64,000 bases of DNA from an uncultured Bacteroidales bacterium (lineage in GTDB: Bacteria; Bacteroidota; Bacteroidia; Bacteroidales; UBA11471), in NCBI GenBank assembly GCA_944325415.1, contig CALUZW010000008.1:1-64000 (forward strand), given 5' to 3'. Every line of letters begins with the position of its first letter. Position 1 is the first letter of the stretch. Shown here one piece after another: positions 1-64,000 of the stretch. The notes below the pieces were generated by a model. The model ran no database searches. It had not been told where the DNA came from and was given only the letters and a program-made list of their open reading frames with translations. Made by a program: the position numbers and the translations under genes.

Positions 1-102
1 CCGGAGAATGTGCAGAAAATCGTGGAGCGCGTCGAGCGGGAGCATGGTGATACGTTGAATGATGAATTTGTTGAACCCCAAAAAAAGGAGGAAGAAAAAT
101 GA
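1..102 (+). CDS. C-terminal end of an unidentified element gene
   Basis: An open frame enters from the left edge in frame 1 and stops at 100-102. The visible 33 residues are strongly charged and end in a Lys/Glu-rich tail, with no recognisable domain. Its stop overlaps the next start as ATGA, so the two genes are translationally coupled and probably belong to the same lysis or tail-end module. The AAAAAAAGGAGGAAG stretch at its end also acts as a strong Shine-Dalgarno site for the next gene, which is unusual for this lineage and more common in phage genes. Confidence 0.6.
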   Translation, partial: PENVQKIVERVEREHGDTLNDEFVEPQKKEEEK

Positions 103-509
103 TTCTGAGAGTAGAAAGAAGATTCAAAGGAGAAACCTACACGATAGGAACGCTGTATGTGAACGGAGATCGTTTTTGTGATACGTTGGAAGACCGTGTG
201 CGCAACCTTGCCGGCGGTGAGGCCAAGGTGCCCGGTGAGACGGCGATACCGGAGGGCAGGTACCGGGTCATCGTGAACCGGTCGCCAAAATTCGGCCGCG
301 ACCTGCCGCGCCTGCTTGACGTGCCACAGTTCGAGGGTGTGCTTATACACCGGGGTAACTCGGCCGAGGACTCGGCGGGGTGTATTCTTGTTGGTGAAAA
401 CAAGGTGAAGGGAAAGGTTATCAATTCTACACCGTATGAAGAGCGGCTGGTGGCGCTGTGCAAGGCGGCTCTTGCCGGGGGTGAAACCATCGAAATAGAG
501 GTCGTATGA
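99..509 (+). CDS. DUF5675 family protein (YkuD-like His/Cys signature)
   Basis: A 136-residue protein matching what I recall of the DUF5675 family, common near the lysis end of Bacteroidales prophages and mobile elements. The segment IHRGNSAEDSAGCILVG (about residues 83-99) has the spacing of the His...Gly-Cys active site of L,D-transpeptidase (YkuD) folds. A peptidoglycan-acting role is therefore plausible but is inference. No signal peptide is visible, so export would need a holin or another route. It overlaps both neighbours by ATGA and is preceded by a GGAGG ribosome-binding site. Confidence 0.75.
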   Translation: MILRVERRFKGETYTIGTLYVNGDRFCDTLEDRVRNLAGGEAKVPGETAIPEGRYRVIVNRSPKFGRDLPRLLDVPQFEGVLIHRGNSAEDSAGCILVGENKVKGKVINSTPYEERLVALCKAALAGGETIEIEVV

Positions 510-1000
510 ACAAAAGCAAGATAGCCTCATTGATAACCTTTGCCGTTACTCTGCTGCTGTTCTCTTCGTGCCGTCCGGGGCAGCAGCTCGTTGTGGTAGA
601 GGCACGCGACAGTGTGCGGGTGGAAGAGCGGGTGCGCGAGGTAAAAGTAACCGATACCCTGTTTATCGAAGTGCCGCGCCAGGCTGCCGAGCGGACGACG
701 GCCGACAGCTCGTCGCACCTCGAAAACGACTACGCCCTGAGCGATGCCCGCATTTTGGCCGACGGAACCCTGTATCATTCGCTCGAAACGAAGCCACGCA
801 CCGATACCCTTTCCCGTGAAGTGGTGGCGCAAGTAAATGACTCGATTATCTATCGAGAGAAAATAGTACCACAGGTCGTCTCCGTGGAAAAGGAGTTGAA
901 TTGGTTTGCTCAGCTACGCCTGTGGTTGGGAAACGTGATGCTGGTGCTTATCGCCGGGGCTGTGGCCTGGGCTGCCGCCCGTCTAGTATTGAAGGGATGA
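506..1000 (+). CDS. lipoprotein with C-terminal membrane anchor, candidate unimolecular spanin
   Basis: The 164-residue product begins with a basic N-terminus and a hydrophobic stretch ending in LLFSSC, a lipobox with the lipidated Cys at residue 22. A charged, helix-prone middle follows (about 30-130). The C-terminus is a single membrane helix (about 142-160, rich in Leu, Val and Ala). An outer-membrane lipoprotein at one end and an inner-membrane anchor at the other is the architecture of phage u-spanins such as T1 gp11, which fuse the two membranes at lysis. The start overlaps the DUF5675 stop by ATGA. Function is inferred from architecture and position; a plain element lipoprotein is the alternative. 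Confidence 0.6.
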   Translation: MNKSKIASLITFAVTLLLFSSCRPGQQLVVVEARDSVRVEERVREVKVTDTLFIEVPRQAAERTTADSSSHLENDYALSDARILADGTLYHSLETKPRTDTLSREVVAQVNDSIIYREKIVPQVVSVEKELNWFAQLRLWLGNVMLVLIAGAVAWAAARLVLKG

Positions 1001-1101
1001 GTAGCGGTCTGGGCATATAGGCTTTGCCGAACTTTTTGAGGGGGTATTGGTAATAGATAGTGGAGCGTTTGATGATGCTTGTGATGATGTGTTACGCTCC
1101 G

Positions 1102-1126
1102 GGCTGTCGTGATGACAGCCTTTTTT
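1102..1126 (+). terminator. rho-independent terminator after lipoprotein gene
   Basis: A 7-bp GC-rich stem, GGCTGTC with GACAGCC, has a 5-base loop and is followed by six T residues. It closes the rightward module and runs into the stop codon of the opposing alpha-CTD-like gene. Confidence 0.8.
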
Positions 1127-1379
1127 ATTGGGGAAGTGAAAGGTTGTAACGGGCGAGAAATAGTTCTATCGTACTTATTGCAGTATTTCCGATATTGGGT
1201 ATTTTGAGAAGGTTGTCTCGTTTGTTTTTTAAGAGTTTACCCAGTGTATTTATGCCGGCACGTTCGAGCGGACACAGTATGCGTAGAGATAAATCGAACT
1301 CTATTAAGTGCGCTTTCATGAGCCGTTCCATGTGTAGTTTCGGCTCTTCATATTTATCAAAGCTGTCTGTATTGGGCAT
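1125..1379 (-). CDS. orphan RNA polymerase alpha C-terminal-domain-like protein
   Basis: An 84-residue protein. From about residue 27 it aligns by eye along its whole length with the helix-hairpin-helix C-terminal domain of RpoA (FDLSLRILCPLERAGINTLG, then LLKIPNIGN). There is no N-terminal assembly domain. Of the DNA-contacting residues of E. coli alpha-CTD, Arg265 and Gly296 are present, but positions 268, 269, 298 and 299 read Cys, Pro, Thr and Ala. It lies between the integrase terminator and the convergent end of the lysis-like module. It could modulate host promoters or bind element DNA; neither is shown. The start is the first ATG, with an AT-rich leader and no clear Shine-Dalgarno. 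Confidence 0.7.
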   Translation of the reverse strand: MPNTDSFDKYEEPKLHMERLMKAHLIEFDLSLRILCPLERAGINTLGKLLKNKRDNLLKIPNIGNTAISTIELFLARYNLSLPQ

Positions 1380-1390
1380 CGAATTATAAT

Positions 1391-1420
1391 TAAAAAGGCG
1401 ATGGGAACCACCCCATCGCC
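1391..1420 (-). terminator. terminator between integrase and alpha-CTD-like gene
   Basis: A perfect 9-bp stem (GGCGATGGG with CCCATCGCC) is followed on the minus strand by TTTTTA. It lies downstream of the integrase and only 11 bases before the alpha-CTD-like start. That gene therefore depends on read-through or on a promoter inside the hairpin region. Confidence 0.75.
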
Positions 1421-1479
1421 AAAGTCAAACCAATAAATCAACATTGGCGTTGAGTATATTGATAACGCAAAAATACGAT

Positions 1480-2643
1480 TTATTTCAAATTGTCCAATAC
1501 TTTTCTTATAGCAATTGTTGCCATTTCCGGTGTAACTTTAATGTAGCTATATAGGCTGCTACCCCCTTTATCAATTTTATGGCCTAAAATATAGTCAATG
1601 ACAGACGTGTTTATGCCAAGATTGAACGCGTGTTGGCTAAAAGATTTTCTAGCAGAGTAATAGAGGATTTTTTTTATGCCGGTTGCGGCTTCTAATTTAG
1701 GCATATGTCGATTGAGAAAGGCATTATAGCTTGAATGGTGTTGATAAGAGGTTGCATAAATGTATCCATCTTTTGCTTTTAAGCGATTGATAACTTCTAT
1801 TGCTTCTTCTGGTATATCAAACTCAACGAAGGGGTTTGATTTGTATCTATTATTGGTTTTTGTTCGAATATAGTGAATGGTAGATGTTTGTTCGTTGAAG
1901 TTTATTTGAAGCAAGTCTATGATATTTATGCCACCGAGGTAATAGGATAGCATAAACAAATCTCTGCAGCGTTGAGCACATTTATTATTTGTTTTAAAGT
2001 CTCTAATTCGCTTTATTTCATCAACTGATAGCCAAGATTGTCGTATTGGGATAGGAGTTAATTTTATGCCATTCATAGGGTCGACACGATATTGTACATA
2101 ACCACAGCGTTTGGCGTGGTTTAGTAGAATTCTCAGAAGGACCAAGTAATTGCTTTTTGATACCAGATGAGAAATGTTTTTTTCTAATCCCAAAATGGTT
2201 ATTCGATTGATATTGTCGATAATGATATTTTCGTTTATATAGGAAGAGATTGTTTTCCATTGGGTTTTATACAAATTGATGGAAGATTGTTTGATATTAG
2301 CAGTTTCTATATACTCTTCAAAGATGGATTTTAGCGTTCTCTTTCGATTAGATTTGGTGTTTTTTAGAAGATAGACCAGCTCCGGGCAAGTTATTCCATC
2401 AATATAGTTAGATTCATCAATGATATTTTGATATTGTTGAATGATTCCACGAAGTTTTGTGTTTAGTATAGAAGCATCAGGACGTTTGACGATAGAACCA
2501 TTTTTGAATTCTTTATCAGAATCAATGATGATATTTGTAGCGATGTATCGAGTTTCTCCGTTATGGGCGATAGATATTCTTACTTTGTGTCGTCCATTTT
2601 TAAGGACTTTTGCCGGAACGATAACTGCATTTAAAGTTGCCAT
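1480..2643 (-). CDS. tyrosine recombinase (site-specific integrase)
   Basis: A 387-residue integrase of the Bacteroides conjugative-transposon/prophage type, with an N-terminal arm-binding domain, a SAM-like core-binding domain (about 90-190) and a catalytic domain. The second catalytic block reads YSARKSFSQHAFNLG (Arg kept, the usual His replaced by Lys). The third His is in ILGHK, and the nucleophile is the Tyr of SLYSY near residue 365. The region normally holding the first Arg reads YYLGGINIIDLLQI with no Arg, as in IntDOT-type enzymes. The base composition is more AT-rich than the chromosomal genes to the right, consistent with transfer. It marks the right end of the element. Confidence 0.9.
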   Translation of the reverse strand: MATLNAVIVPAKVLKNGRHKVRISIAHNGETRYIATNIIIDSDKEFKNGSIVKRPDASILNTKLRGIIQQYQNIIDESNYIDGITCPELVYLLKNTKSNRKRTLKSIFEEYIETANIKQSSINLYKTQWKTISSYINENIIIDNINRITILGLEKNISHLVSKSNYLVLLRILLNHAKRCGYVQYRVDPMNGIKLTPIPIRQSWLSVDEIKRIRDFKTNNKCAQRCRDLFMLSYYLGGINIIDLLQINFNEQTSTIHYIRTKTNNRYKSNPFVEFDIPEEAIEVINRLKAKDGYIYATSYQHHSSYNAFLNRHMPKLEAATGIKKILYYSARKSFSQHAFNLGINTSVIDYILGHKIDKGGSSLYSYIKVTPEMATIAIRKVLDNLK

Positions 2644-3004
2644 AGTTTTTTGAGATTTTGAGATGATTTTAAGGACAATTTTTCGGAAATAAATTGTTTG
2701 GAAAGGCTTTTTTTTAATTGTCGGAAAACATCAAAAGTGAAATTCCTTTGTTCTTTTATTACTAATGAAACTCCTTGATGTTTAGTGTAATCTATCAAAA
2801 TCAGGCACTATATTTTATTCTCAACATTGTAAAGTACACATTTCTTTATCAATAGAAAGATGTTTCGAGACATATTAACGTTTATTTTTCTCTTCGCCCT
2901 TGATTTACAGAAGTTCATGTATCGACAAACTTGGCGGCATACCCGCAGCCAACCAGTAGACAGCAGGTGTTCCAAAATTTTATTTCCTAAAAAGCCGGTA
3001 AAAA
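2644..3004. other. non-coding gap between integrase and tRNA promoter
   Basis: AT-rich DNA in which I find no convincing gene; a 67-codon frame at 2860-3063 runs across the tRNA promoter and looks spurious. The element boundary (attachment site) probably lies here, but its partner copy is outside the window, so it cannot be placed. Confidence 0.5.
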
Positions 3005-3036
3005 TTTGGCGGTTTCGAGAAAATGTCGTAATATTG
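3005..3036 (+). promoter_or_regulatory. Bacteroidota-type promoter for tRNA (CAU)
   Basis: TTTG at 3005-3008 and TAATATTG at 3029-3036 are separated by 20 bases, close to the TTTG/TAnnTTTG consensus of the primary sigma factor in this phylum. The predicted start of transcription is about 45 bases before the tRNA. Confidence 0.75.
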
Positions 3037-3087
3037 CATCGCTTTTCCGGAGGGCCTTTTTAGAGGTAGTACAAATCAAAGGAAAAC

Positions 3088-3161
3088 GGTCCTATAGCTC
3101 AGTTGGTTAGAGCATCTGACTCATAATCAGGGGGTCCTTGGTTCAAGCCCAAGTGGGACCA
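3088..3161 (+). tRNA. tRNA with CAU anticodon (elongator Met, or Ile if lysidine-modified)
   Basis: A full cloverleaf can be drawn: acceptor GGTCCTA with TGGGACC, D-arm GCTC/GAGC, anticodon stem TCTGA/TCAGG around loop CTCATAA, and T-stem CTTGG/CCAAG. The length is 74 including the discriminator A; CCA is not encoded. The CAU anticodon fits elongator methionine or tRNA-Ile2; sequence inspection alone does not separate them. Confidence 0.95.
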
Positions 3162-3167
3162 CGTGAA

Positions 3168-3193
3168 GGGAGACATTCAATGTCTCCCTTTTT
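3168..3193 (+). terminator. terminator after tRNA
   Basis: A perfect 9-bp stem (GGGAGACAT with ATGTCTCCC) with a three-base loop is followed by TTTTT. Confidence 0.9.
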
Positions 3194-3633
3194 GTTGTGT
3201 ATCAGTGGGTTAGGTGGTTTATTTTGTTCTTGGTGGGGGTGAAATTGTGCTTTACTACATAAAAATCCTTGCATATTTTTGCACGTTTTTGTACTATTTT
3301 CGTGTGGATTGATACCGTTTGTGTAACTTATTTGATACTCTAATTATAGGCGGCTACGAATTTTATAGAGGGTTATAATTGGGAATCTAAGTAGTGTTAT
3401 ATGTAAGAAATGGATTATATATTGATAAATTGGACCACAATCTTACAATAATTAGCAATAGAACTTGGAAATCGGTTTGAATTATTGTAATCTCGCTTAT
3501 TGTGATAGAAACTTGTACCTTGGTGTTAGTTCCCCTTCAATCGTCTTAAAAAATATATGGCCAGCGGGAAGTTTAATCCGGAGTGTCAATGTCGATATTG
3601 AAGATTTGAAAATTTTTAATTCAGAAGAGAAAG
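3194..3633. other. AT-rich non-coding gap
   Basis: No convincing gene on either strand. Besides the inverted repeat listed separately, 3264-3300 has phased short T runs (CTT, ATTTTT, GTTTTT, ATTTT). The region supplies the upstream sequence of the interrupted esterase gene. Confidence 0.5.
3443..3490. repeat. 11-bp perfect inverted repeat upstream of the esterase
   Basis: TTACAATAATT at 3443-3453 is repeated in inverse orientation at 3480-3490 with a 26-base spacer. There is no GC stem and no T run, so it is not a terminator. An operator for a dimeric regulator or a chance AT-rich palindrome are both possible. Confidence 0.5.
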
Positions 3634-5028
3634 ATGAAGATTAGTCGTTTGATATGCATTATAGGCGGCATGTTCATAGCGTTCGGTGCCGTATCGCAAG
3701 TCCGTCTGCCGGGATTGTTTTCCGATGGAATGGTTTTGCAGCAGCAAAGTCGTGTGCCTATATGGGGTTGGGGTGAACCGGCCGAAAAGTTGCAGATAGT
3801 TTCCTCCTAGAATCCCGCCGATACGGTATATGCGGTTGTCGACAACCGGGGCTGTTGGAGAGCCGACCTGCTCACGGGTAAGGCCGGTGGCCCATATACC
3901 GTGGAGATTAAAGGCAGAAGCGGTGTTCGGGAACTTTCTGATGTAATGCTCGGTGAGGTTTGGCTTTGTAGCGGACAATCCAACATGGAGTGGTCGGCCG
4001 ATATGGGTATCACCAACGGGGCATCGGAAATAGAACAGGCTTCGTGCAGCTCGCTGCGAATTTTTCATGTCCCCAAGCAGGGGGCAGATACTCCGCAAAC
4101 CGACTGTCGCGCAGTGTGGGAAACGGCTTCTCCCCAAAGCATGCGGAGAACGAGTGCGACCGCATATTTTTTTGCCCGCTATTTAACCATGCATTTACAG
4201 GTGCCGGTGGGAATTATTGTGTCGGCCTGGGGTGGAACTCCAGCCGAGGTATGGACCCCGGCCGAGGTGATAACAGAAGATGAGGTCTTGTCTAAAAATA
4301 AATTGAAGGAGTATCCATGGTGGCCTACCACTCCCGGGGTTGCATACAATCAGATGATATACCCTTTGGCACCTTATCGCATAGCCGGTTGTATCTGGTA
4401 TCAGGGCGAGAGTAATCATAGAAATGCCACGTCGTATGCCCGGCTATTGTCTCAGATGATTCACGCCTGGCGTTCCGATTTTGGTTGGGACTTCCCCTTT
4501 TATTATGTACAGATTGCCCCCCATGCCTATGGGGCTGAAAATAATACCCCGGCTTTGCTTCGTGAGCAACAGCAAATCGTTCTGGCTCAGGTCGATAATA
4601 CGGCCATGATAAATATATCCGATTTGGTCGACGACGTTAACGACATTCACCCCCGTAACAAGCGTGCAATAGGTGAGCGGTTGGCCTCGTTGGCGATGGA
4701 AAGGAACTACGGGCATTTTACACAAGCCTATGAAAGTCCGGTTGTTTCGTCGGTTGAGTACGAAAAGGGTAAGATTGTTATTCATTTCCAGGGAAATTTC
4801 TCCAAACTCCAATGGGAGGATTCCGTGATTGAGGGATTGGTCGTTACAGATGCCAGAGGAGATTCGCTAAATGTCTCTCCTAAAATCCGGGGAAAAAGAT
4901 TGATTATCCCCGTCAAGGATGAAGTCGGGCCTTTTAGGGTTTCCTATTGCTTTGACGAGTCAAGTATAGGAACACTGCGCACCGAGGCCGGTATACCCGT
5001 ATTCCCATTTAGGGTAAAAGTACATTAG
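3634..5028 (+). pseudogene. sialate O-acetylesterase interrupted by an in-frame amber codon
   Basis: Reading from ATG 3634, the frame gives a signal peptide and a SASA-family (sialate O-acetylesterase) N-terminus (VRLPGLFSDGMVLQQ, then VPIWGWGEP). It hits TAG at 3808-3810 (codon 59) and then continues open to 5028 with the rest of the family. Visible motifs are GQSNMEW with the catalytic Ser, WYQGESN, and DVNDIHPRNK with the Asp-His pair. Without the stop the protein would be 463 residues, normal for the family. The stop is explained by one CAG to TAG change. A GTG at 3901 could start a shorter protein, but it would lack the signal peptide and first beta domain. A real nonsense mutation and a base-calling error cannot be separated here. 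Confidence 0.85.
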
Positions 5029-5031
5029 AGT

Positions 5032-5187
5032 ATGATTATAATATATTTATTAATTTGCTCGCTGTTGGGAGCCTTTGCTATAAATTTATATGTTTGCTAC
5101 ATTCGTACGATAAAGTGCGTTGATGGGGTGAAATTGTATATAGATTTGAGCCAAATCTTACCGCCAGCAGATATTTGGCGGGAATAA
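5032..5187 (+). CDS. possible 51-residue membrane peptide
   Basis: A short frame begins three bases after the esterase stop. It encodes one hydrophobic segment (IIIYLLICSLLGAFAI, residues 2-17) followed by a polar tail. I do not recognise it. It may be a remnant rather than a working gene. The remaining 148 bases up to mltG show nothing else. Confidence 0.25.
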   Translation: MIIIYLLICSLLGAFAINLYVCYIRTIKCVDGVKLYIDLSQILPPADIWRE

Positions 5188-5335
5188 TTCTTGTGCTGAT
5201 GAACCGCAAATGGGCGCGTCAAGAGGTGGAGTCTATCGCCGGGAGTGCCGATTTTATCCGAGTTCTCCGTCATTACGGTGCTGGGCACCGATGGAATGGG
5301 TCTGCCGCGGGCATTGCCGAGACGTGGCTGGCCGG

Positions 5336-6391
5336 CTATTTCATGATTTTCAACGCATTCAGGGCTTTGTGGTATTGCCGGGCATTGTAGTTGTGCTCGG
5401 TCAGTGTGGCGGCAAAGTTGTGACGGCCCGAGAGGTCGTCTTTGGCGCACATATAGATGTAGTTGTTTTTGTCGTAGTTGAGAACCGCCTCTATGGCCCG
5501 TTTGGAGGCGATGCGTATAGGCCCGGGCGGGAGACCGTAATGTTTGTAGGTGTTGTAGGGTGAGTCGACGCGGAGGTGTTTTCGCAAAATACGTTTGAGT
5601 CCGAAATCGCCCACTGCAAATTTTATGGTGGGGTCGGCTTGCAGCGGAATCCTTTTTCTCAGACGGTTGATGTAGAGACCCGCAATGATGGGCATCTCGT
5701 CGGCGATGTTGGTCTCTTCTTCGACGATGGAGGCCAGGGTGGCAACTTCTATGGGACTGAGTTCGGCTTGGCGGGCTTTTTCACGGCGTTCGTCGTTCCA
5801 GTAAATGTTATATTCCTTTTCCATGCGGTCGAGCAGGCTCTTGGCCGATATGTTCCAATATACGTCGTAGGTGTCGGGCAGCAGCATGGCCGGGATATTG
5901 TCGGGCGTGAAACCTTTTTCCCGGCAGAACTCTTCGTCGTTCATGAGGGCAAGCAGCTCGTCCTGGGTGAGCATAAGCTGTTTTTCCATGGAGCGGGCAA
6001 AGTCTTTTTTCGTACGCAGGTTGTGAAAAGTGATGCGTACGGACGATATGTTGCCCGATGTCAACAGGTCGTATACCTCGACTACGTTCATCTCTTCGGT
6101 GATGCGATAGGCCCCTGTGTAGATGTAGGGTGGGAAGCCTTTGGTGCGGGTGAGACGCATCAGGCGGGTAAGGCTTTTCTCCGGGACCTGGCCGCTCATC
6201 TGTGCCATGATGGAATCTAATGTGAATTCCTGACCTACATATACGGTGAAATCTTTTTCGGTAAAGGAGGCGAAGCGATATCGTTTGATGATGATACAGC
6301 CTCCGATAATGCCAATGTTGATGAGTACCAGCAGCGCTATGGCGAGATAAAGACGTAGAGTTCCTTTTTTTGAACGGTTTATTCTCATGCG
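5336..6391 (-). CDS. mltG: endolytic murein transglycosylase MltG (YceG-like)
   Basis: Cuts nascent glycan strands in the periplasm next to the inner membrane, setting chain length. There is one N-terminal membrane helix (about residues 11-34 of the 351-residue product) and then the YceG domain. The signature SIVEEETNIADEMPIIAGLYINR around residue 220 contains the catalytic Glu, and a later block reads SPYNTYKHYGLPPGPI. The start is the internal Met at 6391. The upstream Met at 6424 lies inside the TATCTTTG promoter box and would precede the transcript. It is monocistronic, with no clear terminator. Confidence 0.92.
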   Translation of the reverse strand, partial: RMRINRSKKGTLRLYLAIALLVLINIGIIGGCIIIKRYRFASFTEKDFTVYVGQEFTLDSIMAQMSGQVPEKSLTRLMRLTRTKGFPPYIYTGAYRITEEMNVVEVYDLLTSGNISSVRITFHNLRTKKDFARSMEKQLMLTQDELLALMNDEEFCREKGFTPDNIPAMLLPDTYDVYWNISAKSLLDRMEKEYNIYWNDERREKARQAELSPIEVATLASIVEEETNIADEMPIIAGLYINRLRKRIPLQADPTIKFAVGDFGLKRILRKHLRVDSPYNTYKHYGLPPGPIRIASKRAIEAVLNYDKNNYIYMCAKDDLSGRHNFAATLTEHNYNARQYHKALNALKIMK

Positions 6392-6421
6392 GTTGTTGTT
6401 GGATAAGGTTGGTATAGGCAA

Positions 6422-6429
6422 CAAAGATA
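6422..6429 (-). promoter_or_regulatory. -7 box of mltG
   Basis: TATCTTTG on the minus strand matches TAnnTTTG exactly. No good TTTG lies 19-21 bases upstream. It fixes the mltG start downstream of 6420. Confidence 0.6.
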
Positions 6430-6963
6430 GTCATTTTACCTCAAAAACTGTCGTCCGGGGAGAGATGTTGCGGTTTTTTGACCCGTGTTGGATGCCCAAA
6501 GGCACGGATATAAAAATCTGTTATCATGTTGGAGCAGATGCCGTTTCGATGCGGAAGCAATGACTTCTTGTTTGTTATGTTGTTGTAAATGAGTTGTAAA
6601 TATGTCTTATGATACCCTTGGCCTGTTTTACAAGACCGAAGATTCTTGTCGTATGCTCTTCAAAGGGTGGCATATATATGGTGAAGGCGGTTGATTGTGT
6701 AGACGAGGTTGCCTTGTAGTTCTCCTTATAATAAGGATATAAAAATGTATTGAGAAAAGTCTCTGTCGTAGGTAATATGACGGAGACATTTGGGTTAAGT
6801 CGGTGTTGTATGGGAGGATAAGCTGTATTCTCGTGCAAAAGGAAAAGACCGTGCCGGGGAGGGCGGACTGGGACTGTCTCTCTCTGCGGATTTTGTGGCG
6901 ATGGCGCGAAATAGTTGTCCGATGTTGAAAATCGTATAAAATGCAAATTTTGTACGCGAAATA
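6430..6963. other. non-coding gap before tRNA-Ser
   Basis: Two overlapping minus-strand frames (6575-7067) run into the tRNA and its promoter and resemble no family, so I treat them as spurious. I see nothing else firm. Confidence 0.5.
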
Positions 6964-6995
6964 TTTGCAGGAAACAAAACTTTGATATACATTTG
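6964..6995 (+). promoter_or_regulatory. promoter for tRNA-Ser(GCT)
   Basis: TTTG at 6964-6967 and TACATTTG at 6988-6995, with exactly 20 bases between them: a full match to the phylum consensus. Confidence 0.8.
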
Positions 6996-7039
6996 CACAC
7001 CGATTACGAGAGGGTATTCGTAGTCGTTCAGCCCCATTT

Positions 7040-7126
7040 GGAAGGATGGGTGAGTGGCTGAAACCACCAGTTTGCTAAACTGACGTACCCGAATGGGTAC
7101 CGGGGGTTCGAATCCCCCTCCTTCCG
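7040..7126 (+). tRNA. tRNA-Ser (GCT)
   Basis: A class II tRNA of 87 bases with acceptor GGAAGGA/TCCTTCC, anticodon loop TTGCTAA (anticodon GCT, codons AGC/AGU), a long variable arm (GTACCCGAATGGGTAC) and T-arm GGGGGTTCGAATCCCCC. CCA is not encoded. Confidence 0.97.
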
Positions 7127-7135
7127 CTTCTTTTT

Positions 7136-7166
7136 AAGGCCTTTCCCCATCGGGAGAGGCCTTTTT
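7136..7166 (+). terminator. terminator after tRNA-Ser(GCT)
   Basis: AAGGCCT pairs with AGGCCTT, extended by CCC/GGG, followed by a T run. Confidence 0.85.
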
Positions 7167-7445
7167 CTTTTGGTGCTGTTTGTGGCGGGAGGGAGGCCTA
7201 TTGTGCGATTTTGCTTATGCCGTTTTTTTTGTCCGGGGAGAGGTGCTGTTTTCTTGGTGGGTGTTGTATCGCTCAGTTATTTCTTTGTCGAAAAAGTTTT
7301 CTTCTCTCCTCGGAAATTCTCGACGATGATAGTGCCCCGAGGGGCTTGGTGGGTTCATTGCGACTGTTGGGGTACGTCCGTGGGTAGGAGTGTCTCTTGC
7401 GAAAAGAAAATTCTGGATAGTTCTTTTGCTTTTCGGAGAGTAAGC
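7167..7445. other. non-coding gap
   Basis: Frames of 80-106 codons on both strands overlap one another and lack any family resemblance. I see no gene here. Confidence 0.5.
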
Positions 7446-7480
7446 AGAAAGGGCTGTGCCGATAAGATTCGGCACAGCCC
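7446..7480 (-). terminator. terminator of the YfhO-type gene
   Basis: A perfect 12-bp stem (GGGCTGTGCCGA with TCGGCACAGCCC) and a six-base loop, followed on the minus strand by TTTC. It lies about 30 bases after the stop codon. Confidence 0.8.
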
Positions 7481-7512
7481 TTCAATATAGATGGCTGTTG
7501 GTCTCGGCGATT

Positions 7513-9957
7513 TTAGGAGAGGGCGCCGGCTTTTTTCTTGCGGTATACCGCAAACAGGTTCAGTAGCAGCAGGAGGGCAAACAGGCCGAATCCGCACCAG
7601 GCAATGGTCTCGGTAATGGCGATGGAAGCGGGCTTGAACGACATCACGACCCGATGCTCACCGGCCGGGACATAGATGGCTCTCAATACATAGTCGGCGC
7701 GGGCTATCGGGGTTTCGATGCCGTCAACGGTGGCTTTCCAGCCATGAGGGTAATAGATCTCGGAGAAGACCACTATGCCGCCTTTCTGTGAAGTGACGGT
7801 GTAGCAAAGCTCTTCGGGGTGGTATGAGGTGAGCCGCACTTGTGCGGTGGTGTCGGCCGAGATTGCCTTTCCGTCGAAGAGCGCCGCGAAGCGCCGGTCG
7901 ACGACAGCTGTCTGGGCCGGGTCGAAGTGGTCGAGTGCCGACATCTCTTCGTTGGCATTCTGCACCCACTGTATTTCGTCGACAAACCAGCCGTTGCCCA
8001 GGGCGTCGGGATTGAGAACTGCCTGCGGTTGACGGTTTTCACCGGGAACGATGTAGTATTTGGCGTTCAGCATATTCAGTACCTGTTCGTTACCCTGGCT
8101 TATTTGATGTTCGATGAGCTCCTGGTAGCGACCCAGTTTGGCGGCATGGTATCCACCTATGGCTTTGTGGTAGAACGAGGTGGCTCCGTCGTTGAACGTA
8201 TTGGTCGTGAGGTTGTATACCCGGTAATGCGGGTCTTTATCCTGCAAAATAGCTCGGTCGGCCGGGCTTTGGGGGTAGAAGGCCGAGAGGTCCTGGCTGC
8301 TGCGCTTCGGAATGAAATGCTCGCTGTTGAGGTAGCGTTTGTCGACCGTCCACATATCGCCGAGGCAGAGAACTATCAGTCCGATGACGAAGAGTTGCGA
8401 GTTCAGTTTCTTGCGGGCAAAGAGGAAGGTCAGAAGACCGCCGATGGCAATGATGATGACCGAACGCCATGCGTCGGAACGGAACAGGCCCATGCGCACG
8501 TTTTCCAAGGCGGCAACAATGTCGGCAATCTGGCGGTTCTGGGTTGCCTGCGGCAGGAAATGCTGGCTCTCCTGTTCGCTCAGGAAATTGAAGAAGAGAC
8601 CGGGAGCGAGGGCAAAGAGCAGAGATATGCCGCCAGTGAGTCCGAACGCGATGTAGAGGCCTTTTCTTTTTTCTTTCAATACAGATGGATTCTTGACCAT
8701 CTCGATTACGGCCAAGGCCGCCATCAGAGGAATGACCAGCTCGGCAACGACGAGAATCGAAGATACCGAGCGGAACTTGGAATACATCGGGAAGTAGTCG
8801 GCAAACAGACGGGTAAACCACATCATGTTATGTCCCCACGACAGGAATACGGTAATGAGTGTGGCACCCAGCAGGTACCATTTGAGTCTGCCCCGTAACA
8901 GGAAGAAGGAGAGAACAAACAGGGTCATGAAGAAGGCTCCCACATAGACAGGTCCCGAGGTGAAAGGCTGGTCGCCCCAATAGCGGTTTTGCTGGGCGAT
9001 GATTTGCCGGTACTGGGCCGGTGCGCTTTGGGTATCGTCGCGGCCGATGGCACCCGTTGCACCACCCTTGACATCGGGAATGAGCAGGCTCCACGTTTCT
9101 CCTATGCCGTAACTCCACTGGGTCATGTAGTCGAGGTCGAGGCCGTTGGCTGTCCGATTATCGGCGTTGTTGTCGACCAGTTCCGATTTTCCCCGCATGC
9201 TCTCTTTGCTGTATTCCCAGGTATGATAGAGGTTCGACAGGTTCACCGAGACAGCCAGCAGCAGGGCGGCGACACACACACCGGTCGATTTAAGGAAGTC
9301 GGCCACCTTGTGCATGCGGATACTTTCGCTCAATACCCACAATGCGTATGCTCCCATGATGAAGCAGGAGTAGTAGGTCATCTGTATGTGGTTCGACTTG
9401 ATTTGGAACATGAGGAAAAGGGCCATGACAAACCCTCCCCACAGGTATTTCCCGCGGTAGGCAAGCACCATGCCGGCGATGGTGGGGGGGATGTAGGCGA
9501 GAGCCAGTACTTTCCAGATGTGGCCGGCCATGATGATGATAAAGAAATAAGATGAGAAGGCGTACCCGATGGCGCCCAGTATGGCAATGTCGCTGCGGGC
9601 GCCGAGAACACACAGGAGAATGTAGAATCCCAGCATCAGTATGAAGACATATGATACGGGAGTCGGCAGGAAAAGTGAATATATGCGGCTCAGTGTGTTG
9701 ATGAACGAGCTGCTCTCATACGAAGGGGCAATCTGGTAGGTGGGCATACCCGAGAACATGGAGTTGGTCCAGCGTATGGTCTGGCCGCTCTGGGCGCTGT
9801 ACTCGGTGATTTCCTGGCTGGTGCCCTGTCGGCTGTCGTGTCCGAGAATGGTTTTATTCTCAAAAATCTCGGGAGAAAAGTAGGCCACAGATACGACGAT
9901 GAAGACGATGATGGCGCATAAGTGTGGCAATGCGGGTTTTACAAGTGTTTGATACAT
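7513..9957 (-). CDS. YfhO family multi-spanning membrane protein
   Basis: An 814-residue protein with about a dozen hydrophobic helices, the first at residues 13-30. A periplasmic loop reads GHDSRQGTSQEITEYS, and a large soluble C-terminal beta domain (about 600-780) is followed by a last membrane helix. This is the layout of the YfhO/GT-C-like family, whose Gram-positive members take part in glycosylation of lipoteichoic acid. In Bacteroidales the substrate is unknown, so a role in moving a lipid-linked sugar is inference. It is monocistronic, with its own promoter box and terminator. Confidence 0.85.
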   Translation of the reverse strand: MYQTLVKPALPHLCAIIVFIVVSVAYFSPEIFENKTILGHDSRQGTSQEITEYSAQSGQTIRWTNSMFSGMPTYQIAPSYESSSFINTLSRIYSLFLPTPVSYVFILMLGFYILLCVLGARSDIAILGAIGYAFSSYFFIIIMAGHIWKVLALAYIPPTIAGMVLAYRGKYLWGGFVMALFLMFQIKSNHIQMTYYSCFIMGAYALWVLSESIRMHKVADFLKSTGVCVAALLLAVSVNLSNLYHTWEYSKESMRGKSELVDNNADNRTANGLDLDYMTQWSYGIGETWSLLIPDVKGGATGAIGRDDTQSAPAQYRQIIAQQNRYWGDQPFTSGPVYVGAFFMTLFVLSFFLLRGRLKWYLLGATLITVFLSWGHNMMWFTRLFADYFPMYSKFRSVSSILVVAELVIPLMAALAVIEMVKNPSVLKEKRKGLYIAFGLTGGISLLFALAPGLFFNFLSEQESQHFLPQATQNRQIADIVAALENVRMGLFRSDAWRSVIIIAIGGLLTFLFARKKLNSQLFVIGLIVLCLGDMWTVDKRYLNSEHFIPKRSSQDLSAFYPQSPADRAILQDKDPHYRVYNLTTNTFNDGATSFYHKAIGGYHAAKLGRYQELIEHQISQGNEQVLNMLNAKYYIVPGENRQPQAVLNPDALGNGWFVDEIQWVQNANEEMSALDHFDPAQTAVVDRRFAALFDGKAISADTTAQVRLTSYHPEELCYTVTSQKGGIVVFSEIYYPHGWKATVDGIETPIARADYVLRAIYVPAGEHRVVMSFKPASIAITETIAWCGFGLFALLLLLNLFAVYRKKKAGALS

Positions 9958-10045
9958 GATGGATTGTCGGTTTTGTGCAGAAACAGATGCGGGGCCGCAG
10001 GCGGCTGTTCAGGCCGTGGCCCTTCCGTTTTTGCCGATTTACCGG

Positions 10046-10053
10046 CAAAGATA
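10046..10053 (-). promoter_or_regulatory. -7 box of the YfhO-type gene
   Basis: TATCTTTG on the minus strand matches the consensus and implies an approximately 80-base leader. No TTTG is seen at the right spacing. It separates this gene from the BASS transporter gene upstream of it. Confidence 0.55.
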
Positions 10054-10230
10054 ATATAAATAAGAAGAAATCGGGCGGTGAAAACTTTTTTATAATAGAA
10101 ATCTCCGGTGTGCGGCGCCGGGCTTTTACGGTAGCTGTTCCCATGCCGGGAAATGTGTCGCCCGCATGGGGCAGGGGTGGAGATACTCTTGTGGAGCAGT
10201 TCCCTGCTCTGTCCAATTGCCTGTTGGAGG

Positions 10231-11157
10231 TTATGCGCTCTTTGGGGTATTTGCCCGGTCGCGACGGTTTTTCTTCCAGAGCTGCCACGAGTTGATGCTG
10301 TTTTGCCACACCACATACGAGGCCGGGCCTATTGAGGCGAGAGGGTGTACATAGGTAAGTGCCATCCAGATGGCCAGGACGGTATTCTTTTGCCCGAGAG
10401 CCTGTCCGCCGGCAATACGGTCGTTGTACCGTTGCCCGATGATTTTCCCCAGAAAGAACTGTCCTGCACAGGCTACCAGCGAGAAGAGAGCAATGAGTAT
10501 CTCTTCTTTGACATTTTCGCTGCCCTGTTCGATGATGAATGCGGCGGTGCGTCCCATGACGATGGTGAGGGAGATCGCCCACAGGTAGAAGGAGAGGCTC
10601 TGGCTTTTGCTCAGGGTGTAGTGTACGCGTGGCAGCAGGTAGCGCAGCAATATGGCGGTAACAAAGGGAAAGATGAGCAGCGGTATCATCTGCCGGCAGA
10701 TGGTGAAGAACGACTGTCCGAAAGGTATGTCGGTGTGAATACCGATAAAGGAGAAGATTATGGGTGAGAGCAGAGCGACAGCCATGTTGCTCAGCAGGCT
10801 GTATGTAGCCAGGGTGGAGAGGCTGCCGCCGAGCATGTAGGTGATGACGGCTGCTGCGGTAGCCGTGGGGGCGAGGATACATATCAGGGTGCCTTCGGCT
10901 ACCAGGGGGTCGATGAGCCGGAGCAGTGCATATACGGCGAGACTGCCGAGAATTTGCAGGGCGAGCAGCCAGCCGTGCAGCTTGCTTATGCGCAGGTCTC
11001 TCAGCGAGATGCGGCAATAGGGCACGAGCAGCATGGCAAAGATGAGTACCTGGGTGAGATGCGGCATCATCTCGTTGAGAACGGTGATGGGGCGGTATAG
11101 AATGGCGCCGAGTATCATGGCTATCGGCAGCATATACATTTTAAGACGTTGCAGCAT
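10231..11157 (-). CDS. bile acid:sodium symporter (BASS) superfamily transporter
   Basis: A 308-residue protein with nine to ten hydrophobic helices. It has a BASS-like core: the ICILAPTATAAAVITYMLGG segment (about 92-111) and a late polar segment GQALGQKNTVLAI before the last helices. These correspond to the two discontinuous helix regions that bind sodium and substrate. Family members carry bile acids, pantoate, keto acids and other organic anions. It begins 48 bases after queE with no terminator between, so it is probably the third gene of the queuosine-precursor operon. The substrate is unknown. Confidence 0.8.
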   Translation of the reverse strand: MLQRLKMYMLPIAMILGAILYRPITVLNEMMPHLTQVLIFAMLLVPYCRISLRDLRISKLHGWLLALQILGSLAVYALLRLIDPLVAEGTLICILAPTATAAAVITYMLGGSLSTLATYSLLSNMAVALLSPIIFSFIGIHTDIPFGQSFFTICRQMIPLLIFPFVTAILLRYLLPRVHYTLSKSQSLSFYLWAISLTIVMGRTAAFIIEQGSENVKEEILIALFSLVACAGQFFLGKIIGQRYNDRIAGGQALGQKNTVLAIWMALTYVHPLASIGPASYVVWQNSINSWQLWKKNRRDRANTPKSA

Positions 11158-11205
11158 GACGGTGACTCTCCGTATTTGAGATGTTTGAGCGGGGCGGTAG
11201 AAAAA

Positions 11206-11748
11206 TCAGGGAATATCGATGTATTTGTGGGTTTGCAGGCTGAGCGACCATTCGGGGTGGTCGAGAATGTATCTCACTACCTCGGCCGTATTGCGGCAGG
11301 AGCAGGGTTGCAGGTAGCGGTGCGCCGCATCGAAGCCGAGCCATGAAGTTACCTCCTGGCCGGTGTAGACGATTTTCAGTTCGTCGGCACGATTGAGTTC
11401 GATGGCCGGAGTCTTGGGGCTCACCGTCACCCAGTCGATGCCGTCGGGCAGGGAGTGGGTGCCGTTGGTCTCGATGTGTATGGTATAGCCGTGGTGGTGC
11501 AGCAGGTCGATAAAAGCCCGGTCTATTTGCAGCGATGGTTCACCCCCTGTAAGGCATACACGCCGCGCGGGATAGGTTGCGATGGCAGCCACAATCTCTT
11601 CGTCGCTCATTTCGGTGTAGGTGTGGTGGCGTGTGTCGCAGAAATCGCATTGCAGGTTGCAGCCCGAGAATCGGATAAAGATAATGGGGGTGCCGGTCCA
11701 GAACCCTTCGCCTTGCAGCGAGTAGAATATCTCGTTAATCCGCTTCAT
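11206..11748 (-). CDS. queE: 7-carboxy-7-deazaguanine synthase
   Basis: A radical SAM enzyme converting 6-carboxytetrahydropterin to 7-carboxy-7-deazaguanine in the pathway to preQ0 and queuosine. The 180-residue protein starts INEIFYSLQGEGFWTG. It has the radical SAM cysteines in GCNLQCDFCDT (CxxxCxxC as expected, with the first Cys in the preceding GC), CLTGGEPSLQ and HIETNGT. It overlaps the end of queD by 14 bases. Confidence 0.95.
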   Translation of the reverse strand: MKRINEIFYSLQGEGFWTGTPIIFIRFSGCNLQCDFCDTRHHTYTEMSDEEIVAAIATYPARRVCLTGGEPSLQIDRAFIDLLHHHGYTIHIETNGTHSLPDGIDWVTVSPKTPAIELNRADELKIVYTGQEVTSWLGFDAAHRYLQPCSCRNTAEVVRYILDHPEWSLSLQTHKYIDIP

Positions 11749-12067
11749 AGCAAGCCGTGTTGTTTTCCGACTCCTGTACTTCTACCTTATAGCAGAGAGG
11801 AATCTCTTCGCATATCCAACGGGCCATATTTTCGGCGGTGGGGTTGAAGGGCAGTATGTCGTTGAGGTTTTTGTGGTCGAGCCTCTCCTTGATGCATTTT
11901 TTTATTACCGAGAAGTCGATGACCATTCCGTCGGGGTTCAGCTCCTGGGCCCGGCAATAGACGGTAATAATCCAGTTGTGCCCATGCAGATTCTCGCATT
12001 TGCTTTCGTAGGAAAGTTGCAACTGGTGAGCGGCACTTATTTCGAGGCGTTTCTTGACGTAATACAT
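11735..12067 (-). CDS. queD: 6-carboxytetrahydropterin synthase
   Basis: Makes 6-carboxytetrahydropterin from dihydroneopterin triphosphate, the step before QueE. The 110-residue product has the zinc ligands in SAAHQL and LHGHNW, and a catalytic Cys region (SKCENLHGH). The start at 12067 is chosen because a perfect TATCTTTG box sits at 12086-12093. The longer frame to 12136 would begin upstream of the transcript and reads into an intergenic repeat. It is the first gene of queD-queE-transporter. Confidence 0.95.
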   Translation of the reverse strand: MYYVKKRLEISAAHQLQLSYESKCENLHGHNWIITVYCRAQELNPDGMVIDFSVIKKCIKERLDHKNLNDILPFNPTAENMARWICEEIPLCYKVEVQESENNTACYEAD

Positions 12068-12085
12068 GATATGAAATTTGTGATG

Positions 12086-12093
12086 CAAAGATA
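12086..12093 (-). promoter_or_regulatory. -7 box of the queD operon
   Basis: TATCTTTG on the minus strand, about 20 bases before the queD ATG, giving a very short leader. The box is the edge of the repeat described at 12088-12253. Confidence 0.65.
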
Positions 12094-12253
12094 GTGAAAG
12101 GCGAGCGCAGAGGCAAGGAGAAAACGAAGTTTTCACATTGATTATGCCGAGCCGCCTCCTGTCTTCTGAAAAGATAGTGAAAGGCGAGCGCAGAGGTAAG
12201 TGGAAAAAACAAGGCTTTTCGCCAACTGTGCCGAGGTGCTCCTCTTTCTGTAA
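12088..12253. repeat. imperfect tandem duplication (83-bp unit) of a promoter region
   Basis: The first 26 bases of the unit are identical at 12088-12113 and 12171-12196, and both copies continue with related A-rich then GCCGAG-containing sequence. The queD-proximal copy ends in a perfect TATCTTTG on the minus strand, while the distal copy has the degenerate TATCTTTT. This looks like a duplicated promoter region whose outer copy has decayed. Confidence 0.7.
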
Positions 12254-12738
12254 AGTATGGTGGGGGTGAGAAGATGAACAGCAGAAGGTGATGTGCTGTT
12301 CTTGTGTCTTCTTTCGGTTGGGTTGCTATCATATATTCTAAATATCTTGTGTGAGGCCATTGTGGTCAGTCTGGTGATGTGAGGTCTCTGTATGACAATG
12401 TGGCTGTTGTTTCAAAATGTTTTGATAAACGTTTTTTATGTTTCAATTTGCTTTTCTGGGAATGGTGTAATATTATGGCATTTCTCTATCTATTATATAA
12501 ATGTAGGAGCTAAAAGATGTTGTTTTTCTTTTTTCTGCGTATGGTTTGTTTTTCTGTAAAGAGAGCTATTTGTATACTATTTCTGTAATGAAAGTTTTAT
12601 AAATAATATATTGTAATAAAATGTACACTATGTGATTATAATATATAAATATATATACTCAATATATTTAAATATGAAATAGTGAAAAAATATATTCAAA
12701 TAATTGCCATGTAATGAATATTGTTTTGGCAAAATAAC
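12254..12738. other. AT-rich non-coding gap between queD and dapF
   Basis: Very AT-rich from 12410 on, with no convincing frame on either strand and no clear terminator. Confidence 0.5.
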
Positions 12739-12746
12739 TACATTTG
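12739..12746 (+). promoter_or_regulatory. -7 box of dapF-dapL
   Basis: TACATTTG matches the consensus, about 60 bases before dapF. The -33 element is weak. Confidence 0.55.
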
Positions 12747-12807
12747 CAGAAAAATAATAGCAAAAAGATATTTAAATAAATCAACCGATGGCTAAAAGAA
12801 AGAACCT

Positions 12808-13641
12808 ATGAGATTTACAAAGATGCACGGAGCTGGAAACGATTATGTATATATCGATTGTATGAAAGGAGCCCCTGCGCACCCCGAGCAATTGGCGATA
12901 AGCATGAGCGACCGTCATTTCGGTATCGGGTCCGACGGGTTGGTTCTGATTCTGCCTTCGCAGGTGGCCGATTTCCGTATGCGTATGTTCAATGCCGACG
13001 GTTCCGAAGCACAAATGTGTGGAAACGCATCGCGCTGCGTGGGTAAGTATGTATACGACAACGGACTTACCGACAAGACGGAAATCACCCTTGAAACCAA
13101 AGCCGGTATCAAGCCGATGCAGTTGACGGTGGTCGACGGCAAGGTTTCATCGGTACGTGTCGATATGGGAGAGCCGATGCTGGAACCCATTCGCATACCG
13201 GTCGCTCTTTCGGGCGGGCGTGCAGTGGCGGTGCCATTGGAACTTCCCGGCGCAGCTTTTACGATGACTTGCGTATCGATGGGTAATCCCCATGCCGTTG
13301 TCTTTGTGTCGAGACTCGACGAGGTCGATGTACACAAGTGGGGGCCGATAGCCGAGTGTCACCCGCTTTTCCCTGAGCGCTGCAACATAGAGTTTGCCGA
13401 GGTGCTTTCTCCCGAAGAAATTACCATGCGTGTGTGGGAACGTGGAGCCGGCGAGACATTGGCCTGCGGCACCGGTGCATGTGCTACGTTGGTAGCTGCC
13501 GTGTTGAACGGGTTGGCCGGTCGAAGCGCCCGTCTCCGCTTATTGGGAGGAAACCTTGATATTACATGGAGCGATGACGATAATCATGTCTACATGAGCG
13601 GCGGTGCTGTAACCGTTTTCGATGGAGAGTGGTTGTTGTAA
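12808..13641 (+). CDS. dapF: diaminopimelate epimerase
   Basis: Interconverts LL- and meso-diaminopimelate for lysine and peptidoglycan synthesis. The 277-residue protein opens with FTKMHGAGNDYVYID. It has the two active-site Cys in QMCGNASRCVG (about residue 70) and LACGTGACATL (about residue 220). It lies 51 bases before dapL, so the two last shared steps are co-expressed. Confidence 0.97.
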   Translation: MRFTKMHGAGNDYVYIDCMKGAPAHPEQLAISMSDRHFGIGSDGLVLILPSQVADFRMRMFNADGSEAQMCGNASRCVGKYVYDNGLTDKTEITLETKAGIKPMQLTVVDGKVSSVRVDMGEPMLEPIRIPVALSGGRAVAVPLELPGAAFTMTCVSMGNPHAVVFVSRLDEVDVHKWGPIAECHPLFPERCNIEFAEVLSPEEITMRVWERGAGETLACGTGACATLVAAVLNGLAGRSARLRLLGGNLDITWSDDDNHVYMSGGAVTVFDGEWLL

Positions 13642-13692
13642 GGCTTCATTCTTAAATAAGTATATGCAACAGAAAAAAGAGTAAAAAAGATT

Positions 13693-14925
13693 ATGGCATT
13701 AGTAAACGAACAATTTCTGAAACTTCCCGAAAGTTACCTCTTTACCGAGATAGCCCGCAAGGTCAATGCTTTCAAACTGGTACACCCCGATGCACGCATC
13801 ATACGATTGGGTATCGGCGATGTAACCCGGCCACTGCCGCCGACTGTTATTGAGGCTTTGCACAAGGCGGTCGACGAAATGGCTCATGTCGAGACCTTCC
13901 GTGGATACGGCCCCGAACAAGGCTATCGTTTCCTTATCGATGCCATTATCAAGCACGACTACGAAGCCCGCGGTGTGCGTCTCAGCCCTTCCGAGGTTTT
14001 TATCAGCGACGGAGCCAAGAGCGATACCGGAAACATCGGTGATATTCTGAGCAAAGACAATCGGGTGGCCATTACCGACCCCGTCTATCCGGTCTATGTC
14101 GATACCAATGTCATGGGTTGCCGGGCGGGAGATCTGATGCCCGACGGTCGTTGGAGTGATATTGCCTACATACCCTGTTGCGCCGAGAACGGATTCATTC
14201 CGGAGCTGCCTACCGAGAAGCCCGATATCATCTATCTCTGTTATCCCAATAACCCTACGGGTACGGCGCTGACCAAGAGTGAGTTGAAAAAATGGGTCGA
14301 CTATGCGCTGAAAAACGAGGTACTCATACTCTTTGATGCCGCCTACGAGGCCTTTATCACCGAGAAAGACGTGCCTCACAGCATTTACGAGATAAGAGGG
14401 GCCAAACAGGTGGCCATCGAGTTTCGCAGTTTCTCCAAGACGGCCGGATTCACGGGGTTGAGATGTGGCTATACGGTCATACCCAAGGAGCTGAATGCCT
14501 ATCGTTTCAATGGCGAACGGGTCGATCTCAACCGCCTTTGGAACCGTCGGCAGAGTACAAAGTTCAACGGTACCGCCTATATCGTGCAAAGAGCGGCCGA
14601 GGCAATCTATACCCCGCAGGGGCAGAAGGAAATACGTGAGAATATCGCCTATTATATGGACAATGCCCGCATTATCCGCGAAGGGCTCTCCTCGCTCGGT
14701 CTCGATGTCTATGGTGGTGTGAATGCCCCTTACATCTGGCTGAAAACGCCCGACGGCATCGATTCCTGGAAATTCTTCGACAGGCTTCTCTTCGAATGTC
14801 ATGTGGTAGGTACCCCCGGTGTAGGTTTCGGCCCTGGTGGAGAAGGTTACTTGCGGCTGACGGCCTTCGGCGACAAAGAAGAGGTAAAAGAGGCCGTGGA
14901 ACGAATTAAAAAATGGAAAATATAG
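13693..14925 (+). CDS. dapL: LL-diaminopimelate aminotransferase
   Basis: A PLP enzyme making LL-diaminopimelate directly from tetrahydrodipicolinate, bypassing the succinylase/acetylase steps. Length 410, normal for DapL. Visible are [12 protein letters not shown] near the N-terminus, [10 protein letters not shown] and the PLP-binding Lys in [15 protein letters not shown] (about residue 250). The 226 bases after it contain a GC hairpin (CCCCC/GGGGG near 15027-15046) and no recognised gene. Confidence 0.97.
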
Positions 14926-15151
14926 ACCGATTTGACTATTAAGGGAAAGACACCCGATTTTATTGTAAACCTTAAAAAAGATTGTTATGGGAAAAGCAAA
15001 TGTCTATTTATCGGTATCGAGAAAACAGCCCCCCCTTGCGCGGGGGACAGGTCGAAGCAAAACAGGCAGAAGAGAATTTTAGAAAGGCTCTCTGCCGGGA
15101 TAGGTTTTCAGAGAAAAAATAGGATTACAAGAAACACAAAAAAGATTGGTT

Positions 15152-15859
15152 ATGAAAGCAAAAGTATTATCGGCCATAACTGCTTTTATCATCGTGTCGG
15201 CCACCATGGGCACCAGAGCCGAAGAGCTGTCTGTCAATGAAGATAAAGGCATATCCATATCGTTGGGAGCCGACGTCGTAAGTTCGTATGTCTGGCGTGG
15301 TTCACTTCTCGACGGAGCGTCGGTACAACCTGCTATTTCGCTCGACGTAGCCGGACTTTCCGTAGGTATGTGGGGAAGTACCTCGCTCACTTCGTTTGCC
15401 AATTGGAGCAACTCCTACAAAGAACTGGATCTCTATGTCAGCTATGCCATCAAAGGATTCTCGGTTACACTTACCGACTATTTCTGCGCTACGGAAAATG
15501 ATATGTATTTCCGGGGGTGGGGCGATGTCCACATTCTGGAAGGTACTGTGGGATATGATTTCTCCGAGTGTTTCAACTTCCCTCTTTCGGTAGCCTGGAA
15601 TACCAACTTCGTCAACGACGACTATTCTACCTATATACATATAGGATATGACTTTGCCATCAAAGGTGTCGATATGAGTGCCGGTGTCGGTGTTACACCC
15701 TGGAAAGGTGTCTATGCTTCGGACTTCAACGTAACCGATATTTCGTTGCGCGCCACCAAGACCTTTTCGTTGAAAAACTTCGAACCGGCTATTTGGGTCG
15801 AGGGTATTTTCGCCCCGGCTGCCAATGATGCGTTCCTGGTCGTGGGATTTTCATTTTGA
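15152..15859 (+). CDS. TorF-like putative porin of the ammonium-uptake cluster
   Basis: A 235-residue exported protein with a signal peptide ending about residue 23 (SATMGTRA). It then shows alternating short beta strands rich in aromatic residues and ends in Phe (VVGFSF), as outer-membrane barrels do. It fits the TorF/Gcw_chp type of small beta-barrel, which I recall beside glnK and amtB in Bacteroides. It is the first gene of the nitrogen cluster, 31 bases before the PII gene. ATG 15152 is preferred to the TTG two codons upstream because the signal peptide begins there. Passage of ammonium or small nitrogen compounds across the outer membrane is inference. Confidence 0.75.
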   Translation: MKAKVLSAITAFIIVSATMGTRAEELSVNEDKGISISLGADVVSSYVWRGSLLDGASVQPAISLDVAGLSVGMWGSTSLTSFANWSNSYKELDLYVSYAIKGFSVTLTDYFCATENDMYFRGWGDVHILEGTVGYDFSECFNFPLSVAWNTNFVNDDYSTYIHIGYDFAIKGVDMSAGVGVTPWKGVYASDFNVTDISLRATKTFSLKNFEPAIWVEGIFAPAANDAFLVVGFSF

Positions 15860-15890
15860 CGAGATAAACTAACCCTTAAAATTCAGAACA

Positions 15891-16247
15891 ATGAAAAAAA
15901 TTGAAGCTATCATACGCAAGACCAAATTTGAAGATGTAAAAGATGCCTTGCTTGCTGTTGATATCGAATGGTTTTCTTATTACGACGTGCGAGGGATAGG
16001 TAAGTCTCGCCAGGCACGCATCTACCGTGGCGTGATGTACGATACCAGTTCCATAGAGCGCACCATGATCTCGATTGTTGTCCGCGACAAAAATGTCGAA
16101 AAGACCGTGCAGGCCATTATGACCGCTGCACACACCGGCGAGATAGGCGACGGTCGCATATTTGTCATGCCCATCGACGATGCCATACGCATTCGCACGG
16201 CCGAGCGGGGCGACATAGCGCTCTATAATGCCGAGCAGGAAGAGTAG
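15891..16247 (+). CDS. glnK: PII family nitrogen regulator
   Basis: Trimeric sensor of 2-oxoglutarate, ATP/ADP and usually glutamine status, which plugs AmtB. The 118 residues contain KFEDVKDAL, the T-loop region GIGKSRQARIYRGVMY, the B-loop TGEIGDGRIFV and the C-loop RIRTAERGDIA. The Tyr corresponding to Tyr51, the uridylylation site in proteobacteria, is present. The first half of the T-loop is one residue shorter than E. coli GlnK and lacks its RQKGH stretch. It sits directly before amtB. Confidence 0.93.
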   Translation: MKKIEAIIRKTKFEDVKDALLAVDIEWFSYYDVRGIGKSRQARIYRGVMYDTSSIERTMISIVVRDKNVEKTVQAIMTAAHTGEIGDGRIFVMPIDDAIRIRTAERGDIALYNAEQEE

Positions 16248-16341
16248 GGTGCTCCCGCCTCTTCACCATTGGATTGTCGTGGCATGATGTTCACGATGAT
16301 ACAGAGAAACCATATTCAAAATTTTCAAAAAAGCATATCTT

Positions 16342-17721
16342 ATGGATAAATATATAAAAAGCCCGATGCGATTGTTTATGATCGTGGCAATACTGGGCAT
16401 CTCGGGAATATTCTCCGATGCAGTCGCCCAAGAACCGATGGCCGAAGTTGCGGCCGAAACCCTTGTCGACACACCCACGCTCGATAGTGGAAATACGGCG
16501 TGGATAATGGTGGCAACCATTCTTGTGTTGTTGATGAGCATTCCCGGCATTGCTCTTTTTTACGGCGGTCTTGTACGGCAGAAAAACGTGTTGAGCGTGA
16601 TCATGCAGACCCTTTTTGTTGTCGGTGTCGTTTCGATTTTGTGGGTGGCTTTCGGGTATAGCTGGGCCTTCGGAACCGGTTTTATGGAGTCGGGCAACCC
16701 GTTGAAAGCCGTGATTGGAGGTTTCGACAAAGTCTTCCTGCGAGGCATAACCTTGGATACCCTTACCGTAGGGAACATTCCCGAATTGACCTTTGTCATG
16801 TTCCAATGTATGTTTGCCATCATCACACCCGCCCTTATCTTGGGCGCATTTGCCGAGCGCATCAAGTTCTCGGGCTATACCCTCTTCATCATCTTGTGGG
16901 TGATTATAGCCTATTTTCCCATGGCTCACTGGGTGTGGGGCGGTGGTTTCCTGCAACAAATGGGAGCCATTGATTTCGCCGGAGGAACGGTGGTACACAT
17001 CAACGCCGGTATCTCGGCACTGGTCATGGCCATCATGCTGGGTAAACGCGAAGATTATCGCATCGGTCACCCTATCACGCCCCACAATATTACGTTTGTT
17101 TTTATGGGAACGTCGTTCCTGTGGCTGGGGTGGTTCGGATTCAATGCCGGTAGTGGCCTCGCCGCAGACGGATTGGCCGCCAACGCCTTCCTGGTAACCC
17201 ATGTAGCCACGGCTGTTGCCGCCGTCACCTGGTTGGTTATCGATTGGCTTTGCAACAAGAAACCCACCACGGTCGGTGCGTGCACCGGTGCTGTGGCCGG
17301 ATTGGTGGCCATTACACCGGCTGCCGGCACGGTTGATTTGCCGGGGGCCTTCTTTATCGGTCTCATTACACCCATTGTCTGCTTCTTTATGGTGGCCGTG
17401 GTAAAACCGAAATTCAAATACGATGACGCTCTCGATGCTTTTGGCGTACATGGTGTCGGAGGTATTGTAGGGTCGATTCTTACCGGTGTTTTTGCGACAC
17501 GATATATTACCGGTGAAGACGGAGTACAAGGAGCATTATATGGAGACTGGCATCAGTTGTGGATACAAGTTTTTGCCACAGTGGTGTCGATGGTGTTCAG
17601 TGCCGTGGTAACCTTCATCTTGTATAAGATAGTCGACAAGACGGTTGGTATCCGAGCCGACAGACGGGTCGAAGACGAGGGCCTCGACATTTACGAACAC
17701 GGAGAGTCGGCCTACAACTGA
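16342..17721 (+). CDS. amtB: ammonium transporter
   Basis: A 459-residue inner-membrane channel of the Amt/Rh family. It has a cleavable-type N-terminal segment (to about residue 31), then a Thr/Ala-rich linker and 11 predicted helices. The twin pore histidines lie in VHINAGISALV (about residue 218) and FGVHGVGGIVGS (about residue 370). It follows the PII gene by 94 bases and precedes glnN. Confidence 0.96.
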   Translation: MDKYIKSPMRLFMIVAILGISGIFSDAVAQEPMAEVAAETLVDTPTLDSGNTAWIMVATILVLLMSIPGIALFYGGLVRQKNVLSVIMQTLFVVGVVSILWVAFGYSWAFGTGFMESGNPLKAVIGGFDKVFLRGITLDTLTVGNIPELTFVMFQCMFAIITPALILGAFAERIKFSGYTLFIILWVIIAYFPMAHWVWGGGFLQQMGAIDFAGGTVVHINAGISALVMAIMLGKREDYRIGHPITPHNITFVFMGTSFLWLGWFGFNAGSGLAADGLAANAFLVTHVATAVAAVTWLVIDWLCNKKPTTVGACTGAVAGLVAITPAAGTVDLPGAFFIGLITPIVCFFMVAVVKPKFKYDDALDAFGVHGVGGIVGSILTGVFATRYITGEDGVQGALYGDWHQLWIQVFATVVSMVFSAVVTFILYKIVDKTVGIRADRRVEDEGLDIYEHGESAYN

Positions 17722-17729
17722 TTCTTTTC

Positions 17730-17776
17730 CCTTGCACGGCAGGAGGAGGGTTCCTGCAAGGAGTTTTCTCCTGCCG
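17730..17776 (+). promoter_or_regulatory. two competing hairpins between amtB and glnN
   Basis: Stem A pairs 17730-17736 (CCTTGCA) with 17755-17761. Stem B pairs 17737-17745 (CGGCAGGAG) with 17768-17776. Because the 5' half of B lies in the loop of A and the 3' half of B lies beyond A, the two stems compete. No T run follows. An RNA switch, a processing site or a decayed terminator are possible. Confidence 0.45.
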
Positions 17777-17819
17777 TTACCTTATTTGGAAAATATACAT
17801 CTCTAACAATATAGTAAAA

Positions 17820-20006
17820 ATGAGTACATTAAGATTTCAAGTCCTTGATGAAGCTTTTAAACGAAAAGCTGTTGTTCTTGATGCGGAAGACAAACGCCCG
17901 TCGGAATTTTTCGGTGAACATGTGTTTGGCCGTGCAGCCATGGCCAAATACCTCTCCAAGAGAACCTATAATGCCATCATCGATGCCATCGACAACGGAA
18001 CGCCCCTGAGCCGCGAGTATGCCGACGGTGTGGCCACCGGTATGAAACAGTGGGCCATGGAACAGGGTGCTACCCACTATACCCACTGGTTCCAACCTCT
18101 TACCGGAGGCACTGCCGAAAAGCACGATGCTTTTATTGAGTTTGACAAAGGCGCCGTTATTGAAGAGTTCTCGGGAAAAATCCTTATCCAGCAGGAACCC
18201 GATGCTTCGAGCTTCCCCAGTGGCGGTATCCGCAATACGTTCGAGGCCCGCGGTTATTCGGCTTGGGATCCCTCGTCTCCCGCTTTTGTCGTAGGCGATA
18301 CTCTGTGTATTCCTACCGTATTCATCTCCTACACCGGAGAGGCACTCGACTACAAGACTCCTCTGCTCAAAGCCATATCGGCCTTGAACGAAGCTGCCGT
18401 GAAAGTATGCCATTTCTTCGATGAGAAGGTAACCAAGGTCTTTTCCTATCTGGGCTGGGAACAGGAGTACTTCCTAGTCGATGAGGCCCTCTATGCTGCA
18501 CGTCCCGACCTGGTATTGACCGGCCGTACCCTTATGGGTCACGACAGTGCCAAGAACCAGCAGCTCGAAGACCATTACTTCGGTTCGATACCTACGCGTG
18601 TCATTTCCTTCATGTCCGACCTCGAACGCGAGTGCCTGAAACTTGGTATTCCCGTCAAGACCCGTCACAACGAAGTTGCTCCCAACCAGTTTGAAGTAGC
18701 TCCTATTTTCGAGGAGACCAACCTGGCCAACGACCACAACCTCCTGCTCATGTCGGTAATGAAGAAAGTGGCCCGTCGTCACAACTTCCGTGTCCTGCTC
18801 CATGAGAAACCCTTCAAGGGTATCAACGGTTCGGGCAAGCACAACAACTGGTCTATGGGCACCAATACGGGCGTCAACCTGTTGGCTCCCGGTAAGTCGG
18901 GTCTGGAAAACTTGCAGTTTGTAACCTTCCTTGTGAATGTGCTGATGGCGGTTTACAAACACAACGACCTGCTCAAAGCCTCTATCTGCTCGGCTACCAA
19001 TGCTCACCGTCTGGGCGCCAATGAGGCACCTCCTGCCATTGTTTCGGTCTTCCTTGGCAAGCAGATTACCGAGGTTCTCGACAAGCTCGAAGCCGCTACG
19101 ACCGACGAGGCCATCACCATGGATCCCAAAGCCGGTCTGAAAATCGGTGTCGCTCATATCCCCGAAATTTTCCTCGACAATACCGACCGCAACCGTACCT
19201 CTCCCTTTGCCTTTACCGGAAACCGTTTTGAGTTCCGTGCCGTAGGTTCGTCGGCCAACTGTGGTGCCGCCATGATTGTGCTCAACACCGCCGTGGCTGC
19301 CCAGCTCAACGATTTCTATGCCGAAGTGTCGAAACTCATCGCTTCCGGTACACAGAAAGAGAAAGCCATCTTCACCGTTATCCGTTCGCTCATCAAGGAG
19401 TGCAAGGCCATTCGTTTCGATGGTAACGGTTACAGCGACGAATGGAAAGAAGAAGCCGCCCGTCGTGGTCTCGACTGCGAGACGAGTGTACCTCTCAACT
19501 TCGACGCCTATCTGCGTCCGCAGAACGTGAAGATATTTACCGACACCAAGGTAATGAGCGAGGTAGAGCTTCATTCCCGTTGCGAAGTAAAATGGGAGAC
19601 ATACACCAAGAAGATTCAGATCGAGGCCCGTGTACTCGGCGACCTGGCCATGAATCATATCGTACCGGTGGCTTCGCGTTATCAGTCGATACTGCTCGAC
19701 AACATCGCCAAGTTCAACTCTCTCTTCCCGGCCGACGAGGCAAAAGTTCTTGCTGCCCAAGATGTAGAGGTGGTGCGCAAGGTATCGAAGCACATTACCG
19801 AGGTGATTACTAAGGTAGATGCCATGGTCGATGCTCGCAAGGTGGCCAACAAAATTGCCGAAGAACGCGAGAAAGCCATCGCTTACCACGATACCGTACT
19901 TCCCTTGATGGACGAGATTCGCTACCACATCGACAAACTCGAACTCATTGTCGACAACGAGATGTGGCCTCTTCCCAAGTATCGCGAACTGTTATTTATC
20001 CGTTAA
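17820..20006 (+). CDS. glnN: glutamine synthetase type III
   Basis: ATP-dependent ammonium incorporation into glutamate. The 728-residue length and motifs THWFQPLTGGTAEKHDAF, FPSGGIRNTFEARGY, WEQEYFLVD (metal-binding Glu), RHNEVAPNQFE and GINGSGKHNNWS are those of the GlnN (GSIII) class typical of Bacteroides. A C-terminal helical region (about 560-720) follows the catalytic core. It is co-directional with amtB and gltB. Confidence 0.97.
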   Translation: MSTLRFQVLDEAFKRKAVVLDAEDKRPSEFFGEHVFGRAAMAKYLSKRTYNAIIDAIDNGTPLSREYADGVATGMKQWAMEQGATHYTHWFQPLTGGTAEKHDAFIEFDKGAVIEEFSGKILIQQEPDASSFPSGGIRNTFEARGYSAWDPSSPAFVVGDTLCIPTVFISYTGEALDYKTPLLKAISALNEAAVKVCHFFDEKVTKVFSYLGWEQEYFLVDEALYAARPDLVLTGRTLMGHDSAKNQQLEDHYFGSIPTRVISFMSDLERECLKLGIPVKTRHNEVAPNQFEVAPIFEETNLANDHNLLLMSVMKKVARRHNFRVLLHEKPFKGINGSGKHNNWSMGTNTGVNLLAPGKSGLENLQFVTFLVNVLMAVYKHNDLLKASICSATNAHRLGANEAPPAIVSVFLGKQITEVLDKLEAATTDEAITMDPKAGLKIGVAHIPEIFLDNTDRNRTSPFAFTGNRFEFRAVGSSANCGAAMIVLNTAVAAQLNDFYAEVSKLIASGTQKEKAIFTVIRSLIKECKAIRFDGNGYSDEWKEEAARRGLDCETSVPLNFDAYLRPQNVKIFTDTKVMSEVELHSRCEVKWETYTKKIQIEARVLGDLAMNHIVPVASRYQSILLDNIAKFNSLFPADEAKVLAAQDVEVVRKVSKHITEVITKVDAMVDARKVANKIAEEREKAIAYHDTVLPLMDEIRYHIDKLELIVDNEMWPLPKYRELLFIR

Positions 20007-20045
20007 TGAAGACTTTTTCCGACACTCTTCTATGAGTGTAAACGA

Positions 20046-20096
20046 CCTGCCTCGGCCGACCGGATTTGAGGGCATTTGTCCGGTCGGCCCGACAGG
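20046..20096 (+). promoter_or_regulatory. strong hairpin between glnN and gltB
   Basis: GGCCGACCGGA (20054-20064) pairs perfectly with 20079-20089, and CCTG/CAGG extends the base of the stem. TTTCTT follows. It may partly terminate transcription after glnN, lowering gltBD-asnB relative to glnN, or stabilise the upstream message. Confidence 0.6.
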
Positions 20097-20126
20097 TTTC
20101 TTAACAACATTATTATTTTATAAACT

Positions 20127-23100
20127 ATGCAACACAGTAGAAAACCCGAAGAACAAGGATTGTATAGTCCGGCCTATGAACACGATGCTTGTGGCGTAGG
20201 TTTGTTGGTTAATATCCACGGGGGCAAATCGCATCAGGTCGTGGAGAATGCCTTGCAGGTGCTCGAACACATGAACCATCGTGGTGCCGAAGGTGCCGAC
20301 CCCAACACCGGCGACGGTGCCGGTATTATGGTGCAGATTCCGCACGAGTTTATTCTTCTGCAAGGAATTCCCGTCCCCGAGAAAGGCCGTTATGGAACGG
20401 GTCTTGTTTTTTTGCCCAAAGATGAAAATGCGCAGGCCGCTCTTCTTGACCTGCTCGAAAGTGAAATATTCAACTCGGGATTGCAGCTCCTGGCTACCCG
20501 CGATGTTCCTGTCAACAGCGACATTCTCGGCGAAGGTTCGTCGGCTACCGAACCGGCCATCAAGCAGATATTCGTTATCTCTCCCCACGACATCGACGAG
20601 GTGGAGTTGGGACGCCAGCTTTATGTCTTGCGTAAAAAGGTTGAAGCCCGGGTTTTGAAATCGGATATCGATTACAAGAACGAATTCTATATAGTATCTC
20701 TCTCCAACCGCAATATTGTTTACAAGGGAATGCTCACCTCCCTGCAATTGCGCTATTATTATCTCGATTTGATTAATCCCTACTTTACCAGCGGCATGGC
20801 ACTGGTGCATGCCCGGTTCAGTACCAATACGTTCCCGACATGGAGCCTGGCACAGCCGTTCCGTCTGTTGGGACACAACGGTGAGATAAATACCATTCGC
20901 GGCAACCGCAAGTGGATGGAGGCCCGCGAGAGTGTGCTCTCGCCCGAGTTGCTCGGTGGCGATCTCGATGCACTCAAACCTATTGTGCAACCCGACATGA
21001 GCGACAGTGCGTCGCTCGACAACGTGCTCGAATTTTTCATGATGTCGGGTATGAGTCTGCCTCATGTCCTTTCGATGATGATTCCCGAAAGTTTCAATGA
21101 GAAGAACCCCATCTCCGAAGATCTCAAAGCCTTCTACGAATACCACAGTATACTCATGGAGCCGTGGGACGGTCCGGCTACGCTGCTCTTCTCCGACGGA
21201 CGGTATGCCGGCGGTATGCTCGACCGCAACGGCTTGCGTCCGGCACGATACCTCATTACGCAGAACGACATGATGGTCATCGCTTCCGAGGCCGGTGTGC
21301 TGGCCTTTGATGGAGCCGACATCAAGGAGAAGGGTCGTCTGCAACCCGGAAAACTCCTGCTTGTCGATACCGAGAAAGGGGTTGTATACCATGATCAAGA
21401 GTTGAAAGAACAGTTGGCCGGAGCCTATCCCTATCGCGAGTGGCTCTCCAAAAACCGGGTGAAACTCGACACCATCAGTTCGGGTCGTACCGTGCGCCAC
21501 GACGTGGCCGACTATCCCGCCAGCCTGCACACCTTCGGCTTTCACAAAGAAGATGTCGAGCGCATTATCGTGCCCATGGCTACCGACAGCAAGGAACCCA
21601 TCGCCTCGATGGGTAATGACACGCCGCTGGCCCTCTTCTCCCAGAAACCCCAGCTGCTGTTCAACTATTTCCGTCAGCAGTTTGCCCAGGTAACCAACCC
21701 GCCTATCGACCCCATACGTGAGGAGCTTGTCATGTCGCTGAGCAGCTACATCGGTGTCATCAACAAGAACCTGCTGGTACAGTCGCCCGAGTTGTGCAAG
21801 ATGGTCAACATCAAGTCGCCCGTTATCACCAACACCGATGTCGATATTCTGCGCAACCTGCGCTACAAAGGTTTCCGCACGATAACCCTTCCCATGACGT
21901 TCGACATTGCCACCGGAGCCGCCGGTCTCGAAAAGGGCATAGAGCGACTTTGTGCCGAGGCCGAAAAAGCCGTGAAAGAAGATTTCAACTACATCATACT
22001 CTCCGACCGTAGTGCCGACGAGACCCAGGTACCCATACCTTCGCTGCTGGCCGTGTCGGCAGTACACAACCATCTGATATCGAAACGGCTGCGTGTGCAG
22101 ACGGCTATCGTCGTCGAGACCGGAGAGGCCCGCGAGGTCATGCACTTTGCCCTCTTGCTCGGTTATGGAGCCAGTGCCGTCAATCCCTATATGGCTTTTG
22201 CCGTCATCGACAGTCTGTTCAAAGACAAGGAGATACAGCTCGACTATCACACGGCCGAGAAGAATTATTTGAAGGCTGTGAACAAGGGTTTGCTCAAAGT
22301 TATCTCCAAGATGGGTATCTCGACCATGGGCAGCTACCGGGGAGCACAGCTCTTCGAGGCCGTGGGTGTATCGCAGGAGCTTATCGACCGTTATTTCTGC
22401 GGCACTACCTCCAAGATAGGAGGGGTAACGCTCGAAGAGATATACCGCGACATTGTCAAGTTCCATACCGACGCTTATGTCGAGCGCGAACAGTATCTCG
22501 ACCACAACGGTATATACAGTTTCCGCAAGAACGGCGAGTTCCACGCCTGGAACCCCGAGACCATTTCGACGTTGCAACTGGCTACCCGCTTGGGCAGTTA
22601 CAAGAAGTTCAAGGAGTTCACGGCCATGGTCGACGGCAAGTCGCAACCCGTGTTCCTGCGCGACCGTCTCGACTTCAAGCGCAACCCCATCGACATTTCG
22701 CTGGTAGAGCCGGTCGAGGCCATTACCCGCCGTTTTGTTACCGGTGCCATGTCGTTCGGCTCCATCAGCAAGGAGGCCCACGAGGCGATGGCCATTGCCA
22801 TGAACAAGTTGGGAGGTAAGAGCAATACCGGCGAAGGTGGCGAAGATGCCGAGCGTTTCCGCCCCCGCGAAGACGGGACATCGGCTCGCAGTGCCATCAA
22901 GCAGGTGGCCTCCGGACGTTTCGGTGTTACGGCTGAATACCTCGTTAATGCCGACGAAATACAAATCAAGGTAGCACAAGGTGCCAAGCCCGGTGAGGGT
23001 GGACAGTTGCCCGGTTTCAAGGTCAACGAGGTTATAGCTCACACCCGTCACTCGATACCTGGCATTTCGCTTATTTCGCCGCCTCCGCATCACGATATTT

Positions 23101-24641
23101 ACTCCATCGAAGACCTGGCACAGCTCATCTTCGACCTCAAAAACGTCAATCCGCGGGCCCGCATCAGTGTGAAACTCGTATCCGAGAGCGGTGTGGGAAC
23201 CATTGCCGCCGGTGTGGCCAAGGCCAAGGCCGACATGATTGTCATCAGCGGTTGTGAAGGTGGCACGGGTGCCAGCCCTGCCAGCTCTATCAAGCACGCC
23301 GGACTTCCGTCGGAGATAGGCCTCTCGGAGACGCAGCAGACCCTTGTCCTCAACAATCTGCGCGGACAGGTTACGTTGCAGGTCGACGGCCAGTTGAAGA
23401 CCGGACGCGATGTCATCATACAGGCCCTGCTGGGTGCCGAAGAGTTCGGCTTTGCTACCAGTGCGCTCATTGTATTGGGCTGTGTCATGATGCGCAAATG
23501 CCACCTGAATACCTGTCCGATGGGTGTGGCTACACAGAACGAAGAGTTGCGTCGCCGCTTCATCGGTCGCTCGGAATACCTTATCAACTTCTTTACTTTC
23601 CTGGCACAGGAGGTGCGGGAGTGGCTGGCCGAGATGGGCTTTACCCGCATGGACGATATTATAGGCCGCTCCGACCTGCTCGTTCCCAAACCAGCCGTAG
23701 GCGACCATACCATCGACAAGCTCGACCTGTCGCGTATTCTCTATCGCCCGGCCGAGGCCGAGAAATATGCCTGCCGCAAGGTGAAAGAGCAGTCGCATCA
23801 TATCGAAGATGTTATCGACCAGCGCCTCATAAAGGCTGCGCTGCCTACTCTCAAATCGCTGATGCCCATCGAGCTGCATCTGCCCATCTGTAACACCGAC
23901 CGTTCGGTAGGTGCCATGCTTTCGGGCGAGATAGCTTCGCGTTTCGGCAACGACGGATTGCCCGACGATACGATTCGCTGCAACTTCTCCGGATCGGCCG
24001 GTCAGAGCTTCGGCGCATTCTTGGCTCACGGGGTTACATTCAGTCTGGCCGGCGAAGCCAACGACTATCTGGGAAAAGGCCTCTCGGGCGGAAAAATCAT
24101 TGTCATACCGCCCAAAGGTTCGACATTTGCTCCCGAGGAGAATATCATCGCCGGTAACACCCTGCTCTACGGAGCCACGGCGGGTGAGGTCTATATCAAC
24201 GGTCGCGTGGGTGAGCGCTTCTGCGTGCGCAACAGCGGTGCAATAGCTGTTGTAGAAGGTGCCGGCGATCACTGCTGCGAGTATATGACCGGCGGACGCA
24301 CCGTCGTCTTGGGTAGCGTAGGCCGTAACTTCGCCGCCGGTATGAGTGGTGGTATTGCCTATGTATGGAACAAGGACGAGAATTTCGATTTCTTCTGCAA
24401 CATGGAGATGGTCGAGCTCTCTCTTATCGAAGATACCTCCGACAACAAGGAGCTGCACCGCCTCATTGCCCGTCATTATGAATTTACCGAGAGCCCGCTC
24501 GCTTTGCGTATGCTCGAAAACTGGGAAGAGTATGTGCAACAGTTCATCAAAGTCATGCCTATCGAGTACAAGAAGGTGATGAACGAAGAGAAGATGAAAT
24601 TGCTGCAACAGAAAATTGCCAATGTCGAACGGGACTATTAA
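20127..24641 (+). CDS. gltB: glutamate synthase large subunit
   Basis: A 1504-residue enzyme forming glutamate from glutamine and 2-oxoglutarate. A short propeptide precedes the nucleophile in HDACGVG (Cys22). The class II amidotransferase domain (GHNGEINTIRGN) comes first, then the central domain. The FMN-binding TIM barrel follows (SNTGEGGEDAER, then GCVMMRKCHLNTCPMGVATQ with the 3Fe-4S cysteines). The C-terminal GXGXG beta-helix (AGATAGEVYINGRVGERF) is last. It is followed after 30 bases by gltD. Confidence 0.98.
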   Translation: MQHSRKPEEQGLYSPAYEHDACGVGLLVNIHGGKSHQVVENALQVLEHMNHRGAEGADPNTGDGAGIMVQIPHEFILLQGIPVPEKGRYGTGLVFLPKDENAQAALLDLLESEIFNSGLQLLATRDVPVNSDILGEGSSATEPAIKQIFVISPHDIDEVELGRQLYVLRKKVEARVLKSDIDYKNEFYIVSLSNRNIVYKGMLTSLQLRYYYLDLINPYFTSGMALVHARFSTNTFPTWSLAQPFRLLGHNGEINTIRGNRKWMEARESVLSPELLGGDLDALKPIVQPDMSDSASLDNVLEFFMMSGMSLPHVLSMMIPESFNEKNPISEDLKAFYEYHSILMEPWDGPATLLFSDGRYAGGMLDRNGLRPARYLITQNDMMVIASEAGVLAFDGADIKEKGRLQPGKLLLVDTEKGVVYHDQELKEQLAGAYPYREWLSKNRVKLDTISSGRTVRHDVADYPASLHTFGFHKEDVERIIVPMATDSKEPIASMGNDTPLALFSQKPQLLFNYFRQQFAQVTNPPIDPIREELVMSLSSYIGVINKNLLVQSPELCKMVNIKSPVITNTDVDILRNLRYKGFRTITLPMTFDIATGAAGLEKGIERLCAEAEKAVKEDFNYIILSDRSADETQVPIPSLLAVSAVHNHLISKRLRVQTAIVVETGEAREVMHFALLLGYGASAVNPYMAFAVIDSLFKDKEIQLDYHTAEKNYLKAVNKGLLKVISKMGISTMGSYRGAQLFEAVGVSQELIDRYFCGTTSKIGGVTLEEIYRDIVKFHTDAYVEREQYLDHNGIYSFRKNGEFHAWNPETISTLQLATRLGSYKKFKEFTAMVDGKSQPVFLRDRLDFKRNPIDISLVEPVEAITRRFVTGAMSFGSISKEAHEAMAIAMNKLGGKSNTGEGGEDAERFRPREDGTSARSAIKQVASGRFGVTAEYLVNADEIQIKVAQGAKPGEGGQLPGFKVNEVIAHTRHSIPGISLISPPPHHDIYSIEDLAQLIFDLKNVNPRARISVKLVSESGVGTIAAGVAKAKADMIVISGCEGGTGASPASSIKHAGLPSEIGLSETQQTLVLNNLRGQVTLQVDGQLKTGRDVIIQALLGAEEFGFATSALIVLGCVMMRKCHLNTCPMGVATQNEELRRRFIGRSEYLINFFTFLAQEVREWLAEMGFTRMDDIIGRSDLLVPKPAVGDHTIDKLDLSRILYRPAEAEKYACRKVKEQSHHIEDVIDQRLIKAALPTLKSLMPIELHLPICNTDRSVGAMLSGEIASRFGNDGLPDDTIRCNFSGSAGQSFGAFLAHGVTFSLAGEANDYLGKGLSGGKIIVIPPKGSTFAPEENIIAGNTLLYGATAGEVYINGRVGERFCVRNSGAIAVVEGAGDHCCEYMTGGRTVVLGSVGRNFAAGMSGGIAYVWNKDENFDFFCNMEMVELSLIEDTSDNKELHRLIARHYEFTESPLALRMLENWEEYVQQFIKVMPIEYKKVMNEEKMKLLQQKIANVERDY

Positions 24642-24671
24642 TTCAGTGCAACCAGTAAAAAAGTAAGAATC

Positions 24672-26102
24672 ATGGGAAATCCGAAAGCATTTCTTAGCAT
24701 AAATAGAAAAGAGGCGGGATACAGGCCCGTCCAGCAAAGAAAATATGATTTTGCCGAGGTCGAACTCACCTTCAACGATGAGGAGTGCCACCAGCAGGCC
24801 TCCCGGTGTATGGACTGCGGCGTTCCGTTCTGCCACTGGAACTGTCCGCTGGGAAACCGGCAGCCTGAGTGGCAGGACCAGGTCTACAAAGGCAACTGGC
24901 GCGAAGCTTACCGCCTGTTGCAGGAGACCGACGACTTTCCCGAGTTTACGGGTAGAGTGTGTCCGGCTCTTTGCGAGAAGGGGTGTGTACTCATGTTGTC
25001 GGCCGATGCTCCGGTTACCGTTCGCAACAACGAGGCCGCCATTATCGAGAAGGCCTTCTCCGAAGGCTATGTCGAGGCCTGCCCGCCGCGTACCCGTACC
25101 GGAAAACGGGTGGCTGTCATCGGGTCGGGCCCTGCCGGTCTGGCCTGCGCCAACCAGCTCAACCGCAAAGGCCACACGGTCGATGTCTATGAAAAAGACG
25201 AGCGCATCGGCGGCCTGTTGCGTCTGGGTATACCCGACTTCAAACTGAACAAGAATATCATCGACCGTCGTCTGGCGTTGCTCGAAAAGGAGGGAATCTC
25301 CTTCATCTGCAATACCCCGGTGGGCGAAAACAAGAAACAGTTGGCTTCTCTGTTGGCCGACTACGATGCCGTGTGTGTGGCCATCGGTTCGGGCGAACCC
25401 CGAAATCTGTCGGTTGAGGGTAGAGAACTGAAAGGTGTCTATTTCGCCCTTGAACTGCTGAAACAGCAGAATCGTATCATCGCCGGCGAAAAGATTGCGC
25501 CCGAGGAACTCATTTCGGCCAAGGGAAAACGTGTCCTCGTCATCGGTGGTGGCGACACGGGTTCCGACTGTGTGGGAACAGCTATACGTCAAGGTGCCGA
25601 AAGTGTGATGCAAATCGAAATCATGCCCAAACCGCCTGTCGGCAAGAACCCCGCCACACCCTGGCCCAATTATCCGCAGGTACTCAAAACCTCCTCTTCT
25701 CATCAGGAAGGATGCGAGCGGCGGTGGAGCCTCGATACCGTGCGGTTTATCGGAGAGAACGGCATCTTGAAACAGGTAGAGGTTGCTCCCATTATCTGGA
25801 CCAAGGGCGAAGACGGCCGCATGACCATGCAACGGGCTGCCGATACCGAGATATTGAATGTCGACCTGGTATTCCTGGCCATGGGCTTTGTACACCCCGT
25901 TTACGAAGGGCTGGTCGAGTACCTTGGTGTGGCACTTGATGCCCGCAAGAATATTGCTGTCGATGCCGAGAACAAGAGCTCGGTCGACAAGGTCTTTGCC
26001 GCAGGCGACGCCTCTTACGGTGCCGGCCTGGTAGTGAGAGCCATCGCATCGGGTCGTAAGGCAGCTGCTGCCATCGACCGTTATTTGTCGGACAAAAAAT
26101 AA
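24672..26102 (+). CDS. gltD: glutamate synthase small subunit
   Basis: The FAD/NAD(P)H and 4Fe-4S partner of GltB. The 476 residues show two N-terminal cysteine clusters (SRCMDCGVPFCHWNCPLGN and GRVCPALCEKGC), the FAD motif VIGSGPAGLACA (about residue 150) and the NAD(P) motif VIGGGDTGSDCVG (about 295). asnB starts eight bases after its stop, so the operon continues. Confidence 0.97.
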   Translation: MGNPKAFLSINRKEAGYRPVQQRKYDFAEVELTFNDEECHQQASRCMDCGVPFCHWNCPLGNRQPEWQDQVYKGNWREAYRLLQETDDFPEFTGRVCPALCEKGCVLMLSADAPVTVRNNEAAIIEKAFSEGYVEACPPRTRTGKRVAVIGSGPAGLACANQLNRKGHTVDVYEKDERIGGLLRLGIPDFKLNKNIIDRRLALLEKEGISFICNTPVGENKKQLASLLADYDAVCVAIGSGEPRNLSVEGRELKGVYFALELLKQQNRIIAGEKIAPEELISAKGKRVLVIGGGDTGSDCVGTAIRQGAESVMQIEIMPKPPVGKNPATPWPNYPQVLKTSSSHQEGCERRWSLDTVRFIGENGILKQVEVAPIIWTKGEDGRMTMQRAADTEILNVDLVFLAMGFVHPVYEGLVEYLGVALDARKNIAVDAENKSSVDKVFAAGDASYGAGLVVRAIASGRKAAAAIDRYLSDKK

Positions 26103-26110
26103 GTAAAATC

Positions 26111-27775
26111 ATGTGTGGAATAGTTGGAATATTCAATATAAGCAGTGAGCCTGAGCAGTTACGCTCGCAGGCCCTGACCATGTCGCGTCGCATTCGCCAT
26201 CGCGGTCCCGACTGGTCGGGCATCTATGTCGGTAAGACGGCCATTCTGGCCCACGAACGTCTCTCGATTGTCGACCCCGCTTCGGGCGGTCAGCCTTTGA
26301 AGAGCCCTGACGGCAAAATCATTCTCTCGGTCAACGGCGAGATTTATAACCACCGTGCCATTCGCAACGGCATCTGCAAGGATTATCCGTTCCAGACAGG
26401 CTCCGATTGCGAGGTTATCCTGGCTCTCTATCAGAAGAAGGGTATCGATTTCCTCGAAGACCTTAACGGTATCTTTGCCTTTGCCCTCTACGACGAGGAG
26501 AACGACCGTTTCCTCATCGCCCGCGATTCCATCGGTGTCATACCTCTCTACATGGGAAGCGACGACGAAGGGCGCATCTATGTGGCTTCGGAGTTGAAGG
26601 CACTCGAAGGGTTCTGTTCCGAGTACAAGCCTTTCCTTCCCGGCCATTACTACGACAGTCGCTCCGGCCGCATGGAACGTTGGTACAAACGCGATTGGGA
26701 GCAATACGACAATGTAAAAGACAACGGAGCCGACATCGCCGAGTTGCGCGAAGCCCTTTGTCAGGCCGTACAACGTCAGTTGATGAGCGACGTGCCCTAT
26801 GGTGTGCTGCTCTCGGGCGGACTCGATTCGTCGATTGTTTCGGCCGTGGCCAAGCGGTATGCGGCCCGCCGTGTCGAGACCGACAACACCCGCGAGGCCT
26901 GGTGGCCCCAGTTGCACTCATTTGCCGTAGGCCTGAAAGGCGCTCCCGACCTGGAAGCAGCCCGTAAGGTGGCCGACTACATTGGTACCGTACATCACGA
27001 GATAAACTTCACCATACAGGAGGGCCTCGATGCCCTGCGCGATGTGATTTACTACATCGAGACCTACGACGTAACCACCGTGCGGGCCTCTACGCCTATG
27101 TACCTGCTGGCACGGGTCATCAAGTCGATGGGTATCAAGATGGTGCTTTCGGGCGAAGGTGCCGACGAGATTTTCGGCGGGTATCTCTACTTCCACAAAG
27201 CCCCCAATGCCCAGGCTTTCCACGAAGAGTGCGTGCGTAAAATCTCCAAACTCTATCTCTACGACTGCCTGCGGGCCAACAAGTCGCTCTCGGCCTGGGG
27301 CGTTGAGGGCCGGGTGCCCTTCCTCGACAAGGAGTTTATGGACGTAGCCATGCGGCTCAATCCCGAGGCCAAGATGGCCAAAGACGGAAAAATGGAGAAA
27401 TGGGTACTCCGCAAGGCCTTTGAAGAGATGTTGCCCGAGAGTGTGGCCTGGCGTCAGAAGGAGCAGTTCTCCGACGGTGTAGGGTATAGCTGGATTGATG
27501 TACTCAAACAGATAACCTCCGAGCGTGTATCCGACGAAGAGATGGCCCATGCTGCCGAGCGCTTCCCCATCAACCCGCCCATGAACAAGGAGGAGTATTA
27601 CTACCGTTCGATATTTGAAGAACATTTCCCCTCGGCATCGGCTGCCCGCAGCGTTCCGTCCGAACGTTCGGTCGCTTGCAGCACCGCCACCGCCTTGGAG
27701 TGGGACGAGTCGTTCAAGAAACTCAACGACCCGTCGGGACGTGCCGTCAAGAACGTCCACATTAAAAGTTATTGA
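26111..27775 (+). CDS. asnB: asparagine synthetase B, glutamine-hydrolysing
   Basis: Transfers amide nitrogen from glutamine to aspartate. The 554 residues begin MCGIVGIFN, with the nucleophile Cys2, followed by the amidotransferase domain (RHRGPDWSG, VNGEIYNH). The ATP pyrophosphatase domain contains LLSGGLDSSIVSA (about residue 234) and SGEGADEIFGGY. It is the last gene of the nitrogen cluster and is closed by two hairpins. Confidence 0.97.
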   Translation: MCGIVGIFNISSEPEQLRSQALTMSRRIRHRGPDWSGIYVGKTAILAHERLSIVDPASGGQPLKSPDGKIILSVNGEIYNHRAIRNGICKDYPFQTGSDCEVILALYQKKGIDFLEDLNGIFAFALYDEENDRFLIARDSIGVIPLYMGSDDEGRIYVASELKALEGFCSEYKPFLPGHYYDSRSGRMERWYKRDWEQYDNVKDNGADIAELREALCQAVQRQLMSDVPYGVLLSGGLDSSIVSAVAKRYAARRVETDNTREAWWPQLHSFAVGLKGAPDLEAARKVADYIGTVHHEINFTIQEGLDALRDVIYYIETYDVTTVRASTPMYLLARVIKSMGIKMVLSGEGADEIFGGYLYFHKAPNAQAFHEECVRKISKLYLYDCLRANKSLSAWGVEGRVPFLDKEFMDVAMRLNPEAKMAKDGKMEKWVLRKAFEEMLPESVAWRQKEQFSDGVGYSWIDVLKQITSERVSDEEMAHAAERFPINPPMNKEEYYYRSIFEEHFPSASAARSVPSERSVACSTATALEWDESFKKLNDPSGRAVKNVHIKSY

Positions 27776-27803
27776 AGCTTTTTTACTCTGTTGCATAGAG
27801 AGA

Positions 27804-27868
27804 GGATTTTCCGAGACGAGCGGAAAATCCGGAATAAGCCTTGTTTGGAGAAACAGGGCTTATTTTTT
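27804..27868 (+). terminator. double terminator closing the nitrogen cluster
   Basis: A 10-bp hairpin (GGATTTTCCG/CGGAAAATCC, 27804-27830) is followed by a second stem in which AATAAGCC (27833-27840) pairs with GGCTTATT (to 27864), extended by TTGTTT/AAACAG, and then TTTT. Confidence 0.85.
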
Positions 27869-27893
27869 GTCTATGCACAGCGTGAGAAAAGTT

Positions 27894-28376
27894 TCAGGCC
27901 GGTGTGATTTCACGTTTGATGAGCTGCTTGATGCGGCGTATGCGCGGCAGCCTTCCGATGAAGTTGCGGTTGAGGAATCTTTTGGAGAGTATGACCAGCA
28001 GCAGGACAATGCCTACGAGGCATACCCAGCCGTACATCTCTTTGAGGCTTACCAGTGTGGCCTGCCGCATGGCTTCGCCATATATCTCGAAAAAGTTCTG
28101 CGGATTTAGAGCCGGGTTTACACCGTCCAGTTCGCGGGTGAGATTCTGGAAATTCTCCGGAAGCGTATATTGCCATACACGGCCGTAGACAGCGCCTCCG
28201 AGAGCCGAGGCAAAGCCGGTGCGCACAAATCCCAGGATGGAGAGTACCTGAAAGAAGTGCTGGAAAGGTACGATTCCGGTAACATAGACCGTGAGCGAAA
28301 TATACAGAATGATATATCCGGCACCGCGCAGGGCTGTGGGCAGGTACTGTTGTTGGTCTCTACTTACATATAGGTA
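27894..28376 (-). pseudogene. C-terminal remnant of an MFS drug-efflux-type transporter
   Basis: The frame (open to 28457) encodes only the last membrane helices of a 14-helix MFS exporter of the Bacteroides DHA2 type: LRGAGYIILYISLTVYVTG, then VRTGFASALGGAVYG, and a final helix in MYGWVCLVGIVLLLVILSK. About the first 370 residues of a normal transporter are absent. Upstream of it lies the divergent flavodoxin promoter rather than the missing part, so the 5' end was lost by deletion. Resemblance begins around 28376. It is not expected to work alone. Confidence 0.7.
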
Positions 28377-28407
28377 GTGGTGCGCTGTTTTTTCACTCGA
28401 TTGAGGG

Positions 28408-28439
28408 ATTGCCGTTGTGCCCGTGTTTCTCTTTCTTTG
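28408..28439 (+). promoter_or_regulatory. candidate promoter for flavodoxin-DUF2023
   Basis: ATTG at 28408-28411 and TTTCTTTG at 28432-28439 are 20 bases apart; each box differs from the consensus at one position. Confidence 0.45.
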
Positions 28440-28462
28440 CCATACACTTAAATACAAAAGTT

Positions 28463-28966
28463 ATGACAGGAATATTTTACGGAAGTACGACCGGCACGAC
28501 CGAAGAGTTGGCCGGTAAAATTGCCGCTGTGCTGGGTGTTGCGGCGGCCGACATACACAATGTGGGCAATACCGGAGCCGATGAGGTAAACCGCTACGAC
28601 CTCTTGCTGCTGGGCACGTCGACCTGGGGCGACGGAGAGTTGCAGGACGACTGGTACGACTTTCTCGATGCATTGAAAAAGCAGAATTTGGCAGGGAAGA
28701 AAATCGGTCTGTTCGGTTGCGGCGATGCCGAGTCGTATCCCGACACCTTCTGCGACGGGGTGGGCCTTATCTATGACGTCTTGGCCGGGAGCGGTTGCTG
28801 CTGGGTGGGAGCCTGTGCGCCCGACGGATATTCGGTAACCGACTCCAAGATATGCAGAGACGGGAAGTTCCTGGGACTTGCCGTTGATGAGTGCAACGAG
28901 AGTGCTTTGACCGACGGTCGCATCGAGCGGTGGGTCTCGGCGCTCAAAAGCGACGGCGCCTTATGA
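28463..28966 (+). CDS. fldA: flavodoxin
   Basis: A 167-residue long-chain flavodoxin carrying FMN as a low-potential one-electron carrier. It has the phosphate loop GSTTGTTE (residues 7-14), the isoalloxazine-binding segment GTSTWGDGELQDDW (about 52-65) and FGCGDAESYPDTF. ATG 28463 is chosen because the family begins there; the longer frame starts inside the promoter. The stop overlaps the DUF2023 start as ATGA. Probable partners here include IorAB or other oxidoreductases, but the sequence does not say which. Confidence 0.95.
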   Translation: MTGIFYGSTTGTTEELAGKIAAVLGVAAADIHNVGNTGADEVNRYDLLLLGTSTWGDGELQDDWYDFLDALKKQNLAGKKIGLFGCGDAESYPDTFCDGVGLIYDVLAGSGCCWVGACAPDGYSVTDSKICRDGKFLGLAVDECNESALTDGRIERWVSALKSDGAL

Positions 28967-29346
28967 GCATGGAAGAGTATGACCGTTTCGGAGCGATGAA
29001 GCTCTATTTCCACCAGATATATGAGTTGAAGAAGGGAGTGCGCCACCTGGTGCTCTGTACCATGAGTGGCGATTGTGCCCGGCTTCTCATCGACCGTCTC
29101 GAAAGTCAGCACATCGATTATGTAGAGCAGCCGGCCGGAGCCGACAAGGTAAATCTCTACTTCGGCAGGCGACAGTGTCTCGATGTGGTGCGTCATTTCA
29201 TAGCCAAGCCACTGCACCGGCTCACTCCCGAAGAAGATTTCATGCTGGGGGTGATGCTGGGCTATGACCTGACGATGCAGTGCGAGCGCTTTTGCAACCG
29301 CCGGTCGGCCGCCTTCACGGAGCCGTCTCTGGCGGCTGCCTGGTAA
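28963..29346 (+). CDS. DUF2023 family protein coupled to flavodoxin
   Basis: A 127-residue soluble protein I recognise as DUF2023, which I recall as a regular follower of fldA in Bacteroidales. No metal-binding or catalytic motif is evident; VRHLVLCTMSG and ADKVNLYFGRRQC suggest a small alpha/beta fold. The start overlapping the fldA stop (ATGA) is preferred over an earlier in-frame start inside fldA. The tight coupling suggests a role in flavodoxin assembly or use. Confidence 0.75.
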   Translation: MSMEEYDRFGAMKLYFHQIYELKKGVRHLVLCTMSGDCARLLIDRLESQHIDYVEQPAGADKVNLYFGRRQCLDVVRHFIAKPLHRLTPEEDFMLGVMLGYDLTMQCERFCNRRSAAFTEPSLAAAW

Positions 29347-29386
29347 AAAATGAAGACAGGAAAACAGAAACTACCTCTAAATGTGT

Positions 29387-29394
29387 TATATTTG
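29387..29394 (+). promoter_or_regulatory. -7 box of the hemerythrin-LuxR operon
   Basis: TATATTTG matches the consensus. It overlaps the first codons of the longest frame, so translation probably starts at 29423 or 29426. Confidence 0.5.
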
Positions 29395-29422
29395 TATGAC
29401 CGATATACATGCAATACAACCG

Positions 29423-30124
29423 ATGATGTACAGACTGGGCAAATACAAGAAGAGCGACCCCATGAGCGTGCTGGTGTGTGAAAACTATCCGATACTGCTG
29501 GTTATGAGCCGGTTCGGAATACCGCTGGGGTTTGGCGACAAAACGATAGAAGAGGTGTGCCGCGACAACAGTGTCGATGTCGACACCTTCTTGTCGATAA
29601 CCAACTGCCTCCTCGACGAAGACCATGCCGAGGCCGGGAATGCCACCTTCTCGATAGAGGCAATGATGCAGTATCTGCACAACTCACACGATTATTACCT
29701 GCAATTCAAGTTGCCGGCTATCCGTCGCCGCCTTCTCGATGCCATCGATTGCGGACAGAAAGATGTGTCGTTTGCCATCTTGTGTTTCTTTGACGAGTAT
29801 GCGGCCGAGGTGCAGAAGCATATGCTCTATGAGGAGCAGACCGTCTATCCCTACGTTACGGCACTTCTCCGCAAGGAGCCGCTGCCGAAGGGGTACAGCA
29901 TCGATATATTCAGCCGCCAGCACGACCAGGTCGAGGCCAAGCTCGGCGAGCTGAAAAACATTCTCATCAAATACTATCCGGCCGAGAGCAGCAACGAGTT
30001 GAACTCGGTGCTGTTCGATATCTTCACCTGTGAAGAAGATTTGGCTTCACACAATTATATCGAGAACACGCTGTTTGTTCCCGCCGTCAAGAAACTCGAA
30101 GAGGAAGGGGCACGAGGCCTATGA
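29423..30124 (+). CDS. hemerythrin-domain protein (RIC/YtfE-like)
   Basis: A 233-residue protein with a C-terminal hemerythrin-like four-helix bundle: HDYY (about 98), a middle HMLYEEQTVYP and ASHNYIENTLFVPA supply the His/Glu ligands for a di-iron centre, with RQHDQVE between. The N-terminal part (LLVMSRFGIPLGFGDKTIEEVC) resembles the ScdA/RIC small domain but lacks its Cys-Cys pair. Proteins of this family repair iron-sulfur clusters or sense oxygen or nitric oxide. The start is placed after the TATATTTG box. It overlaps the regulator gene by ATGA. Confidence 0.8.
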   Translation: MMYRLGKYKKSDPMSVLVCENYPILLVMSRFGIPLGFGDKTIEEVCRDNSVDVDTFLSITNCLLDEDHAEAGNATFSIEAMMQYLHNSHDYYLQFKLPAIRRRLLDAIDCGQKDVSFAILCFFDEYAAEVQKHMLYEEQTVYPYVTALLRKEPLPKGYSIDIFSRQHDQVEAKLGELKNILIKYYPAESSNELNSVLFDIFTCEEDLASHNYIENTLFVPAVKKLEEEGARGL

Positions 30125-30738
30125 AGTCGTTGTTGAAAATAGCGGTTGCCGAGCCTTCGCTCATCATACGCAGCGGCATACTCTCGGTGTTGCGGCGTCT
30201 CTCGTCGCTCAATATCGAGATGATAGAGATTACCGATGTGGCACAATTGTCGTCGACACTTTCGTGGCGCAAGCCCGATATGCTGATAATCAATCCGCTT
30301 ATTCCCGGAGCCGTCTCACTGCAACAGATAAAGAAGGAGTGCGACGGCCTGAAATGTATCGCGTTGCAGTATACGCTGGCCGATGTCTCTACGCTGAAAG
30401 GGTATGACGAAATCATCACCATCTACGATACGGCCGAGACTATCCGGGAGAAAATCGAAAAACTCCACAACACGGCTGTGCAGGAGGCGACCCATGAGCC
30501 GCTTACCGAGCGCGAAAAGGAGATTATCATCGGTGTTGTCAAGGGGTGGACCAACAAACAGATTGCCGAGAAGCTGTGCCTATCGGCCCATACGGTGATT
30601 ACCCATCGCCGCAACATCGCCGCCAAGTTGCAGATACACAGTGCGGCCGGTCTTACCATATACGCCATTGTCAATCGCTTTGTCGACCTCAACGATGTAA
30701 AGGGGTCGATTCACCGTAAGGACGAGGAGAACGGTTAG
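30121..30738 (+). CDS. LuxR-type regulator with degenerate receiver domain
   Basis: The 205 residues comprise an N-terminal receiver-like fold (1-115) and a C-terminal LuxR helix-turn-helix (LTEREKEIIIGVVKGWTNKQ to SAHTVITHRRNIAAKL, about 127-175). The receiver reads PDMLIINPLIPG where active regulators have an Asp phosphorylation site; the aligned residue is Asn. It is probably controlled by something other than phosphorylation. The ATGA coupling to the hemerythrin gene suggests the two form an iron/redox sensing pair, which is inference. Confidence 0.8.
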   Translation: MKSLLKIAVAEPSLIIRSGILSVLRRLSSLNIEMIEITDVAQLSSTLSWRKPDMLIINPLIPGAVSLQQIKKECDGLKCIALQYTLADVSTLKGYDEIITIYDTAETIREKIEKLHNTAVQEATHEPLTEREKEIIIGVVKGWTNKQIAEKLCLSAHTVITHRRNIAAKLQIHSAAGLTIYAIVNRFVDLNDVKGSIHRKDEENG

Positions 30739-30821
30739 CCGCCGGGAATTGTTTGGGGCCGGGGAGTGAATTATGGCTACTCCCGGCGCTGTCGGTATTT
30801 GTTCAATTTCCGTAACCGTCG

Positions 30822-30853
30822 TTTGTTTTTCTGCCTCTTATGCCTTATATTTG
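30822..30853 (+). promoter_or_regulatory. promoter of the esterase gene
   Basis: TTTG at 30822-30825 and TATATTTG at 30846-30853, spacer exactly 20. The start of transcription would fall at about 30858-30861, at or next to the ATG, giving a leaderless or nearly leaderless message. Confidence 0.75.
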
Positions 30854-30860
30854 TGTCTCT

Positions 30861-31826
30861 ATGAAACGAATAGCATTCCTGTTGTTTTCTCTCTTTTCCC
30901 TTCTTGTGTGGAATGTCCCGGCGCAGGAGGTGGAACCCGTGTGGAAAAATATTGTCTATAAGACGGTCGACGGCCGCGCGATGACTCTCGATATCTATAT
31001 GCAGCCCCCAGCGGTTTCGGCACGACCTTGTCCTGTCATCGTGTATATACACGGCGGGTCGTGGGTAACCGGCAGCAAGGAGGCCTTTGTCATTCCCTAC
31101 ATGCAGGCGGTGTTGGATTCGGTACTCGACGAGGGATATGCTGTCGTGAGTATCGGCTATCTCCTGGCCGACACGTTGAGCGGAGAGGCTTCGTTTCCTC
31201 GCGCTATTGTCGACTGTAAAGATGCCGTCCGATGGGTGAGGGCACACGCCTCAGACTATGGCCTCGATGCCACACGCATAGGACTGTGGGGCTCCTCGGC
31301 CGGCGCACATCTCTCGTTGCTGGCTGCCTATACGCCCGACACGCTTTTCCGCGGCGATACTCTCCTGTCGTGCCACTCTGCGCAGGTCGATTATGTAATA
31401 GACGATTATGGCCCTACGCAGCTCAACCGGCTGTTCCGCACGCATCTCGACCCGTTGTCGCTGGGTCTGGTAAAACTGGCTGTACCCTCTCTTTATCGGG
31501 AGCGGGAGATGATGCTCTCGGTCTTCCTGGGCAATGAGCGCCGGCCACGGCGGGTCCATGCAACCTGCCGGTACTATTCCCCCTTGACCTATGTAGGTCC
31601 CGATGCGGTGCCTACCCTTCTGCTGCATGGCGATAAAGACAAGGTGGTGCCGCTGAGGCAGTCGCGCAAACTGGCGCGGGCGCTCGACCGCAACGGGGTG
31701 GCCCACCGGCTGGTCGTCTATGAGGGGGCCGGACACTCTTTCCGTACCTTTACGGCCGAAGAGATAGCGCATATACGGGCCGCCGTGCTTGATTTTCTCC
31801 ATAGCTATTCCGACAATAACCGATAA
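30861..31826 (+). CDS. secreted alpha/beta-hydrolase (esterase/lipase-like)
   Basis: A 321-residue protein with a signal peptide (MKRIAFLLFSLFSLLVW, cut after about residue 21). It has an HSL/BD-FAE-like hydrolase fold: oxyanion motif YIHGGSWVTGS, nucleophile elbow GLWGSSAGAH (Ser), acid region LHGDKDKVVP (Asp) and catalytic His in GAGHSF. It resembles xylan/feruloyl or acetyl esterases but lacks a decisive specificity motif. The Met at 30861 is chosen because the signal peptide and the promoter both exclude the earlier one. Confidence 0.85.
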   Translation: MKRIAFLLFSLFSLLVWNVPAQEVEPVWKNIVYKTVDGRAMTLDIYMQPPAVSARPCPVIVYIHGGSWVTGSKEAFVIPYMQAVLDSVLDEGYAVVSIGYLLADTLSGEASFPRAIVDCKDAVRWVRAHASDYGLDATRIGLWGSSAGAHLSLLAAYTPDTLFRGDTLLSCHSAQVDYVIDDYGPTQLNRLFRTHLDPLSLGLVKLAVPSLYREREMMLSVFLGNERRPRRVHATCRYYSPLTYVGPDAVPTLLLHGDKDKVVPLRQSRKLARALDRNGVAHRLVVYEGAGHSFRTFTAEEIAHIRAAVLDFLHSYSDNNR

Positions 31827-31834
31827 AAAAATCT

Positions 31835-32245
31835 ATGACCTTAAAAGAATATCTCTCAACAAACGATCGTTTTGCCGCCGAGACGGGGGTAGAACTGCTC
31901 GATGTCAGGGAAGGGTATGCCCGTGCCCGTATGCTCATCGAGCCGCGCCATCTCAACGGTGGCGGGGTGTGTCAGGGGGGGGCGCTGTTTACCCTGGCCG
32001 ACCTGGCCTTTGCCGCTGCTGCCAACAGCCGCAAGGCTCTCACGCTCTCTGTTACATCGAATATTACGTTTTTCCGTTCCGAGTCGGCCGGTTATCTTTA
32101 TGCCGAGGCCGTAGAGGTGGTCAATCACCAGAAGATTCCCTGCATCGAGGTGCGCATCACCAATGAGCAGGGCGACCTGGTGGCCTTGATGACCTCGTCG
32201 GGGTATCGCAAGCGTTGCGAACTGCCCGTCGATGGCCTCGAATAG
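31835..32245 (+). CDS. PaaI-type hotdog thioesterase
   Basis: A 136-residue single hotdog domain that hydrolyses acyl- or aryl-CoA thioesters. The core motif is HLNGGGVCQGGALFTLADLA (about 46-65). The conserved HGG is QGG here, a form I associate with the phenylacetate-linked proteins of Bacteroidales. It starts eight bases after the esterase and faces the paaK/ior operon end to end, so a role in limiting arylacetyl-CoA is plausible. Confidence 0.85.
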   Translation: MTLKEYLSTNDRFAAETGVELLDVREGYARARMLIEPRHLNGGGVCQGGALFTLADLAFAAAANSRKALTLSVTSNITFFRSESAGYLYAEAVEVVNHQKIPCIEVRITNEQGDLVALMTSSGYRKRCELPVDGLE

Positions 32246-32379
32246 GCCGCGTCTCTTGCCCGACAGGGTGTGCCCCTGAGAAAGCTTCGGACCCAGAACG
32301 GCCGATGGCCGGGAGGTGGAGAAGACATATTCTCATTCGGGGGTATCTCTTGCAACTGTGTGGGTGTTTCCCGGTGTAT

Positions 32380-32426
32380 AAAAGAAAAACGATGGGGGTA
32401 TCATCAGCAAGATGATACCCCCATCG
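32380..32426 (-). terminator. terminator of the arylacetate operon
   Basis: A perfect 16-bp stem (32390-32405 with 32411-32426) and a five-base loop, followed on the minus strand by TTTTTCTTTT. Confidence 0.92.
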
Positions 32427-32444
32427 CTCTGTATGGAGTGTCGG

Positions 32445-32864
32445 TCAAAGACTGTATGTGTCGATGATGCGGCAATGGTTCTTTTGCAGTATTTCGATGC
32501 AGCGGGGCAGGTCGGTGGGGCGGATGATGGTACGTGCCGTGTCGCCCTCGGAGAAGGCATACATATACTCAATGAAGATGTTCTCGGCGGCGAGGTAGTC
32601 GAGTACGGCCGAGAGTGAGCCGGGGGTGTTGGCGCATTGTATGCACACGACATCGGTGAGCATCACGGCAAAGTCGGCTGCCCGCAGGGCAGTCACGGCC
32701 TTCTCTACGTCGGAGACGATAAGACGCAGAATACCGAAATCGGCTGTCTCGGCCATGCTGAATGCCTGCATGTTGATGCCTTCTTTGGCCAGAACCTTGG
32801 CCACGTCGTTGATGCGGCCATTCTTGTTTTCCAGAAATATGGACAGTTGTTTGATGGTTATCAT
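32445..32864 (-). CDS. tandem ACT-domain protein
   Basis: A 139-residue protein made of two ACT domains (ITIKQLSIFLENKNGRINDV at the start, then VVCIQCANTPGSLSAVLDYL from about 72). It has no catalytic domain. Such proteins bind amino acids, and those beside paaK and iorAB are taken to sense aromatic amino acids. It is the last gene of the leftward operon, 17 bases after paaK. Confidence 0.85.
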   Translation of the reverse strand: MITIKQLSIFLENKNGRINDVAKVLAKEGINMQAFSMAETADFGILRLIVSDVEKAVTALRAADFAVMLTDVVCIQCANTPGSLSAVLDYLAAENIFIEYMYAFSEGDTARTIIRPTDLPRCIEILQKNHCRIIDTYSL

Positions 32865-32881
32865 AGGGAGCGTTTTGGGGG

Positions 32882-34183
32882 TTATTCAATAACACGTTTG
32901 TCGACGACACGTTTTGATTTTCCTTCGGAGCGTTGAATGCTGTTGGGCTCTACCAGTTTCACGTCGACACTTACCGTGAGCACGCTTTTCAGCCGGTCGG
33001 CCAGCCGTTTCCGCAAAGTCAGCATGGTACTCAGTTCGTCGGAGAAGAAGTCGCGGCGTACCTCGACCTGTACTTGCAGCGTGTCGAGGTTGTTGATGCG
33101 GTCGACCACCAACAGGTATTGCGGCTCAAACTCGGGCATTTCCAGAATGACGCTTTCGACTTGCGAGGGGAATACGTTGATACCGCGTATGATGAGCATA
33201 TCGTCGCTGCGTCCCACGATGCGGGTCATGCGCACATTGGTGCGGCCACATTCACATTCGCCTTCGATGAGCGATGTGAGGTCTTTGGTGCGGTAACGCA
33301 GCAGCGGCATGCCCTCCTTGGTGAGGGTGGTGAAGACAAGTTCGCCGGTCTCTCCGTAGGGCAGCGGTTGCAGGGTTTCGGGCGAGATGATTTCGGGGTA
33401 ATAGTGGTCTTCGAGTATGTGCGACCCGTTTTTACATTCGCACTCATGCGCCACGCCGGGACCCATGATTTCGCTCAATCCGTAGCAGTTGTATGCGTTC
33501 AGGTGGAGGCGGTTCTCGATTTCTTTCCGCATGTTCTCGGTCCAGGGTTCGGCGCCGAACATACCGACTCTCAGTTTTAACTGTTTGGCGTCAACGCCCA
33601 TTTTTTCTATCGTTTCGGCCAGGTACAGCGCATAACTGGGCGTACAGGCTATGCCGGTGATGCCCAAGTCACGAATGAGGCGTACATGTTTCTCGGTATT
33701 GCCCGTCGAGGTAGGAATCACCGTGGCTCCTACATATTCGGCACCGTAGTGGGCGCCCAGTCCGCCGGTGAAGAGGCCGTAACCATATCCCACCGAGAAG
33801 ATGTCGTTGCGGGTGATGCCGTAGGCGGTGAGGCAACGGGCAATGCTCTCCTGCCATATACCCAGATCGTGGCGTGTGTAGCCTACGATGGTGGGGTTGC
33901 CGGTAGTGCCCGATGAGGCGTGTATGCGCACGATTTCGGAGGTGGGTACCGCTTGCAGCCCGAACGGGTAGTTGTCGCGCAGGTCCTGCTTGGTGGTAAA
34001 GGGCAGTTTTACAATGTCGTCGATGGTGCGTATATCGTCGGGCGTAATGTCCATCTCCTGCATCTTGCGACGGTAGAAGGGGGTGTTGTGATAGACGGTC
34101 GATACGAGTTTCCGCAGGCGTTTGCTTTGCAGTTCGTGCATCTGCTCGCGGCTCATACACTCTTTGTTTTCGTTCCAAATCAT
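32882..34183 (-). CDS. paaK: phenylacetate-CoA ligase
   Basis: An ATP-dependent, AMP-forming ligase joining arylacetates to CoA. The 433-residue protein has the P-loop HASSGTTGNPTIVGYT (about 90-105), the adenylation core NCYGLSEIMGPGVAHEC, YRTKDLT and the hinge segment RIVGRSDDMLIIRGINVFPSQVE. In fermenting bacteria it may run in reverse and yield ATP. It lies between the aminotransferase and ACT genes with 17-24 base gaps. Confidence 0.95.
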   Translation of the reverse strand: MIWNENKECMSREQMHELQSKRLRKLVSTVYHNTPFYRRKMQEMDITPDDIRTIDDIVKLPFTTKQDLRDNYPFGLQAVPTSEIVRIHASSGTTGNPTIVGYTRHDLGIWQESIARCLTAYGITRNDIFSVGYGYGLFTGGLGAHYGAEYVGATVIPTSTGNTEKHVRLIRDLGITGIACTPSYALYLAETIEKMGVDAKQLKLRVGMFGAEPWTENMRKEIENRLHLNAYNCYGLSEIMGPGVAHECECKNGSHILEDHYYPEIISPETLQPLPYGETGELVFTTLTKEGMPLLRYRTKDLTSLIEGECECGRTNVRMTRIVGRSDDMLIIRGINVFPSQVESVILEMPEFEPQYLLVVDRINNLDTLQVQVEVRRDFFSDELSTMLTLRKRLADRLKSVLTVSVDVKLVEPNSIQRSEGKSKRVVDKRVIE

Positions 34184-34207
34184 GGTATCAAAGACAGTTT
34201 TTAAGAT

Positions 34208-35527
34208 TTATGAAAGAGGGTGGTCGAGGTGGAATTTTTCCATGCGTTCCTGCAAGACGGGGTAGAGGTCGTCGCGCATGCGCGAGGTGCAGCCTCTCAC
34301 GCCTTGCTGTTCGCTGCCGGTGGTCGACAGGGAGATGCTGCTCACACCGTAGTAGAGCAGTTCGCGCATGAGTTCGCCGCTGGTCATGTGTCCGTAGCCG
34401 ATGGTGAAGAAGAAGCCGTCGCCCACGGGCTGCGTAACGTCGCGGTCGTAGACGATGTGGAAGCCGTTGTCGGTAAATATCTTTTTCATCTTGGCGGCTC
34501 TCTCGGCGTAGACCGAGACATCGGCGGCGAAGTCGATGGTGCCGTCGACCGAGCGGTTGAGCATCTCGGCATAGCCATATTGGGTCGATGCCGTGCAGCC
34601 CGATGTTATCATGTAGAGAATCGAAGCGATGAAGGTAGGGCCGAAGATGCCCGAGTCGGCATATCGCTCGGCCAGCGCCGGGAACTGGCGGTCGAACAGG
34701 CGGTCGGAGATGCAGGCCAGTGCGATGCGTTGACCGGCATAGCTGAAAATCTTCGAGGCCGAGAGCATGATGATGTAGTTGTCGGTATAGCGCGACACCG
34801 TGGGCGGGTAGGGAGGCTCGTAGGGCCGGCCCATGTTGCGGCGGAAGTCCATGCAGAAGTAGGCCAGGTCTTCGAGTACGACGACGTCGTATTGGGTGGC
34901 CAGCTCGCCGATGACTTGCAGCTCGCTCTCTTCGAGGCATATCCAGGCCGGGTTGTTGGGGTTGGAGTAGATAATGGCGGCGATGTTGCCCTTTTCGAGA
35001 TACGATTCGAGTTTCTGACGCAGACCTTCTCCTCGGTGTGCGTAGATGTCGAACTGTTCCCACTTCACTCCCAGAATGCGCAACTGCGACTTCTGTATGG
35101 GAAAGCCCGGGTCGATAAACAATACGGTGTCTTTCTGCGGGTCGCGTTGGGTGCAGGCGATGAACGAGGCAAACGACGAGGCCACCGAGCCGGTTGTGGG
35201 TATGCAGGCGCGGGGAGATATGTCGGTGTTGATGAATGCTTTGACAAATCGCGAGGCCGCCTCTTTCAACTCCTGTACGCCGGCGGCGGCAGGGTAGGTG
35301 GCTCCCACGCCGCGGTCGAGAGCCGCCTTTTCGGCTTCGACGCCTATGTGGTTGGCCGGAAGTCCCGGCGAGCCTTGGTCCATGCGGATAAAGGGTATGC
35401 CGGTTTCGTTTTCGAGATAAGAGGCAACCAGCAGCACGTCGCCTATGGTGGCTTCCTGCAGGTTGGCCACTTTCATTTTGCGGGCCGCCTCTTCGACGAG
35501 TTCGGTGCTGAATATCTGATGTTTCAT
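34208..35527 (-). CDS. class I/II PLP-dependent aminotransferase
   Basis: A 439-residue fold-type I enzyme with TTGSVASSFASF near the phosphate-binding site, YSNPNNPAWICL (substrate Asn) and the Schiff-base Lys in SASKIFSYAGQRIA (about residue 260). It is slightly longer than aspartate aminotransferases. The position between iorB and paaK suggests arylpyruvate as the keto acid. Pairing with an omega-amidase at the head of the same operon suggests glutamine as amino donor. Confidence 0.88.
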   Translation of the reverse strand: MKHQIFSTELVEEAARKMKVANLQEATIGDVLLVASYLENETGIPFIRMDQGSPGLPANHIGVEAEKAALDRGVGATYPAAAGVQELKEAASRFVKAFINTDISPRACIPTTGSVASSFASFIACTQRDPQKDTVLFIDPGFPIQKSQLRILGVKWEQFDIYAHRGEGLRQKLESYLEKGNIAAIIYSNPNNPAWICLEESELQVIGELATQYDVVVLEDLAYFCMDFRRNMGRPYEPPYPPTVSRYTDNYIIMLSASKIFSYAGQRIALACISDRLFDRQFPALAERYADSGIFGPTFIASILYMITSGCTASTQYGYAEMLNRSVDGTIDFAADVSVYAERAAKMKKIFTDNGFHIVYDRDVTQPVGDGFFFTIGYGHMTSGELMRELLYYGVSSISLSTTGSEQQGVRGCTSRMRDDLYPVLQERMEKFHLDHPLS

Positions 35528-35546
35528 GGTATTCTTGACGTTGGGG

Positions 35547-36122
35547 TTATTCGACGGCCCGGTAGCCTATCGACAGGGCATTGATGTTCATGGCCACGAC
35601 CGCTTCGCCCTTGTGGGCAAAAACGCGGGCGATGCTCTTTTCAAGATCTTCATATCCGATGAGCTGCAACGCCTTGGCTGCGGCACCGAGCAGTATCACG
35701 TTGGCGCATTTGGGCAGGTTGTGCTCTTTGGCCAGTGCGTTTACGTCGAGACTTATTACGTGTGGCAGCTTGGCCAGCTCGGCATTCAGACTCTCTTCGG
35801 CGGGGTAGTTGGGTATGTTGACAAACGGGGCCGATGAGGTGATAATCCACCCCTCCTTTGATAGGTAGGGTAGGTAGCGCAGGGCCTCCATGGGTTCGAG
35901 CGAGATGATGACGTCGGCGCTGCCCAGGGCGATGAGGTCGGAACAGATGGGACGGTCGGAGATGCGCAGGTTCGACTGCACGTCGCCGCCGCGCTGGCTC
36001 ATGCCGTGTACCTCGGCCTGTTTGATGTATAAATTCTCGGCGAGGGCGGCTTCACCTATGATGGTGGCGATGGAGAGAATACCTTGTCCTCCCACGCCCG
36101 ATAGTATGATGTCGGTTTTCAT
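35547..36122 (-). CDS. iorB: indolepyruvate oxidoreductase subunit beta
   Basis: The gamma-type domain of a 2-oxoacid:ferredoxin oxidoreductase: ILSGVGGQGILSIA (residues 6-19), EVHGMSQRGGDVQSNLR and LEPMEALRYLPYL. 191 residues. The start at 36122 overlaps the iorA stop by ATGA; the longer frame would begin well inside iorA. Confidence 0.95.
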   Translation of the reverse strand: MKTDIILSGVGGQGILSIATIIGEAALAENLYIKQAEVHGMSQRGGDVQSNLRISDRPICSDLIALGSADVIISLEPMEALRYLPYLSKEGWIITSSAPFVNIPNYPAEESLNAELAKLPHVISLDVNALAKEHNLPKCANVILLGAAAKALQLIGYEDLEKSIARVFAHKGEAVVAMNINALSIGYRAVE

Positions 36123-37735
36123 GCGTTGGCTTTTTTCTGTTTGTGTTTGCGGTTCAAGGTCTGGATACACTCCCGGCGGGGAATGATGACCGAGGTGCCC
36201 CGGTAGTTAATCTCCTCGCGCAATACCTGTTTTATCTCTTCCATGTTCTTGGCCAGCGGCACGACCACGCGCACGTGGGCGGGGTCGACACCCAGTCCCA
36301 GGCAGATGGCCTCGAACTTGTTTGTCCCGGCCGAGTCCTGTCCGCCGGTCATGGCCGTGGTGAGATTGTCCGAGATGATGACGGTGATGGGGCTGTTGCA
36401 GTTTACGGCGTCGAGCAGGCCGGTCATGCCCGAGTGGGTGAACGTAGAGTCGCCTATGATGGCAATGGCCGGGAAGAGTCCGGCATCGGCGGCACCTTTG
36501 GCCATGGTTATCGATGCCCCCATGTCGACACAACTGTCGATGGCCTTGAAGGGCGGCAGTGCCCCTAGGGTGTAGCATCCTATGTCGCCGAAGACTTTGG
36601 CGGTGGGCATCTCGGCAACGATTTCGTTGATGGCGGCATAGACATCGCGGTGTCCGCAACCCTGGCACAGGGCCGGCGGACGGGGCACGACAACCTGCGA
36701 AGCCGTGTAGGCCGGGTCGTGGGGCACTCCCAGGGCCTGAGCCACATTGTCGGGCGTCAGTTCGCCGGTGCGGGGCAGCAGGCCGGTCAGTCGGCCGGTT
36801 ATCCGGCAGGGAGTAGGCAGTGTACCGCGCAGCAGTTCCTCGACAAAGGGTTGGCCATCTTCGACGACGACAATCTCGTCGCATCGAGCGGCCATGTCGC
36901 AGAGCCACTTCTCGGGGAGCGGGTATTGCGAAATTTTCAGGCTGGGAAAGGGGCAGCCCTCGGGGAAACATTCATTTACATAGTTCCACCCTATGCCGCA
37001 GGCCACGATGCCGCGGGGCGACCGTTCGGTCCCTTTTTCGTAGCGGTTGAAGGCCGATGTCTCGGCGAGCTCTTTCAGTCGAGGCTGCTGTCCTATGAGC
37101 TCGGCATACCGGCGCCGGGCATTTACCGGCAGCAGAATGAAATTGGCCGGCACGGCGTTGTTGTTCATGGCATTGGGTTCCCTCACGGGGCCGCACTTCA
37201 CCACGGTGCGCGAGTGGGCCATGCGGGTGGTAACGCGCATGAGTATGGGCAGTTTCATCTCTTCCGACAGGTCGTAGGCATAGCCCATCATGTCGTAGGC
37301 CTCCTGTTGCGACGAAGGTTCGAGAATGGGCATGAGGGCAAACTTCCCGTAGAAGCGTGAGTCCTGCTCGTTCTGCGACGAGTGCATCGACGGGTCGTCG
37401 GCCACAAGCACCACGAGACCTCCGTTTACGCCTGTGATGGCCGAGTTTACAAAGGCGTCGGCCGCCACGTTGAGGCCCACGTGCTTCATGCACACCAGGG
37501 CCCGTTTGCCCATGTACGACATACCCAGAGCCGCCTCCATGGCGGTCTTCTCGTTGGTACACCAGCGGCAGAAAATCTCCCGTTGGCGGGCGAGGTCGTT
37601 CTCCTGTATATATTCGGTAATCTCGGTCGACGGTGTGCCGGGGTAGGCATAAACACCGCTCAGGCCGGCATGAATGGCACCCAGGGCAATAGCCTGGTCG
37701 CCCAGCAGTAATAATTTATCGGTTTGTTGGGTCAT
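36119..37735 (-). CDS. iorA: indolepyruvate ferredoxin oxidoreductase subunit alpha
   Basis: Thiamine-pyrophosphate enzyme interconverting arylpyruvate and arylacetyl-CoA. The 538 residues contain the pyrimidine-binding domain (YAYPGTPSTEITEY, ALGMSYMGKRALVCMKHVGLN split over 90-125). The TPP domain has CQGCGHRDVYAAI (about 352), the metal-binding block GDSTFTHSGMTGL and DAVNCNSP. It ends in RECIQTLNRKHKQKKANA and lacks the C-terminal ferredoxin-like 4Fe-4S domain of archaeal IorA, so electrons must leave another way. It starts ten bases after the omega-amidase. Confidence 0.95.
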   Translation of the reverse strand: MTQQTDKLLLLGDQAIALGAIHAGLSGVYAYPGTPSTEITEYIQENDLARQREIFCRWCTNEKTAMEAALGMSYMGKRALVCMKHVGLNVAADAFVNSAITGVNGGLVVLVADDPSMHSSQNEQDSRFYGKFALMPILEPSSQQEAYDMMGYAYDLSEEMKLPILMRVTTRMAHSRTVVKCGPVREPNAMNNNAVPANFILLPVNARRRYAELIGQQPRLKELAETSAFNRYEKGTERSPRGIVACGIGWNYVNECFPEGCPFPSLKISQYPLPEKWLCDMAARCDEIVVVEDGQPFVEELLRGTLPTPCRITGRLTGLLPRTGELTPDNVAQALGVPHDPAYTASQVVVPRPPALCQGCGHRDVYAAINEIVAEMPTAKVFGDIGCYTLGALPPFKAIDSCVDMGASITMAKGAADAGLFPAIAIIGDSTFTHSGMTGLLDAVNCNSPITVIISDNLTTAMTGGQDSAGTNKFEAICLGLGVDPAHVRVVVPLAKNMEEIKQVLREEINYRGTSVIIPRRECIQTLNRKHKQKKANA

Positions 37736-37745
37736 GATAGAAAGG

Positions 37746-38507
37746 TTATTTCAAGACAAAATCGTCTCCGTCGTCGAGGACGGGAAATTTCTGTCGGAAT
37801 CTTAGCAAATCGTTCATGTCTATCTCGGCATAAGCCACGCACTCCACACCTGGCGTGCAGGCTGCCAGTGTGCGGCCATAGGCGTCGAGTACGACGCTGT
37901 GGCCCGAGTATGAGCAGGAGGGGTCGTTGCCCACGCGGTTTACGCCTGCCACGAAACACTGGTTTTCGATGGCGCGGGCCCGCAGCAGGGCCGTCCAGGC
38001 CTCGGCGCGCGGCGACGGCCAACTGGCCACATACAGAGCCAGGTCGTAGTCGTTGCGGTTGCGCGAGAATACCGGGAAGCGCAGGTCGTAACATATTTGC
38101 AGCAGTATGCGCACGCCGCGGAACTCGACGACGACCCGTCTGTCGCCCGGTGTGAAACGCTTGTCCTCGCCGCCGAAAGTAAAGAGGTGATGCTTGTCGT
38201 AGCAGGAGGTTTCGCCGTCGGGTTTCACAAAGTAGAAGCGGTTGTAGTACCGCCCGTTCTCTTCCACGGCCACGCTGCCCGCCACGGCGCAGTCATATTG
38301 CGCTGCCCACTCCTTCATGCAGCGCAGGGTGAGGTTGTCGGCCGGCTCGGCCACCCCTTGGGGTTCGGTGCAGAATCCGGTCGAGAACATCTCGGGCAGC
38401 ACCAGCAGGTCGGCCCGTTCGCAGCCGGCCAGAATCTCCGCCACATGCTCGCGGTTGGCCGCCGGATTGCCCCAGACAATATCGTTTTGAAAAATGGCAA
38501 TTTTCAT
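37746..38507 (-). CDS. carbon-nitrogen hydrolase, omega-amidase (Nit2/YafV-like)
   Basis: A 253-residue nitrilase-superfamily enzyme with the triad Glu in LVLPEMFSTGF (about 43), Lys in CYDKHHLFTFGGED (about 110) and Cys in LLQICYDLRFPVF (about 143). The EMFSTGF and KHHLF forms match YafV/omega-amidase proteins, which hydrolyse 2-oxoglutaramate left by glutamine transaminases. The start is Met 38507; a longer frame would cross the TAACTTTG box. It is the first gene of the operon through to the ACT protein. Confidence 0.88.
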   Translation of the reverse strand: MKIAIFQNDIVWGNPAANREHVAEILAGCERADLLVLPEMFSTGFCTEPQGVAEPADNLTLRCMKEWAAQYDCAVAGSVAVEENGRYYNRFYFVKPDGETSCYDKHHLFTFGGEDKRFTPGDRRVVVEFRGVRILLQICYDLRFPVFSRNRNDYDLALYVASWPSPRAEAWTALLRARAIENQCFVAGVNRVGNDPSCSYSGHSVVLDAYGRTLAACTPGVECVAYAEIDMNDLLRFRQKFPVLDDGDDFVLK

Positions 38508-38528
38508 GGTATTTTCGATAAGAAAGTA

Positions 38529-38536
38529 CAAAGTTA
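38529..38536 (-). promoter_or_regulatory. -7 box of the arylacetate operon
   Basis: TAACTTTG on the minus strand matches TAnnTTTG, 21 bases before the omega-amidase ATG. The -33 box is weak. Confidence 0.55.
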
Positions 38537-38836
38537 ATGATTTTATCGGCAAATAAAAGAAATATTTTATGTTTTGATGTCGAAAAATAAAAAATTAAAG
38601 GGCGTAATTTAAAACATCTTGCCAAGACAAAATATCGACCTCGACAATACGATTTAAATTACCCCCTTTGTAAATGAGGTTATGTAAGATGGGTGGTGTA
38701 TGGATAGGAACAGTTTTTAATGCACCATATTCACCCTTTTATATCTTTTGAAGTGTTTGGCTTAGTTGTTGGCGTAGAACTTACCAATCTTGATTATCTG
38801 ATTCTCCCTTTGCGTATTTTGTAATCGGGTGGGGAT
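38537..38836. other. AT-rich non-coding gap
   Basis: No supported gene. The short frames that run across the neighbouring tRNA-Ser are spurious. Confidence 0.55.
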
Positions 38837-38868
38837 AAACAAAACAACCCAGCCAAGGTGGCTGGGTT
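38837..38868 (-). terminator. terminator of tRNA-Ser(CGA)
   Basis: AACCCAGCCA pairs perfectly with TGGCTGGGTT around a three-base loop, followed on the minus strand by GTTTTGTTT. Confidence 0.9.
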
Positions 38869-38870
38869 GC

Positions 38871-38960
38871 TGGCGGAAAGACAGGGATTCGAACCCTGGG
38901 TACCCGTAAGGGTACAACGGTTTTCGAGACCGTCCCGATCGACCACTCCGGCATCTTTCC
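38871..38960 (-). tRNA. tRNA-Ser (CGA)
   Basis: A class II tRNA on the minus strand with acceptor GGAAAGA/TCTTTCC, anticodon stem ACGGT/ACCGT around CTCGAAA (anticodon CGA, codon UCG), a long variable arm with GTACCC/GGGTAC, and T-arm CAGGGTTCGAATCCCTG. Unlike the other two tRNAs here, CCA is encoded (38871-38873). Confidence 0.97.
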
Positions 38961-39151
38961 ATAGGTCGTTCTTGAAATCGGGGACAAAAGTATAAACTAT
39001 TTTTCAATTCTCCAATGAAGAACCGAAAAATATTTTTGTGGGCCGCTGTTTTTTTCTGCGGAGTGTGGCACGGGTGCCCCGGCTGCGGCATGGCACGATG
39101 GCGTCGGGCAGAGCCTCCCGCTGCCGGGCAGCGCAGGAAGAGGCCGGCGCT

Positions 39152-39619
39152 TTACCACTTGTTATAAGGGGTTTGCGACAGGTTGGAGTTGTAGTAGCGG
39201 GGGTCGCCGGTAACCTCGTCGCCCACCCACGACGGGCGGGCAAAGGGTTCGTCTTCGCCCGAGAGTTCGATTTCGGCCACGACGAGGCCCACGTTTTCGC
39301 CGAGAAACTCGTCGACCTCCCACACCTTGCCGTCGGGGCCGGTGCAGCGGTAGCGTATCTTCTCGATGAGGGGCTTTACACACAGCGTGTCGAGCATCGA
39401 GGCGGCATCGGCAAGTGGTATCTCATATTCGTATTCGGCCCGACTGCACCCCGTGGTGCGCCCCTTTATGGTGATGTAGCCCTTCTCGCCGGCGATGCGT
39501 ATGCGCACGGTGCGCTCTTTGTCGGTACACAGGTAGCCCTGCTTGTAGAGGCAGGAGGTGCTGCCGCTCTTGTAGAGGTCGTCGACGACCCGGAATTTCC
39601 GTTCGATTTCCCGATTCAT
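39152..39619 (-). CDS. CYTH-domain protein
   Basis: A 155-residue CYTH (triphosphate tunnel) domain with the signature REIERKFRV at residues 3-11. The alternating charged strands of the tunnel follow (RTVRIRI, GYITIKGRT, EYEYEIP, WEVDEFLG, VVAEIEL). Family members hydrolyse inorganic triphosphate or act as adenylate cyclases and thiamine triphosphatases; the bacterial short form is most often a triphosphatase. A TATCTTTA box (39648-39655) lies about 30 bases upstream. It is monocistronic. Confidence 0.9.
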   Translation of the reverse strand: MNREIERKFRVVDDLYKSGSTSCLYKQGYLCTDKERTVRIRIAGEKGYITIKGRTTGCSRAEYEYEIPLADAASMLDTLCVKPLIEKIRYRCTGPDGKVWEVDEFLGENVGLVVAEIELSGEDEPFARPSWVGDEVTGDPRYYNSNLSQTPYNKW

Positions 39620-39730
39620 GTTGCAATCTGTTTGTGCGTTTGGTCGGTAAAGATAAATAAAATACCCGATTTTGTGTTAAGGAATAGGGGAATGACGATT
39701 TCGGTATAGGAGAGAGCCGATATTTTTTCA

Positions 39731-39738
39731 TACCTTTG
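39731..39738 (+). promoter_or_regulatory. -7 box of the DUF5686 gene
   Basis: TACCTTTG matches the consensus, 24 bases before the ATG; no clear -33 element. Confidence 0.5.
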
Positions 39739-39762
39739 CACACTGAGAAAATGTACCTATAA

Positions 39763-42336
39763 ATGCGTAAATATATTACGGGCATCTTTATTCTGCTCCT
39801 GTTAATACTCCTGCCTTCCAAAGCCGGGGCACAGACGACCACCATTACCGGTGTGGTAACCGACTCCATTACCGAGGCTCCACTCTCTTTTATTTCGGTG
39901 TTCTTGGGGGAAACAACCACCGGCGTGATGACCGACGAAAACGGCCGCTACACGATACGCACCTCGCGCACCGACTTTTCCGAGGTGGGGGCTACGTCGC
40001 TCGGCTATCGCGAGAAGCGCATACCCGTGGAACCGGGAGGCACGCATGTGGTGAATTTTGCCCTGCGGCCGTCGGACTACATCTTGAAAGATGTCGACGT
40101 AAAACCCAGGAAAGAGAAATACAGCCGCAAAAACAATCCTGCCGTAGAATTTGTCAAGAAACTTATTGCGCTGCGCGACGAGAACGACCCCGAGAATCAC
40201 GACTACTTCTCGTATGAGCAGTACGACAAGATGACGATGGCGCTCAACGATTTCTCCGAAGAGAAGAAAGACAAGTGGATATTCAAGAATTTCCAGTTCC
40301 TCTTCGACTTTGTCGACACCTCGGAGATCACCGGCAAGCCCATACTCACCGTATCCATTCGCGAGAAGGTGTCGAAGAACTATTATCGCAAGAACCCCGA
40401 GCAGCGTCGGCAGAAGGTCGAGGGTGTCTATCACGAAGGTGTCGACGACATGTTCAGCCGCGAAGGCATCACGGCATTTTACAACGAGGTGTTCAAGGAG
40501 ATAGACATTTTCCAGAACAACATCACGCTGATGCTCACCCGTTTTGTGAGTCCGCTCTCGACGCTGGGTCCGGCTTTTTACAAATACTATCTGGGCGACA
40601 CGCTCATGCTCGACGGCGAGAAGTGTCTCAAACTGCAATTCGTGCCGTTCAACTCCGAGTCGGCCGGCTTTGTAGGTACTCTCTATGTAACGCTCGACTC
40701 CACCTATTTTGTGAAGAAGCTCGACATGGCCGTGCCCAAAGACATAAACCTGAACTTTGTCGAAGACCTCATTATCAGTCAGGAATTTACCCGTACCGCC
40801 GACGGTACGCGTATAAAGACCAAAGACGACATGGTGGTCGAGTTCCAGATGATGCCCGGTACCCCCAAGCTCTATACCCGACGGCTGGCCATGTATCGCA
40901 AACATAGCTTTGAACAGCCCGTGGAGCAAGATGTCATGGCACTCTTCGATCAGGAAAAACGAGTGGTCGTAGACGAGATGGCCGAGGTGATGCCGGCGTC
41001 GTTCTGGGACGATAACCGGCAGACCGAGCTGAAAAAGAAAGAGGGCATGGTGAGCCAGTTGCTGGAAAAACTGCGTTCCAACCCCGTGTACTACTGGCTC
41101 GAAAAAATTATCAAGATATTGATTACGGGATATGTCGAGACCAACGAAGACAAAGACCTGAGCAAGTTTGACTTCGGCCCCATGAATACCACCATCAGCG
41201 GTAACACCGTCGAGGGTGCCCGTTTGCGGGTGGGCGGTTTCACGACGGCCAACCTCAACAAGCACTGGTTCTGGAAAGGTTACGTTGCCTACGGTTTCAG
41301 AGACCACCGGGTGAAATATTCGTCGCGCGTCGAATATTCGTTCAACGAAAAGAGCTATTCGCCGGCCGAGTATCCCATTCACTCCCTGGCCCTGACCCAC
41401 ACCTACGACATCAACCAGCTGGGACAGCAGTACCAGTACACCAACAAAGACAATGTGTTCCTGGCCCTGAAACGCATGAGCGACACCAAGACTTCGTATT
41501 TGCAGAATACCGAGCTGTCGTATCAACGTGAGCACGACTTCGGATTTTCCTACGGAGCCAACCTCCGCTACAAAATCGAGGAGTCGACCCGCTGGGTGCC
41601 CTTTATCGAGAACAGCGGCAAGGTACACAAATATTACAACTGGGCCGAGACCGAGGTGCATCTGCGCTATGCCCCCAATGAGAAGTTCTACCAGACCAAG
41701 GGTATGCGCTATCCCATCAACCGCGACGCTCCCATCTTTTTCCTTTCGCATACTTTCTCGCCGAAAGATTTCCTGGGCAGCTCCTATATGATAAACCGCA
41801 CCGACTTCCGCTTCTCCAAAGACTTCTGGTTCTCGGCCTTCGGACATCTCGAAACCGAATTCCAGTTCAGCCATGTGTGGAATCAGGCTCCGTTTACGAT
41901 GCTCATCTTGCCCAATGCCAACCTCTCGTACACCATACAGGAGGGGTCGTACAGCCTGTTGAGCCCGATGGAGTTTGTACTCGACTCATATGCCTCGTGG
42001 GACATTACCTATTTTGCCAACGGTATATTGTTCAACCGTATTCCCGGCATAAAGATGCTGCGCATGAGAGAGGTGTTGTCGTTCAAAGGCTTCTTCGGAA
42101 ATCTGTCGAACAAGAACAACCCCTTGCTGACCGATCGTAACCCCAACCTGTGGCGTTTCCCGGGCGAGAATGCCGTCTATGTCATGAATCCCCGCCGGCC
42201 CTATATGGAATTTGGTGCCGGTCTCGACAACATATTCAAGATTCTCCGCATCGAGTATGTATGGCGTCTTACCTATCGTGAACATACCGATGTGGCCAAG
42301 GGCGGTGTGCGTATAGCTCTGCATTTTTCGTTCTGA
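39763..42336 (+). CDS. DUF5686 outer-membrane protein with carboxypeptidase-like N-terminal domain
   Basis: An 857-residue exported protein with a signal peptide to about residue 24. A carboxypeptidase-regulatory-like (CNA-B/SusC-N type) beta-sandwich follows (ITGVVTDSITEAPLSFISVF to about 105). Next come a charged helical part and a C-terminal barrel-like region (450-857) ending in Phe (GGVRIALHFSF). This is the DUF5686 architecture, related to TonB-dependent receptors but without a TonB box or SusC plug. Function is unknown. It is a single gene with its own promoter box. Confidence 0.85.
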   Translation: MRKYITGIFILLLLILLPSKAGAQTTTITGVVTDSITEAPLSFISVFLGETTTGVMTDENGRYTIRTSRTDFSEVGATSLGYREKRIPVEPGGTHVVNFALRPSDYILKDVDVKPRKEKYSRKNNPAVEFVKKLIALRDENDPENHDYFSYEQYDKMTMALNDFSEEKKDKWIFKNFQFLFDFVDTSEITGKPILTVSIREKVSKNYYRKNPEQRRQKVEGVYHEGVDDMFSREGITAFYNEVFKEIDIFQNNITLMLTRFVSPLSTLGPAFYKYYLGDTLMLDGEKCLKLQFVPFNSESAGFVGTLYVTLDSTYFVKKLDMAVPKDINLNFVEDLIISQEFTRTADGTRIKTKDDMVVEFQMMPGTPKLYTRRLAMYRKHSFEQPVEQDVMALFDQEKRVVVDEMAEVMPASFWDDNRQTELKKKEGMVSQLLEKLRSNPVYYWLEKIIKILITGYVETNEDKDLSKFDFGPMNTTISGNTVEGARLRVGGFTTANLNKHWFWKGYVAYGFRDHRVKYSSRVEYSFNEKSYSPAEYPIHSLALTHTYDINQLGQQYQYTNKDNVFLALKRMSDTKTSYLQNTELSYQREHDFGFSYGANLRYKIEESTRWVPFIENSGKVHKYYNWAETEVHLRYAPNEKFYQTKGMRYPINRDAPIFFLSHTFSPKDFLGSSYMINRTDFRFSKDFWFSAFGHLETEFQFSHVWNQAPFTMLILPNANLSYTIQEGSYSLLSPMEFVLDSYASWDITYFANGILFNRIPGIKMLRMREVLSFKGFFGNLSNKNNPLLTDRNPNLWRFPGENAVYVMNPRRPYMEFGAGLDNIFKILRIEYVWRLTYREHTDVAKGGVRIALHFSF

Positions 42337-42466
42337 TGCAGCAATCTCCGATAAAGAGGCATAGGAGAGTGGCTGATTCCCAAGCAACTGTTGTGAAGTG
42401 TGAATAAGTGCGAATTTGTTGATAAAAACAAATGGCGAATATCTTTTCAAATTGGCGCGAAAGCAC

Positions 42467-42474
42467 TACCTTTG
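42467..42474 (+). promoter_or_regulatory. -7 box of the Mpl-like/DUF4924/rfbD/prfC group
   Basis: TACCTTTG matches the consensus about 77 bases before the first ATG; the -33 element is weak. Confidence 0.5.
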
Positions 42475-42550
42475 CAGAGAGAAAAGTCGGCTCTTGCGGG
42501 TTGTTGCGGTTTTTGCCGCACACGCCTCAGAACCGATAGATTGATAACCT

Positions 42551-43462
42551 ATGACGGATAATATTCATATTATTGCTTATGGAGATGACCTTTTGTCGCG
42601 TGTGGCATACGCCATGCAGGAAAAAGGTCTGAATGTTTCTTGTTCGGGCTGTACTCCCGAGTTGGTGCCTATGCTCGAACAGAAAGGTGTTCTGGTCGGA
42701 ACCTTGCAGCAAGTCATCGCTTCGGGACGTACTGTAAATTATGTTGTTTCGGCTTTGGCCGGCGGAAGCCGTCATGCCGACGTCGAGACAGAGTATGCCG
42801 ATGCTTTGCACCTGCCTGTTGTTCCGGTATCGGATCTGTTCACCTCTCTGACCGAGAACAAAGCGCTTGTCGTGGAGTGTAATTCGCGTTTTCCCAACCG
42901 TATTCTCTCCATCATCTGGTACACCCTGCAATCGCAGAAGCGTAATTGCGACTATCTGACCGAGACTTTCATGCAGGGGCTCAACCGCAAGGTGGCTCTC
43001 TCGGAAAACACCCGGATATGCCTTCTTGACGGCGATCTGCTGCTGCATACCGAAAGCCGGAATTACAAATCGAACATCTTGGTGCTATCTTCCCTTCTGT
43101 GGAAAGAATCCCCTCAATATCCCACCTTCGAAAGTTATCTCGAAGTGTGGCACAAAGCCGTGAATTCCATCGACAGGAACGGTATACTTATCTACAATCA
43201 GGCCGTTACCGTGTTCCAGGAGTGGGCCGAGAATGTGCGCGAAGACATTACCGCTATACCCTTCAAGGCACACCCTTATCGCAAGGAAGGCGACATCTGC
43301 TTCCTTACCGGTGCGAAAACCGAGATGGAACTCTCTTATCCCTGCGACGAAGAGTTGTTGTGCGACATCAACGCGGCCCGGCTTGTGTGCCGCCAGTTAG
43401 GTGTGGCCGACAAGTCGTTCTATCAGATGATTGTATCGGCCGATTTCCTGAAAAATAAGTAA
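42551..43462 (+). CDS. Mur-ligase (Mpl)-like protein lacking catalytic motifs
   Basis: A 303-residue protein I align by eye with the first two domains of UDP-N-acetylmuramate:tripeptide ligase (Mpl). The N-terminal Rossmann part is IHIIAYGDDLLSRVAYAMQ (5-23). The ATP P-loop (GSHGKT in Mpl) reads CNSRFPN (110-116). The segment WKESPQYPTFESY (184-196) replaces the metal-site Asp-His, and CDEELLCDINAARLVCRQLG (265-284) lacks the His-Asn. The C-terminal ligase domain is absent. The frame is intact, so this looks like a retained pseudoenzyme rather than a decayed gene. DUF4924 follows after five bases. Its role, perhaps a muropeptide sensor or scaffold, is unknown. Confidence 0.65.
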   Translation: MTDNIHIIAYGDDLLSRVAYAMQEKGLNVSCSGCTPELVPMLEQKGVLVGTLQQVIASGRTVNYVVSALAGGSRHADVETEYADALHLPVVPVSDLFTSLTENKALVVECNSRFPNRILSIIWYTLQSQKRNCDYLTETFMQGLNRKVALSENTRICLLDGDLLLHTESRNYKSNILVLSSLLWKESPQYPTFESYLEVWHKAVNSIDRNGILIYNQAVTVFQEWAENVREDITAIPFKAHPYRKEGDICFLTGAKTEMELSYPCDEELLCDINAARLVCRQLGVADKSFYQMIVSADFLKNK

Positions 43463-43467
43463 TCCCC

Positions 43468-44013
43468 ATGCTAATCGCCCGGCAGAAGAAACAGGAAAAT
43501 ATCGCTGAATACCTGCTCTACATGTGGCAGGTAGAGGATATCATACGGGCCTGCGGGGGAGATATCGACCTCATACGGCAACGCATCATAGATGGTTACC
43601 AGGGGTTGTCGCCTGAGATACGCCAGGAGATGACCGACTGGTATGACAACCTGTGCGAGATGATGCGCATCGAAGGTGTGATGGAGAAAGGCCACCTGCA
43701 AATCAACAAGAATGTCATTATCGAACTCACCGATTTGCACCAGCGTCTTCTCAAATCGACCCGAGAGCCTTTTTACGGAGCGGCCTTCTTCAAGGCGCTG
43801 CCCCATATCGTGGAGTTGCGCGCCCGTTCGGGAAACGCCGAAGCCGGAGAGATAGAGACCTGCTTCAATGCGCTTTATGGCATACTGCTGCTGCGGTTGC
43901 AGAAGAAGGCCGTCTCGTCCGATACCGAAAAAGCCGTGCAAGCCATCACCCAATTTCTGGCTCTCCTCTCCGAAAAGTACAAACAAGAGAGAGCCGGCGA
44001 ACTTGAATTATAA
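43468..44013 (+). CDS. DUF4924 family protein
   Basis: A 181-residue, mostly helical cytoplasmic protein which I recall as DUF4924, usually beside rfbD and prfC in Bacteroidales. IARQKKQENIAEYLLYMWQV opens it and a helical domain follows; there is no catalytic motif or signal peptide. It starts five bases after the Mpl-like gene, so the pair are probably translated together. Function unknown. Confidence 0.75.
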   Translation: MLIARQKKQENIAEYLLYMWQVEDIIRACGGDIDLIRQRIIDGYQGLSPEIRQEMTDWYDNLCEMMRIEGVMEKGHLQINKNVIIELTDLHQRLLKSTREPFYGAAFFKALPHIVELRARSGNAEAGEIETCFNALYGILLLRLQKKAVSSDTEKAVQAITQFLALLSEKYKQERAGELEL

Positions 44014-44034
44014 ACATTCCATATATTCCTGCCT

Positions 44035-44901
44035 ATGTCAACCATTCTTGTAACGGGAGCCAACGGACAGTTGGGCAACGAAATGCGCAACCTGTCGGGC
44101 AATGACCGTGCCAATCGGTATATCTTTACCGATGTTCAGGAACTCGATATAACCGACCCTGCCCGCGTGCAGGCTTTCCTGTCGGAAAATACTGTCGATT
44201 TTGTGGTAAATTGTGCTGCCTATACGGCTGTGGATAAGGCAGAAAGCGAAATTGAGCTGTGTCGGAAAATAAATGCCTTTGCCGTGGAAAATCTAGCCAA
44301 AGCCTCGGCGGCGACAGGCGCGAAAATGATACATGTCTCGACCGACTATGTGTATAGCGGTACCCATTATATGCCCTATGTCGAGAGTGATGCCGTGGCC
44401 CCCACTTCGGTCTATGGCGTTACCAAACTCGAAGGCGAACAGTTGCTGCTGGCCGCCAACCCCGCATCGGTCATCTTGCGCACGTCGTGGCTCTACTCGC
44501 CCTACGGCAACAATTTCGTAAAGACCATGCTGCGGCTGGGACGCGAAAGAGAGAAACTCTCGGTCGTATTCGACCAGGTAGGAACGCCTACTTATGCAGC
44601 CGACCTGGCTGCTGCCATTGTTACCATACTTAACGCACCGGAGTTTGTACCCGGAATTTATAATTTCTCCAACGAAGGTGTGTGCAGCTGGTACGACTTC
44701 ACCCTCACCATACACCGCATGGCCGGCATCGATACCTGTCGGGTGTCGCCCATCGACACGGCCGACTATCCCTCGGCCGCCACACGCCCCTTTTACAGCG
44801 TGATGAACAAGAAAAAGATAAAAGCTACCTACGGTGTGGAGATACCCCACTGGGAAGAGAGCTTGCAGAAATGCATCGCCATATTGGAGAATAAAAATTA
44901 A
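44035..44901 (+). CDS. rfbD: dTDP-4-dehydrorhamnose reductase
   Basis: A short-chain dehydrogenase/reductase (288 residues) making dTDP-L-rhamnose. NAD(P)-binding motif TGANGQLG (7-14), VVNCAAYTAVDKAE, active-site STDYVYSG (Tyr-X3-Lys as YGVTK, about 124-128) and the substrate block SWLYSPYGNNFVKTML. The rest of the rml pathway is not in this window. It lies 15 bases before prfC. Confidence 0.93.
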   Translation: MSTILVTGANGQLGNEMRNLSGNDRANRYIFTDVQELDITDPARVQAFLSENTVDFVVNCAAYTAVDKAESEIELCRKINAFAVENLAKASAATGAKMIHVSTDYVYSGTHYMPYVESDAVAPTSVYGVTKLEGEQLLLAANPASVILRTSWLYSPYGNNFVKTMLRLGREREKLSVVFDQVGTPTYAADLAAAIVTILNAPEFVPGIYNFSNEGVCSWYDFTLTIHRMAGIDTCRVSPIDTADYPSAATRPFYSVMNKKKIKATYGVEIPHWEESLQKCIAILENKN

Positions 44902-44916
44902 AACCCCCGATACAAC

Positions 44917-46497
44917 GTGAGTACATTTACCGAAGAGATTCAGAAACGACGCACCTTTGCCATTATCAGTCACCCCGATGCCGGTAAGACCACTCTTACC
45001 GAGAAACTACTGCTGTTTGGCGGCGCCATTCACGTGGCAGGAGCCGTGAAGTCAAACAAGATAAAGAAGACCGCCACCTCGGACTGGATGGAAATCGAGA
45101 AACAGCGCGGTATATCGGTAGCCACATCGGTGATGGGTTTTAATTACGGCGATTACAAAATCAATATTCTCGATACCCCCGGTCACCAGGATTTTGCCGA
45201 GGATACCTATCGCACACTGACTGCCGTAGATAGCGTAATTATTGTAATTGATGCGGCAAAAGGTGTTGAGACACAGACCCGTAAGCTGATGGAGGTGTGC
45301 CGCATGCGCAAGACCCCCGTCATTGTCTTTGTCAACAAGCTCGACCGTGAAGGTCAAGACCCTTTCGACCTGCTCGATGAGATAGAGACCGAACTCAAAA
45401 TAGCCGTGCGTCCACTCAGTTGGCCCATCAACATCGGCCAGCGTTTCAAGGGCGTGTACAATATCTATGAAAAAAATCTCAACCTGTATACACCCAGCAA
45501 GCAGGTGGTAACCGAGGCTATCGAGTTTCGCGACATCAACAGCCCCGAACTCGAAAAGCACATCGGTGAGAGCGATGCCGCCAAGTTGCGGGCCGACCTC
45601 GAACTGATTGCGGGCGTTTATCCCGATTTCGAAGTAGAGAAATACCTTGCCGGCGACCTGGCCCCCGTATTTTTCGGGTCGGCACTCAACAACTTCGGTG
45701 TGCGGGAGTTGCTCGACTGTTTTGTCGAGATAGCCCCTTCGCCCCGCCCCGTGCAGGCCGTCGAACGTCTGGTGCGTCCCGAAGAGGAACCTTTCTCGGG
45801 TTTTGTATTCAAGATTCATGCCAATATGGATCCCAACCACCGCAGTTGCATCGCTTTCGTGAAAGTATGTTCGGGCGTCTTTATCCGTAACGAAAACTAC
45901 AAGCATGTGCGATTGGGCAAGATGATGCGCTTTTCGAGCCCTACGGCCTTCATGGCACAGCGCAAGTCGACTGTCGACGAAGCCTATCCCGGCGATATCG
46001 TGGGTCTGCCCGATACTGGAAATTTCAAGATAGGCGATACCCTCACGGCCGGTGAGGAGTTGCACTATAAGGGATTGCCCAGTTTCTCGCCCGAGATGTT
46101 CAAGTATATCGAGAATACCGACCCCATGAAGACCAAGCAGCTCAACAAGGGGCTCGACCAGTTGATGGGAGAGGGTGTGGCCCAGATGTTTGTCAACCAG
46201 TTCAACGGCCGGAAAATCATCGGTACGGTAGGACAGTTGCAGTTTGAGGTCATACAGTACCGGTTGCTGCATGAGTACGGCGCCCAGTGCCGCTGGGAGC
46301 CCCTCAGCCTATATAAGGCCTGCTGGGTAGAGAGCGACGATGCCGAGGCACTCGACAACTTCAAGAAGCGGAAATACCAGTTTATGGCCAAAGACCGCGA
46401 CGACCGCGACGTGTTCCTCGCCGACTCGGGATATGTGTTGCAAATGGCCCAGAGCGACTTCCCCAAAATCCGGTTCCACTTCACTTCCGAATTTTAG
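44917..46497 (+). CDS. prfC: peptide chain release factor 3
   Basis: A translational GTPase that removes RF1/RF2 from ribosomes after termination. 526 residues with the G1 motif [15 protein letters not shown], switch regions [12 protein letters not shown] and [18 protein letters not shown] (G4) and a C-terminal RF3 domain. It starts with GTG at 44917, as the family N-terminus [15 protein letters not shown] begins at the next codon. Confidence 0.97.
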
Positions 46498-46518
46498 TTC
46501 TCCCGGCGGACGATGCCG

Positions 46519-46550
46519 TTTGCGCATATGCGGCAATATCCGTATATTTG
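46519..46550 (+). promoter_or_regulatory. promoter of guaA
   Basis: TTTG at 46519-46522 and TATATTTG at 46543-46550, spacer exactly 20, about 44 bases before the guaA ATG. Confidence 0.75.
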
Positions 46551-46593
46551 CCGAAAAGACCATTCACACCGAAACAACTTATCATAAACAGAT

Positions 46594-48117
46594 ATGCAAG
46601 AAAAAATTATCATTCTCGATTTCGGCTCGCAGACCACGCAGCTCATAGGCCGCCGTGTGCGGGAGCTCGATACCTATTGCGAGATATTGCCTTACAATAA
46701 ATTTCCGTATGGCGATGAGAGCATCAAGGGTGTCATACTTTCGGGTAGCCCTTTCTCGGTTTACGACAGTAAAGCGTTCAAAATCGACCTCTCGGAGATA
46801 CGGGGAAAATATCCCATTCTCGGTATCTGCTACGGCGCACAGTTTCTGGCATACAGCAACGGCGGAAAAGTAGAGCCGGCACAGAGCCGTGAGTATGGCC
46901 GTGCCCACCTTTCTCATTTCTGCAAAGACAACATCTTGTTCAAGAACGTGCGGGAAAATACGCAGGTGTGGATGTCGCACGGCGACACCATTACGGCTGT
47001 GCCCGAGAATTTCAAGACCATAGCCTCGACCGATGAGGTGGCTATTGCCGCATATCAGATAGAAGGCGAACAGGTGTGGGGCGTGCAGTTCCACCCCGAA
47101 GTTTTCCATACCGAAGATGGAACGCAGATTCTCCGCAACTTTGTGGTCGATGTCTGTGGTTGCAAGCAAGACTGGTCGCCCGCCTCGTTTATCGAGACGA
47201 CCGTAGCCCGTCTCAAAGAGCAGCTGGGCGACGACAAGGTCGTGCTCGGACTTTCGGGCGGTGTCGATTCGTCGGTAGCCGCCGTGCTGCTCAACAAGGC
47301 CATCGGGAAAAACCTCACCTGTATCTTTGTCGACCACGGACTGTTGCGCAAGAACGAGTTTGAGAACGTGATGCACGACTACGAACACCTCGGTCTCAAC
47401 GTTATCGGTGTTAATGCCAAAGATAAATTTTACAGCGAGCTCGCCGGCGTAAAAGAGCCTGAGCGCAAACGCAAAATCATAGGCAAGGGCTTTATCGACG
47501 TCTTTGACGAAGAGGCCCACAAGATAAAAGATGTGAAGTGGCTGGCACAGGGTACGATATACCCCGACGTTATCGAGTCGCTCTCCATCACCGGTACGGT
47601 CATCAAGAGCCACCACAACGTGGGCGGTCTCCCCGAGAAGATGAACCTCAAACTGTGCGAGCCGTTGCGTCTTCTCTTCAAGGACGAGGTGCGCCGCGTA
47701 GGCCGTGAGCTGGGTATGATGGATCGTCTCATCAACCGCCACCCCTTCCCGGGACCGGGTCTGGCCGTGCGCATATTGGGCGACATCACCCCCGAGAAGG
47801 TGCGCATACTCCAAGATGCCGACGACATATTCATTCAGGGATTGCGCGACTGGGGCCTCTACGACAAGGTATGGCAGGCCGGTACCATTCTGCTTCCCGT
47901 GCAGTCGGTAGGTGTCATGGGCGATGAACGTACCTATGAGAATGCCGTCGCCCTGCGGGCCGTTACCTCGACCGATGCCATGACGGCCGACTGGGCACAT
48001 CTGCCGTATGAGTTCCTCGGAAAAATCTCCAACGAAATCATCAACAAGGTAAAGGGTGTGAACCGCGTAACCTACGACATCAGTTCCAAACCGCCTTCGA
48101 CCATCGAGTGGGAATAA
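46594..48117 (+). CDS. guaA: GMP synthase (glutamine-hydrolysing)
   Basis: Converts XMP to GMP. 507 residues: class I amidotransferase domain with nucleophile [10 protein letters not shown] (Cys about 80) and [11 protein letters not shown], then the ATP pyrophosphatase with [16 protein letters not shown] (about 213). The dimerisation domain ends PPSTIEWE. It is monocistronic between a full promoter and a strong terminator; no purine riboswitch is visible in the short leader. Confidence 0.98.
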
Positions 48118-48152
48118 TGAAAATCCTGTAATATACATTCCTGCAACTAACG

Positions 48153-48187
48153 ATAGCCCCGACATTTTTTGTCGGGGCTATTCTGTT
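48153..48187 (+). terminator. terminator of guaA
   Basis: A 12-bp stem (ATAGCCCCGACA with TGTCGGGGCTAT) around a T-rich loop, followed by TCTGTTT. Confidence 0.85.
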
Positions 48188-48431
48188 TATTTCTTATTAT
48201 GGCCTCATAGACATTCATCAACCGTGGAGACGGGAGGGGAAAAGTGTCCCTGTCCATGCGGCTCTCCGGGCGGTGAGCGGCGAAGGTAAAGATGCGTCGG
48301 CGCCTCTTTCTGGGAGGTGCGGAGAGGAGTTGTCGGGGCGTTTCCCGACCCTGGTCGGCGGCCGGTTATTTTGTTATCAACACAATTGTGTATTTTCTGG
48401 TGCTGCTCGTTTCTCTCTCGGAAAAATTATC
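48188..48431. other. non-coding gap before dnaN promoter
   Basis: I see no supported gene. An 87-codon frame from 48292 crosses the promoter box and has no family resemblance. Confidence 0.5.
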
Positions 48432-48439
48432 TATATTTG
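48432..48439 (+). promoter_or_regulatory. -7 box of the dnaN operon
   Basis: TATATTTG matches the consensus and implies a leader of about 120 bases before dnaN. The -33 element is poor. Confidence 0.5.
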
Positions 48440-48568
48440 TAAAGTATAAGAAGTGTCCGGGCGTGTATTGTGAGATTCTTTTTCTCGTACCGCGCCAGCC
48501 TGCTTATATGCAACGGGTTGGGGGAGTCTCCCACAGTAAAAGCGTAACAACATAAAAAACATACATAT

Positions 48569-49693
48569 ATGAAATTCGTCGTATCAAGCACTTTGTTGCT
48601 CTCTCATTTGCAGACGGTGGGAAGAGTCATCAACTCCAAAAACTCCATGCCGATTCTTGACAACTTTCTTTTCTCCTTGAACGGAAATCAGTTGACGATA
48701 ACCGCGTCGGATCAGGAAACGACCATGACTACCACCATCGGGCTGATTGAGGCCGAAGGCAGCGGCCTCTTTGCCGTGTCGGCCAAGATACTTCTCGACC
48801 CGCTGCGTGAGTTGCCCGAGCAGCCGCTGACATTCCAGGTGAACGATGAGAACCTGGAAATTTTCCTCTATTACCAGAATGGCAAGTACAACTTTGTTGG
48901 TGTCAACGGCGATGAATATCCCCAGCGTCAGCCCATGAATGAGAATGCCACACGCTTTACCATGCCTGCATCGGTCCTGCTCAATGGCGTTACCCGCAGT
49001 CTTTTTGCCGCCGCCAACGATGAACTGCGGCCGGTTATGAACGGCGTGTGCATGGACATTCACTCCGAAGATATCGTTTTTGTTGCTTCCGACGGCTATA
49101 TCCTGGTGCGTTGCCGCAACACGGCTGTGAAATCGGGTGTCGAAGCAACGGTCATTCTGCCCAAGAAACCCGCATCGCTTCTGAAAAATATTCTTGCCAA
49201 GGAGAGTGGCGACATAACGATAGAGTTTGACGAGAAAAACATCTGTTTCCATCTCTCCAACTTTGTGCTGATATGCCGTCTTATCGAGGGCCGCTACCCC
49301 AATTACATGTCGGTCATTCCGCAAAACAACAGCAACCGTCTCATTATCGACCGCACCCTGTTCATCAGTGTGCTGCGCCGTATCTCGGTATTCTCCGACC
49401 CGGCCAATTCGCTGGTGCGCCTCGACCTGAGCCCCAACCGTCTGGTCGTTTCGGCCCAGTATGCCGGCCTCTCGACGGCTGCCGACGAAAGCATTACCTG
49501 CAACTACACCGGCGACACGATGTGCATCGGGTTCAGCGCCACCCAGTTGGTAGAGATACTCAACAACATCAACTCGCAAGAGGTCATGGTCGACCTGGCC
49601 GATCCCGGTCGTGCCGGTATCCTTCTCCCCGGCGAGAACGAGCCCGACGAAGACCTGCTGATGTTGCTCATGCCCATGATGTTGAAAGACTAA
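48569..49693 (+). CDS. dnaN: DNA polymerase III beta sliding clamp
   Basis: A 374-residue ring subunit that tethers polymerases to DNA. The three repeated clamp domains are visible, beginning MKFVVSSTLLLSHLQTVGRV, with SMPILDNFLFSL and the C-terminal LLMLLMPMMLKD. It heads a co-directional run of six genes for DNA maintenance and cofactors. The exonuclease gene starts nine bases later. Confidence 0.96.
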   Translation: MKFVVSSTLLLSHLQTVGRVINSKNSMPILDNFLFSLNGNQLTITASDQETTMTTTIGLIEAEGSGLFAVSAKILLDPLRELPEQPLTFQVNDENLEIFLYYQNGKYNFVGVNGDEYPQRQPMNENATRFTMPASVLLNGVTRSLFAAANDELRPVMNGVCMDIHSEDIVFVASDGYILVRCRNTAVKSGVEATVILPKKPASLLKNILAKESGDITIEFDEKNICFHLSNFVLICRLIEGRYPNYMSVIPQNNSNRLIIDRTLFISVLRRISVFSDPANSLVRLDLSPNRLVVSAQYAGLSTAADESITCNYTGDTMCIGFSATQLVEILNNINSQEVMVDLADPGRAGILLPGENEPDEDLLMLLMPMMLKD

Positions 49694-49702
49694 TATCGTC
49701 CT

Positions 49703-50473
49703 ATGCAGTTGAATCTTAAAAATCCGCTGGTCTTTTTCGACCTCGAAACGACCGGTATCAACATATCGACCGACCGTATCGTAGAGATAAGCTATCTGAA
49801 AGTCTATCCCGACGGACGGGAGGTGTCGAAAACGATGCGCATCAATCCCGGCAGACCTATTCCGCCCGAGGCAACGGCCGTGCATAAAATCACCGATGCC
49901 GATGTGGCCGACTGTCCCACCTTCAAGGAGGTAGCTCCCCAGATTGCTGCCGACATCGAAGGGTGCGACCTAGCCGGGTATAACTCCAATCGTTTTGATG
50001 TGCCCCTGCTCGTCGAGGAGCTGTTGCGGGCCGGTGTCGCCATTGACATATCGCGCCGGAAACTTATCGACGTGCAGACGATATTCCACAAGATGGAACA
50101 GCGCACCCTCTCGGCCGCCTACAAGTTCTATTGCGACAAGGATCTCAACGATGCACACGCCGCCGAGGCCGATACGCGGGCTACCTACGAGGTGCTTAAA
50201 GCCCAGCTCGACCGCTATCCGCAACTCCCGAACGAGGTGGCAGCCCTGGCCGAATTTACCTCCTACACCCGCAATGTCGACCTGGCCGGTCGCATTGTCT
50301 ATAACGACCAGGGAGTAGAGGTTTTCAATTTCGGAAAATACAAGGGCCGTTCGGTGGCCGAGGTGTTCAAGGTCGACACCGGCTATTACGGCTGGATGAT
50401 GCAGGGCGAGTTTCCGCTCAATACCAAGAATGTGATAACCAACATCAAGTTGCGCTCGTTTAATCAGAAATAA
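49703..50473 (+). CDS. DEDDh 3'-5' exonuclease (DnaQ-like)
   Basis: 256 residues with Exo I VFFDLETTGIN (10-20), Exo II YNSNRFDVPLLVEEL (about 92) and Exo III DAHAAEADTRATYEV (about 153), giving the DEDDh residues. A C-terminal DUF3820-like segment (FNFGKYKGRSVAEVF, YYGWMMQGEFP) follows. The direct linkage to the clamp gene suggests a proofreading or repair exonuclease, though the main epsilon subunit could be elsewhere. Confidence 0.9.
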   Translation: MQLNLKNPLVFFDLETTGINISTDRIVEISYLKVYPDGREVSKTMRINPGRPIPPEATAVHKITDADVADCPTFKEVAPQIAADIEGCDLAGYNSNRFDVPLLVEELLRAGVAIDISRRKLIDVQTIFHKMEQRTLSAAYKFYCDKDLNDAHAAEADTRATYEVLKAQLDRYPQLPNEVAALAEFTSYTRNVDLAGRIVYNDQGVEVFNFGKYKGRSVAEVFKVDTGYYGWMMQGEFPLNTKNVITNIKLRSFNQK

Positions 50474-50478
50474 CACAC

Positions 50479-50512
50479 CGAACGGCAAGACGATACGTCG
50501 CCTTGCCGTTCG
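50479..50512 (+). promoter_or_regulatory. intercistronic hairpin before coaBC
   Basis: An 11-bp perfect stem (50479-50489 with 50502-50512) occupies most of the gap between the exonuclease and coaBC genes. No T run follows, so it is more likely an mRNA processing or stability element than a terminator. Confidence 0.5.
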
Positions 50513-50529
50513 ACTCAAAGAAATACTCC

Positions 50530-51735
50530 ATGTTGAAGGGAAAGAAAATCATACTCGGTATCACGGGTAGTATCGCCGCCTACAAGGCGGCCTATCTCAC
50601 GCGGGCCCTGATAAAGAAAGGCGCCGAGGTGCAGATTGTCATCACACCGGCCGGAAAAGAGTTTATTACGCCGGTTACCCTGTCGGCCCTGACGGGCAAG
50701 CCGGTGGTGAGCGAGTTCTTCTCGGCCAACGACGGGACGTGGCACAGCCATGTCGACCTCGGTCTGTGGGCCGACCTGTTGCTGATAGCCCCGGCAACCG
50801 CTTCGACCATAGGAAAGATGGCCAACGGTATAGCCGACAATATGCTTATCACCACCTACCTGTCGGCCAAGGCTCCCGTATTTATAGCTCCGGCCATGGA
50901 CCTCGACATGTTTGCCCACCCTTCGACACAGCACAACCTTGAATTGTTGCGCTCCTACGGCAACCATATTATCGAGCCTGCCACGGGCGAGCTGGCCAGC
51001 CATCTCGAAGGCAAGGGCCGCATGGAAGAGCCCGACCGCATCGTGGAGCGCATCGAGGCATTCTTCGCCTCCCGGCAGTCGCTTCGCGGACGGAAAATCG
51101 TCATTACTGCCGGCCCTACCTACGAAAAAATCGATCCCGTGCGTTTCATCGGAAACTACTCTTCGGGCAAGATGGGATTCTCGCTGGCGCGTGTATGTGC
51201 CGAGCGGGGTGCCGATGTAGTGCTGATAGCCGGTCCGGTAACCTTGCCCACACCCCATGCCTCGATAAAACGGATTGACGTAGAGTCGGCCGATGAGATG
51301 TACCGCGCTGCCATGGAGGCATATCCCACTGCCGATGCGGCCATTTGCTGTGCCGCCGTGGCCGATTATGCTCCCGCCGAATACCGCTCTACCAAGATGA
51401 AGCGGAATGCCGATGACCTTACCCTCGTGCTGAGACCCAACAAGGATATTGCTGCCGAACTGGGTAAGATAAAACGTGCCGGACAATGCCTGGCCGGCTT
51501 TGCGCTGGAAACCGACCACGAAGCCGAAAATGCAGTCGCCAAGATGCAGCGTAAGAATTTCGACTTTATCGTACTGAACTCCCTGCGCGATGCCGGGGCG
51601 GGATTCCGTGGCGATACCAACAAGGTGTCGATATGGTACCGCGACGGCCGTTCGGCCGACTATCCCGTGAAGTCGAAACTCGAAGTGGCCTCCGACATTG
51701 TCGATGCTTTGACCGCTTGTCTCGGCGGCGAATAA
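50530..51735 (+). CDS. coaBC: bifunctional phosphopantothenoylcysteine decarboxylase/phosphopantothenate-cysteine ligase
   Basis: Two steps of coenzyme A synthesis. 401 residues: CoaC domain with GSIAAYK, the active-site His in WHSHVDLGLWAD, and PAMDLDMF; then the CoaB domain with TAGPTYEKIDPVRFIGNYSSGKMG and KMKRN. The start at 50530 (MLKGKKIILGITGS) fits the family; an earlier in-frame Met lies within the hairpin. The last CoA enzyme, CoaE, is also in this window at 63175. Confidence 0.96.
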   Translation: MLKGKKIILGITGSIAAYKAAYLTRALIKKGAEVQIVITPAGKEFITPVTLSALTGKPVVSEFFSANDGTWHSHVDLGLWADLLLIAPATASTIGKMANGIADNMLITTYLSAKAPVFIAPAMDLDMFAHPSTQHNLELLRSYGNHIIEPATGELASHLEGKGRMEEPDRIVERIEAFFASRQSLRGRKIVITAGPTYEKIDPVRFIGNYSSGKMGFSLARVCAERGADVVLIAGPVTLPTPHASIKRIDVESADEMYRAAMEAYPTADAAICCAAVADYAPAEYRSTKMKRNADDLTLVLRPNKDIAAELGKIKRAGQCLAGFALETDHEAENAVAKMQRKNFDFIVLNSLRDAGAGFRGDTNKVSIWYRDGRSADYPVKSKLEVASDIVDALTACLGGE

Positions 51736-51780
51736 AATAAATGGTGCTTTCGGCCGTATTATTATAAAAAAGACGATGAT

Positions 51781-52674
51781 ATGAAAAGTATATGGCTGTT
51801 GTGTCTGGCTCTGTTGATGCCGGTGTTTACCTTGTCGGCGCAGGAACTCTCGTGTCGTGTGCAGGTCAACAGCGACAAGATACAAGGCACCAACAAGCAG
51901 GTTTTCACCACCTTGCAACAGGCTATTACCGAGTATATCAACACCCGCAAATGGAGCGAAGCACAAATTGCCGCCAATGAAAAAATCGATTGCAGCATAC
52001 TCATCATCGTCAATTCGGTAACCGACACCCGCTATTCGTGTGAGATACAGGTGCAGTCGCGCAGGCCGGTCTACAACTCGTCCTATACGACGACGATGCT
52101 CAATTTCCGCGATACCGAATTTGAATTTACCTATCAGGAGTATGACCCGCTGGTACACAACGAGATGACGATGGAAAGTAACCTGACCGGGGTACTTGAC
52201 TTCTATGTGTACATGATTCTGGGCATCGACTTCGACAGCTTCTCCTACAAGGGCGGCGAGTATTTTTTCAGACAGGCCGAGAACATCGTAACGATGGGAC
52301 AGTCGACGCAGGAAATCGGCTGGACGGGGTTTGGCAGCGAGCGTAACCGTCATGCCCTGCTGTCGGCCTTTATCGAGACCCGCAATGAACCCTTCCGCCA
52401 GCTTTGGTATACCTATCACCGCCTGGGACTCGACGAGATGGCTCTCAGTGTCGAGAAGGGTCGCTCCAAGGTAACCGAGGCGCTTGCCAAGCTGGTCGAG
52501 GTTTACGAACTCTCTTCCACCTCGGTATTGCTGCCGCTTTTCAACGACAGCAAACTCGACGAGGTGGTAAACATATACTCTGAGGCGCCGCGCCAGGAAA
52601 AAGATGAGGTCTACAAGGTGCTGAACCGTCTTTACCCGACCGAGACGACCCGCTTGGAGCCGTTGCGCAAATAA
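51781..52674 (+). CDS. DUF4835 family (PorD-like) exported protein
   Basis: A 297-residue protein with a clear signal peptide (to about residue 20, LSAQE) and the DUF4835 pattern QELSCRVQVNSDKIQGTNKQ at the start of the mature part. In Porphyromonas the homologue PorD is linked to type IX secretion, but the family also occurs in Bacteroidales without it. It sits conserved between coaBC and recN. Confidence 0.85.
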   Translation: MKSIWLLCLALLMPVFTLSAQELSCRVQVNSDKIQGTNKQVFTTLQQAITEYINTRKWSEAQIAANEKIDCSILIIVNSVTDTRYSCEIQVQSRRPVYNSSYTTTMLNFRDTEFEFTYQEYDPLVHNEMTMESNLTGVLDFYVYMILGIDFDSFSYKGGEYFFRQAENIVTMGQSTQEIGWTGFGSERNRHALLSAFIETRNEPFRQLWYTYHRLGLDEMALSVEKGRSKVTEALAKLVEVYELSSTSVLLPLFNDSKLDEVVNIYSEAPRQEKDEVYKVLNRLYPTETTRLEPLRK

Positions 52675-52690
52675 TCTGTTTTTTTACGGT

Positions 52691-54355
52691 ATGATACAGA
52701 AACTTTACATACGCAATTATGCCCTTATCGATGAGTTGGAGATTGATTTCCGTCCCGGCTTTACGGTCCTGACCGGCGAAACCGGAGCCGGAAAATCCAT
52801 CATCATGGGGGCGTTGTCGCTCATTTTGGGGCAGCGGGCCGACAGTAAGGCCGTGAAAGATGCCGCGCAGAAGACGGTGATTGAGGGAACGTTTGACATC
52901 TCGTCTTATGCAATGGCCGCTTTCTTTGAAGAAAACGACCTCGACTACGACCCCTCGGGCCATTGTCTCCTGCGGCGGGAATTGTCGCCGCAGGGCAAGA
53001 GCCGTGCCTTTATCAATGACACACCCGTCTCTCTGTCGTTGCTCAAAGAGCTGGGCGAGCAACTCATCGATATTCACTCGCAACATCAGAATCTGCTCTT
53101 GGGCGACAACCGCTTCCAGTTGCGCATGATTGACATCTGGGCCGACGACGAGGCGTTGCTCTCGCAGTATCGCGACGAGTACCGGCGTTATCGTGCGTTG
53201 AGCGAGAAACTCGTGAGCCTGCGGCGGGAGAATGAAGAGAAACGCCGGGAAGAAGATTATCTCCGCTTTCAGTACGACCAGTTGTGCGAAGCCCATTTGC
53301 AAGCCGGCGAACAGTCGGCGCTGGAAGAGGAGCAGGAGATGCTCACCCACGCCGGCGAGATAAAAAATGGCCTCTATGCCATATCACGCTGTCTCGACGG
53401 AGAGGAGGGCGGCGTCTTGCCTTCGCTGAAAGAGACTCGTTCGCTCCTGCGGTCGCTGCAACGGGTATATCCGGCCGTCGAGCCGCTCGACCAGCGCATC
53501 GAATCGGCCTATATCGAGATAAAAGACATACTCTCCGAGATTGACGACCGACAGGAGTCGGTTGCGGTCGACCCGGCCCGTCTGCAACAGGTCGAGGAGC
53601 GTCTCGACCTGCTCTACGATCTGCAACAGAAACATCACCTCTCTTCTCACGAAGAGCTGATGGCATTGCAGGACGACTTGCAAAAGCGCCTTGACGCGAT
53701 AGAACATGCCGACGAAGAGGTGGCTGCATTGCAGGAGGAGCTGACGGGGCAGGAGAGGGTGCTGCGGTCGCTGGCCGAACAGCTGTCGGCCGTGCGGCAT
53801 GCTGCCGCCGTGCGCTTTACCGAGAAACTGGTAGAGCGGGCGCGTCCGTTGGGCATGCCCCATCTGCGCTTTGAGGTTGAGTGGAGCGACAAGACAACAT
53901 TCGATGCCGACGGCACCGAGTCGGTGCGTTACCTCTTCTCGGCCAACAAGAATCGTCCGTTGGAACCGGTTTCCGACGTGGCGTCGGGCGGAGAGATTTC
54001 CCGCCTCATGCTCACCATAAAATCCCTGGCTGCCGATGCCGCCTCCCTGCCCACCATCATCTTTGACGAGATAGATACCGGCGTGTCGGGCGAGATTGCC
54101 GACAAGATGGGCGAGATAATGGCCGGTATGGCCCGCTATATGCAGGTCGTTGCCATCACCCACCTGCCGCAGGTGGCTTCGCGGGGCGAATGTCATTACC
54201 GCATATACAAGGACGATGAGGGAGAGACTACACAGACCCGCATCGAACGTCTCGACGATACTCGCCGTGTGCAGGAGATTGCCCGTATGTTGAGCGGTGC
54301 GCAGCTCACTGATGCGGCATTGAAGAATGCCCGCGAATTGCTGCATTGGAAATAA
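52691..54355 (+). CDS. recN: DNA repair protein RecN
   Basis: An SMC-like ATPase for double-strand-break repair, 554 residues. Walker A is in LTGETGAGKSIIMGAL (about 29-44), with long coiled coils (about 160-370). The C-terminal signature is VASGGEISRLMLTIKSL and Walker B is in TIIFDEIDTGVSG. It lies 16 bases after the DUF4835 gene. Confidence 0.96.
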   Translation: MIQKLYIRNYALIDELEIDFRPGFTVLTGETGAGKSIIMGALSLILGQRADSKAVKDAAQKTVIEGTFDISSYAMAAFFEENDLDYDPSGHCLLRRELSPQGKSRAFINDTPVSLSLLKELGEQLIDIHSQHQNLLLGDNRFQLRMIDIWADDEALLSQYRDEYRRYRALSEKLVSLRRENEEKRREEDYLRFQYDQLCEAHLQAGEQSALEEEQEMLTHAGEIKNGLYAISRCLDGEEGGVLPSLKETRSLLRSLQRVYPAVEPLDQRIESAYIEIKDILSEIDDRQESVAVDPARLQQVEERLDLLYDLQQKHHLSSHEELMALQDDLQKRLDAIEHADEEVAALQEELTGQERVLRSLAEQLSAVRHAAAVRFTEKLVERARPLGMPHLRFEVEWSDKTTFDADGTESVRYLFSANKNRPLEPVSDVASGGEISRLMLTIKSLAADAASLPTIIFDEIDTGVSGEIADKMGEIMAGMARYMQVVAITHLPQVASRGECHYRIYKDDEGETTQTRIERLDDTRRVQEIARMLSGAQLTDAALKNARELLHWK

Positions 54356-54387
54356 TACACACATATTTACACATAGATACACAGGAA

Positions 54388-55125
54388 ATGGAACAGAACA
54401 ATCTGGTTTTCGGAATACGGGCCGTCATAGAGGCCATAAAGGCCGGAAAAGAAATCGATAAGATCTTGGTGAAAAAAGACCTTCAAGGCGATTTGGCACA
54501 AGAGCTGATGGCAGAACTTAAAGGCACGGAAATTTTTGTGCAACGGGTTCCGGTAGAGAAAATCAACCGTATCACCCGTAAAAACCATCAGGGAGTAATT
54601 GCCTTTATATCGCCGGTCTCTTACACTCGGCTCGAAAACGTCGTTCCTTCGCTTTATGAAGAGGGTAAGATGCCGTTTCTGGTCTTGCTCGACGGTATTA
54701 CCGATGTGCGCAATTTCGGCGCCATAGCCCGTACCTGCGAATGTGCCGGTGTCGATGCCATCGTCATTCCCGAGCGTGGCAGTGTGTCGGTAACTCCCGA
54801 TGCCGTGAAGACGTCGGCCGGTGCGTTGTTGCATCTGCCGGTGTGTCGCGAACGCTCTATTGCCGAGGCCTTGCGTTACCTGCGCGACAGCGGCGTGAAA
54901 ATCGTTGCCGCCTCGGAGAAGGCGCAGGAGTTGTATACCGGGCCCGATTATACCGGACCGGTTGCCGTGGTGATGGGGGCCGAAGATGTAGGCCTCTCGG
55001 CACAGACACTCCGCTATTGCGACACGCAGGTGGCGTTGCCTCAGGTGGGGCGCATCGGGTCGCTCAACGTATCGGTGGCCGCCGGTGTCATGATATACGA
55101 AGTGGTGCGTCAGCGTATGCAGTAG
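54388..55125 (+). CDS. rlmB: 23S rRNA (guanosine-2'-O-)-methyltransferase RlmB
   Basis: A SpoU/TrmH-family knotted methyltransferase, 245 residues. An N-terminal substrate-binding domain (LVFGIRAVIEAI, NHQGVIAF) is followed by the SPOUT domain with DVRNFGAIARTCECAG, VMGAEDVGLS and the SAM-knot motif IGSLNVSVAAGVMIYE. ATG 54388 begins the family N-terminus; the longer frame overlaps recN. It is the last gene of the dnaN operon. Confidence 0.95.
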   Translation: MEQNNLVFGIRAVIEAIKAGKEIDKILVKKDLQGDLAQELMAELKGTEIFVQRVPVEKINRITRKNHQGVIAFISPVSYTRLENVVPSLYEEGKMPFLVLLDGITDVRNFGAIARTCECAGVDAIVIPERGSVSVTPDAVKTSAGALLHLPVCRERSIAEALRYLRDSGVKIVAASEKAQELYTGPDYTGPVAVVMGAEDVGLSAQTLRYCDTQVALPQVGRIGSLNVSVAAGVMIYEVVRQRMQ

Positions 55126-55160
55126 ACAGGCCAGTCGATACATGTTTCATATATAAGAAC

Positions 55161-55198
55161 GCCGCCGCGATACCAATTATCGCGGCGGCGCTGTTTTT
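55161..55198 (+). terminator. terminator of the dnaN-rlmB operon
   Basis: A perfect 12-bp GC stem (GCCGCCGCGATA with TATCGCGGCGGC), a five-base loop, then GCTGTTTTT. Confidence 0.92.
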
Positions 55199-55235
55199 AT
55201 AGGCTGGTGAAGGAAGGGGGGAGTAGTGGAATGAA

Positions 55236-56615
55236 TTAAAATTCCGAGACAACCTCTTTCCCGTCGAGCCATGCCGCCATGTTCAGAACGAGGAGATTCC
55301 AGTTCTGGAACCCTTTGTTCAGTACCGGCTCACCGTTGTCGGGCAGGTAATATTCGTGCAGGGCACCAAAACGCTCGTAGTCGCGTCCCAGCAGCAGGAT
55401 AGTCTTTTCGGCCAATTCTTTGGCTTCCTCGGTATAGCCGTAGCGCACAAGACCTTTGAATACCAGGTAATTGACATTTATCCACACCGGCCCTTGCCAT
55501 GACGAGGGGTTACCGCTGGCGCGGGTATCGTACATCTTTTCGAGCGGTGAGAGGGTGCGGATACCGGCCGGTGCATTGTACGACAACGTGTCGTGATAGT
55601 GGCGCTGTACCATCACCTCGGCCTGTTCGGGGGTAGCTATGCCGGCCCACATTGCCATGAAGCCGCTCCATACACTCAGGCGCTGTATCAGGCAGTCGTA
55701 TGTGCGAGGTTGCCCCACGTGGAGGTAGAGGGCTCCCGGTTGCAGCGATTCGATGTCGGGTTTTTCCACGGGAAGCAGGTTCAGGTCGACGCTGTAATAG
55801 AAGCCGTCGCGGCGGTCCCAGCAATGTTCCCTGATATTATTTTTCAGGGTCTCGGCCTCTTGGGCAAAACGTCGGGCGATGTCGGGCAGATTCAGACAGT
55901 CGGCCAGGTATTCCATGGCCAGAAGCTCCTTGTACATGAGGGCATTCAGGAAGATGGAGCCCGAACTTTCGTGCGGCCGGTAGAAAGTGCTGGGGTCGTT
56001 GTCTACGCCGATGGCTTCGTCGGTTTCCCAATACATCAGTCCGGTGGCCTTGTGGCGATGGAAGTTGAGATATTTCGATACAAAGGCCTGCAAGGCATAG
56101 AAGTCGTCTCGCAGCCATTCGGCGTCGCCGTTCATGTTGCGGACAATGAAGGCGGCGTGCTGGGCCAGAGTCGGTTTGTGCATGTTGCTTTTCCAGGGGT
56201 TGCGGGTTTTGAGCATCTCTTCGCGGCTGGGGGCGTTGCGTTCGATCCAGATGGGAATCCAGCCGTCCATGCCGCCGTAACTCAGCGAGTTGAGTACGCA
56301 TCCCTGCTCATATTTGAGCGCTTCGTGGCGGTCTTTCTCGGTGCCGTTTTCGAGCAGAATCTGCCTCAGGGCAATGTTGCTCAGCCACGAGTCCCAGTCC
56401 CACAGCATATCCAGATACTGGTTGCTCCCGGGGGCAAGGAAAGGATATTTCAGTGCGCCCCCCGCTTCGCGGTACATGCCTTTCATGTCTTTGTAGATGT
56501 GTTTGCGGCATATCTCCTTGTATTTGGCGACATTCTCGGGGGTACGTTCGGGCATTTGTGCGGTTATCGGGAGGGCCAACAGCACGCCCGCAATGATAGA
56601 GCAGAGTTTTTTCAT
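55236..56615 (-). CDS. GH63-like (trehalase-fold) glycoside hydrolase, exported
   Basis: A 459-residue protein with a signal peptide (MKKLCSIIAGVLLALPITAQ) and an (alpha/alpha)6-barrel of the trehalase/GH63 group: LWDWDSWLSNIALRQ (about 72-86), GGMDGWIPIW, PHESSGSIFLN, GNPSSWQGPVWINVNYLVFKG near the C-terminus and the final NWNLLVLNM. The closest described class is mannosylglycerate/glucosylglycerate hydrolase and bacterial GH63; the exact sugar cannot be read from the sequence. Met 56615 is used because the signal peptide starts there and the promoter lies at 56643-56673. Confidence 0.85.
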   Translation of the reverse strand: MKKLCSIIAGVLLALPITAQMPERTPENVAKYKEICRKHIYKDMKGMYREAGGALKYPFLAPGSNQYLDMLWDWDSWLSNIALRQILLENGTEKDRHEALKYEQGCVLNSLSYGGMDGWIPIWIERNAPSREEMLKTRNPWKSNMHKPTLAQHAAFIVRNMNGDAEWLRDDFYALQAFVSKYLNFHRHKATGLMYWETDEAIGVDNDPSTFYRPHESSGSIFLNALMYKELLAMEYLADCLNLPDIARRFAQEAETLKNNIREHCWDRRDGFYYSVDLNLLPVEKPDIESLQPGALYLHVGQPRTYDCLIQRLSVWSGFMAMWAGIATPEQAEVMVQRHYHDTLSYNAPAGIRTLSPLEKMYDTRASGNPSSWQGPVWINVNYLVFKGLVRYGYTEEAKELAEKTILLLGRDYERFGALHEYYLPDNGEPVLNKGFQNWNLLVLNMAAWLDGKEVVSEF

Positions 56616-56642
56616 GGTGTTTTTAAGAAAAGTAATGAGGCC

Positions 56643-56673
56643 TAAAAGTATAAAAAACGGTTCAGATAACAAA
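56643..56673 (-). promoter_or_regulatory. promoter of the GH63-like gene
   Basis: On the minus strand TTTG (56670-56673), a 19-base spacer and TACTTTTA (56643-56650), one mismatch from the consensus. Confidence 0.55.
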
Positions 56674-56704
56674 CAAGACCCATAGTAAAGTTGATGTACA
56701 AAAT

Positions 56705-56739
56705 AAAAACCCCGGAAACTGACAGTTTCCGGGGTTTTT
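56705..56739 (-). terminator. terminator of the small RNA
   Basis: AAAACCCCGGAAACTG pairs with the complementary arm up to 56739, giving a near-continuous palindrome with T runs on both sides, so it would work in either direction. Confidence 0.9.
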
Positions 56740-56930
56740 ATTTTATCTATAAAGGGAGTCGATGTCCCGTAACCTTATAAAAAGATAGTAGTAGATAAAA
56801 CGAAGATTGACCGTATATGTACCCGACATAAAAAGAAAACCTTCACGGTGACGAATGTTACTCGTCTGGTGTGTTTTTCATGTATGAAATAGGTAAACGA
56901 GATTGGGAGGCACGGTGCCTCTTGTTTTTT
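56705..56930 (-). ncRNA. probable small RNA (6S/Bacteroidales-1-like candidate)
   Basis: A unit of about 226 bases with no open frame lies between divergent genes. On the minus strand it has a TAACTTTG box just upstream and a 5' hairpin (GAGGCAC/GTGCCTC, 56907-56921). A long imperfect central hairpin has apical GACGA/TCGTC, and the unit ends in a very strong terminator (56705-56739). A terminator between two divergent genes has no other transcript to serve. The size and 3' terminator fit the Bacteroidales-1 motif, later assigned to 6S RNA, but I cannot confirm the fold by eye. Confidence 0.55.
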
Positions 56931-56936
56931 GCGTAG

Positions 56937-56944
56937 CAAAGTTA
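56937..56944 (-). promoter_or_regulatory. -7 box of the small RNA
   Basis: TAACTTTG on the minus strand matches TAnnTTTG; no good -33 element. It places the 5' end of the RNA near 56930. Confidence 0.5.
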
Positions 56945-57112
56945 ATCTTTAAATTCGAAATACGAAGCATAAAATCAAAAAAATAAGTGAGAGAGGGGAT
57001 TTTTTATGTATAAACGGCCATTGGGTATAAAAATTTATTCATTGTCGGTGGCGGGCAGGAGGGGATTCGGGAAAATATCACTAATTTAGTGCCCCGTAAA
57101 AAAGAGACTTTT

Positions 57113-58999
57113 ATGATTCATCTGCAAATCGAGGGCCTCACCAAATCGTTTGGCGACCGGGTGCTGTTTTCCGACATCTCGTTTGGCCTTTCCGAAGGTG
57201 AACGGGTAGGGCTCATAGCCAAGAACGGTACAGGTAAGACGACCCTTCTCAATATAATTGCCGGCGACGAGAGTTACGATGCCGGAACGATAACTTTCCG
57301 CAATGATTTGCGTGTGGGGTATCTGCGGCAGTTGCCCGTTTTTGATCCCGAGACGACGGTACTCCAGGCCTGCCTGTCGGCCGACAGCGAAGTGGCGCAG
57401 ACGGTGCGTGAGTATGAACTGGCTTTGTTGCACAACGATACGTCGCGGCTCGAATCGCTGATTACCCACATGGAGCAATTCAAGGCCTGGGATTATGAAC
57501 AGCGGGTGAAGCAGATTCTCTCCCGCTTGAAAATCAACGATTTTGAACAGCCCATGGGGCAACTCTCGGGCGGACAGCAGAAACGTGTGGCATTGGCTAA
57601 TGTGCTGATAGCCGAGCCCGACCTGCTGATACTCGACGAGCCTACCAACCACCTCGACCTTGACATGACCGAGTGGCTCGAAGAGTATCTCGCTCACAGC
57701 CGTGTGAGCCTGCTCATGGTTACCCACGACCGCTATTTTCTCGACCGGGTGTGCAATCGCATTGTCGAACTCGATGCTCGTGCCTTGTATTCCTACAAGG
57801 GAAATTACAGTTACTATATCGAGAAGCGGCAGGAGCGCATCGATGCCCACAACGCCGAAGTTGACCGGGCCAACAACCTTTTACGCACCGAACTCGACTG
57901 GATACGCCGTCAACCCCAGGCCCGGGGCTCGAAAGCCAAGTACCGCATCGATGCTTTTCATGAGTTGGAGGAGAAGGCCCGCCGTGAGAGAGTCGAAGAG
58001 AATATCACTCTGGCTGTAAAGTCGTCGTATATAGGCTCCAAGATATTTGAGATGCAGCATCTGTGCAAACGTTTCGGAGAAAAAAAGATACTCGACGATT
58101 TTTCCTATACCTTCTCCCGCTACGAGAAGGTGGGTATTGTTGGCAACAACGGCACCGGAAAATCGACCTTCATAAAGATGCTTATCGGCTTGCTGCCGCC
58201 CGACAGCGGCACCATAGACCGTGGCGAGACGGTGCGTTTTGGCTATTACAGCCAGGAGGGCATACAGTTTGACAACCAGAAGAAGGTCATCGATGCCGTG
58301 CGCGACATTGCAGAGGAGATATCGACCGGCGACGGAAAAAAGTTGTCGGCCTCGCAGTTTCTGCAACATTTTCTCTTTACGCCCGAGACGCAGTATAACT
58401 ATATTTATAAATTGAGCGGAGGGGAGAAACGTCGACTTTACCTCTGTACGGTCTTGATGAGCAATCCCAATTTCCTGGTACTCGACGAGCCGACGAACGA
58501 CCTCGACATTGTAACGCTCAACTTGCTCGAAGATTACCTCACCCGTTTCAAGGGGTGTGTCATTGTCGTGTCGCACGACCGCTATTTCATGGACAAGGTC
58601 GTCGACCATGTATGGGCTTTTGAAGGCGACGGGCGAGTCAAGGATTTCCCCGGAAGCTATACCGATTATCGCCGATGGAAGGCGGAACGGGAAAGCGAAG
58701 AAAAGCGGGCCCTTTCGGCCAAAAGTGCCGATAAGCCGGCGCAGAAACCCGACAAGCCGTCCGACGCGGCCCAGCCATCGCAGCGTAGGCGCTTGACCTT
58801 TAAGGAGAAAAAAGAGTTTGAAGCGCTTGATGAGGCCATTCCCCGCCTCGAAGCCGAGAAGGCTGCACTGGAAGCCGACTTGTCGTCAGGAACACTCTCG
58901 GCTGCTCAGTTGCAGGAGAAGTCGCTGGCTCTTTCCCGGTTGATGGAAGAGCTCGACGAGAAGTCGATGCGCTGGCTCGAGCTGGGAGAGTGGGTGTAG
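57113..58999 (+). CDS. ABC-F family ATPase (Uup-like)
   Basis: A 628-residue soluble protein with two ABC domains and no membrane part. Walker A motifs are GLIAKNGTGKTTL (about 36) and GIVGNNGTGKSTF; signatures are LSGGQQKR and LSGGEKRR; Walker B regions are LLILDEPTNHLDLD and FLVLDEPTNDLDIV. A charged C-terminal coiled coil (about 545-628) is typical of Uup. These proteins act on ribosomes; no feature points to antibiotic protection. The Met at 57113 starts the family N-terminus. Confidence 0.93.
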   Translation: MIHLQIEGLTKSFGDRVLFSDISFGLSEGERVGLIAKNGTGKTTLLNIIAGDESYDAGTITFRNDLRVGYLRQLPVFDPETTVLQACLSADSEVAQTVREYELALLHNDTSRLESLITHMEQFKAWDYEQRVKQILSRLKINDFEQPMGQLSGGQQKRVALANVLIAEPDLLILDEPTNHLDLDMTEWLEEYLAHSRVSLLMVTHDRYFLDRVCNRIVELDARALYSYKGNYSYYIEKRQERIDAHNAEVDRANNLLRTELDWIRRQPQARGSKAKYRIDAFHELEEKARRERVEENITLAVKSSYIGSKIFEMQHLCKRFGEKKILDDFSYTFSRYEKVGIVGNNGTGKSTFIKMLIGLLPPDSGTIDRGETVRFGYYSQEGIQFDNQKKVIDAVRDIAEEISTGDGKKLSASQFLQHFLFTPETQYNYIYKLSGGEKRRLYLCTVLMSNPNFLVLDEPTNDLDIVTLNLLEDYLTRFKGCVIVVSHDRYFMDKVVDHVWAFEGDGRVKDFPGSYTDYRRWKAERESEEKRALSAKSADKPAQKPDKPSDAAQPSQRRRLTFKEKKEFEALDEAIPRLEAEKAALEADLSSGTLSAAQLQEKSLALSRLMEELDEKSMRWLELGEWV

Positions 59000-59032
59000 T
59001 TTTTTGTGTCGGTAGAGTGGAGGAACAGTGGC

Positions 59033-59815
59033 TTATCGTTTGCCATAAATCCACCCGTAGAGACCGCCAACAAAAAAGGCGCCTCCCACGATGTTGCCAA
59101 GCGTTGCCGGTATAAGGTTGTGTACCACAAAATCGCTGACACTTACCTCGGCCCCTTGCAGCATACCCAGCGGGATAAAGAACATGTTGGCGATACTGTG
59201 TTCGTAGCCCAAAGCCACAAAACACATGACGGGAAACCAAAGCCCGATGAATTTTCCGGCTGCGCTGCGGCAGGACAGGCCCAGCCACACGGCCAGGCAC
59301 ACAAACCAGTTGGCTCCGATTCCTTTGACAAAAACGGTGCCCCAGGGCATGGCGGTTTTGGCTTCGGCAATATTCACGATGGCGCTGTGCCACGGCTCCG
59401 GACTTACAATGCCCGCCAGATGGGCCATAATGTAGACGAAGAAAAGAGCCCCGACAAAATTCCCGACGTATACCAGAGCCCAGTTGCGGAGTACTGGACC
59501 TATGCCGTACTTGCGGTTGAGCAGTCCGGGAATGAGTACGGCGTTGTTGCCGGTAAACAACTCGGCCCCGGCAAAGACCACCAGTATGAGACCGAGAGGG
59601 AACATGGCCCCCGAAAGGAGTCGCTGCAAGCCCGGATTTTGGGCCGTTATCTCGGGAAAACCATATCCGATGACAAGCGACAGTAGGCCTCCCATGGCGA
59701 TGTATACACCGGCCAGAAATGCCAGAAGAATTGTTTTACCTGCGGGGAGAGCTGTTTTCTGTAAAGCGGAGTTCTCGGCGGCAGCCAAAACTTCGCGGGG
59801 CGACAATGTACTCAT
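59033..59815 (-). CDS. formate/nitrite transporter (FNT) family channel
   Basis: A 260-residue pentameric channel with six helices. Motifs are TILLAFLAGVYIAMGGLL, the family signature FAGAELFTGNN (about 88-98), the GNFVGALFF half-helix, KGIGANWFVCLAVWL, and the pore His region GYEHSIANMFF. Formate export or nitrite/hydrosulfide transport cannot be told apart here. The start at 59815 follows a perfect promoter; a much longer open frame would run through it. Confidence 0.92.
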   Translation of the reverse strand: MSTLSPREVLAAAENSALQKTALPAGKTILLAFLAGVYIAMGGLLSLVIGYGFPEITAQNPGLQRLLSGAMFPLGLILVVFAGAELFTGNNAVLIPGLLNRKYGIGPVLRNWALVYVGNFVGALFFVYIMAHLAGIVSPEPWHSAIVNIAEAKTAMPWGTVFVKGIGANWFVCLAVWLGLSCRSAAGKFIGLWFPVMCFVALGYEHSIANMFFIPLGMLQGAEVSVSDFVVHNLIPATLGNIVGGAFFVGGLYGWIYGKR

Positions 59816-59837
59816 GAGAAACGGTGTTAAACGTGTG

Positions 59838-59869
59838 CAAAGATACATTTTTTGCCCTGCCCAGCCAAA
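59838..59869 (-). promoter_or_regulatory. promoter of the FNT channel gene
   Basis: On the minus strand TTTG (59866-59869), a 20-base spacer and TATCTTTG (59838-59845): a full consensus match. Confidence 0.8.
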
Positions 59870-60080
59870 AACAAAAAATTCCTCCCCCCGAAGCGAACAA
59901 ATCGGCCGCTGTGTTGTTTTATGAACAGAAACGTGGCTCAAAAGCGTTTGAGTTGCCCATCAAAAATAGCAAGAAGATATATATTCTCGTTTTTGTGTGT
60001 TTCATTGGTATTTATCCTGCTTATTTCTATTCAGGAATAAGTCTATCCTCTTTCTTGTTTTTGATATATTTCAAGCTCGG

Positions 60081-60119
60081 AGAAGGTTGGCTCGTGAGAG
60101 TCGAAACCTTCTTTTATTT
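60081..60119 (+). terminator. plus-strand terminator-like hairpin without an assigned transcript
   Basis: AGAAGGTT (60081-60088) pairs with AACCTTCT (60105-60112), followed by TTATTTTTGTT on the plus strand. Both flanking genes are on the minus strand and the hairpin has no T run in that direction. Confidence 0.6.
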
Positions 60120-60395
60120 TTGTTCCAATGAGTTTTTGATGTAATCCATGACTTCGTTCATGCCATCTACAAATTTTTCAAAATCTTTGGGATAGAGAAA
60201 TATTTTATGTTTTTCAAATTGTACGACCTGTGTCTCCTCGTGAGGCATGATGCGTTTACTTTCTGTGATGGCTAAAAACAAATCGCCGTTGTTGTTTTCT
60301 TTCACGTCGAAATAATAAATCCGCCTGCCAGCTTTTACACTTCGTGAAAAAATAATGTCGTTCTCTTGTGTGTTTACAATTAATTCGTTGTCCAT
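60114..60395 (-). CDS. PUR-family (DUF3276) nucleic-acid-binding protein
   Basis: A 93-residue single PUR repeat: FSRSVKAGRRIYYFDVKENN, then LAITESKRI and a helix FEKFVDGMNEVMDYIKNSL. This matches the DUF3276 proteins of Bacteroidetes and Borrelia BpuR, which bind single-stranded DNA and RNA. The Met at 60395 begins the usual MDNELIVN N-terminus. Confidence 0.85.
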   Translation of the reverse strand: MDNELIVNTQENDIIFSRSVKAGRRIYYFDVKENNNGDLFLAITESKRIMPHEETQVVQFEKHKIFLYPKDFEKFVDGMNEVMDYIKNSLEQK

Positions 60396-60580
60396 ATTAA
60401 TACAGTAAATAATGGCAGAATTCCTAATAATCAATCAAACAATTTTCACAAATAAAGAGAATTAATTTAAAACGGGCAACCTTACGAATATGAAAATTTA
60501 TTAAAAAGTGTATATTTCGTTTGCGCAGGTTGGCGTAGAAAAAAAGAGTCGGAGGGGAGATGGAAAATCAAAAATTATTG

Positions 60581-60588
60581 TACCTTTA
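60581..60588 (+). promoter_or_regulatory. -7 box of nusB
   Basis: TACCTTTA, one mismatch from the consensus, 25 bases before the chosen nusB start and inside the longer open frame. Confidence 0.4.
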
Positions 60589-60612
60589 CAGCCGAAAAAT
60601 AAATTTGAAGAA

Positions 60613-61533
60613 ATGATAAACCGAGCTTTGATTCGGACGAAAGTGGTGCAAATTGTCTATTCATACCTGATAGACGGAGAAAAAAGTGTTGATGTTGCAG
60701 AAAAGGAGCTTTTTGCCAGCCTTGACAAATCGTACGAACTGTATCATTTGTTGCTGCTTATTCCGGTAGAACTTACGCGGATGCAGCGTATGCGCATCGA
60801 TAATGCCCGTAGTAAATATATTGCTACTCCCGAGGAAAAAATGCCGAATACCCGGTTTGTAGACAATCGGTTTGTGGCCCAGTTGGAGAGCGATAAGGCA
60901 TTTGCCAAATATATAGAAGAGCGCCCTCTGGTGTGGAGCGACGACAGCAATTACCTCCGTTCGTTGCTTGATCGCATTCTTGCATCGGAAGAGTATGCGC
61001 AATATATGCAAGCCGAAGACTCTTACGAGAACGACCGCACGTTGTGGAAAAACATCTACCGCCACATGATTTTCCCTGACGAGAACTTGGGCGAATTGTT
61101 GGAGTCGCAGAGCCTTTATTGGAATGATGATCTCCCCATTATATCGACCTTTGTCCTTAAAACGGTAAAACGGTTTGACGAGGCCGCCGGAGCCCAGCAG
61201 GAGCTTCTGCCCATGTTCAAGGACGAAGACGACCGTATATTTGCCCGTACACTGTTCCGTCGCGCATTACTCGATTACGAGTCCAATAAGAAGTTGATAG
61301 AGCAGTTTACGCGTAACTGGGAGATAGAGCGTATCGCATTCATGGATATAGTCATCATGACCGTGGCGTTGGCCGAGATTACCTCGTTCCCCTCGATTCC
61401 GTTACAAGTATCGTTCAACGAATATATCGAGATAGCCAAGTCGTACAGCACGGTGAAGAGTGGAAACTTTATCAATGGAGTGCTTGAAGCCATTACCTCT
61501 CTCTTGAAAAAAGAGGGTCGTATAGAGAAATAA
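60613..61533 (+). CDS. nusB: transcription antitermination factor NusB, long Bacteroidetes form
   Basis: 306 residues, about twice E. coli NusB. The first helix (MINRALIRTKVVQIVYSYL) and the C-terminal half (LIEQFTRNWEIERIAFMDIVIMTVA split over 250-275, then NEYIEIAKSYSTVKSGNFING) are NusB. About 140 residues of mostly helical sequence are inserted between them. NusB binds boxA with NusE in rRNA antitermination. The Met at 60613 is chosen because the family starts there and a -7-like box precedes it. yajC follows after 49 bases. Confidence 0.9.
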   Translation: MINRALIRTKVVQIVYSYLIDGEKSVDVAEKELFASLDKSYELYHLLLLIPVELTRMQRMRIDNARSKYIATPEEKMPNTRFVDNRFVAQLESDKAFAKYIEERPLVWSDDSNYLRSLLDRILASEEYAQYMQAEDSYENDRTLWKNIYRHMIFPDENLGELLESQSLYWNDDLPIISTFVLKTVKRFDEAAGAQQELLPMFKDEDDRIFARTLFRRALLDYESNKKLIEQFTRNWEIERIAFMDIVIMTVALAEITSFPSIPLQVSFNEYIEIAKSYSTVKSGNFINGVLEAITSLLKKEGRIEK

Positions 61534-61582
61534 ATACCTTACTTTGTTATAAATAATAATTACATCATAAATAAAAACAGTT

Positions 61583-61912
61583 ATGACACTACTTACACTT
61601 CTCCTGCAAGAAGCAGCTGCCCCCAAAGCATCGGGGTATTCCAGTATCATCATGATGGTGGCACTTATTGCCATATTCTATTTCTTCATGATTCGTCCGC
61701 AAAGCAAACGTCAGAAAGAAATTCGCAAATTCCGCGAATCGCTTACCGAGGGACAGAAAGTAATAACCGCCGGTGGTATTCATGGAAAAGTGAAAAATAT
61801 CAAGGATAATACGGTAGTTGTAGAAATTGCCGACAATGTGCGTATCACGGTCGATAAAGGTTCTATCTATGCATCGACAGCCGATACGGCAAATACCACA
61901 CCTGCCAAGTAA
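61583..61912 (+). CDS. yajC: preprotein translocase accessory subunit YajC
   Basis: A 109-residue inner-membrane protein of the Sec holotranslocon. One N-terminal membrane helix (SIIMMVALIAIFYFFMIRPQ, 21-40) runs into the conserved RPQSKRQKE and GQKVITAGGIHGKV. It shares a transcript with nusB and is followed by a strong terminator. Confidence 0.95.
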   Translation: MTLLTLLLQEAAAPKASGYSSIIMMVALIAIFYFFMIRPQSKRQKEIRKFRESLTEGQKVITAGGIHGKVKNIKDNTVVVEIADNVRITVDKGSIYASTADTANTTPAK

Positions 61913-61933
61913 ATTTAGCATATAAATATATCC

Positions 61934-61976
61934 AAGCGAGAGAGCCGGCACATGCCGGCTCTCTCGCTTTTGTTTT
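61934..61976 (+). terminator. terminator of nusB-yajC
   Basis: A perfect 17-bp stem (61934-61950 with 61953-61969) with a tiny loop, then TTGTTTTT. Confidence 0.93.
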
Positions 61977-62129
61977 TAAGAGTTTCGATGTTGTAGATAT
62001 TGCGGCAGAGACGGCTATTCCCTCTGTCGCCTGTCCATAGGGTGGTGGCTGAACAGGTAAGGAGAAAACACCTGTTTGCCCTGCCAGAAAAAATCAGAGG
62101 CTTGCCTGTCGAATTATAGCGAAAAGCCG

Positions 62130-62137
62130 TATCTTTA
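62130..62137 (+). promoter_or_regulatory. -7 box of ybbR-coaE
   Basis: TATCTTTA, one mismatch from the consensus, 15 bases before the first ATG. The remaining sequence from 61977 to here is non-coding. Confidence 0.4.
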
Positions 62138-62152
62138 TACCCGAAATCCAAG

Positions 62153-63172
62153 ATGGAAGATAAAATGACAGAAAAGAAAAAACGGCTGAGAATAAAGGCT
62201 TTTCTCCGGCAGAAGTTCAGTAGTGTGAAGACACGTTTGCAGAGCGAACGAAGCAAAGATATACTGACGTTCCTGATGTTTGTCGCGCTCTCGTTTCTCT
62301 TTTGGATGATGCAGTCGCTGGGTGAAGACATGAATACCGTCTATCGCATACCCATCAAATATACCAATATACCCGACAATACCATTATCACCTGCGACCT
62401 CCCCTCGTCGGTTACCGTGCATTTGCGCGATGAAGGAGCGGTACTCATGAATTACAGTCTGGAAGGAATACCTGCCTTGGAAGTGGATTTCCGGCAATAT
62501 GCCAATGAGCGGAGTGCATTTATCCTCACCTCGGAAGAGATAAAGAATCAGATAAAGAAGAATCTGCGCAATACGACCAATCTTACCTCGGTGTCTCTCG
62601 ACACTTTGGCTGTATATTATACGCAGGCGGCCGGTAAAAAGGTAAAAGTACAAATAAAGGGGTCGGTAACGACGGTGCCGCAATGTATCATCAGCGGGAA
62701 GATTCAGGCCGACGTCGATTCGGTGCAAGTTTATGCTCCCGACTATTTGCTGCATACCGTTACCGAAGTAGAGACCGACTCGTTTGTGATAAAAGACCTT
62801 GCTCAGCCGCTCACGCAGACGGTGCCTTTGCGTCGCATCGAAGGGGTAAAGATTGTGCCCGACCAGGTGTCGCTGACTGTCCCGGTTGAGGAGTTGACTT
62901 CGAAGTCGATATCGGTGCCGGTTTCGGTCATGAACCTGCCCCGGCATATGTCGCTGCTTACATTCCCGGCAACGGTGCGTGTCGATTGCATGGTGCCTGT
63001 GAGCCGCTTTTCGCAAATATCGGCCGCGGATATTTCTGTGGCCGTCGATTATGCCGAGACCCGGAAAACTCCCGAGAAGTTGGCTGTGAAGATTGTCAGG
63101 ACTCCCGGCGCCGCCTATTATGTAACTGTTGCGCCCGACAGTGTGGAATATATATTGGAGCAAAGACATTGA
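62153..63172 (+). CDS. YbbR-like domain protein
   Basis: 339 residues: a basic cytoplasmic N-terminus, one membrane helix (ILTFLMFVALSFLFWMM, about 37-53), then extracytoplasmic YbbR-type beta repeats (IPIKYTNIPDNTIITCDLPS, VTVHLRD; later PDQVSLTVPV). In Firmicutes YbbR/CdaR regulates the CdaA cyclase; here no cyclase is adjacent and the role is unknown. ATG 62165 is an alternative start. The coaE gene begins two bases after the stop. Confidence 0.85.
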   Translation: MEDKMTEKKKRLRIKAFLRQKFSSVKTRLQSERSKDILTFLMFVALSFLFWMMQSLGEDMNTVYRIPIKYTNIPDNTIITCDLPSSVTVHLRDEGAVLMNYSLEGIPALEVDFRQYANERSAFILTSEEIKNQIKKNLRNTTNLTSVSLDTLAVYYTQAAGKKVKVQIKGSVTTVPQCIISGKIQADVDSVQVYAPDYLLHTVTEVETDSFVIKDLAQPLTQTVPLRRIEGVKIVPDQVSLTVPVEELTSKSISVPVSVMNLPRHMSLLTFPATVRVDCMVPVSRFSQISAADISVAVDYAETRKTPEKLAVKIVRTPGAAYYVTVAPDSVEYILEQRH

Positions 63173-63174
63173 CT

Positions 63175-63753
63175 ATGAAAAGAGTGGGTATAACAGGGGG
63201 GATAGGTGGCGGAAAATCGGTCGTGAGCCGGTTTTTGCGCATATTGGGTTATTCCGTTTATGACAGCGACGAGCAGGCAAAGGCGCTGATGGCCCGTTCG
63301 TCTTGTATACAGGAGCAGCTCTCGGCGGAGTTTGGGGCCGATATTTATGTGGGAGGTGTTTTGAACCGTACCCGACTGGCCGAACGGGTTTTTTCCGACA
63401 AGGCCGCCTTGCAGCGGTTGAACGCCATTGTACATCCTGCCGTCAAGGCCGACTTTGCCGAGTGGTGTCGCAAGCGCAGTGCTGAGCCGGTGCTTTTTAT
63501 AGAGTCTGCCATTCTGCTCGAAGCCGGATTTTCCGATACCGTCGATGAGATATGGTTGGTAACAGCGCCCGAAGCGGTGCGGGTAAGTCGTGTTATTGCC
63601 CGCAATCACTGCTCGGCCGAAGAGGCCATATCGCGTATTCGCTCCCAGATGAGCGATGCCGAAAAAGAAAAATATGCTTCGGCCGTTATCTTGAATGATG
63701 GAGAAAAACCGCTTATCCCTCAAATTTTTAAAGCCCTTTCCTCCCTTGCGTGA
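63175..63753 (+). CDS. coaE: dephospho-CoA kinase
   Basis: Last step of coenzyme A synthesis. 192 residues with the P-loop GITGGIGGGKSVVSRFL (5-21), YSVYDSDEQAK, IVHPAVKADF, FIESAILLEAGF and SRVIARNHCSAEEAISRI in the lid. The start at 63175 places the P-loop at the N-terminus, as in all members; a longer frame would overlap ybbR. Confidence 0.95.
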   Translation: MKRVGITGGIGGGKSVVSRFLRILGYSVYDSDEQAKALMARSSCIQEQLSAEFGADIYVGGVLNRTRLAERVFSDKAALQRLNAIVHPAVKADFAEWCRKRSAEPVLFIESAILLEAGFSDTVDEIWLVTAPEAVRVSRVIARNHCSAEEAISRIRSQMSDAEKEKYASAVILNDGEKPLIPQIFKALSSLA

Positions 63754-63785
63754 GAATATTTTGCTCCGTCAAACCGGGACATCGG

Positions 63786-63817
63786 TTTGATTATATCGGG
63801 AATGTGTATTACTTTTG
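63786..63817 (+). promoter_or_regulatory. promoter of the DUF5606 gene
   Basis: TTTG at 63786-63789 and TACTTTTG at 63810-63817, spacer exactly 20. Confidence 0.75.
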
Positions 63818-63846
63818 TATCACTAATACCAAAAATACGAACGATT

Positions 63847-64000
63847 ATGTTGAAGAAAATTTTATCTATATCGGGCCGACCCGGACTTTTCAAACTGGTT
63901 TCACAAGCCAAAGGTGCTTTGATTGTTGAGGACTTGGCAAGCGGAAAGCGTACGCTGGCATACAGCCATGATAAGGTAACGTCGTTGGGCGACATCGCCA
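63847..64000 (+). CDS. DUF5606-domain protein, 5' end only
   Basis: The frame is open to the window edge (51 codons). MLKKILSISGRPGLFKLVSQ and VEDLASGKRTLAYSHDKV match the start of DUF5606 proteins, a conserved Bacteroidetes family of unknown function that I recall downstream of coaE. The rest lies outside the window. Confidence 0.8.
   Translation, partial: MLKKILSISGRPGLFKLVSQAKGALIVEDLASGKRTLAYSHDKVTSLGDIA

Follow-up and report, generated by a model that had tools for sequence, protein, structure and literature searches.

An Mpl-derived pseudoenzyme kept by selection next to a DUF4924 gene in Bacteroidales

Introduction

Why would bacteria keep a Mur ligase gene whose product has lost its active site? 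This question is raised by a gene in the window, by which we mean the whole stretch of 64,000 nucleotides analysed here from an uncultured Bacteroidales bacterium. The gene (42551..43462, +) encodes a protein with Mur ligase domains 1 and 2, as judged by homology, profile and fold, and a sequence-only reading had taken it for an Mpl-like protein that is catalytically stripped and selected for a non-catalytic role. Whether it is a ligase at all, whether it is under selection, where it came from and with which partner it may act are addressed in turn.

Results

Homology to Mpl. The open frame runs from the ATG at 42551 to the stop at 43462 and encodes 303 amino acids. The protein alone gave no significant match to Pfam or NCBIfam, and a single-sequence scan of the genome contigs for the pseudoenzyme found none, whereas an alignment-based scan did find matches. 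The curated cut-off of the NCBIfam Mpl model (TIGR01081, EC 6.3.2.45) was not passed by the window protein, which is weak evidence, as it was passed in 0 of 295 Bacteroidales genomes, intact Mpls included. With tblastn, the window protein found full-length Bacteroidales Mpl at 24-30% identity and E-values down to 1e-34. Matches were present in 200 of the 295 whole genomes of the order; most are full-length (~455 amino acids) with an intact GSHGKTT P-loop, and a minority are ~305 amino acids long and stripped. From the Pfam families PF01225, PF08245 and PF02875, relatives of the pseudoenzyme match the first two Mpl domains only. A profile built from the window's genus only aligned to intact Bacteroidales Mpls in hhalign with a probability of 100 and an E-value of 2e-42 over 289 columns at 30% identity; the reversed-sequence control gave a probability of 0.1 and two MurCs gave 57% (E 1e-4). 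A profile of the short homologues only reached the Mpl structures from Psychrobacter (3HN7) and Neisseria (3EAG) at 7.6e-20 and 1.1e-16, respectively. The AlphaFold model (mean pLDDT 91.4) had 3EAG as its top PDB match (Z 26.2, 293 residues, rmsd 3.0), with MurC structures so close behind at Z ~25.6 that the fold search is a tie between them. Homology of the gene to Mpl domains 1-2, far beyond chance, is confirmed, and the protein is a member of the Mur ligase superfamily by descent and fold. The frame is open as the sequence-only reading had described it; that reading had also staked its Mpl assignment on a structural match to Mur ligases, and the match was found.

The nearest intact relatives are full-length Mpl-like ligases of Bacteroidales (for example L100, L043, L047 and L044), which have ~455 amino acids and all sites intact. 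In the full-length Bacteroidales proteins, sequences of the type SSPID(R/K)RPKF resemble the Mpl motif (S/T)AFFDKRSK, which other Mur ligases reportedly lack (PMC3060825). NCBIfam scores these proteins somewhat higher as MurC than as Mpl, with neither cut-off passed; the motif, together with a separate MurC in the genome, suggests that they have Mpl activity.

Loss of the catalytic sites. The window protein was compared site by site with the residue roles published for PaMpl (PMC3060825); all positions lie on the + strand. The P-loop, GSHGKTT in intact Mpl, is replaced by NSRFPNR (residues 111-117; 42881..42901). The metal site EGDE reads DGDL (residues 160-163; 43028..43039), by which the metal Glu has become Asp and the compensating Glu has become Leu, and the next six residues, the region of the Mpl motif, are deleted. 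In place of the Asp-His pair, whose His binds the second metal in Mpl and MurC (PMC3060825), there is KE (residues 185-186; 43103..43108), and the GxHN motif, which closes domain 2, is replaced by DEEL (residues 266-269; 43346..43357). The positions of the PaMpl metal residues Thr115, Glu178 and His210 (PMC3060825) are occupied by Asn, Asp and Glu. The UDP-binding Gly loop has changed from GG to GD and the Asp that contacts the diphosphate (roles in PaMpl, PMC3060825) to Gly. The protein ends at about reference residue 309 of 456, upstream of domain 3, and its stop falls exactly on the domain 2/3 boundary. Three domains, P-loop, UDP loop and Asp, metal residues: none of these marks of an Mpl was found, and the replaced P-loop, Asp-His pair and GxHN motif and the missing third domain had been read from the sequence before. 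Judged from its residues, ligation of the tripeptide to UDP-MurNAc by the window protein would be impossible.

The loss extends to the relatives. At 121 columns of domains 1-2 that are at least 90% conserved in intact Mpls, the pseudoenzymes have the same residue at only 34. The metal His is kept in 0 of 30 pseudoenzymes and so is the Asn of GxHN; of these 30, 1 retains the second Gly of the UDP loop and 4 retain the UDP Asp. A Mur-type P-loop was seen in only three sampled pseudoenzymes (L017, L022, L026). The P-loop decay is graded: GSKGKSS in part of family f3, GGQGKSS in L026, GSRGKKT in many Parabacteroides, SKNR in f31, DAKYPTR or DVRYPTR in most of f61, and NSRFPNR in the window.

Purifying selection and newly fixed residues. 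By the Nei-Gojobori method, 49 close pairs of pseudoenzyme genes gave a median dN/dS of 0.079 (range 0.035-0.156); the pairs are non-independent, a few duplicate records are repeated and some dS values approach saturation, but even with these caveats the ratios are far from neutral. For the same pairs, where measurable, the neighbouring genes gave 0.084 (RfbD) and 0.053 (DUF4924). The window and its nearest congener differ by a dN of 0.099 and a dS of 1.09, a ratio of 0.091, and the frame is open in all pseudoenzyme loci examined. The selection on the frame that had been supposed before is therefore borne out, at a strength similar to that on rfbD. The protein is a pseudoenzyme, i.e., a homologue without catalytic residues that is maintained by selection; that it is a dead Mpl kept by selection is almost certain.

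Some residues, variable in intact Mpl, have become fixed in the pseudoenzymes: R155, R209, R230, D232, T234 and R281. Arg155 (43013..43015, +) is present in all sampled pseudoenzymes. RNGI (residues 209-212; 43175..43186, +) corresponds to an R-x-G-K motif of the clade, in which Arg209 is 92% conserved, unlike in intact Mpl, and REDIT (residues 230-234; 43238..43252, +) to an R-x-D-I-T motif whose Arg, Asp and Thr are invariant in the clade. AARLVCRQLG (residues 275-284; 43373..43402, +) forms a helix end that is a signature of the clade. Several of the new residues just precede the strands 156-160, 212-216 and 234-238 of the AlphaFold model. These strands are parallel in Mur ligases; if this holds here, these residues would probably be on the other side of the sheet from the dead active site.

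Distribution and ancestry. Within the sample of 295 Bacteroidales genomes, the short form is carried by 21 from seven families: the window's own (f1), f61 (Coprobacter), f88 (Gallibacteroides), f105 (Parabacteroides), f31 (Azobacteroides), f3 and f78, some names being inferred by matching to named records. The sequence-only reading would have given way if near relatives lacked the gene; it is present in 6 of the 7 genomes of the window's genus, the one without it being 70% complete, and in six further families.

A separate active mpl in the same genome had also been expected. Neither the window's genome, which is 83% complete, nor three near-complete congeners (94-99%) yielded one, and no Bacteroidales-type intact Mpl was detected in any of the 21 pseudoenzyme genomes, in which MurC was seen; an extra paralogue beside an active mpl is therefore rejected. 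The f3 genomes contain, beside the normal MurC and away from the pseudoenzyme locus, an additional MurC-like ligase with the P-loop GGTSGKST (L139:625-2061 and L140:714-2099), which is weakly related to Bacteroidales Mpl (27-28% identity) and could be either a further MurC or a substitute for Mpl that was acquired.

Three relatives (L043, L047 and L100, the last on the same contig as G294) have an intact Mpl at the same locus, in the order mpl-DUF4924-rfbD-prfC. For all short forms with enough flanking sequence DUF4924 is the very next gene, and for nearly all of them rfbD and prfC follow. Since the intact enzyme has the same neighbours, it decayed in place: the decayed gene is the lineage's own mpl at the ancestral locus and not a second copy. 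Of the earlier interpretation, an Mpl-derived, in-frame, stripped, selected and undescribed protein stands, whereas a pseudo-copy in addition to a working mpl does not.

In the gene tree the pseudoenzymes form one clade (UFBoot 100), with the Mpl of Paludibacteraceae and the DUF4924-linked trio as nearest intact relatives. Topologies that split this clade were rejected by the AU test (p <= 2.3e-4), and a subset of slower members still formed one clade; grouping by long branches is accordingly rejected as its cause, with the deepest branching not fully safe. The C-termini of most pseudoenzymes differ in position by no more than a few residues, which supports one truncation. On the tree, the loss of the enzyme happened once (UFBoot 100). 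The pseudoenzyme gene itself is cleanly absent from family f29, where the locus reads DUF5686-DUF4924-RfbD-PrfC, and is missing in f60 and f109 too. It was probably lost more than once; the proxy species tree (DUF4924-RfbD-PrfC) is weak, with many supports between 39 and 80, and leaves the number of losses uncertain. In L182 (f29), 7 nt separate the DUF5686 and DUF4924 frames.

Gene neighbourhood. Upstream of the pseudoenzyme gene lies a gene for a DUF5686/carboxypeptidase-regulatory-like outer-membrane protein (39763..42336, +), which in f29 abuts DUF4924. A 690-aa open frame antisense to it (39802-41874, -) is probably a codon-usage shadow. A candidate Bacteroidota-type promoter (TTTt-19-TACCTTTG, one mismatch; 42444..42474, +) about 77 nt before the ATG weakly suggests that the pseudoenzyme gene opens an operon, such matches being common by chance (with up to 2 mismatches, 90 in the window against 55 expected). 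The next gene of the operon encodes a DUF4924 protein (43468..44013, +; 181 aa; Pfam, all-helical model), followed by those for an RfbD-like dTDP-4-dehydrorhamnose reductase (44035..44901, +) and a PrfC-like peptide chain release factor 3 (44917..46497, +), both conserved neighbours and, like the DUF5686 protein, named by sequence resemblance.

The coupling to DUF4924 noted earlier is evident in the window, where 5 nt separate the two genes, and is tighter elsewhere: the pseudoenzyme stop and the DUF4924 start share ATGA, a 4-nt overlap, in 24 of 41 loci, and overlap by 7 nt in 3 more. DUF4924 was found in 21 of 21 pseudoenzyme genomes as against 117 of 274 others (raw counts that ignore kinship). 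No PDB entry emerged as a confident relative of DUF4924 from a fold search, in which the best Z was 5.3 and no Foldseek match had an E below 0.001. An S4/Hsp15-like gene is located near DUF4924 on the same strand in 20 of 39 sampled loci from 12 families, often together with genes for Pth and L25; in L189, one of these 20, the S4 gene is at a different position. A run L25 (rplY/Ctc)-pth-Hsp15-like S4 that ends in DUF4924, which often overlaps or abuts the S4 gene, was seen, away from the pseudoenzyme locus, in other Bacteroidales: L169, L170, L172, L180, L183, L184, L187, L190, L191, L193, L194, L200 and L202. Such factors have roles in the rescue and quality control of bacterial ribosomes: Hsp15, of which RqcP is a close homologue, keeps peptidyl-tRNA stable on stalled 50S subunits, and Pth frees chains during quality control (PMC11317155). 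This gene context is a hint, and a reasonable lead, that DUF4924 may be a translation or ribosome-rescue factor.

Other cell wall genes. The window's genome contains intact MurC-F and, beside a separate MurF (L008), a MurF-alanine racemase fusion in an 824-aa frame (L010:1-2346, -), all named by sequence resemblance. An AmpG-like permease (G000:C18:35467-38299) is encoded ~1 kb from murF. AmpG-like genes are commoner with dead than with intact Mpl in the 30 genomes tested, so co-loss of AmpG with Mpl is rejected: the trend is opposite, and pseudoenzyme genomes often keep AmpG-like genes.

Discussion

The results trace the gene back to an ancestor with an intact Mpl at a locus of the order mpl-DUF4924-rfbD-prfC. 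This enzyme first lost its peptide-binding third domain and then, step by step, its UDP, ATP and metal sites; the two-domain remainder was kept under strong purifying selection, and a new set of residues was fixed. We propose that the pseudoenzyme ligates nothing any more and acts by binding. Its most likely partner would be the DUF4924 protein, which is always co-encoded and usually translationally coupled. DUF4924 lies beside L25, pth and Hsp15-like genes elsewhere and beside PrfC here, and the pair may therefore have its role in translation or ribosome rescue instead of wall recycling. The statement as a whole, a selected mpl remnant that is a non-catalytic partner of DUF4924, possibly in translation, derives its function from gene context and is tentative, at somewhat less than an even chance. 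Some points speak against the partnership. The linkage to DUF4924 is already seen beside intact Mpl in three relatives and so is perhaps inherited and not functional; DUF4924 is widespread without the pseudoenzyme, and several related families have no such gene, from which it follows that the pseudoenzyme is not essential to DUF4924; and genomic context is guilt by association.

A wall-related role, such as the sequence-only reading had proposed with the binding of cell-wall precursors or the regulation of recycling, is possible but not favoured, since most members have lost the UDP Gly loop and Asp, the newly fixed residues are distant from the former active site and DUF4924 occurs among translation genes in other families. 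As a sensor of wall precursors, the protein would still hold UDP-MurNAc, UDP-sugars or recycled peptides in its two remaining domains, with no catalysis, and would signal the amounts of these ligands to a partner. The retained fold of the UDP-MurNAc and ATP domains, the AmpG-like permeases and the Mur-type P-loop of some members (GSKGKSS in f3, GGQGKSS in L026), in which residual nucleotide binding is conceivable, are in line with such a sensor. It is nevertheless rather doubtful: the second Gly of the UDP loop survives in 1, the UDP Asp in 4 and the metal His and GxHN Asn in 0 of 30 members, the window protein has lost all of them, and the newly fixed residues are elsewhere. Pseudoenzymes often regulate their catalytic relatives, and with MurC-F intact in the window's genome the protein could, in a mixed dimer or complex, scaffold an active Mur ligase such as MurC or regulate it allosterically. 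This is less probable still, as there is no linkage to the murC-F cluster and it is with DUF4924 that the coupling is conserved. Instead, the fold could have been rebuilt for another reaction around the newly fixed Arg, Asp and Thr, as several charged residues are both invariant in the clade and new to it; their location before strands, probably facing away from the old active site, resembles an interface more than a pocket, and a new enzyme is improbable. A decaying pseudogene that is still open by chance would agree with the long branches and with related families, f29 among them, from which the gene is cleanly missing, but it is very improbable in view of a dN/dS that is 0.079 in the median and 0.156 at most, the open frames, the clade-specific invariant residues and a single truncation point common to seven families. 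A split ligase, in which a domain 3 from another gene restores activity, has in its favour only the truncation exactly at the domain 2/3 boundary and can practically be dismissed, because the P-loop and metal site are dead, all Mur_ligase_C matches in the window's genome are within the MurC, MurD, MurE, MurF and FolC frames, no orphan domain 3 was found in the pseudoenzyme genomes, and DUF4924 is all-helical and does not have the domain-3 fold.

Compared with Mpl, the pseudoenzyme has the sequence and fold of domains 1-2 and the neighbours common to three intact relatives, but it is devoid of domain 3, the P-loop, the UDP loop and the metal and adenine residues, the Mpl motif is deleted and new residues are fixed. 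A Mur-ligase relative in a non-wall complex is known from plants, in which the MurE-like PAP11 has a role in the plastid-encoded RNA polymerase (PMC9456514). A plastid RNA polymerase chain, 8xzv_J, presumably PAP11, was among our fold matches (Z 18.2); PAP11 is of MurE type and its likeness to the pseudoenzyme is one of fold. MurT of the MurT/GatD amidotransferase is likewise a Mur-ligase-like protein with a co-encoded partner (PMC3267633), but it is catalytically active and belongs to another family.

In the open-licence literature searched we found no description of such an Mpl-derived pseudoenzyme, in agreement with the sequence-only reading, and in the literature searched no bacterial pseudoenzyme derived from a Mur ligase; such proteins are scarcely known in bacteria. 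This one is real, conserved, selected and apparently undescribed in the open-licence literature. As MurC or Mpl are the best profile matches of some members, annotation by these matches could give them those names, and the capacity of these bacteria for wall recycling would then be misstated. How an enzyme became a non-enzyme can be read from the intermediates preserved at or around one locus, namely the intact enzyme, P-loop-keeping truncates, fully stripped forms and clean losses. The conserved DUF4924 protein is flagged as a possible translation factor, and the presence of the pseudoenzyme gene in Parabacteroides and Coprobacter, culturable gut genera, makes its function directly testable. 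That mpl turned once into a non-catalytic subunit of a DUF4924-based translation or ribosome-rescue factor of Bacteroidales is unlikely as matters stand; if true, it would link the fold of a peptidoglycan enzyme to the ribosome, as plants placed a MurE-like protein in the plastid RNA polymerase.
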